Shown here piece by piece: positions 1 to 22,214 of a stretch of DNA of 22,214 nucleotides (positions within the stretch are counted from its first letter, which is position 1; each line of letters starts with the position of its first letter). Below the pieces are notes generated by a model that had not been told where the DNA came from, made no database searches, and saw nothing but the letters and a program-made list of their open reading frames with translations. The position numbers and the translations under genes are program-made. Origin of the DNA: a virus; IMG/VR virus record IMGVR_UViG_3300042691_035364, positions 1-22,214 of that record; one strand, written 5' to 3'.

Positions 1-1
1 A

Positions 2-58
2 CACATTCAGGTTTATGGTATGAAAAATTCTTACGAATTAAACGCATATATCCAATAA
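2..58 (+). CDS. C-terminal end of an upstream gene (partial, function unknown)
   Basis: Frame 2 is open from the window edge and stops with TAA at 56-58, three bases before the next ATG, which fits the tight gene packing seen elsewhere. It would encode about 18 residues ending in YELNAYIQ. Frame 1 is also open as far as 93, but that would overlap the next gene by more than 30 bases. Too little is visible to name a product. From its position it is probably another tail or virion gene. Confidence 0.5.
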   Translation, partial: HIQVYGMKNSYELNAYIQ

Positions 59-61
59 GAA

Positions 62-877
62 ATGAAACTTACAGAGTGCATAATTGTATCTAAGGAAATT
101 AAAGATAAGTTTATATTAGCTAAAAATAGAGATAGAGCTTATAACCCTTCTTTAGAAATTGTACACACTATCATCGATGGTATTGAAATTGCATATCTAC
201 ATGATTTAACAACTGATTGGAGTGAGGGGTTAAATGAAAATGGTATTGGTGTTGTAAACTCCGCACTTTTAGTTGGACATGATGAAGCTGAACATAAGAT
301 TGTAAAGAAAGGTGGTAAACCTGGACCTGATGGTGATAAGATGAGAAACATCATCAAACAACCTACTCTAATGAAAGCCGTTAGAGCAACATTGGAATAT
401 AAAGGTAAGAGTGGATTGGCATTGAAAGGTCACACATTCGTATCATCCCCAAAACATATGGTTAGTATTGAAACTACATCAAAGCATAAGCCTGATGTTA
501 AACTTCAAAACTCCGAATCGCCTGTTGTTCGTACAAATCACGGACACATGTTCACCGATGCTGGATATACACATGGTGAAAAATACTTATCATCAAAATT
601 AAGAAAAATATCAGCTGAAAAATCAGTTGATAAAGTAGAAGATTGGAAAGGAATAGCACAGGCTATGAGAAAAGAATACTTTCCTAAAAAGCCTATGTTA
701 AATATGAAAAGAGATACCAAAGAGATGTCTACTTCTTCACAAACGGTAATGAATCTGACAGACCGTATATTGCAAATTACTTATTTTAAGAACAAAGTAA
801 ACGAATTCAAAGGTATTAATAGACAACTACCCGATGGATACCAACCTAAGATTACAATTGAGGTAATCGCAGTTTAA
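62..877 (+). CDS. Predicted Ntn-hydrolase (C45 / choloylglycine hydrolase / NRDE-like), 271 aa
   Basis: Seen: Cys6 is followed by an AKNRDR segment (residues 20-25), the usual layout of C45, choloylglycine-hydrolase and NRDE-type Ntn enzymes, where a Cys nucleophile precedes an Arg/Asp pair by about 17-19 residues. GLNENGIGVVNS (56-67) matches the family's G-x-N-E-x-G-x-x-V strand. RTNHG (157-161) matches the conserved Asn-containing TNH motif. STSSQTVMNLTD (223-234) resembles the late conserved segment. Known of the family: the Cys becomes the N-terminal nucleophile after removal of the preceding residues and cleaves linear amide bonds (penicillins, bile salts, acyl-homoserine lactones, peptides). 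Inferred: MKLTE would be removed by self-processing. There is no signal peptide or membrane segment. It lies directly upstream of the baseplate hub genes, so it could be a virion protein, a processing enzyme or a host-modifying enzyme. The substrate cannot be deduced. The fold assignment is fairly firm; the role is open. Confidence 0.72.
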   Translation: MKLTECIIVSKEIKDKFILAKNRDRAYNPSLEIVHTIIDGIEIAYLHDLTTDWSEGLNENGIGVVNSALLVGHDEAEHKIVKKGGKPGPDGDKMRNIIKQPTLMKAVRATLEYKGKSGLALKGHTFVSSPKHMVSIETTSKHKPDVKLQNSESPVVRTNHGHMFTDAGYTHGEKYLSSKLRKISAEKSVDKVEDWKGIAQAMRKEYFPKKPMLNMKRDTKEMSTSSQTVMNLTDRILQITYFKNKVNEFKGINRQLPDGYQPKITIEVIAV

Positions 878-898
878 TTTCAACATTTTAATAGAATC

Positions 899-907
899 AT
901 ATTTATA
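899..907 (+). promoter_or_regulatory. Putative phage late promoter element, ATATTTATA
   Basis: ATATTTATA ends 26 bases before the ATG at 934, in the 56-base gap after the Ntn-hydrolase gene. The same octamer occurs in all six gaps longer than 30 bases in the structural region, so I infer a promoter element of the -10 type. A TAAATAT copy at 921-927 makes a loose inverted repeat with it. Confidence 0.55.
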
Positions 908-933
908 TACATACAAAATGTAAATATATTAAT

Positions 934-1326
934 ATGTCAACAGAATTCGAATTATTTAAAGGAAAGAATTTAAGCTCTCTTTTCGAAGATATTTATAATA
1001 ATCAAACTTCAAAAAAAGCAAAGATAAGTAGTTTAATCGAAGAACTTAAAAAGATGATTAAGCATGCTGGTGATGTGGCAAGTGTAGGTCCTATCCTATC
1101 TTCACTAATTGATAGTTCTGTAAAGAACGATGACCAATTAGTTAAACTTGCAACAATTGCAACTAAAATTATTGCATCTGAAAAGAAAAGTGAAGGACAA
1201 GATGGATTCCTAACCGAATTTGAAAAAAATCAATTACTCAAAGAGTTGGAAGAAACAAAACAAGAAGTAGAGAGAGTGGATGATTTGGAATTCGAATTAG
1301 AAGATTTAAAAAAGAAAATGAAATAA
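934..1326 (+). CDS. Small coiled-coil protein of the tail cluster, unknown function, 130 aa
   Basis: I do not recognise a family. The protein is mostly helical and highly charged. The last 35 residues (about 96-130) are a strongly predicted Glu/Lys-rich coiled coil with heptad-like spacing (KELEETKQEVERVDDLEFEL), ending in KKKMK. The centre (50-80) is an amphipathic helix region with no catalytic motif. It is the first gene after a putative late promoter and is separated by one base (TAATATG) from the gp5-like spike gene, so co-translation with the hub genes is likely. A tail assembly or chaperone role would fit. A UvsY-like recombination mediator of similar size is possible but unsupported by any motif I can see. 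Confidence 0.8.
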   Translation: MSTEFELFKGKNLSSLFEDIYNNQTSKKAKISSLIEELKKMIKHAGDVASVGPILSSLIDSSVKNDDQLVKLATIATKIIASEKKSEGQDGFLTEFEKNQLLKELEETKQEVERVDDLEFELEDLKKKMK

Positions 1327-1327
1327 T

Positions 1328-2575
1328 ATGAGTTTTGATAATTCACAAAGTGCTGTAACTTCGGTACAAACTCCTGGAGCCAAACAACCAATGGGGTTTG
1401 GGATTGTATATTCCGTTATTTTAGATGAAAATCATCCCTACTTAAAAACAAGTGTTGGTGAGAGACAGATAGAAAAGCAAGGAGAGGCAGCTTATATGGG
1501 CGCTATACAATACAGAATCACAGGCCAACCAAGTACCGATGATGCATCGCTACCTGTAGCTTTTCCTTATGATAAAAATTTTAAAACAATACCATTAGTA
1601 AACGAATCCGTTGAAATACTTCAAAACAATGGTGTATCATATTATAGAAGAATTGGTTTGGAAAAAACACCAAACATAGATAGTAAAAAAACACTAATAT
1701 CCGAAACATTCCCACCAGAACAACAAGCTGATGATGTAAAGAAAAATTATAAAACTGTTCAAGAAACAGGAACCACAATGAGTAATGTCAATGAGGCATC
1801 TAAGTATGATAAATTTGGTGAATATTTTCAAGAAGAACCGGGAGTACATAAATTAAAATTATATGAAGGAGATAGTTTGATAGAAACTAGATTTGGACAA
1901 TCTCTTAGATTTTCTGGATTTAATAATTCTGAAAAAGTATTTTCACCAACAATTATATTCAGAAATAATGAAAATGCAGAATCTAAAAAGAAATTAATAA
2001 AACTACCAACTGAAGAAGATATAAATAGAGATGGTAGTATAATTGTTTTAGGTTCTAATCAATATCAATTACCATTCTTACCGGGAACAGTTGATGATAA
2101 AGGTTCATCTGATTTTGAAACAAAACCAAATACATTTAAAGGGTATCCATCGAAATTAATAGGAGACCAAATTTTAATAAATTCTGGTAGAGTTATAATT
2201 TCCGCAAAAAATGCAGAAATGATATTTTACTCAAAAAAGAATTACGGATTTATTTCAGATGGTGCAATGTCAATTGATAATAAATTGGGTATTGATGTAA
2301 CTGTTGGTGATAATATAAACGTAACGGCAGCTGATAGAGATATAAATTTTAATACATCAAATGGTAAGATAAATTTAGGTAACACAAAATTAGAACCATT
2401 AGTGAAGGGTGATAGTTGGGTTTCTTTGATGGAAGAATTGATAGATGCAATAGTGGCACAACAATATCTAACACCATCAGGACCATCAGCAACTGGACCT
2501 GTAAATAAACCAACATTTAATACAATAAAATCGAAGTTAAAATCGGTACTAAGTGAATTAAATAAAACATCTTAA
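1328..2575 (+). CDS. gp5: gp5-like baseplate hub / tail spike protein lacking a lysozyme domain, 415 aa
   Basis: This is the probable central spike of the tail. The N-terminal part (about 23-105) looks like the OB-fold of gp5/VgrG-type proteins: MGFGIVYSVILDENHPY, then PVAFPYDKNFKTIPLVNESV. RFGQSLRFSGF (about 188-198) is the conserved segment before the beta-helix in T4-like marine phage gp5 homologues. From about 275 to 355 short alternating strands (INSGRVIISAKNAEMIFYS, IDVTVGDNINVTAADRDINF) suit the triple-stranded beta-helix needle. The tail end (LVKGDSWVSLMEELIDAIVA, then a Pro/Ser/Thr-rich stretch) is also typical. T4 gp5 (575 aa) carries a lysozyme between OB-fold and helix. I see none here, and the two M15 peptidase genes immediately downstream may supply that function. 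It starts one base after the preceding stop codon and ends two bases before the next gene. Confidence 0.85.
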   Translation: MSFDNSQSAVTSVQTPGAKQPMGFGIVYSVILDENHPYLKTSVGERQIEKQGEAAYMGAIQYRITGQPSTDDASLPVAFPYDKNFKTIPLVNESVEILQNNGVSYYRRIGLEKTPNIDSKKTLISETFPPEQQADDVKKNYKTVQETGTTMSNVNEASKYDKFGEYFQEEPGVHKLKLYEGDSLIETRFGQSLRFSGFNNSEKVFSPTIIFRNNENAESKKKLIKLPTEEDINRDGSIIVLGSNQYQLPFLPGTVDDKGSSDFETKPNTFKGYPSKLIGDQILINSGRVIISAKNAEMIFYSKKNYGFISDGAMSIDNKLGIDVTVGDNINVTAADRDINFNTSNGKINLGNTKLEPLVKGDSWVSLMEELIDAIVAQQYLTPSGPSATGPVNKPTFNTIKSKLKSVLSELNKTS

Positions 2576-2577
2576 AA

Positions 2578-3858
2578 ATGTCTTGGGATATATTCAAACA
2601 AAATATATTAAACGTTGTAACAAACCCAGAATCTATAAATTCAACGGATAGTGTTGCCGAACTATATGCAAAGGAGTATGATGCGGCCGTAAAAAGAGGT
2701 AGTGATAATCTATTTCAATCTAAAGTTAAAGTTGGTAACGTTGATAGTTTAAAATTATTCATTAAATCAGCATTAGATACCGGTGTATCTCAAAAAGAAC
2801 CATACGATTTAGTTGGTGAAATGGGAAAGGGTGTTTTAGCATATTGGGCTGGGGCTCAATTAGACCCAACATCAGTACCATCACCACCAACAACGCCACC
2901 TGCTACTGGAGCAGTTCAAAATTTACAAATAGTATCCATTGTTTGTACTAATAGTGGTCAATGGCAACAACCAACTTTAGGTGCCGGTAGTGAACCTGAT
3001 TTAAGAGAGGGTGAAACTGAAAACGATGATATGCCTGATACTGAATTTGGAGAAGCTGAAGAAATATTAGGAGAGATACCAGAAGATGAGGAGGCGGATG
3101 AACCTCAAGAATTAGTAGAAGAAGAAGCATCATTTTTCAATAAACAACCTGAAGAAGTGGAAATTAGTGGAGTAGACCCGGTAGGTGACCCACAAGTACT
3201 ACCACCACAACCAGCACCAATTCCCATCGATACATCAACCCCGCCAGAGTTACAAACACCTCGAACAGACCCAAATAACGCTCCTATTTCTGAAATTAAA
3301 GGTGCAAGAATAACTACAAATGTGGGTGCAACTGCACCACCACCTCCTCCTGGTTTGGCTAGTTTCGGAAATGGTAAAATACCAAAGGATAGACTTGGAA
3401 GTATTGATGCATCTTATGGTGGTGGTATATTACACATCGAAGCTGCCAAAATGTACAATAAACTGATAGCACAAGCCAAAAGAGAAGGAGTTAAATGGAG
3501 AGTATCATCTACATACAGAGATTATGCTGGACAAGTAGCATGTTTTGAGAAATACGGCTCGGGTAGTGCAGCTAAACCAGGGTTTTCTCCACATGGGTGG
3601 GGATTATCTTTGGATTTTGGAGAAATTGCTGGTATGCAACAGGCACGTGCAAAATCATTAGGAGTGGGTAGAGCAACACCAGGACCTGCTAGATATACAA
3701 GAGAAAACTCTAGACTATATCAATGGTTGGCAGTAAACGGACCCAAATATGGTTGGTATAATCCATATAGATTGGGAGATGGGACAGGAATGGATGAAGC
3801 TTGGCATTGGGAATATTGGGGATTTTATACATTGACACTTCAACAAAGACAGGCATAA
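2578..3858 (+). CDS. Hub-associated protein with C-terminal M15 (VanY-like) peptidase domain, 426 aa
   Basis: The C-terminal third (about 280-426) is a zinc D,D- or L,D-peptidase of the M15 family. STYRDYAGQ is the substrate-side motif. SPHGWGLSLD gives zinc ligands His339 and Asp346. DEAWHWEYW gives catalytic Glu407 and zinc ligand His410. All four key residues are present, so the enzyme should be active on peptidoglycan stem peptides. The N-terminal part has a short helical domain (1-90), then a long disordered linker: Pro/Thr-rich (about 97-110), strongly acidic (about 140-185) and Pro-rich again (205-250). No signal peptide is seen, which fits a virion-carried enzyme rather than a secreted lysin. 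It lies between the spike gene and a related M15 gene, suggesting that it is mounted on the tail hub and opens the wall during DNA injection. The virion location is inferred; an alternative is a lysis endolysin. Confidence 0.88.
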   Translation: MSWDIFKQNILNVVTNPESINSTDSVAELYAKEYDAAVKRGSDNLFQSKVKVGNVDSLKLFIKSALDTGVSQKEPYDLVGEMGKGVLAYWAGAQLDPTSVPSPPTTPPATGAVQNLQIVSIVCTNSGQWQQPTLGAGSEPDLREGETENDDMPDTEFGEAEEILGEIPEDEEADEPQELVEEEASFFNKQPEEVEISGVDPVGDPQVLPPQPAPIPIDTSTPPELQTPRTDPNNAPISEIKGARITTNVGATAPPPPPGLASFGNGKIPKDRLGSIDASYGGGILHIEAAKMYNKLIAQAKREGVKWRVSSTYRDYAGQVACFEKYGSGSAAKPGFSPHGWGLSLDFGEIAGMQQARAKSLGVGRATPGPARYTRENSRLYQWLAVNGPKYGWYNPYRLGDGTGMDEAWHWEYWGFYTLTLQQRQA

Positions 3859-3859
3859 T

Positions 3860-4903
3860 ATGGGAGCTATACAACCAACTAAAAATCATAAATTAATAAT
3901 TGATGAGTTCATCAGTTACGCTCAGCAACATTTGAGTACTGTTAGTGGTATTGTAAATACTATATCTACATATCCCCCACTAAATACACCTGGCCCCGGT
4001 ATAGTTAATTGGTCTGGTTATAGTGTACAAAAAGGTTTGGATGATTTAAATGAAGATGAAAGGGAGGCGGATGCTATTCAACAGGATATTGAAGAAGAAT
4101 ATCCAGCAAATCAAGCTATATATGAAGCTGAATTCGCTACAGAAGATGAAGCTATGGAAAATAATAGTAATATAAGCCAAGAGGAAGCCTTTTTTAGTGT
4201 AAAGCAATATAATAGTGAAGTTGGTAGAGTAGATGAAGTGACAGATGCTCAAGTACTCACCGATACCGCACCACCGGTGGCTTTCACAGGTTCATTTAAT
4301 CCACCCGAATTGGATTCACCACAAGGAAATCAGATAAATCAAGGAGGTTCATTACCAGTTGCTAGAGGTGATTTGGCATTATTTAAATTATGTGGAAATG
4401 GTATATGGCCAGCTTTGGGTACTGCACCAAATTTTGAAGTAAATAGGGTTGAATCTGGAAAGTGTAATAGATATTGGTATAAAGTAAATAAAGAATATAT
4501 GGTAAAAAATTGTACCGAAATAATGTTTCCTACCGCAAAAGGTGATAAAAAGATTTTAGTACATAAAAATTTGGCAGCAATAGTAAAACCCGCTATTGCA
4601 GCAATAAAAGCACAAGGGTTGCAGAAATATATAGAAAATTGTGGTGGAGGGCTTGCAGTTAGAAATGTTACTTGTGGTGCAAGATTATCAAACCATAGTT
4701 GGGGAACTGCCATAGATATGAATACTATAAAATATGGATATGGTACTAGTTTTAAATCCGATGGTATTTATGAAGGTAAAACAAAAGTACGAGATTTGAA
4801 TGAATTTGATAGAGGATTTTTAAGAGTAGCATCCATATTTAGAGCACAAGGAATGACTTGGTTAAGTACTAATGACCCAATGCACGTATCGATATATGAA
4901 TAG
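3860..4903 (+). CDS. Second hub-associated M15 peptidase (endolysin T5-like active site), 347 aa
   Basis: The C-terminal domain (about 225-347) has SNHSWGTAIDMN with zinc ligands His279 and Asp286, and DPMHVSI with Asp339 as probable catalytic acid and His342 as third ligand. The D-x-x-H ending is like the L-alanyl-D-glutamate peptidase of phage T5, unlike the E-x-x-H of the preceding gene, so the two may cut different peptide bonds. The N-terminal half parallels the upstream protein: GPGIVNWSGYSV (45-56) matches GKGVLAYWAGAQL, and an acidic linker with EEAFFSVKQ...TDAQVL (108-133) matches EEASFFNKQ...GDPQVL. I infer a tandem duplication followed by divergence of the enzyme domain. Four cysteines (C178, C198, C219, C262 or close by) lie in or before the domain. 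It starts one base after the previous stop codon (TAATATG), implying coupling. Virion hub location is inferred. Confidence 0.86.
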   Translation: MGAIQPTKNHKLIIDEFISYAQQHLSTVSGIVNTISTYPPLNTPGPGIVNWSGYSVQKGLDDLNEDEREADAIQQDIEEEYPANQAIYEAEFATEDEAMENNSNISQEEAFFSVKQYNSEVGRVDEVTDAQVLTDTAPPVAFTGSFNPPELDSPQGNQINQGGSLPVARGDLALFKLCGNGIWPALGTAPNFEVNRVESGKCNRYWYKVNKEYMVKNCTEIMFPTAKGDKKILVHKNLAAIVKPAIAAIKAQGLQKYIENCGGGLAVRNVTCGARLSNHSWGTAIDMNTIKYGYGTSFKSDGIYEGKTKVRDLNEFDRGFLRVASIFRAQGMTWLSTNDPMHVSIYE

Positions 4904-4959
4904 ACTGTAAAAATAGTAGAATCAATAAATCTATGTAATTCCCAAAAATAACAATTCAA

Positions 4960-4968
4960 ATATTTATA
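4960..4968 (+). promoter_or_regulatory. Putative phage late promoter element, ATATTTATA
   Basis: ATATTTATA lies 20 bases before the ATG at 4989, in an 85-base gap with no other gene-like content. AAGGAAGT directly before that ATG is one of the few purine-rich, Shine-Dalgarno-like sequences in the window. The site would start transcription of the wedge gene block. Confidence 0.58.
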
Positions 4969-4988
4969 AACATAACAAATAAGGAAGT

Positions 4989-5489
4989 ATGAATACAGAC
5001 AAATTATTAAAAGCCATACAAATCCTAATTAAAGAGGAATTGAAAGAACAATTACCTGCATTAATTAAGGAAACTGTTAAGGCTGAGATGAAAAAACTGA
5101 TAGCAGAGGGTAAACAACCTGCTAAACCAAAAAATACTGGATTATCTATGGCTAAGGCTATGATGGAGGATGAAACTTTGGTAGAATCAATAGAATCGAA
5201 AGTGGTATCACAAAAACAATTCAGTAAAAACCCAATGATTAACCAAATTCTAAATGAAACCGCAATGGCACCTACAACTGGTGATGGCGGATTCAGAACT
5301 ATGAATTTTGGACAAGGTGATATGGGTTCAATTGTAGGTAGAACTGCTATTGCAGAAAAAATGGGTTATGGTGATTTAGCAAGAGGACCTCAACCAAGTG
5401 GATTGGGTGTAAATACTGGAGTACCTGAATTGGATAAGGCTTTGAATAGAGATTACTCTGAACTTGTAAAAAGATTTAATAAGAAGTAA
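4989..5489 (+). CDS. Conserved-looking virion-cluster protein of unknown function, 166 aa
   Basis: No family is recognised. Residues 1-45 form a Lys/Glu-rich amphipathic helix, probably a coiled coil (KEELKEQLPALIKETVKAEM). Residues 45-75 remain helical and charged. From about 85 on the protein is Gly/Met/Pro-rich and probably extended (TTGDGGFRTMNFGQGDMGS), ending in a short helix (ELDKALNRDYSELVKRFNKK). It is the first gene after a putative late promoter. Its stop codon overlaps the start of the gp25 gene by one base (TAATG), so the two are probably translated together. A baseplate assembly or hub-linking role is the likeliest inference from position alone. Confidence 0.82.
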   Translation: MNTDKLLKAIQILIKEELKEQLPALIKETVKAEMKKLIAEGKQPAKPKNTGLSMAKAMMEDETLVESIESKVVSQKQFSKNPMINQILNETAMAPTTGDGGFRTMNFGQGDMGSIVGRTAIAEKMGYGDLARGPQPSGLGVNTGVPELDKALNRDYSELVKRFNKK

Positions 5490-5917
5490 TGGCAATTGTA
5501 TTAGGACAAAAGTTAGTACAAGATACGAAAAAATTTGATGATTTTGCGATAGGTATAACTTTGCCAATTCGAATTGGTAACACTGCTTTTAATCAAAGTT
5601 TCAAAACAGAAGAGCAGGCTAGTTCTAATATAAAAAATTTATTATTAACAAAAAAAGGTGAAAGAATAATGCAACCTAATTTTGGTAGTGGCCTACAAGA
5701 ATTATTATTTGAATTTAATGATGATTCATTAGCTGAAAAAATAGAAGATACTGTAACATCAGCAATGGAAAATTGGTTACCATATATAAGCGTTGACCAA
5801 ATCGATGTAGTTGCAAGTGATTTAGATAAAGATAATAACATTGTAAATGTATCAATTAAATTTAGAGTTTTAGGAAATCCAGAATTAAATACAGTCACCT
5901 TTAATGTAGGTGCATAA
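5489..5917 (+). CDS. gp25: Baseplate wedge protein gp25 (gpW/gp25 family), 142 aa
   Basis: This is a structural protein that links the baseplate wedge to the tube and sheath in contractile injection systems. The sequence shows the family signature: an N-terminal segment with DDFAIGITLPI, then SSNIKNLLLTKKGERIMQPNFGSGL (about 44-68), with the E-R-x-x-x-P-x-F-G-S-G-L core, then ELLFEF and a helix before a C-terminal two-strand region ending in VTFNV. The length agrees with T4 gp25 (132 aa) and relatives. The older label 'lysozyme' for this family is not supported by a catalytic motif here. It precedes the gp6 gene by 11 bases, the usual order in contractile-tail clusters. Confidence 0.95.
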   Translation: MAIVLGQKLVQDTKKFDDFAIGITLPIRIGNTAFNQSFKTEEQASSNIKNLLLTKKGERIMQPNFGSGLQELLFEFNDDSLAEKIEDTVTSAMENWLPYISVDQIDVVASDLDKDNNIVNVSIKFRVLGNPELNTVTFNVGA

Positions 5918-5928
5918 TATAATAGAAT

Positions 5929-7965
5929 ATGTCAGTAACAATTACAAATAGAAATTTTAAAAATAAAGGAAAAGATGTAAAATATCTTAATAAAGATTTT
6001 GCTTCATTTAGAAACAATCTAATTGAATTTGCAAAAACTTATTTCCCAAAAACATATTCGGATTTTAACGAATCATCTCCTGGTATGATGTTTATCGAAA
6101 TGGCATCTTATATAGGAGATTCATTATCATATTATATTGATGATACATTAAAAGAGTCATTAATGACTTATGCAGAAGACCCGCAAAGTGTTTTAGCATT
6201 ATCACAATACTTAGGATACAGACCTAAAGTGACTTCACCAGCGATAACAACATTAAGTGTATATCAATTAGTACCATCTATTGGAACTGGTATTAATAAT
6301 AAACCTGATGAAAAGTTTTATTTACGAATAAAGGAAGGTATGTTGAGTAAATCAACAACAGCTGGTATAATTTTCAGAACAACCGATATAGTTGATTTTT
6401 CTGATGAAACTGGTAGAGAGATAACAATATACCAAAGAGATGCAAATACAGGAGAACCTCTATTTTATTTAGTTAAAAAATATATACAAGCTTTATCTGG
6501 TGAATTGTTACAAAGAGAAGTAACATTTGATGCATATTCTCCTTTTCAAAAAATAGATTTACCTGAAACTAATATAATTCAGATATATGATGTAAGAGAT
6601 TCTAATGGAAATAAATGGTATGAAGTTCCATATCTTGCACAGGAGATGGTTTATTTGGATTCACCAAATAATGAAACAAATGACCCAGATTTATATCAAT
6701 TTAAATCAACTGTACCATTTGTATTAAAAACAATTAAAACGTCAAAAAGATTTGTAACGAAAGTAAATCAGGACAATACTACATCTATACAATTTGGAGC
6801 AGGTGATTCATCTGCATCGGATGAACAATTAATTCCAAATCTTAAAAATGTTGGATTGGGATTACCTAATTCTATTAGCAGATTAGAAGAATCTTTTGAC
6901 CCAACCAATTTCTTAAAAACAAAAACATATGGAACTTCTCCATCAAACACAACTATGACTGTAAAGTATATGATTGGTGGTGGCGTGGCTTCAAATATAC
7001 CTGTTGGTGAGTTAGTTAGAGTTAATACAATTGAATTTGATGAAGATACCGAATCACTTAATGCATCGGAATTAGCAATATACAATACAGTTAAAAATTC
7101 AATTGCAATTGATAATGAAGTACCTGCAACCGGTGGTAGAGGTGCTGAAAGTTTGGAAGAAATAAGACAAAATTCATTAGCAAACTTTGGTTCTCAAAAT
7201 AGAGCAGTAACTGCAAATGATTATCAAGTTAGAGCATTGTCAATGCCACCAAAATTTGGCGCAGTTGCAAAATCATTTGCAATAGCAGATGGTACGTTGG
7301 ATAATAACTCACCTGCATCTATATTAGCATCACCAAACAACTTACAAGAGTTTACCGATTTGGTTATGAGTTTTGTATCAAAACCAGACGATGAAGAACC
7401 AACCCAACAATCAATAAAAGAAGAAATAACTAAATTCCTTATTGGTAAAACTTCAAATGAAAATGAAAAAAATAATCCATTTGCAATAAATTTATATTTG
7501 CTGGGATATGATAATAATGGACATTTAACTAATCTTAATAGAGGAGTTAAAGAAAATTTAAAAACCTATATGAATGAATATAGATTATTGACCGATGGTA
7601 TTAATATGTTAGATGGATTTATTATTAATATTGGAATTGAATTTGAAATAATTGCATTTAGTAGTTATAACAAAAGTGAAGTTCTTACTAAGTGTATAAA
7701 TGAATTAAAACAATATTTTAGTATAGATAATTGGACGTTCAATCAAACAATTAATTTGAGCGAAGTTGAGTTATTAATAGCTAACGTTGAAGGAGTTTCA
7801 TCCGTTCCAATGGTAAAGATAACAAATAAGTGTGGTGGTAAATATTCACCAAACTCATATAATATAGAAGCGGCAACTAAAGATAAGATTGTATATCCAT
7901 CATTAGACCCATCGGTTTTTGAAATTAAATTTCCGGATTCGGATATAAAAGGTAGAGTAAGATAA
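5929..7965 (+). CDS. gp6: Baseplate wedge protein gp6 (baseplate J family), 678 aa
   Basis: This is a main ring-forming wedge component. The N-terminal part (about 18-105) is the family hallmark: DFASFRNNLIEFAKTYFP, then ESSPGMMFIEMASYIGDSL, YYIDDTLKESLMTYA and LGYRPK. The central baseplate-J core is clear: GGRGAESLEEIRQNS, FGSQNRAVTANDYQVRA and the following FGAVAKSFA, around residues 400-450. The C-terminal region carries a repeat of the alpha/beta fold (INIGIEFEIIAFSSYNK, then LKQYFSIDNWTFNQTINLSE, VEGVSSVPMVKI). Length is close to T4 gp6 (660 aa). Its stop overlaps the next start by one base (TAATG). It should bind gp25 and the adjacent wedge proteins in the inner baseplate. Confidence 0.94.
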   Translation: MSVTITNRNFKNKGKDVKYLNKDFASFRNNLIEFAKTYFPKTYSDFNESSPGMMFIEMASYIGDSLSYYIDDTLKESLMTYAEDPQSVLALSQYLGYRPKVTSPAITTLSVYQLVPSIGTGINNKPDEKFYLRIKEGMLSKSTTAGIIFRTTDIVDFSDETGREITIYQRDANTGEPLFYLVKKYIQALSGELLQREVTFDAYSPFQKIDLPETNIIQIYDVRDSNGNKWYEVPYLAQEMVYLDSPNNETNDPDLYQFKSTVPFVLKTIKTSKRFVTKVNQDNTTSIQFGAGDSSASDEQLIPNLKNVGLGLPNSISRLEESFDPTNFLKTKTYGTSPSNTTMTVKYMIGGGVASNIPVGELVRVNTIEFDEDTESLNASELAIYNTVKNSIAIDNEVPATGGRGAESLEEIRQNSLANFGSQNRAVTANDYQVRALSMPPKFGAVAKSFAIADGTLDNNSPASILASPNNLQEFTDLVMSFVSKPDDEEPTQQSIKEEITKFLIGKTSNENEKNNPFAINLYLLGYDNNGHLTNLNRGVKENLKTYMNEYRLLTDGINMLDGFIINIGIEFEIIAFSSYNKSEVLTKCINELKQYFSIDNWTFNQTINLSEVELLIANVEGVSSVPMVKITNKCGGKYSPNSYNIEAATKDKIVYPSLDPSVFEIKFPDSDIKGRVR

Positions 7966-9035
7966 TGGCATACTATTTCCTAACAGCATCAAAAGATGCA
8001 ACAATTTATTTACAACAACCAAATCAAAATACTGGTTTGGATGAGATATTAGAAATTAGTAAACTTTACTATGGAAATATCAAAGATGTATCACGTACTC
8101 TTTTAAAATTTGAAGTTGGATTTTTATCATCATCTTTAGTAGATAATACTATTAAAATGGAAGAAGCTACCTTAATTTTAAAAGAAACTAAAAGTGAGGA
8201 AGTTCCATTAGATTTCACTTTATATGCATATCCAATATCACAAAGTTGGCAAATGGGAAAAGGTACACGATTTGATAACGTATCAACTCAAGGGGTAACT
8301 TGGAATTATAGAGAAGGTGATACTAAATTAGATTGGTTGCAAAATGGGCTTACACTTGGAACTGATGCCAATCCAAATAATGGTACTGGTGGTACTTGGT
8401 ATGTAGTTAGTGGTTCGATTCAATCATTTGAATACAAATCTACTGATATATTAATGGATTTAAAACCAATGCTGAAAGCTTGGATGAGTGGTTCTATTCC
8501 AAATGATGGATTGATAATTAAATTTAGTGATAGTTTAGAAAACGATACTGAAGATTATGGTGTATTAAAATTATTTAGTAAGGAAACAAATACAATATAT
8601 CAACCAAAAATTAGAATAGGCTGGGATAATCAAAGTTATGTAACTGGTTCTTTACCTGCATTAACGGTAGGAGATATAAAAATTGGAATCACAAATTTAA
8701 AGAAAGAATATAAAGTTGGTACAACGCCAACTATAAGAATTTTTGGTAGAGAATTATATCCACTTAAAACTTTTACAAATAAGTTTGTATATGCTGATGT
8801 AAAATATTTACCAGAAACAACCTATTATCAAATAAAAGATTTTGCATCAAATGATATTATAATTCCATTTGGTGATTATTCTAAAATAGATTGCGATGAA
8901 AATGGTAACTATGTAAAATTAAATCTTTCTAATTGGGAAGCTGGTAGAGTTTATAAAATAGAATTCAAAGTTGATAATAATGGTGATATACAATATTTTG
9001 ATAATGAATTAACTTTCAATGTTGTAAAAGATTAA
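7965..9035 (+). CDS. Virion protein with N-terminal DNRLRE-like beta-sandwich domain, 356 aa
   Basis: Residues about 5-215 resemble the DNRLRE / CBM96-type beta-sandwich: ASKDATIYLQQPNQNTGLDE, then a Gly-containing loop, SRTLLKFEVGFL, ATLILKET, and a late WMSGSIPNDGLIIKFSDS. These domains are known mainly from secreted polysaccharide-binding proteins. The second half (about 225-356) is a separate beta-rich region (TVGDIKIGITNLKKEYKVGT to the end) that may be Ig-like. No enzyme motif is seen. It sits between gp6 and a coiled-coil structural protein with a one-base overlap upstream, so it is probably a baseplate-periphery or adhesion protein. The domain call is by pattern memory and only moderately certain. 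Confidence 0.75.
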   Translation: MAYYFLTASKDATIYLQQPNQNTGLDEILEISKLYYGNIKDVSRTLLKFEVGFLSSSLVDNTIKMEEATLILKETKSEEVPLDFTLYAYPISQSWQMGKGTRFDNVSTQGVTWNYREGDTKLDWLQNGLTLGTDANPNNGTGGTWYVVSGSIQSFEYKSTDILMDLKPMLKAWMSGSIPNDGLIIKFSDSLENDTEDYGVLKLFSKETNTIYQPKIRIGWDNQSYVTGSLPALTVGDIKIGITNLKKEYKVGTTPTIRIFGRELYPLKTFTNKFVYADVKYLPETTYYQIKDFASNDIIIPFGDYSKIDCDENGNYVKLNLSNWEAGRVYKIEFKVDNNGDIQYFDNELTFNVVKD

Positions 9036-9036
9036 A

Positions 9037-10050
9037 ATGTTAAAAACAGGATTAAAAAACGAGCAAAAAGTTGGACAGATTTTAGTTAGTGGTTCATTGG
9101 CAATCACAACTAAAAATTCATTTGGTGTCCATGTATTTAGCGGTTCTGTTATGGATGATGGTATTGTTTCTGGAAAGTTATCAAGACCAAAATATAAAGA
9201 ATCCGAACTATTAAAATCGATAGATACAACAATTATAGAATTAATTCCAGTGGAAGCACCTGTTCTTCCTGAAATGGTTTTAAAATCAATCTATGATGCG
9301 GCATTGGTAGAAATAGCTAATAGGGATGTTATAATAACACAACTGAATAATGATATATTGGATTTGAGAGCTAAAGTTATTGAATTAGAAATAGTCACAC
9401 AAAGCTTATTGGTTCAAATAGATAGTAAAGATTTAATAGTGGCCACTGCGGAAAATCAAACACAGCAGGCAAACTCAAAGGTAACTGGTACGATAGTGGA
9501 ACTTCAAAATTCTATACAAAAAGCAACGGCAGAATCTATTCAGAGAGTATCATTATTTGCTAGAAATCAAACTTTAGAAAAGCAGGTAGAACAACTAAGA
9601 GAAGAATTATTTGGTAAGTCTGCAAAATTACAGGAAGGATTTAAAGTATCTGATGATTTTGCAGTTAAAGTTATAAACATTTCGGAAAAGCAATATCCTG
9701 ATATAACATTTAGAGGTAGAGCAAAGGATGATGGTAGGGGTAGATTTATCAATGGACCTGAACTTAGAGTTAGTAACTTTACAAAAAAACCAGTAACATT
9801 ATCGTTTACACAAGATGGTGCAATCGCAGGTATATTTAAACAAATACCTTCAATTACATTACAACCTGGTGAGAATAAAGGACTTAAACTTGAAACAATA
9901 GATGGTAAAGTTGATGGATACAAACCTAGTGCTGGATTTGGATTTACTGGAGATACGGAATATAATGGTAATATTATTATAAAATCAGATGCCGGGTCAC
10001 TTAATATACCTGTTGCTTTACAAAAACAAAGAGGAGACCAATGGGGTTAA
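9037..10050 (+). CDS. Coiled-coil plus beta-domain virion protein, probable fibre or baseplate component, 337 aa
   Basis: The family is not recognised. The N-terminal 60 residues are beta-rich (GQILVSGSLAITTKNSFGVH). Residues about 80-205 are a long helical coiled coil with hydrophobic heptads (TQLNNDILDLRAKVIELEIV; RNQTLEKQVEQLREELFG). The last 130 residues form a beta-sandwich-like domain (AVKVINISEKQYPDITFRGR, PVTLSFTQDGAIAGIF, GNIIIKSDAGSLNIPVAL). This head-stalk-head design suits a trimeric fibre or whisker-like baseplate part. It starts one base after the preceding stop codon and is followed after 12 bases by another structural gene. Confidence 0.8.
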   Translation: MLKTGLKNEQKVGQILVSGSLAITTKNSFGVHVFSGSVMDDGIVSGKLSRPKYKESELLKSIDTTIIELIPVEAPVLPEMVLKSIYDAALVEIANRDVIITQLNNDILDLRAKVIELEIVTQSLLVQIDSKDLIVATAENQTQQANSKVTGTIVELQNSIQKATAESIQRVSLFARNQTLEKQVEQLREELFGKSAKLQEGFKVSDDFAVKVINISEKQYPDITFRGRAKDDGRGRFINGPELRVSNFTKKPVTLSFTQDGAIAGIFKQIPSITLQPGENKGLKLETIDGKVDGYKPSAGFGFTGDTEYNGNIIIKSDAGSLNIPVALQKQRGDQWG

Positions 10051-10062
10051 TAAAAATATAAA

Positions 10063-11328
10063 ATGGCAGTAAAAAAATTTAAAGATATAATCGATAACAA
10101 AGGATACCGAATAAACTCAAAAGATAGAAAAATATTTGAGGAGGGAAACCTGCAATCTTTTTTTGGATTTGGGGATAAAGATGCTATTGAATTTATTGTA
10201 TATGATATAAATGATAATCAATTACCACAAAAAGATGATAAATTAGTTAGATATGTAACGTTATCTACTGAAAATATAAAAGATTATTTTTTAATAGCCG
10301 AAGGTACTTTATTTGAAAAAAATCAATTCCCATCAGAATACTTTATAGATGTGGAAAGATTATTGAAAGAGGCCGGATATGATAATGGTATATTTAAAAC
10401 ACAAATCACTTTATTAAATAAAAGAGTTGGAAGTGAAGAACCACAGGACAAATTGTGGATTTCGGAAATATCACCATCCAGAACTGAAGTTAGACTATTT
10501 CCTATAAAAAACTCTGGATATGTAAATACGGAATTGGAAAAAAGGTATAGTATGTTCATTGCAAACCAGCAATTTAGAGATGATATAATTAACTCTGCAT
10601 TTGTATTTTTGGAAAAAATAACACCAATAACAATATCAGATTTTATCAGAAAAAAATATTCAAATGAATGGTTTGAAAAATTTAGAGCAGAATATAAAAT
10701 ATCAGATTTTGAAACATTAGTATCAAAAATACATAGTAAATTTATAGAATCAGCTGGATATTATTTTACAAATAGAAATTCTCAAATAACGAGCAATTTA
10801 TATGGTAAGAAATTAACCACAAAACCTAAGCTTGATTTATCTAAAAATGAAATAAAAGAAAGTTGTAAATTATTATTAGTAAATGCAATTGATTTTTACT
10901 TACCACAATTAGATGTAAAGAGAGATGTTACTCAAAAAGTTGGTTCAGAGGAAAGTTTGGATGATGTAGGTAAGGTTATGCAAAGATATGAGTTAGATAC
11001 CCAAATTAATACTTCATCTCCTGAAAAGAAAATTGTTACAATAGAGAAAACGCAAATAGATGAGAAGTTGTTGGAATTCAAAAGACAACTGGAAAAGGAA
11101 ACCCCAAAAACAGCAGTAGAACCTGTACCAGACCCACCAGTAGAAACACCTGTTGGTGACCCACCATACACCGAACCAGAACCACCTAAATATTTTGGTG
11201 GAGGCGGTGCGAGTGGATTTGCTAGTGGTGGTGGCGGAATGAGAGAGGTAAATCCAGCCGATTTTAGAGGACCCGGGTTTGGTGTAGCTGGTACTTCTAG
11301 AAATGATAGAGAGGAAGCACAACGATAA
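10063..11328 (+). CDS. Virion structural protein with Pro- and Gly-rich C-terminal tail, 421 aa
   Basis: The first 330 residues form a folded alpha/beta part. EISPSRTEVRLFPI (about 134-147) is a motif I associate with structural proteins of T4-like marine phages; no enzyme motif is seen. Residues 225-295 are helical. From about 345 the chain becomes a low-complexity linker, Pro/Glu-rich (PVPDPPVETPVGDPPYTEP), then Gly-rich (FGGGGASGFASGGGGM), ending in a charged segment. Such a tail probably tethers it to a partner, and the next gene begins with a similar Gly-rich stretch. Position between the wedge genes and the giant wedge-like protein suggests a baseplate role. I cannot equate it with a specific T4 protein. 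Confidence 0.8.
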   Translation: MAVKKFKDIIDNKGYRINSKDRKIFEEGNLQSFFGFGDKDAIEFIVYDINDNQLPQKDDKLVRYVTLSTENIKDYFLIAEGTLFEKNQFPSEYFIDVERLLKEAGYDNGIFKTQITLLNKRVGSEEPQDKLWISEISPSRTEVRLFPIKNSGYVNTELEKRYSMFIANQQFRDDIINSAFVFLEKITPITISDFIRKKYSNEWFEKFRAEYKISDFETLVSKIHSKFIESAGYYFTNRNSQITSNLYGKKLTTKPKLDLSKNEIKESCKLLLVNAIDFYLPQLDVKRDVTQKVGSEESLDDVGKVMQRYELDTQINTSSPEKKIVTIEKTQIDEKLLEFKRQLEKETPKTAVEPVPDPPVETPVGDPPYTEPEPPKYFGGGGASGFASGGGGMREVNPADFRGPGFGVAGTSRNDREEAQR

Positions 11329-11329
11329 G

Positions 11330-11338
11330 ATATTTATA
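11330..11338 (+). promoter_or_regulatory. Putative phage late promoter element, ATATTTATA
   Basis: ATATTTATA begins just past the stop codon of the preceding gene and ends 28 bases before the ATG at 11367. It fills a 38-base gap, while neighbouring junctions in this block are 12 bases or less, suggesting the gap exists to hold this site. Confidence 0.57.
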
Positions 11339-11366
11339 TATTAATAGAATAACATAAAGTAAAAAA

Positions 11367-14300
11367 ATGGCAGAAGCAAACGATGTACAAAACCCAAACT
11401 CCGAATTCAATAATTATTTGGTAAGCGATTCGGAATCTGTATCTGGCGTATCATTTGGTGGTGGCGCTGGCGCAGGCGGGTCATCTAATGTTAGAGGAGC
11501 ATCTGAATATGGATTTTCTGGAGTGGCCATTCCTATACAACCTGATGTAATTTCTGTACCAAATAATTTTAATGAACCAGGAGTAATCCCAACACCACTT
11601 ATACCAATAACATCAGAACCCGGCAGAGCAAACAGTGATTCATTTTACACATTTAGGGTAGCATCTACTGTTACAAATGCATCTATTTTTATAAATAATG
11701 AAAACATTTATAAAACTACACCACATACTTTTAGAAAATCGGTAAGTGAGTTGGCATTATTGCAAAATACTATTACCTTACAAAAAGAAGGGTATATATC
11801 TACTGAAAAATATGTAATAAGTGTTGTTCAAAATCCTAATTATAATTTTGGAATAAACATAAATCCGTATGATAGTTTGGTAAACTATTCTACTAGAGGA
11901 TTACTTGATTTATCCAACGCATCTTTAGTTTATTCATCTACTCCTTTATTTACAATAAAAATAGAATATTTTAAAGGTGATACAATTCAAGAATTTAACT
12001 ATAATATAGATGATAAAATACAAGTATTAGATTTTAGTGATTTTGTAGTTAAAAAAGAAGAACCAATAGTAGAAGAACCAAAAATTGATGAAAATAAAAT
12101 AACAATAAGCTTAGTTGGAGTTGATAATAGTGTAGATGTAGTTTCAGCAAATCCATTTGGATTAGGTCAAAACATTTCACAAAGAATTTCTACTGGAAAT
12201 AGTGAAATTAAAATTTCAAAAAGAAGTACATTAATAAGAAGTGCCGATACAACGTTATATAGAATTGTTTCATTGCAATTACTGCAAAATAATGAGATAT
12301 TACAAAACCTAACAGCAGCTGCAAATGAAAGTTTATCTTTTAATTTCAACCCGCAAGCGGGTGATATTATAAACATAACAACCGAAGCAGTTGTACAACA
12401 AGTTTTAGAAAATTTTCCAATCGTTAGGTTAGGTAACCCAGAAACAAAACGATTATATAATTTAAATTCTGAAGCGGCTGTACCAATTGCATTAATAAAA
12501 GAAAATAATGTTGTTGGTATAAGAGTTTATGTTAATGAAAAAGAATTTACTTATAATGTACCAACTGAAAACGAATTTGTAATATCAATACCGGCGAATG
12601 CATTTTTTGATATGGGTGTGTACAAAGTAATTATTGTTCCATTCAATACAAGAGGTGATGGTGATTTTGTAGAACTAAGTATAAACGCAACAAAAGACGT
12701 TTGGGTTGGGATACCTGATATTAGAAATATTAGTTATCCATCTGAATTATTTGGGCCCGATTATGTTGGTACTAATGTTAATTTTAATATATCATATGAA
12801 TCAGTAAGTACTGATTATGTAAAAATATACAAAGTAGGTAGTGATAAGTTTATAAAAGCATCTGCAAATGGAGTTGTAACATTAAACTTTCAACAACTAC
12901 TAGATTTAGATGCATCTCAAACATTTGAAGATGTAGATAAAATATCAATTATATTAAAATTAGTACCATACAATGAAAGTGGTAAAGAAATCGTAATTGG
13001 TAAGGAAGAATTAATTACTATTAATTTTGATAAAGGTGATTTAACAATACCAAGAGAAGTTGCTATAAGTAGAATTGCTGAAGGGTTTATTAATCAATTT
13101 GATGATAGACCATTTCAAATAGATTCATCTAAATATCTTACACATTTATTACATATAGGTAATGGTGATAATAAGGTAATTACAACTTGGACAGGAAGTC
13201 AAGGTTCATTAATATTGAAATTATATGAACCAATACCAACAACAATACAACCAAATCAACAAGTTTGGATTTCAAAATTACAAGCAAATCCAATAGTTGA
13301 AACAATAACAGTAAGTGGGGTAGATGCATCGTTCTGTCCACCATTAAAAGGACCTAATTTTTCATTAGAGCCTGATAATGGTATTGGTTTTAAAGTTTAT
13401 GATGAACTTATAGCTAGTGGCTCGTACACATCTACTGATTTAATAAATAAATTCGCTGAGCAAAATTCAATTGATACTGAAAAACTTAATATACAATATG
13501 TAAGTGGGTCTTCATATAGTTGGAATAATTTTGTACACTTTGGTTCGGCCGAAGAAAGAGTTAATAATTTTTATTTTAAAATAAAAATATTACAAGACCT
13601 AAGATTAAAATATCAAGGTTTAATAGCCGATACATTTATAAACCCATATCAAATATTAGATTCTACATTATTAACAGAATTATCAGAAGAAATAATTACG
13701 GAAGATTCTTTGTATAATTTAAACTGGGAAGTTTTTGTACAAAAAGGTTTCTCTCAAGCAGAAGAAGCTGAACGATTAGCAACAAAAATAAATAATTTAA
13801 TAAGAGGATTTGATGGATTTGAAAAGTGGCTTTACAAAACAGAAGATACACTTGCATTTCCTAAAGAAAATTATTTAGCACCAACTGGTATAACTTATAG
13901 GGTTTTAAAAAGTTGGGACAGTATTGATTCGGTTAGTTGGTTTGAATATGCAACTCAATCTGGTGGAAGTTATGATGTGTATAACATAAATTCGATGAAA
14001 AATAATATGCCTGAATATTTGGTGGAAGATTACCAAAATTCAGATTTCTTATTATTTTTGGATATGATAGGGCAACACTTTGATATATTATGGTGTTATA
14101 TAAATGCATTAAAAGCAAATAAAAATTTAGAACATAAGCAAGATATTGGTATAACAAATTCAATGGTATATAATATGCTTGATTCTATGGGATGGAAAGG
14201 AAAGCGAGCATTTGATTCACAATTCCTTTGGGAATATGCGTTTGGTACAAATGAAGCTGGAGTACCAAAATATAGTAGAAGTTTAGAGGATGCAAATAAC

Positions 14301-16610
14301 GAAGTTTGGAGAAGAATTCTAAACAACTTACCATATCTATTGAAGCATAAAGGAACTGGTAGAGCTATGAAAGCAATTATGGCTTGTTATGGTGTTCCGC
14401 AATCTATGTTGACAATAATGGAATTTGGAGGACCTCAAGACCCAACCAAAGGTGGTACTACTCAATTTACTTTTGATGATAGAACGGCAGCAATTTATTT
14501 GAAGGAAAATTCAAATGTAAAAATACCTTGGAAAGAAATATCTGGTTTTGGTGATTACCCTAATGGAGTTGAATTTAGAATACAACCAACATATAAACCA
14601 ACATCAAAATATACATTAATATCTGGAACAGAATGGACTTTGGATTTGGTAAAAACAACTGGTTCTTTTGCTAAATTAGAATTGAACTTTGGTGGTGACC
14701 AATCTACAAGTACATATTTTTCGGAAAGTATAAGTACACCAACATCATATTATATTTCGTATATAGATGATGAACCATACGCTTATGGTCCTGATTTAAA
14801 AACAGGAAGTTTAGATTTTCCTGTATCAACGGAAAATTATACAAATGTATTAATCAATAGACATAATAGTCCTGATTCATCTTCTTGGTTTGAGGTTTGG
14901 TTAGCAACATCAAATGGAAGTAGAATAACTACGTTTGTTAGTATGTCATTGGCAACGGATGATACACAATGGGAAACTGGTTCTTATTTACAAATTGGTG
15001 GTAATGGGTTTGATGGTAATTTGGATGAATTCCGTTTATGGAAAACACCATTACAATTAAGTAAATTCCAAAACCATACTCTATTCCCAGATGCGATTAA
15101 TGGTAATGATTTTGATTCATCAACAAAAGATTTAGTATTCCGTTTAGATTTCGAATATCCAAAAGATAGAAATTTAGACCCTAATATTAAAAACGTAGCT
15201 ATTAATGAAAGTTATGGTGAACAATTTGCATCAGCAAGTAATATGTGGGTTAATACAACATATCCATATCAATACGTTCCGTATGATAGAACTGTAACTG
15301 CAAATGTACCATCTTTAGGTTTAACATATTCTAATAAGATAAGATTTGAATCGGCATCTCTTGTTACGGATTTATCGTACAAAACAAGAGCAACTAAAAA
15401 AGCATTTGACCAAGCTCCAATAGATACAAATCGTTTGGGATTATTTTTATCTCCAACCAAAGAGTTAAATATGGATATATTAAAAGCATTTGGTGATTTT
15501 AATATTGATAATTATATCGGAGACCCATCAGATGAATATAGAGATAGTTATAAATCTTTAGCTGATTTAAGAGAATACTACTTTGAAAGACTTGGTAATA
15601 GAGATATATACGAATACATACGATTGGTAAAGTATATTGATAAATCTTTATTTGATGTATTATCAGATTTAGCACCTGCTAGAACAAATATATCAAAAGG
15701 ATTATTAATTGAACCGCATTATTTAGAGAGAAGTAAAACCAAATGGACTAAGCCAGAATCATTAAGAAATGATTATGAAACAAATATAGATACTAGAGAT
15801 GATACTAATATTGATTTAGAATATGCAGTTAAAAATTCTATTTTAGATTTAAAGGATTTAACTCAAGTTGGTGTAGAATTACCTAATTACGATACTACTT
15901 TAGAAGCAAATGATATTATCTTATTAGAAGGTACTAACCCGACATATCAATCTAATATAACATATAATTTGAATGATAATATAAAAACTGAATTTCCAAC
16001 ATATCCGAATACTGGTTCTGCAAATATATTTTGCCCAACTGGAGAAACTTTACTTGGAAGTGTGGATATATTTACATCAACTCAAATTGGAATGGAAAGA
16101 GATTCTTTGGCAAATGCTGGATTTGGATTATATGCAAAAAGAGGTAATGGTTTGGTTAGAAATTGGGAAGGTGTATTTGGTAATTCGGAAACAACTGGAA
16201 GTAGAAAATCTATATTCTTAGTAAAAGAACAATATACTGAATTTGAACAAATCCAAATATCAGGATACCCTGTTGCTGGATACCAACCTGGTGACCAAGT
16301 AAGATATAGAAAACAGCCCGTTATAAAAAACAAATATAGAGTATCTGTATTACCATTTAGTGGTAGTATTGAGCTTGGAAACGATATTGTAGAAGTACAA
16401 TCAGTAAATGGTTACTTACCATCTCATTATCGTTTTAAAAATAATTTAACTGAAGGTATGCAACGTTCTTACTTCAAAGGGTCTCAACAAACGATAGCAA
16501 CTACACCTGATGGATTGGAACCGGTAGAAACATTCTCAACTAATCCTAACATTCTTAGAGTGGCTAAGACGGGTAGAGGAAGTGGTGAACCAATACTTGA
16601 AGTGGATTAA
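11367..16610 (+). CDS. Giant baseplate wedge / tail protein with PEGA-like, tail-protein-I-like and LamG-like regions, 1747 aa
   Basis: This is the largest gene in the window and probably builds the outer wedge, in the manner of T4 gp7 (1032 aa), though it is much longer. Residues 20-50 are Gly/Ser-rich. About 90-155 resembles a PEGA domain (SIFINNENIYKTTPHTFRKS, ITLQKEGYISTEKYVISV). About 170-640 is a series of beta-rich, Ig-like segments. About 880-1012 is helical and ends in NNLPYLLKHKGTGRAMKAIM followed by CYGVP, the signature of P2 gpI-type tail proteins. About 1035-1245 is a LamG/concanavalin-like insertion with the hallmark FDGNLDEFRLWKTPL (near 1215-1229). The C-terminal part has LAPARTNISKGLLIEPHYLE, which I associate with wedge proteins of related phages. 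The lectin fold may contact host glycans. The virion role is well supported; exact equivalence to gp7 is not. Confidence 0.85.
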   Translation: MAEANDVQNPNSEFNNYLVSDSESVSGVSFGGGAGAGGSSNVRGASEYGFSGVAIPIQPDVISVPNNFNEPGVIPTPLIPITSEPGRANSDSFYTFRVASTVTNASIFINNENIYKTTPHTFRKSVSELALLQNTITLQKEGYISTEKYVISVVQNPNYNFGININPYDSLVNYSTRGLLDLSNASLVYSSTPLFTIKIEYFKGDTIQEFNYNIDDKIQVLDFSDFVVKKEEPIVEEPKIDENKITISLVGVDNSVDVVSANPFGLGQNISQRISTGNSEIKISKRSTLIRSADTTLYRIVSLQLLQNNEILQNLTAAANESLSFNFNPQAGDIINITTEAVVQQVLENFPIVRLGNPETKRLYNLNSEAAVPIALIKENNVVGIRVYVNEKEFTYNVPTENEFVISIPANAFFDMGVYKVIIVPFNTRGDGDFVELSINATKDVWVGIPDIRNISYPSELFGPDYVGTNVNFNISYESVSTDYVKIYKVGSDKFIKASANGVVTLNFQQLLDLDASQTFEDVDKISIILKLVPYNESGKEIVIGKEELITINFDKGDLTIPREVAISRIAEGFINQFDDRPFQIDSSKYLTHLLHIGNGDNKVITTWTGSQGSLILKLYEPIPTTIQPNQQVWISKLQANPIVETITVSGVDASFCPPLKGPNFSLEPDNGIGFKVYDELIASGSYTSTDLINKFAEQNSIDTEKLNIQYVSGSSYSWNNFVHFGSAEERVNNFYFKIKILQDLRLKYQGLIADTFINPYQILDSTLLTELSEEIITEDSLYNLNWEVFVQKGFSQAEEAERLATKINNLIRGFDGFEKWLYKTEDTLAFPKENYLAPTGITYRVLKSWDSIDSVSWFEYATQSGGSYDVYNINSMKNNMPEYLVEDYQNSDFLLFLDMIGQHFDILWCYINALKANKNLEHKQDIGITNSMVYNMLDSMGWKGKRAFDSQFLWEYAFGTNEAGVPKYSRSLEDANNEVWRRILNNLPYLLKHKGTGRAMKAIMACYGVPQSMLTIMEFGGPQDPTKGGTTQFTFDDRTAAIYLKENSNVKIPWKEISGFGDYPNGVEFRIQPTYKPTSKYTLISGTEWTLDLVKTTGSFAKLELNFGGDQSTSTYFSESISTPTSYYISYIDDEPYAYGPDLKTGSLDFPVSTENYTNVLINRHNSPDSSSWFEVWLATSNGSRITTFVSMSLATDDTQWETGSYLQIGGNGFDGNLDEFRLWKTPLQLSKFQNHTLFPDAINGNDFDSSTKDLVFRLDFEYPKDRNLDPNIKNVAINESYGEQFASASNMWVNTTYPYQYVPYDRTVTANVPSLGLTYSNKIRFESASLVTDLSYKTRATKKAFDQAPIDTNRLGLFLSPTKELNMDILKAFGDFNIDNYIGDPSDEYRDSYKSLADLREYYFERLGNRDIYEYIRLVKYIDKSLFDVLSDLAPARTNISKGLLIEPHYLERSKTKWTKPESLRNDYETNIDTRDDTNIDLEYAVKNSILDLKDLTQVGVELPNYDTTLEANDIILLEGTNPTYQSNITYNLNDNIKTEFPTYPNTGSANIFCPTGETLLGSVDIFTSTQIGMERDSLANAGFGLYAKRGNGLVRNWEGVFGNSETTGSRKSIFLVKEQYTEFEQIQISGYPVAGYQPGDQVRYRKQPVIKNKYRVSVLPFSGSIELGNDIVEVQSVNGYLPSHYRFKNNLTEGMQRSYFKGSQQTIATTPDGLEPVETFSTNPNILRVAKTGRGSGEPILEVD

Positions 16611-16631
16611 GATTGAAAATATTAATTGGTT

Positions 16632-16640
16632 ATATTTATT
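16632..16640 (+). promoter_or_regulatory. Putative phage late promoter element, ATATTTATT
   Basis: ATATTTATT differs from the other copies at the last base only. It ends 31 bases before the ATG at 16672, in a 61-base gap. An AT-only inverted repeat (TTTATTT, TAG, AAATAAA at 16635-16651) overlaps it and is probably incidental. Confidence 0.52.
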
Positions 16641-16671
16641 TTAGAAATAAAGCATTAAAAAACAATATCAA

Positions 16672-17295
16672 ATGGCATATTTAGATAATACCGAAATTAC
16701 CGTAGATGCAATCCTTACAAAAAAAGGTAGACAAAAATTAGCATCCGGTCAATCGTTAAACATTACGAAGTTTTCGTTGGGTGATGATGAAATTGATTAC
16801 ACCTTATACGAACCAGCACATCCAAAAGGTTCTGCATATTATGACTCAGCAATTAGAGCTATTCCTATTACGGAAGCATCTCCTGATGAAACTCAAGTAT
16901 TGAGATATAAATTAGTAACCTTGCCAAAGGGAACAACTCAAATTCCTGTTGTTAGATTTGGTGTACCATCTATCGCAGTTAATCAAACTGAAGGTGGTGT
17001 TGGATTAACACCAACAACTTCACCATCTGGAAATACAAACGCTGGATACACTGTGGTATTAACCGACCAAAGAGCTGGTACTATCACTGTGACTAGAGGA
17101 GCTACTAACGTTGGAAGTGTTCCTGTATTCTTAGGTGAAGAAATTACAACGACTGCACAAGTGGTAAGTGGTTTAGAATTTAGATTCACTCCAAATCCAA
17201 ACTTGACAATTGATATTTCTACAACAATAACAGTATACGGAAATGAAACTGGTGGTTCAGAAACTATCCCTGTAACTGTAACTTATAAAGCATAA
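16672..17295 (+). CDS. Virion structural protein with C-terminal beta domain, 207 aa
   Basis: The N-terminal half (1-90) has a conserved-looking pattern known to me from uncharacterised structural proteins of T4-like marine phages: AILTKKGRQKLASG, then KFSLGDDEIDYTLYEPAHPK and GSAYYDSAIRAIPITEAS. The C-terminal half (about 98-207) is Thr/Gly-rich and strand-rich (AGYTVVLTDQRAGTITVTRG, TVYGNETGGSETIPVTVTYK), consistent with an Ig-like or other beta-sandwich domain. No enzyme motif, signal peptide or membrane segment is present. It is the first gene after a late promoter-like motif and is followed after 14 bases by another structural gene. A tail or baseplate-decorating role is inferred from context. 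Confidence 0.82.
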   Translation: MAYLDNTEITVDAILTKKGRQKLASGQSLNITKFSLGDDEIDYTLYEPAHPKGSAYYDSAIRAIPITEASPDETQVLRYKLVTLPKGTTQIPVVRFGVPSIAVNQTEGGVGLTPTTSPSGNTNAGYTVVLTDQRAGTITVTRGATNVGSVPVFLGEEITTTAQVVSGLEFRFTPNPNLTIDISTTITVYGNETGGSETIPVTVTYKA

Positions 17296-17309
17296 AATAG
17301 ATATATAAA

Positions 17310-18548
17310 ATGGCACTAATTAATGACCCTAATATAACCGCCCAAATTAGAGATTTAGCTAATACGGGAACGATTGATTCAAATCAATTGGTAACGTTGT
17401 TAAACTCTGTATTACCGGCAGGTCAACAAATTTCAACTGGTACTGGTGTAACTACTGGTATCTATAAAAGGTTTGGTGATTTTGATAAAGTAAACGCTAA
17501 AGTAGAAGTAGTAACCACAGGTTTATGGACTGGTGATTCTGGTTCTTTGGCACAATTCTATACAGCATCATCGCAAACAACAGCAACTAGCGGATACTAT
17601 TACGCTAATGTGTATGATTACAATCCAATCGCATTTTCCGATTCTGCCGAAGTACAATTCGCTGTAGCATACGGACATGTAAATGGAAGTGGTTCTATGA
17701 ATTTAGCAACTAATGATTCTGCATTACTTGCAACAAAGGCAACATATGCACAATATCGTTCTATGTTGTTAGACCCAACCGATACTAAGTTTTCTTTTGA
17801 GAACTCATCTGGAATTGAAGTAGATGCAAATGGCATTTATATTATCAATGTATCTAGAGGTAGATTTAGAGAAAAAATGGATGCTGGAAACTGGTCACTA
17901 ACATTGGCAGGTGGTAACGGTACATTTACTTTTATCGATAATAGTGGTAAGAAGTTTGGAGATGATTTGGGATTGAGCGGTAGAGTATTCAAAGTAGTTT
18001 CTGGTTCTTTAAATTTAGGAACTGAAAATGAAGCAACAATCAATACAACTACTGATGCAAGTACTGGCGAAGGATATGGTTTATTCTATCCTGATAGAGG
18101 TATAATTGTACTTAATGCTAGAGCAATTGGTTCTACTTTAGGTACTATTGCAAATCAAACAATTTACACAAAAGATGGTACTATCATTCAAAGTGGTAGT
18201 GTATCACCATCTCACTTACAAACATCAGAACAATTTAACCAATATAGATTACTTCAGGCAATTCAAAGAGGTGGTGATTTTGAAGCACGTAGAACTGAAA
18301 ACATTTCTACTCAACATTTCTTTGTAAGAGCAACGAATAGAGAATTTAACTATTCTAATAATCCTACTTATATTGATGCAGATGGTTTCTTTGTAGAATC
18401 TACATTTGAAACTGACCCTCAAACATATATAACAACAATAGGATTGTATAACGATTCAAACGAATTAATAGCAGTAGCTAAAACATCGCAACCTGTTGTT
18501 AAATCTTTTGATAAGGAAGTACTAATTAAAGTTAAATTATCATTCTAA
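17310..18548 (+). CDS. Virion structural protein, paralogue of the gene at 18624, 412 aa
   Basis: This protein is beta-rich and Ser/Thr/Gly-rich, typical of tail-exposed proteins. Two stretches are shared with the 286-residue product at 18624: YGLFYPDRGIIVLNAR (about 257-272) against NIFYDRGLVILTRD, and a C-terminal module, REFNYSNNPTYIDADGFF (about 345-362) plus ITTIGLYNDSNELIAVAK (about 374-391), against EFNVSQNPTAVDYDADG and ITTIALYDDDLNMVAVAK. The N-terminal 60 residues (helical, TAQIRDLANTGTIDSNQLV) are not shared. No enzymatic motif is seen. A strong terminator follows, so this gene ends a transcription unit that begins at the motif at 16632 or earlier. Function beyond a virion component is unknown. 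Confidence 0.84.
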   Translation: MALINDPNITAQIRDLANTGTIDSNQLVTLLNSVLPAGQQISTGTGVTTGIYKRFGDFDKVNAKVEVVTTGLWTGDSGSLAQFYTASSQTTATSGYYYANVYDYNPIAFSDSAEVQFAVAYGHVNGSGSMNLATNDSALLATKATYAQYRSMLLDPTDTKFSFENSSGIEVDANGIYIINVSRGRFREKMDAGNWSLTLAGGNGTFTFIDNSGKKFGDDLGLSGRVFKVVSGSLNLGTENEATINTTTDASTGEGYGLFYPDRGIIVLNARAIGSTLGTIANQTIYTKDGTIIQSGSVSPSHLQTSEQFNQYRLLQAIQRGGDFEARRTENISTQHFFVRATNREFNYSNNPTYIDADGFFVESTFETDPQTYITTIGLYNDSNELIAVAKTSQPVVKSFDKEVLIKVKLSF

Positions 18549-18554
18549 TAAATT

Positions 18555-18596
18555 AAACTAAAATTATAGAAACCCCCGAAAGGGGGTTTTTAGTTT
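18555..18596 (+). terminator. Strong rho-independent terminator with GAAA loop
   Basis: AAACCCCC (18570-18577), a GAAA loop (18578-18581) and GGGGGTTT (18582-18589) form a perfect 8-bp stem followed by more T. An outer pair, AAACTAAAA (18555-18563) and TTTTAGTTT (18588-18596), can extend the stem past a seven-base bulge. It lies seven bases after the stop codon at 18548 and just before a promoter-like motif, separating two transcription units. It is the only GC-rich hairpin in the window. Confidence 0.93.
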
Positions 18597-18601
18597 GAGA
18601 A

Positions 18602-18610
18602 ATATTTATA
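18602..18610 (+). promoter_or_regulatory. Putative phage late promoter element, ATATTTATA
   Basis: ATATTTATA lies immediately after the terminator and 13 bases before the ATG at 18624, the shortest spacing of the six copies. Following a terminator directly, the downstream gene needs its own promoter, which is the best positional support that this motif drives transcription. Confidence 0.62.
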
Positions 18611-18623
18611 TAAAAAATAATAG

Positions 18624-19484
18624 ATGATTAAAGAAATTCCAAAATCCGATATAATCACAAGACCAATAAAAGTTTATAAAGAATGGACATTGGATGAAAA
18701 TGATGTATTTCCGATATTTGCAGAAGACCCAAATAATACCTTAATTGATATAAACGCTGATGAGAAAAGTCATGGGTTTATTAAGAAGGTTGTATATGAA
18801 TCTATAAAGTCACAATTTTATAGAAATTCATCAACATCCTCATTGATAACAGAAGTAGGATTAAGACAATCATATACATCTACTAATGAAAGAAATTTAA
18901 ACAATGAAGCAGCAGTAATATCAGTTCCCCAAATATACTATGGTGAAGGTATTAAGGTTGGTAGTGTTAGATTGGAAGATGAGCAGGCTGAAAAAATTTA
19001 TACAGATGATGGGTATTCAAATTTAATTGACTCTGGGAGTAATGTTGCTGGAAACATATTTTATGATAGAGGACTTGTTATATTAACTAGAGATGTTGTT
19101 AGTGGTTCTGTATTATCTCAATATACATTAGACTTTCGTTCCACTAAAACAATATATGAAAACGAAATTTTATTAACTGTATTAGAATCCGAATTTAATG
19201 TTTCACAAAACCCAACCGCAGTTGATTATGATGCAGATGGTACTTTTGGAAAGATAAAATTGCATAATATTCAATCTCAAGTAGATTCAACTGTATTTAG
19301 TGGATTTGGGGAATACGATTATAGTAGTTCTTTAGATACAACTGGTTCTTATTTAGCACCATATATTACAACTATTGCATTATATGATGATGACCTAAAT
19401 ATGGTGGCTGTTGCAAAATTACCACAACCAATAAAATCAATGCCTGACTATCCATTGAATTTTATTGTTCGTTTTGATACATAA
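18624..19484 (+). CDS. Virion structural protein, paralogue of the gene at 17310, 286 aa
   Basis: The C-terminal half matches the upstream 412-residue protein: NIFYDRGLVILTRD (about 144-157), EFNVSQNPTAVDYDADG (about 190-206) and ITTIALYDDDLNMVAVAK (about 249-266). The order and spacing of the blocks are the same, apart from an extra 20 or so residues before the last block. The N-terminal half (1-130) differs, beginning IKEIPKSDIITRPIKVYKEW. The motif E-F-N-x-S-x-N-P-T recurs in uncharacterised virion proteins of T4-like aquatic phages as I recall them. No enzyme, signal or membrane features are seen. It has its own promoter-like motif and sits beyond the terminator, so it may be made in a different amount from its paralogue. 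Confidence 0.82.
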   Translation: MIKEIPKSDIITRPIKVYKEWTLDENDVFPIFAEDPNNTLIDINADEKSHGFIKKVVYESIKSQFYRNSSTSSLITEVGLRQSYTSTNERNLNNEAAVISVPQIYYGEGIKVGSVRLEDEQAEKIYTDDGYSNLIDSGSNVAGNIFYDRGLVILTRDVVSGSVLSQYTLDFRSTKTIYENEILLTVLESEFNVSQNPTAVDYDADGTFGKIKLHNIQSQVDSTVFSGFGEYDYSSSLDTTGSYLAPYITTIALYDDDLNMVAVAKLPQPIKSMPDYPLNFIVRFDT

Positions 19485-19488
19485 TGTT

Positions 19489-19497
19489 ATATTTATA
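19489..19497 (+). promoter_or_regulatory. Putative phage late promoter element, ATATTTATA
   Basis: ATATTTATA begins four bases past the stop codon at 19484 and ends 21 bases before the ATG at 19519. A second ATATTTATA at 19535-19543 lies inside the following small gene and is probably chance or a coding-driven match. Confidence 0.55.
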
Positions 19498-19518
19498 CAC
19501 ATAAACAAATACTAAAAA

Positions 19519-19719
19519 ATGGCAAGTATAATTGATATTTATAAAAAAGGAATACCTACAACTGGTAAAGCTAATTTAAAAGGTGGGGATGTTGAGCCTG
19601 TTGGGGCAGAAAATACATACAAACCATCTAAAGATTTATCTAAAGATGAAAAAGCGCTTAAAAAAGCAAGAGGTGGGGATTTGAATATAAAAAAGTATTC
19701 AGATAGTGTAAACAAATAA
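19519..19719 (+). CDS. Small basic protein of the virion cluster, unknown function, 66 aa
   Basis: The product is short, Lys-rich and probably largely disordered. It has a faint internal repeat: ANLKGGDVEPVG (18-29) and KARGGDLNIKKYS (49-61), separated by an acidic and basic helix SKDLSKDEKALKKA. It has no membrane segment, so it is not a holin. It has its own promoter-like motif and is joined by one base (TAATATG) to the GIY-YIG gene. Similar short proteins accompany tail genes in related phages as far as I recall, but no function is known to me. Confidence 0.78.
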   Translation: MASIIDIYKKGIPTTGKANLKGGDVEPVGAENTYKPSKDLSKDEKALKKARGGDLNIKKYSDSVNK

Positions 19720-19720
19720 T

Positions 19721-20131
19721 ATGTCTTGGAAATTTAATGGAAATATTGTTACAGAAGAAAATACACCTGAAGGTGCGGTTGGGTTTGTCTATAAAATGAT
19801 ACATATCCCAACTGGTAAGTTTTATATTGGTAAAAAGCAACTTACTCAAACCCGCAGATTAAAACCTCTTAAGGGAAAGACTCGTAAGAGAGTTGTAAAG
19901 AAAGCATCTGATTGGGAGAAATACTATTCATCAAACGAATGGATTAAATCCGAAGTAAAGGCTGGAAATGCTGAACACTTTGAAAGAGAAATCATTCAAT
20001 TTTGTTTTTCAAAGAAATCCCTATCATATTACGAAATAAAATGGCAGTTTCATTACGATGTACTTGCCAACGAACAAGCAATAAACGAAAACCTTATGGG
20101 AAAGTTCTTCCGTAGGGATATAATAAACTAA
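19721..20131 (+). CDS. SegE-like GIY-YIG endonuclease family protein, 136 aa
   Basis: The GIY-YIG core is seen as GFVYK (21-25) and KFYIGKKQ (33-40), separated by a short loop (MIHIPTG). After a basic stretch with several Arg/Lys (44-61), SDWEKYYSSNEWIKSEV (63-79) and REIIQFCFSKKSLSYYEIKW (89-108) match the domain found in T4 SegE-type proteins, including a probable catalytic Glu near 105. There is no separate DNA-binding module, so the protein is near minimal for this family. Known of the family: free-standing homing endonucleases cut DNA in related phages and spread with their flanks. Here it sits at the border between structural and replication genes. Homing activity is inferred; a general nuclease role is possible. 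Confidence 0.8.
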   Translation: MSWKFNGNIVTEENTPEGAVGFVYKMIHIPTGKFYIGKKQLTQTRRLKPLKGKTRKRVVKKASDWEKYYSSNEWIKSEVKAGNAEHFEREIIQFCFSKKSLSYYEIKWQFHYDVLANEQAINENLMGKFFRRDIIN

Positions 20132-20135
20132 AGTT

Positions 20136-20336
20136 ATGAACATTCAAGAAATTTGTAAAAAATACGGAATCTCCGATTCTTATTTAAATTCAAAAGATGA
20201 TGCACACTCAATCGCAGCAGCATCTCTAATAGACCTTAAAAAAATGGTTGAACAAAATCAACCAAGAGAGCAAATTGCTAACAAATTACAATTCTTAGCA
20301 GACTTTCTTTCAGATGTAAAGAATTCATCTTACTAA
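20136..20336 (+). CDS. Small acidic helical protein, unknown function, 66 aa
   Basis: The product is fully helical in appearance, with IQEICKKYGISDSYLNSKDD at the N-terminus resembling a helix-turn-helix start and IANKLQFLADFLSDVKNSS near the end. It is too short for a confident domain call. It starts four bases after the GIY-YIG gene and ends just before the host-type promoter. The TTTG of that promoter begins directly at the end of this gene. Function is unknown; a small regulator is a guess from the HTH-like start. Confidence 0.72.
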   Translation: MNIQEICKKYGISDSYLNSKDDAHSIAAASLIDLKKMVEQNQPREQIANKLQFLADFLSDVKNSSY

Positions 20337-20368
20337 TTTGGTTATATCGGGTATTTTTTGTATATTTG
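20337..20368 (+). promoter_or_regulatory. Bacteroidota-type promoter: TTTG, 20 bases, TATATTTG
   Basis: TTTG at 20337-20340 and TATATTTG at 20361-20368 match the established Bacteroidota primary sigma-factor consensus TTTG/N19-21/TAnnTTTG at every defined base, with a spacing of 20. Transcription would start a few bases after 20368, before the ATG at 20388, driving the primase and nuclease genes. It differs from the ATATTTAT motif used in the structural region and indicates recognition by unmodified host RNA polymerase. Confidence 0.78.
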
Positions 20369-20387
20369 TGATAATAATATCCAAATC

Positions 20388-21326
20388 ATGCTATCTGGTA
20401 GAAACAAATTACAAATAATCACAATATTAGACTCTACACTTGGTGTGGGTTCATCTCTTAAAGGAAATGAACAGGCACATCATTGTCCATTTTGTAATCA
20501 CCACAAAAAGAAGCTGCAAGTAAACTTAGATACACAAAGATGGCATTGTTGGGTATGTGATTCTAAGGGTAGAAGTATCTATTCACTACTCCGCAAACTC
20601 AATGTGGATGTGAGAGACCTGAATAAGGTTAGGGATGTATATGGTGATGAACCTGAGTATGATTCCAAAGAGGAGTATGTAGCTAAGTTACAATTACCAA
20701 AGGAATTCAAACAATTATATTTCAAACCAACTGGTTCGTTCAATCCAATCTATAATCAAGCTATCCACTATTTAAGTAAAAGGGGTATTAAGAAAGCAGA
20801 TATTGTGAAACATAATATCGGATATTGTGAGGATGGATTATATGGTGGTAGAGTAATCATTCCATCTTATGATGATAATGGCGAACTTAACTACTTTGTG
20901 GCACGTTCTTTTTATGAAGATGATAAAATGAAATATAAGAATCCACCAATTAGTAGAGATGTAATTGTATTTGAGAATCAAATCAATTGGAATGAACCTA
21001 TAACTTTGGTAGAGGGGGTATTTGATTCATTTTCAGTTAAACGAAATGTAATACCACTATTAGGTAAATTTCTACTTAGCAAATTGAAAAACAAAATTAT
21101 GGAAAAGGGTGTTAAGGATATAACGATTATGTTAGATTCAGATGCCGTTGAAGATTCCACCAAACATACTGAATGGTTTCAAAAGAATGGAATCAAAGTG
21201 AGAAACATTATACCAACCGATAAGGATGCTGGTGAAATGGGATTTGAAAAAGTAAACGAACTATTGAAAGGCGCTAAAGAAACCACTTGGGATGACTTGG
21301 TACTTTCAAAACTAAATAATATATGA
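20388..21326 (+). CDS. gp61: DNA primase, gp61-like (zinc-binding plus TOPRIM), 312 aa
   Basis: It makes RNA primers for lagging-strand synthesis at the phage fork. A zinc ribbon is seen as HHCPFC (31-36) and WHCWVC (52-57), giving four Cys ligands. The TOPRIM catalytic core has VEGVFD with Glu209 and MLDSDA with Asp250 and Asp252, followed by KDAGEMGFEKVN. No helicase domain is fused, and the length resembles T4 gp61 (342 aa). I chose ATG 20388 because the longer reading with TTG at 20358 would begin inside the -7 element of the promoter, so its extra ten residues could not be translated from that transcript. The end overlaps the next start (ATGA), linking it to the nuclease gene. A separate helicase should lie outside this window. 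Confidence 0.9.
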   Translation: MLSGRNKLQIITILDSTLGVGSSLKGNEQAHHCPFCNHHKKKLQVNLDTQRWHCWVCDSKGRSIYSLLRKLNVDVRDLNKVRDVYGDEPEYDSKEEYVAKLQLPKEFKQLYFKPTGSFNPIYNQAIHYLSKRGIKKADIVKHNIGYCEDGLYGGRVIIPSYDDNGELNYFVARSFYEDDKMKYKNPPISRDVIVFENQINWNEPITLVEGVFDSFSVKRNVIPLLGKFLLSKLKNKIMEKGVKDITIMLDSDAVEDSTKHTEWFQKNGIKVRNIIPTDKDAGEMGFEKVNELLKGAKETTWDDLVLSKLNNI

Positions 21327-22214
21327 ATAGATTAAAAACGATTTATCACATTGCGGATATACACATCCGTAATATCAAAAGACACAAAGAGTTTAGAGAA
21401 GTATTCTACTCTATGTTTGATGAGATTAAAAAGAGGGGAACGGATGATGCTATTATTTATTTAGCTGGAGATATTGCACATGCTAAATTGGAAATGAGTC
21501 CTGAATTGGTGAGTGAGATTAGCTGGTTATTTACCGAATGTAACAAACTATGTACTACCATTGTAATTGCTGGTAATCACGATTGTAATATGAACAATGC
21601 GGATAGAATGGATGTACTTACTCCAATTGTAGATGCATTGAAGTTACCTAATTTACATTATTTAAGAGATACGCAAGTGTACGGAATAGGTGGAGTGGAT
21701 TTTGCAGTATTCAGTATATTTGACAACAAAGATAATTGGCCAAAAGCAAATACTCTATTTGGTAATAAGAAGATTGCATTGTTTCATGGACCTGTTGATA
21801 ACTCTACAACCGATGTGGGTTATGTAGTTAGTAGTAGACACTTTACAACTGATATATTTGATGGATATGATTTAGCTCTATTGGGGGATATTCATAAAAG
21901 ACAAGAAATGATTTCACCAAGCGGATGTAAGGTTGTATATGCTGGTTCATTGGTACAACAAAACTTTGGTGAAACATTAGACAAGCACGGATTCTTAGCT
22001 TGGAATTTGGATACAATGACCTACGAAGAAATTGACATTAAAAACGATTACGGATACTACACTTTAGATGTTGATGGAGGTATTGTGCCGGATGTAACGG
22101 ATATGCCACTTCATCCTCGTTTGAGAGTAAGAATAACTAATACGGATACTGCTGATACAAAGAGAATGATGGCAGATATTACGGCAAAGTATGGTGTGGA
22201 AGATTTTACAATCA
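21323..22214 (+). CDS. gp47: gp47/SbcD-like recombination nuclease subunit (3' end outside window)
   Basis: This is a metallophosphatase-type nuclease of the Mre11/SbcD family. In T4 gp47 works with the ATPase gp46 to resect DNA ends for recombination-dependent replication. All the metal-site motifs are present in order: HIADIH (9-14), LAGDIAH (47-53), AGNHD (83-87), LFHGPV (about 154-159) and LLGDIHKR (about 185-192), then YAGSLVQQNFGE. The gene runs off the window after 297 codons; T4 gp47 is 339 residues, so about 40 are missing. It starts within the stop codon of the primase gene (ATGA overlap), so both are probably translated together. A gp46-like ATPase gene would be expected next. Confidence 0.93.
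   Translation, partial: MNRLKTIYHIADIHIRNIKRHKEFREVFYSMFDEIKKRGTDDAIIYLAGDIAHAKLEMSPELVSEISWLFTECNKLCTTIVIAGNHDCNMNNADRMDVLTPIVDALKLPNLHYLRDTQVYGIGGVDFAVFSIFDNKDNWPKANTLFGNKKIALFHGPVDNSTTDVGYVVSSRHFTTDIFDGYDLALLGDIHKRQEMISPSGCKVVYAGSLVQQNFGETLDKHGFLAWNLDTMTYEEIDIKNDYGYYTLDVDGGIVPDVTDMPLHPRLRVRITNTDTADTKRMMADITAKYGVEDFTI

Follow-up and report, generated by a model that had tools for sequence, protein, structure and literature searches.

Exchangeable putative wall hydrolases behind constant modules in the baseplate region of a T4-superfamily virus

Phages with tail-associated lysins, or with a pair of hydrolases beside the spike, are already known in kind. In T4, gp5 is both hub subunit and tail lysozyme: its gene lies among the baseplate genes before gp6, its single GH24 domain sits inside an OB/beta-helix spike protein, and it opens the wall locally at entry. 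In the Kyanoviridae, "endolysin" tail proteins (phrog_790/phrog_1200) are encoded by adjacent genes near those for the baseplate hub and spike (CYXG_00218/219 in S-SSM4 and SCREM1_47/48 in S-CREM1), one bearing a VanY domain and the other annotated as NlpC/P60 or endolysin; their carriers, of 800-1000 aa, are related to one another by paralogy (28% identity, E=3e-19) and do not resemble the modules described below. The VanY family found in our locus also lies near the C terminus of a large protein in Flavobacterium phage immuto 238 and in one contig of our collection (L042), but there the carriers are different (938 and 1296 aa) and bear one enzyme only, and a PHROG search with the immuto carrier returned no match. 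Microcystis phage Mel-JY01 has a GH19-type gene at the same place, without these modules. As for the enzymes themselves, the LAS/M15 peptidases LdcB, YodJ, Ply500, and ChiX share His, Asp, and His as zinc ligands together with an acidic catalytic residue, the catalytic side chain of LAS enzymes generally being normally an acid (PMC5778951), but these are bacterial enzymes or endolysins that lack docking modules. A likeness in mode of working, with no claim of sequence relation, may be drawn to the VgrG/PAAR spikes of type VI secretion systems, in which a constant spike-docking part takes interchangeable cargo (PMC4067218, PMC6688995), although that cargo is a bacterial secretion cargo. Among the systems that we found described in open-licence papers, none has a docking domain split in two and cassettes exchanged behind it, as proposed here.

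The window, by which we mean the whole stretch of DNA analysed here, is a 22.2-kb virus contig (22,214 nucleotides). Two intact open reading frames on its plus strand, gene A (2578-3858, 426 aa) and gene B (3860-4903, 347 aa), are separated by 1 base, and 2 bases separate A from the preceding ORF. Downstream of B, on the same strand, follow genes for the baseplate wedge protein gp25 (5489-5917; PF04965, E=2.8e-16; phrog_261, E=7e-28) and for a gp6-like baseplate wedge protein (5929-7965; phrog_219, E=1e-16). The locus belongs to the tail and baseplate genes of a virus of the T4 superfamily and resembles that of T4 in placing wall hydrolases among the baseplate genes before gp6, but here the enzymes are borne by separate module proteins, and the neighbouring ORF (1328-2575, plus strand, 415 aa), which by position only corresponds to the central spike, has no recognised lysozyme or other enzyme domain. 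This ORF has homologues in immuto and Mel-JY01 (synteny and blastp); it found no match in Pfam, PHROG, or the PDB, and its comparison with T4 gp5 (hhalign, E=0.63) detected no homology. Its identification as gp5 by homology was dropped, as it matched neither T4 gp5 nor Gp5_OB; the original prediction had placed the pair at the tail hub, a location suggested by gene order but not supported by gp5 homology of this neighbour.

Two other parts of the window deserve mention. Upstream of the baseplate genes, positions 62-877 encode a 271-aa protein that is ~75-98% identical across most loci holding it, found no match in Pfam or PHROG, and by eye bears a likeness to Ntn-type hydrolases. Between the tail genes and a DNA primase gene, positions 19721-20131 encode a homing-endonuclease-like protein (phrog_447, phrog_314). 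A search of bacterial genome contigs found no relatives, and no host was therefore assigned.

Both A and B combine a structural part, presumably for docking, with a wall hydrolase and are encoded among tail genes. A begins with a constant N-terminal module (aa 1-130; 2578-2967), kept in relatives before different enzymes or none, followed by an acidic, proline-rich linker (aa 139-263; 2992-3366, the B-related part at ~3121-3285) and a VanY-type M15B peptidase domain (aa 285-415; 3430-3822; PF02557, E=1.5e-17, 64.1 bits against a curated cut-off of 25). B begins with a shorter constant module (aa 1-57; 3860-4030), which likewise precedes differing enzymes, followed by an acidic linker (aa 58-168; 4031-4363, the A-related part at ~4181-4345) and an M15_4 (M15C-like, or T5-endolysin-like) peptidase domain (aa 169-347; 4364-4903), whose Pfam core at 4679-4891 corresponds to a Peptidase_M15_4 match at residues 274-344 (PF13539, E=1.7e-6, 28.9 bits against a cut-off of 25). 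The profile searches thus uphold the prediction of two adjacent proteins with different M15-type enzyme domains. The catalytic residues had also been numbered correctly: A has the zinc ligands of the pattern HxxxxxxD...H and the catalytic glutamate (His339, Asp346, Glu407, and His410, invariant in 11 sequences), and B has His, Asp, and His as ligands with a catalytic aspartate (His279, Asp286, Asp339, and His342, invariant in 23 sequences). The M15C-like part of B (aa 169-347) was modelled with a pLDDT of ~70-94; the best PDB match of the whole protein B model in Foldseek was VanX (1r44), which was not significant (E=0.25), and two matches from a PDB profile search with the M15C family were discounted as chance.

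To place the pair in a broader perspective, we consider its relatives, which are viral contigs gathered with profiles of the A-module and the B-module; among 50,697 phage records, tblastn found neither module in a cultured phage. In distant relatives (L038-L041, L043, and L059), A-module and B-module are joined in one protein of 175-192 aa without an enzyme, and single modules also occur without enzymes (A alone with 137 aa in L030; B alone with 69 aa in L129 and L130). The AlphaFold2 model of a fused homologue is a confident single domain (pLDDT 94.1, pTM 0.88), in which the A half forms four helices and a long strand, and the B half forms a helix and a beta hairpin. Foldseek found no match to this model in the PDB and one good match in BFVD, a 182-aa protein of an uncultured phage (TM 0.91). 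When the window's protein B is modelled alone, residues 1-60, the B-module, reach a confidence of only ~30-43, as would be expected if the A half were needed, a weak indication because the alignment mixes A- and B-slot proteins. The models suggest that the B-module probably pairs with the A-module in this phage as well. The A-module alignment over all families was too divergent for a pattern search.

Across the relatives, the order of the modules and their neighbours is constant and the C-terminal part varies. At least eight enzyme types occur (VanY, M15C-like, M15_3-like, CHAP, CHAP-like, GH19, GH24, and M23; typed by Pfam, with M23, M15_3, and CHAP-like falling under the Pfam cut-offs), along with an "NNPGN" type without family assignment and others. 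Mapped onto a tree of gp25+gp6 from 103 loci, slot A needs a minimum of 30 state changes and slot B 25. These counts treat fused, empty, and unassigned slots as states and give no direction, and the tree was built quickly, with SH-aLRT as its only branch support. Comparisons of close genomes locate the exchange: similarity of the DNA is lost where the module ends, or close to it, and is restored at the stop codon. Thus, a contig identical to the window in this region (L001) and its relative L011 share ~80% DNA identity through A and up to codon 57 of B (window position 4030), lose it over B's linker and enzyme, and show it again downstream of B; between L143 and L140, identity is 95% up to the A-module end and 96% from just past the B stop; and the A cassette, that is, linker plus enzyme, is the sole difference between L159 and L099. 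Enzymes have been exchanged many times at both slots while the structural modules were retained, which suggests that the enzymes act as interchangeable tools with which the host wall is opened.

Several loci depart from the two-gene arrangement. In the 133-kb genome G001 (L098/L102), A and B are separated by an additional gene whose product has a CHAP domain behind a short stretch resembling the beginning of A, so that the three enzymes are M15C-like, CHAP, and GH19. Three slot-A proteins (L026:7242-8918, L089:1536-3338, and L170:2903-4819) have, next to VanY, an extra domain of ~170-200 aa whose GxSxG-like motif is perhaps that of an esterase; no Pfam match was found for this domain in L026 and L089. 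A frameshift interrupts the A gene at L024:2547-3751 and at L028:8001-9585, reflecting either sequencing error or true loss; one of these contigs is almost identical to the window.

We propose that A and B are baseplate-region structural proteins bearing cell-wall hydrolases. A 1-130 and B 1-57 would together make up one small structural domain, each supplying half of what distant relatives encode as one protein, and the A+B pair would probably assemble beside the central spike. From each half, a flexible, acidic linker would lead to a peptidoglycan hydrolase, VanY-type M15 on A and M15C-like on B, with linker and enzyme forming an exchangeable cassette that is swapped by recombination at the module end. 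At injection, the enzymes would probably open the host wall locally. Judged from sequence, A and B are most likely a wall-opening set, and we consider this explanation as a whole, with both proteins in the virion and acting at entry, reasonably probable.

The strongest competitor to this explanation, which we nevertheless judge unlikely, is that the enzymes are endolysins that serve lysis and came to lie in the baseplate operon by chance, the modules doing something else. It draws support from the enzyme types, which match those of endolysins (phrog_17001, GH19, CHAP), and from the 133-kb relative G001, in which the hydrolase families that we searched for occur in the slot only. Against it, the structural genes are tightly packed, and an enzyme-free relative of 252 kb (G002) has a separate Amidase_2 gene. 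The entry role is favoured because the modules persist among the baseplate genes even where no enzyme is attached, and also because cyanophages have this VanY type fused to large proteins encoded next to hub or spike genes of the baseplate, with a further carrier in immuto.

Somewhat less probable still is that the pair arose as a tandem duplicate of one gene and was kept because its enzymes cut two different bonds, as the original prediction had it. The relatedness of the linkers, on which that view drew (EEASFFNKQ...DPQVL against EEAFFSVKQ...DAQVL), was confirmed: the acidic linkers of A and B align with a local score of 101, compared with 35 +/- 6 for shuffled sequences (reached by 0 of 3000 shuffles), and their non-acidic part alone (EEASFF.../EEAFF...) scores 74 compared with 27 (again 0 of 3000). 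This relatedness is limited to the linker, where the whole BLASTP match between the two proteins falls (E=5e-8, A 141-234). Aligned with each other, A 1-130 and B 1-57 score 27 compared with 24.7 for shuffled sequences, a value reached by 871 of 3000 shuffles, and the profile-profile comparison of the modules is equally negative (hhalign, E=0.16, probability 0.4%). In the confident fused model, the GxG(V/I)-(Y/N)W-x-G block, formerly taken as a sign of homology, is helical where it comes from the A half (helix 79-91) but belongs to a strand (173-182) in the B half, and we therefore attribute the likeness to chance letters. Whole-gene duplication was accordingly rejected: the A-module and the B-module are different halves of one structural protein and do not look like paralogues. 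Cyanophages S-SSM4 and S-CREM1 do have two tail proteins that are real paralogues and carry different hydrolases, and some relatives of the window hold near-identical cassettes in both slots, both of which speak for duplication; the failure of the modules to align, their nature as two different halves of one domain, and the chance frequency of same-family pairs (below) speak against it.

The related linkers can instead be understood from copying between the slots, as linker relatedness in neighbouring genes can stem from cassette copying instead of gene duplication. Linker and enzyme together have been copied between A and B in several genomes (87% DNA identity over 892 bp in L010; 86% in L096 and L135, 85% in L086, and 72% in L089), the copies running from shortly past the modules to near the stop codon. 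Where the two enzymes differ, the A and B linkers of the same genome still score 70.9 against each other, compared with 48.0 (sd 5.1) for permuted pairs (0 of 20000 permutations), a comparison in which kinship among genomes partly remains. Patches of linker DNA are common to A and B (98.8% over 85 bp in L165; 92% over 144 bp in L174), and such common DNA may assist the copying.

Although the prediction of a two-enzyme wall-opening set holds in that two different M15-type enzymes are fused to baseplate-region proteins, the principle that the set attacks two bonds is not supported. Among 77 two-gene sets, 9 have the same enzyme family in both slots, compared with 6.7 +/- 2.2 expected if the slots were independent; since same-family pairs thus occur at about chance frequency, "two different bonds" is no rule. 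In the six genomes checked, the members of such pairs are 86-96% identical over their last 160 residues. The slots themselves differ, with GH19/GH24 glycosidases in 42 of 77 B slots and in none of the 77 A slots: slot A is nearly always of peptidase or amidase type, and complementarity of the pair is not enforced. Nor is the bond fixed by the choice of Glu or Asp, as had been supposed, because the VanY profile matches LdcB-type carboxypeptidases (4mph, 4jid, and 4ox3) and the Ala-Glu endopeptidase Ply500 (2vo9) alike.

That the exchange pattern is an artefact of chimeric metagenome assemblies is very improbable, since, even though every module-bearing relative is an uncultured contig and the A gene is broken in L024 and L028, the VanY plus M15C-like architecture of the window recurs in seven distinct sets from separate assemblies (other architectures in several too), and DNA identity between copied cassettes has fallen to 85-87%, unlike the outcome of assembly error.

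Taken with the comparisons above, the preferred explanation, in which the pair opens the wall at entry, would add to the known tail lysins a baseplate domain of a fold new to the PDB, split into two pairing docking proteins whose hydrolase cassettes, drawn from a pool of at least eight types, are swapped in place at the module edge and copied from slot to slot by way of short homologous linkers, with a turnover like that of receptor-binding proteins, a description that we hold with confidence slightly above even. Host-range studies of tailed phages mostly consider tail fibres. If the docking domain stays constant while entry enzymes are swapped so often, the chemistry of the wall may add a further layer to host adaptation.
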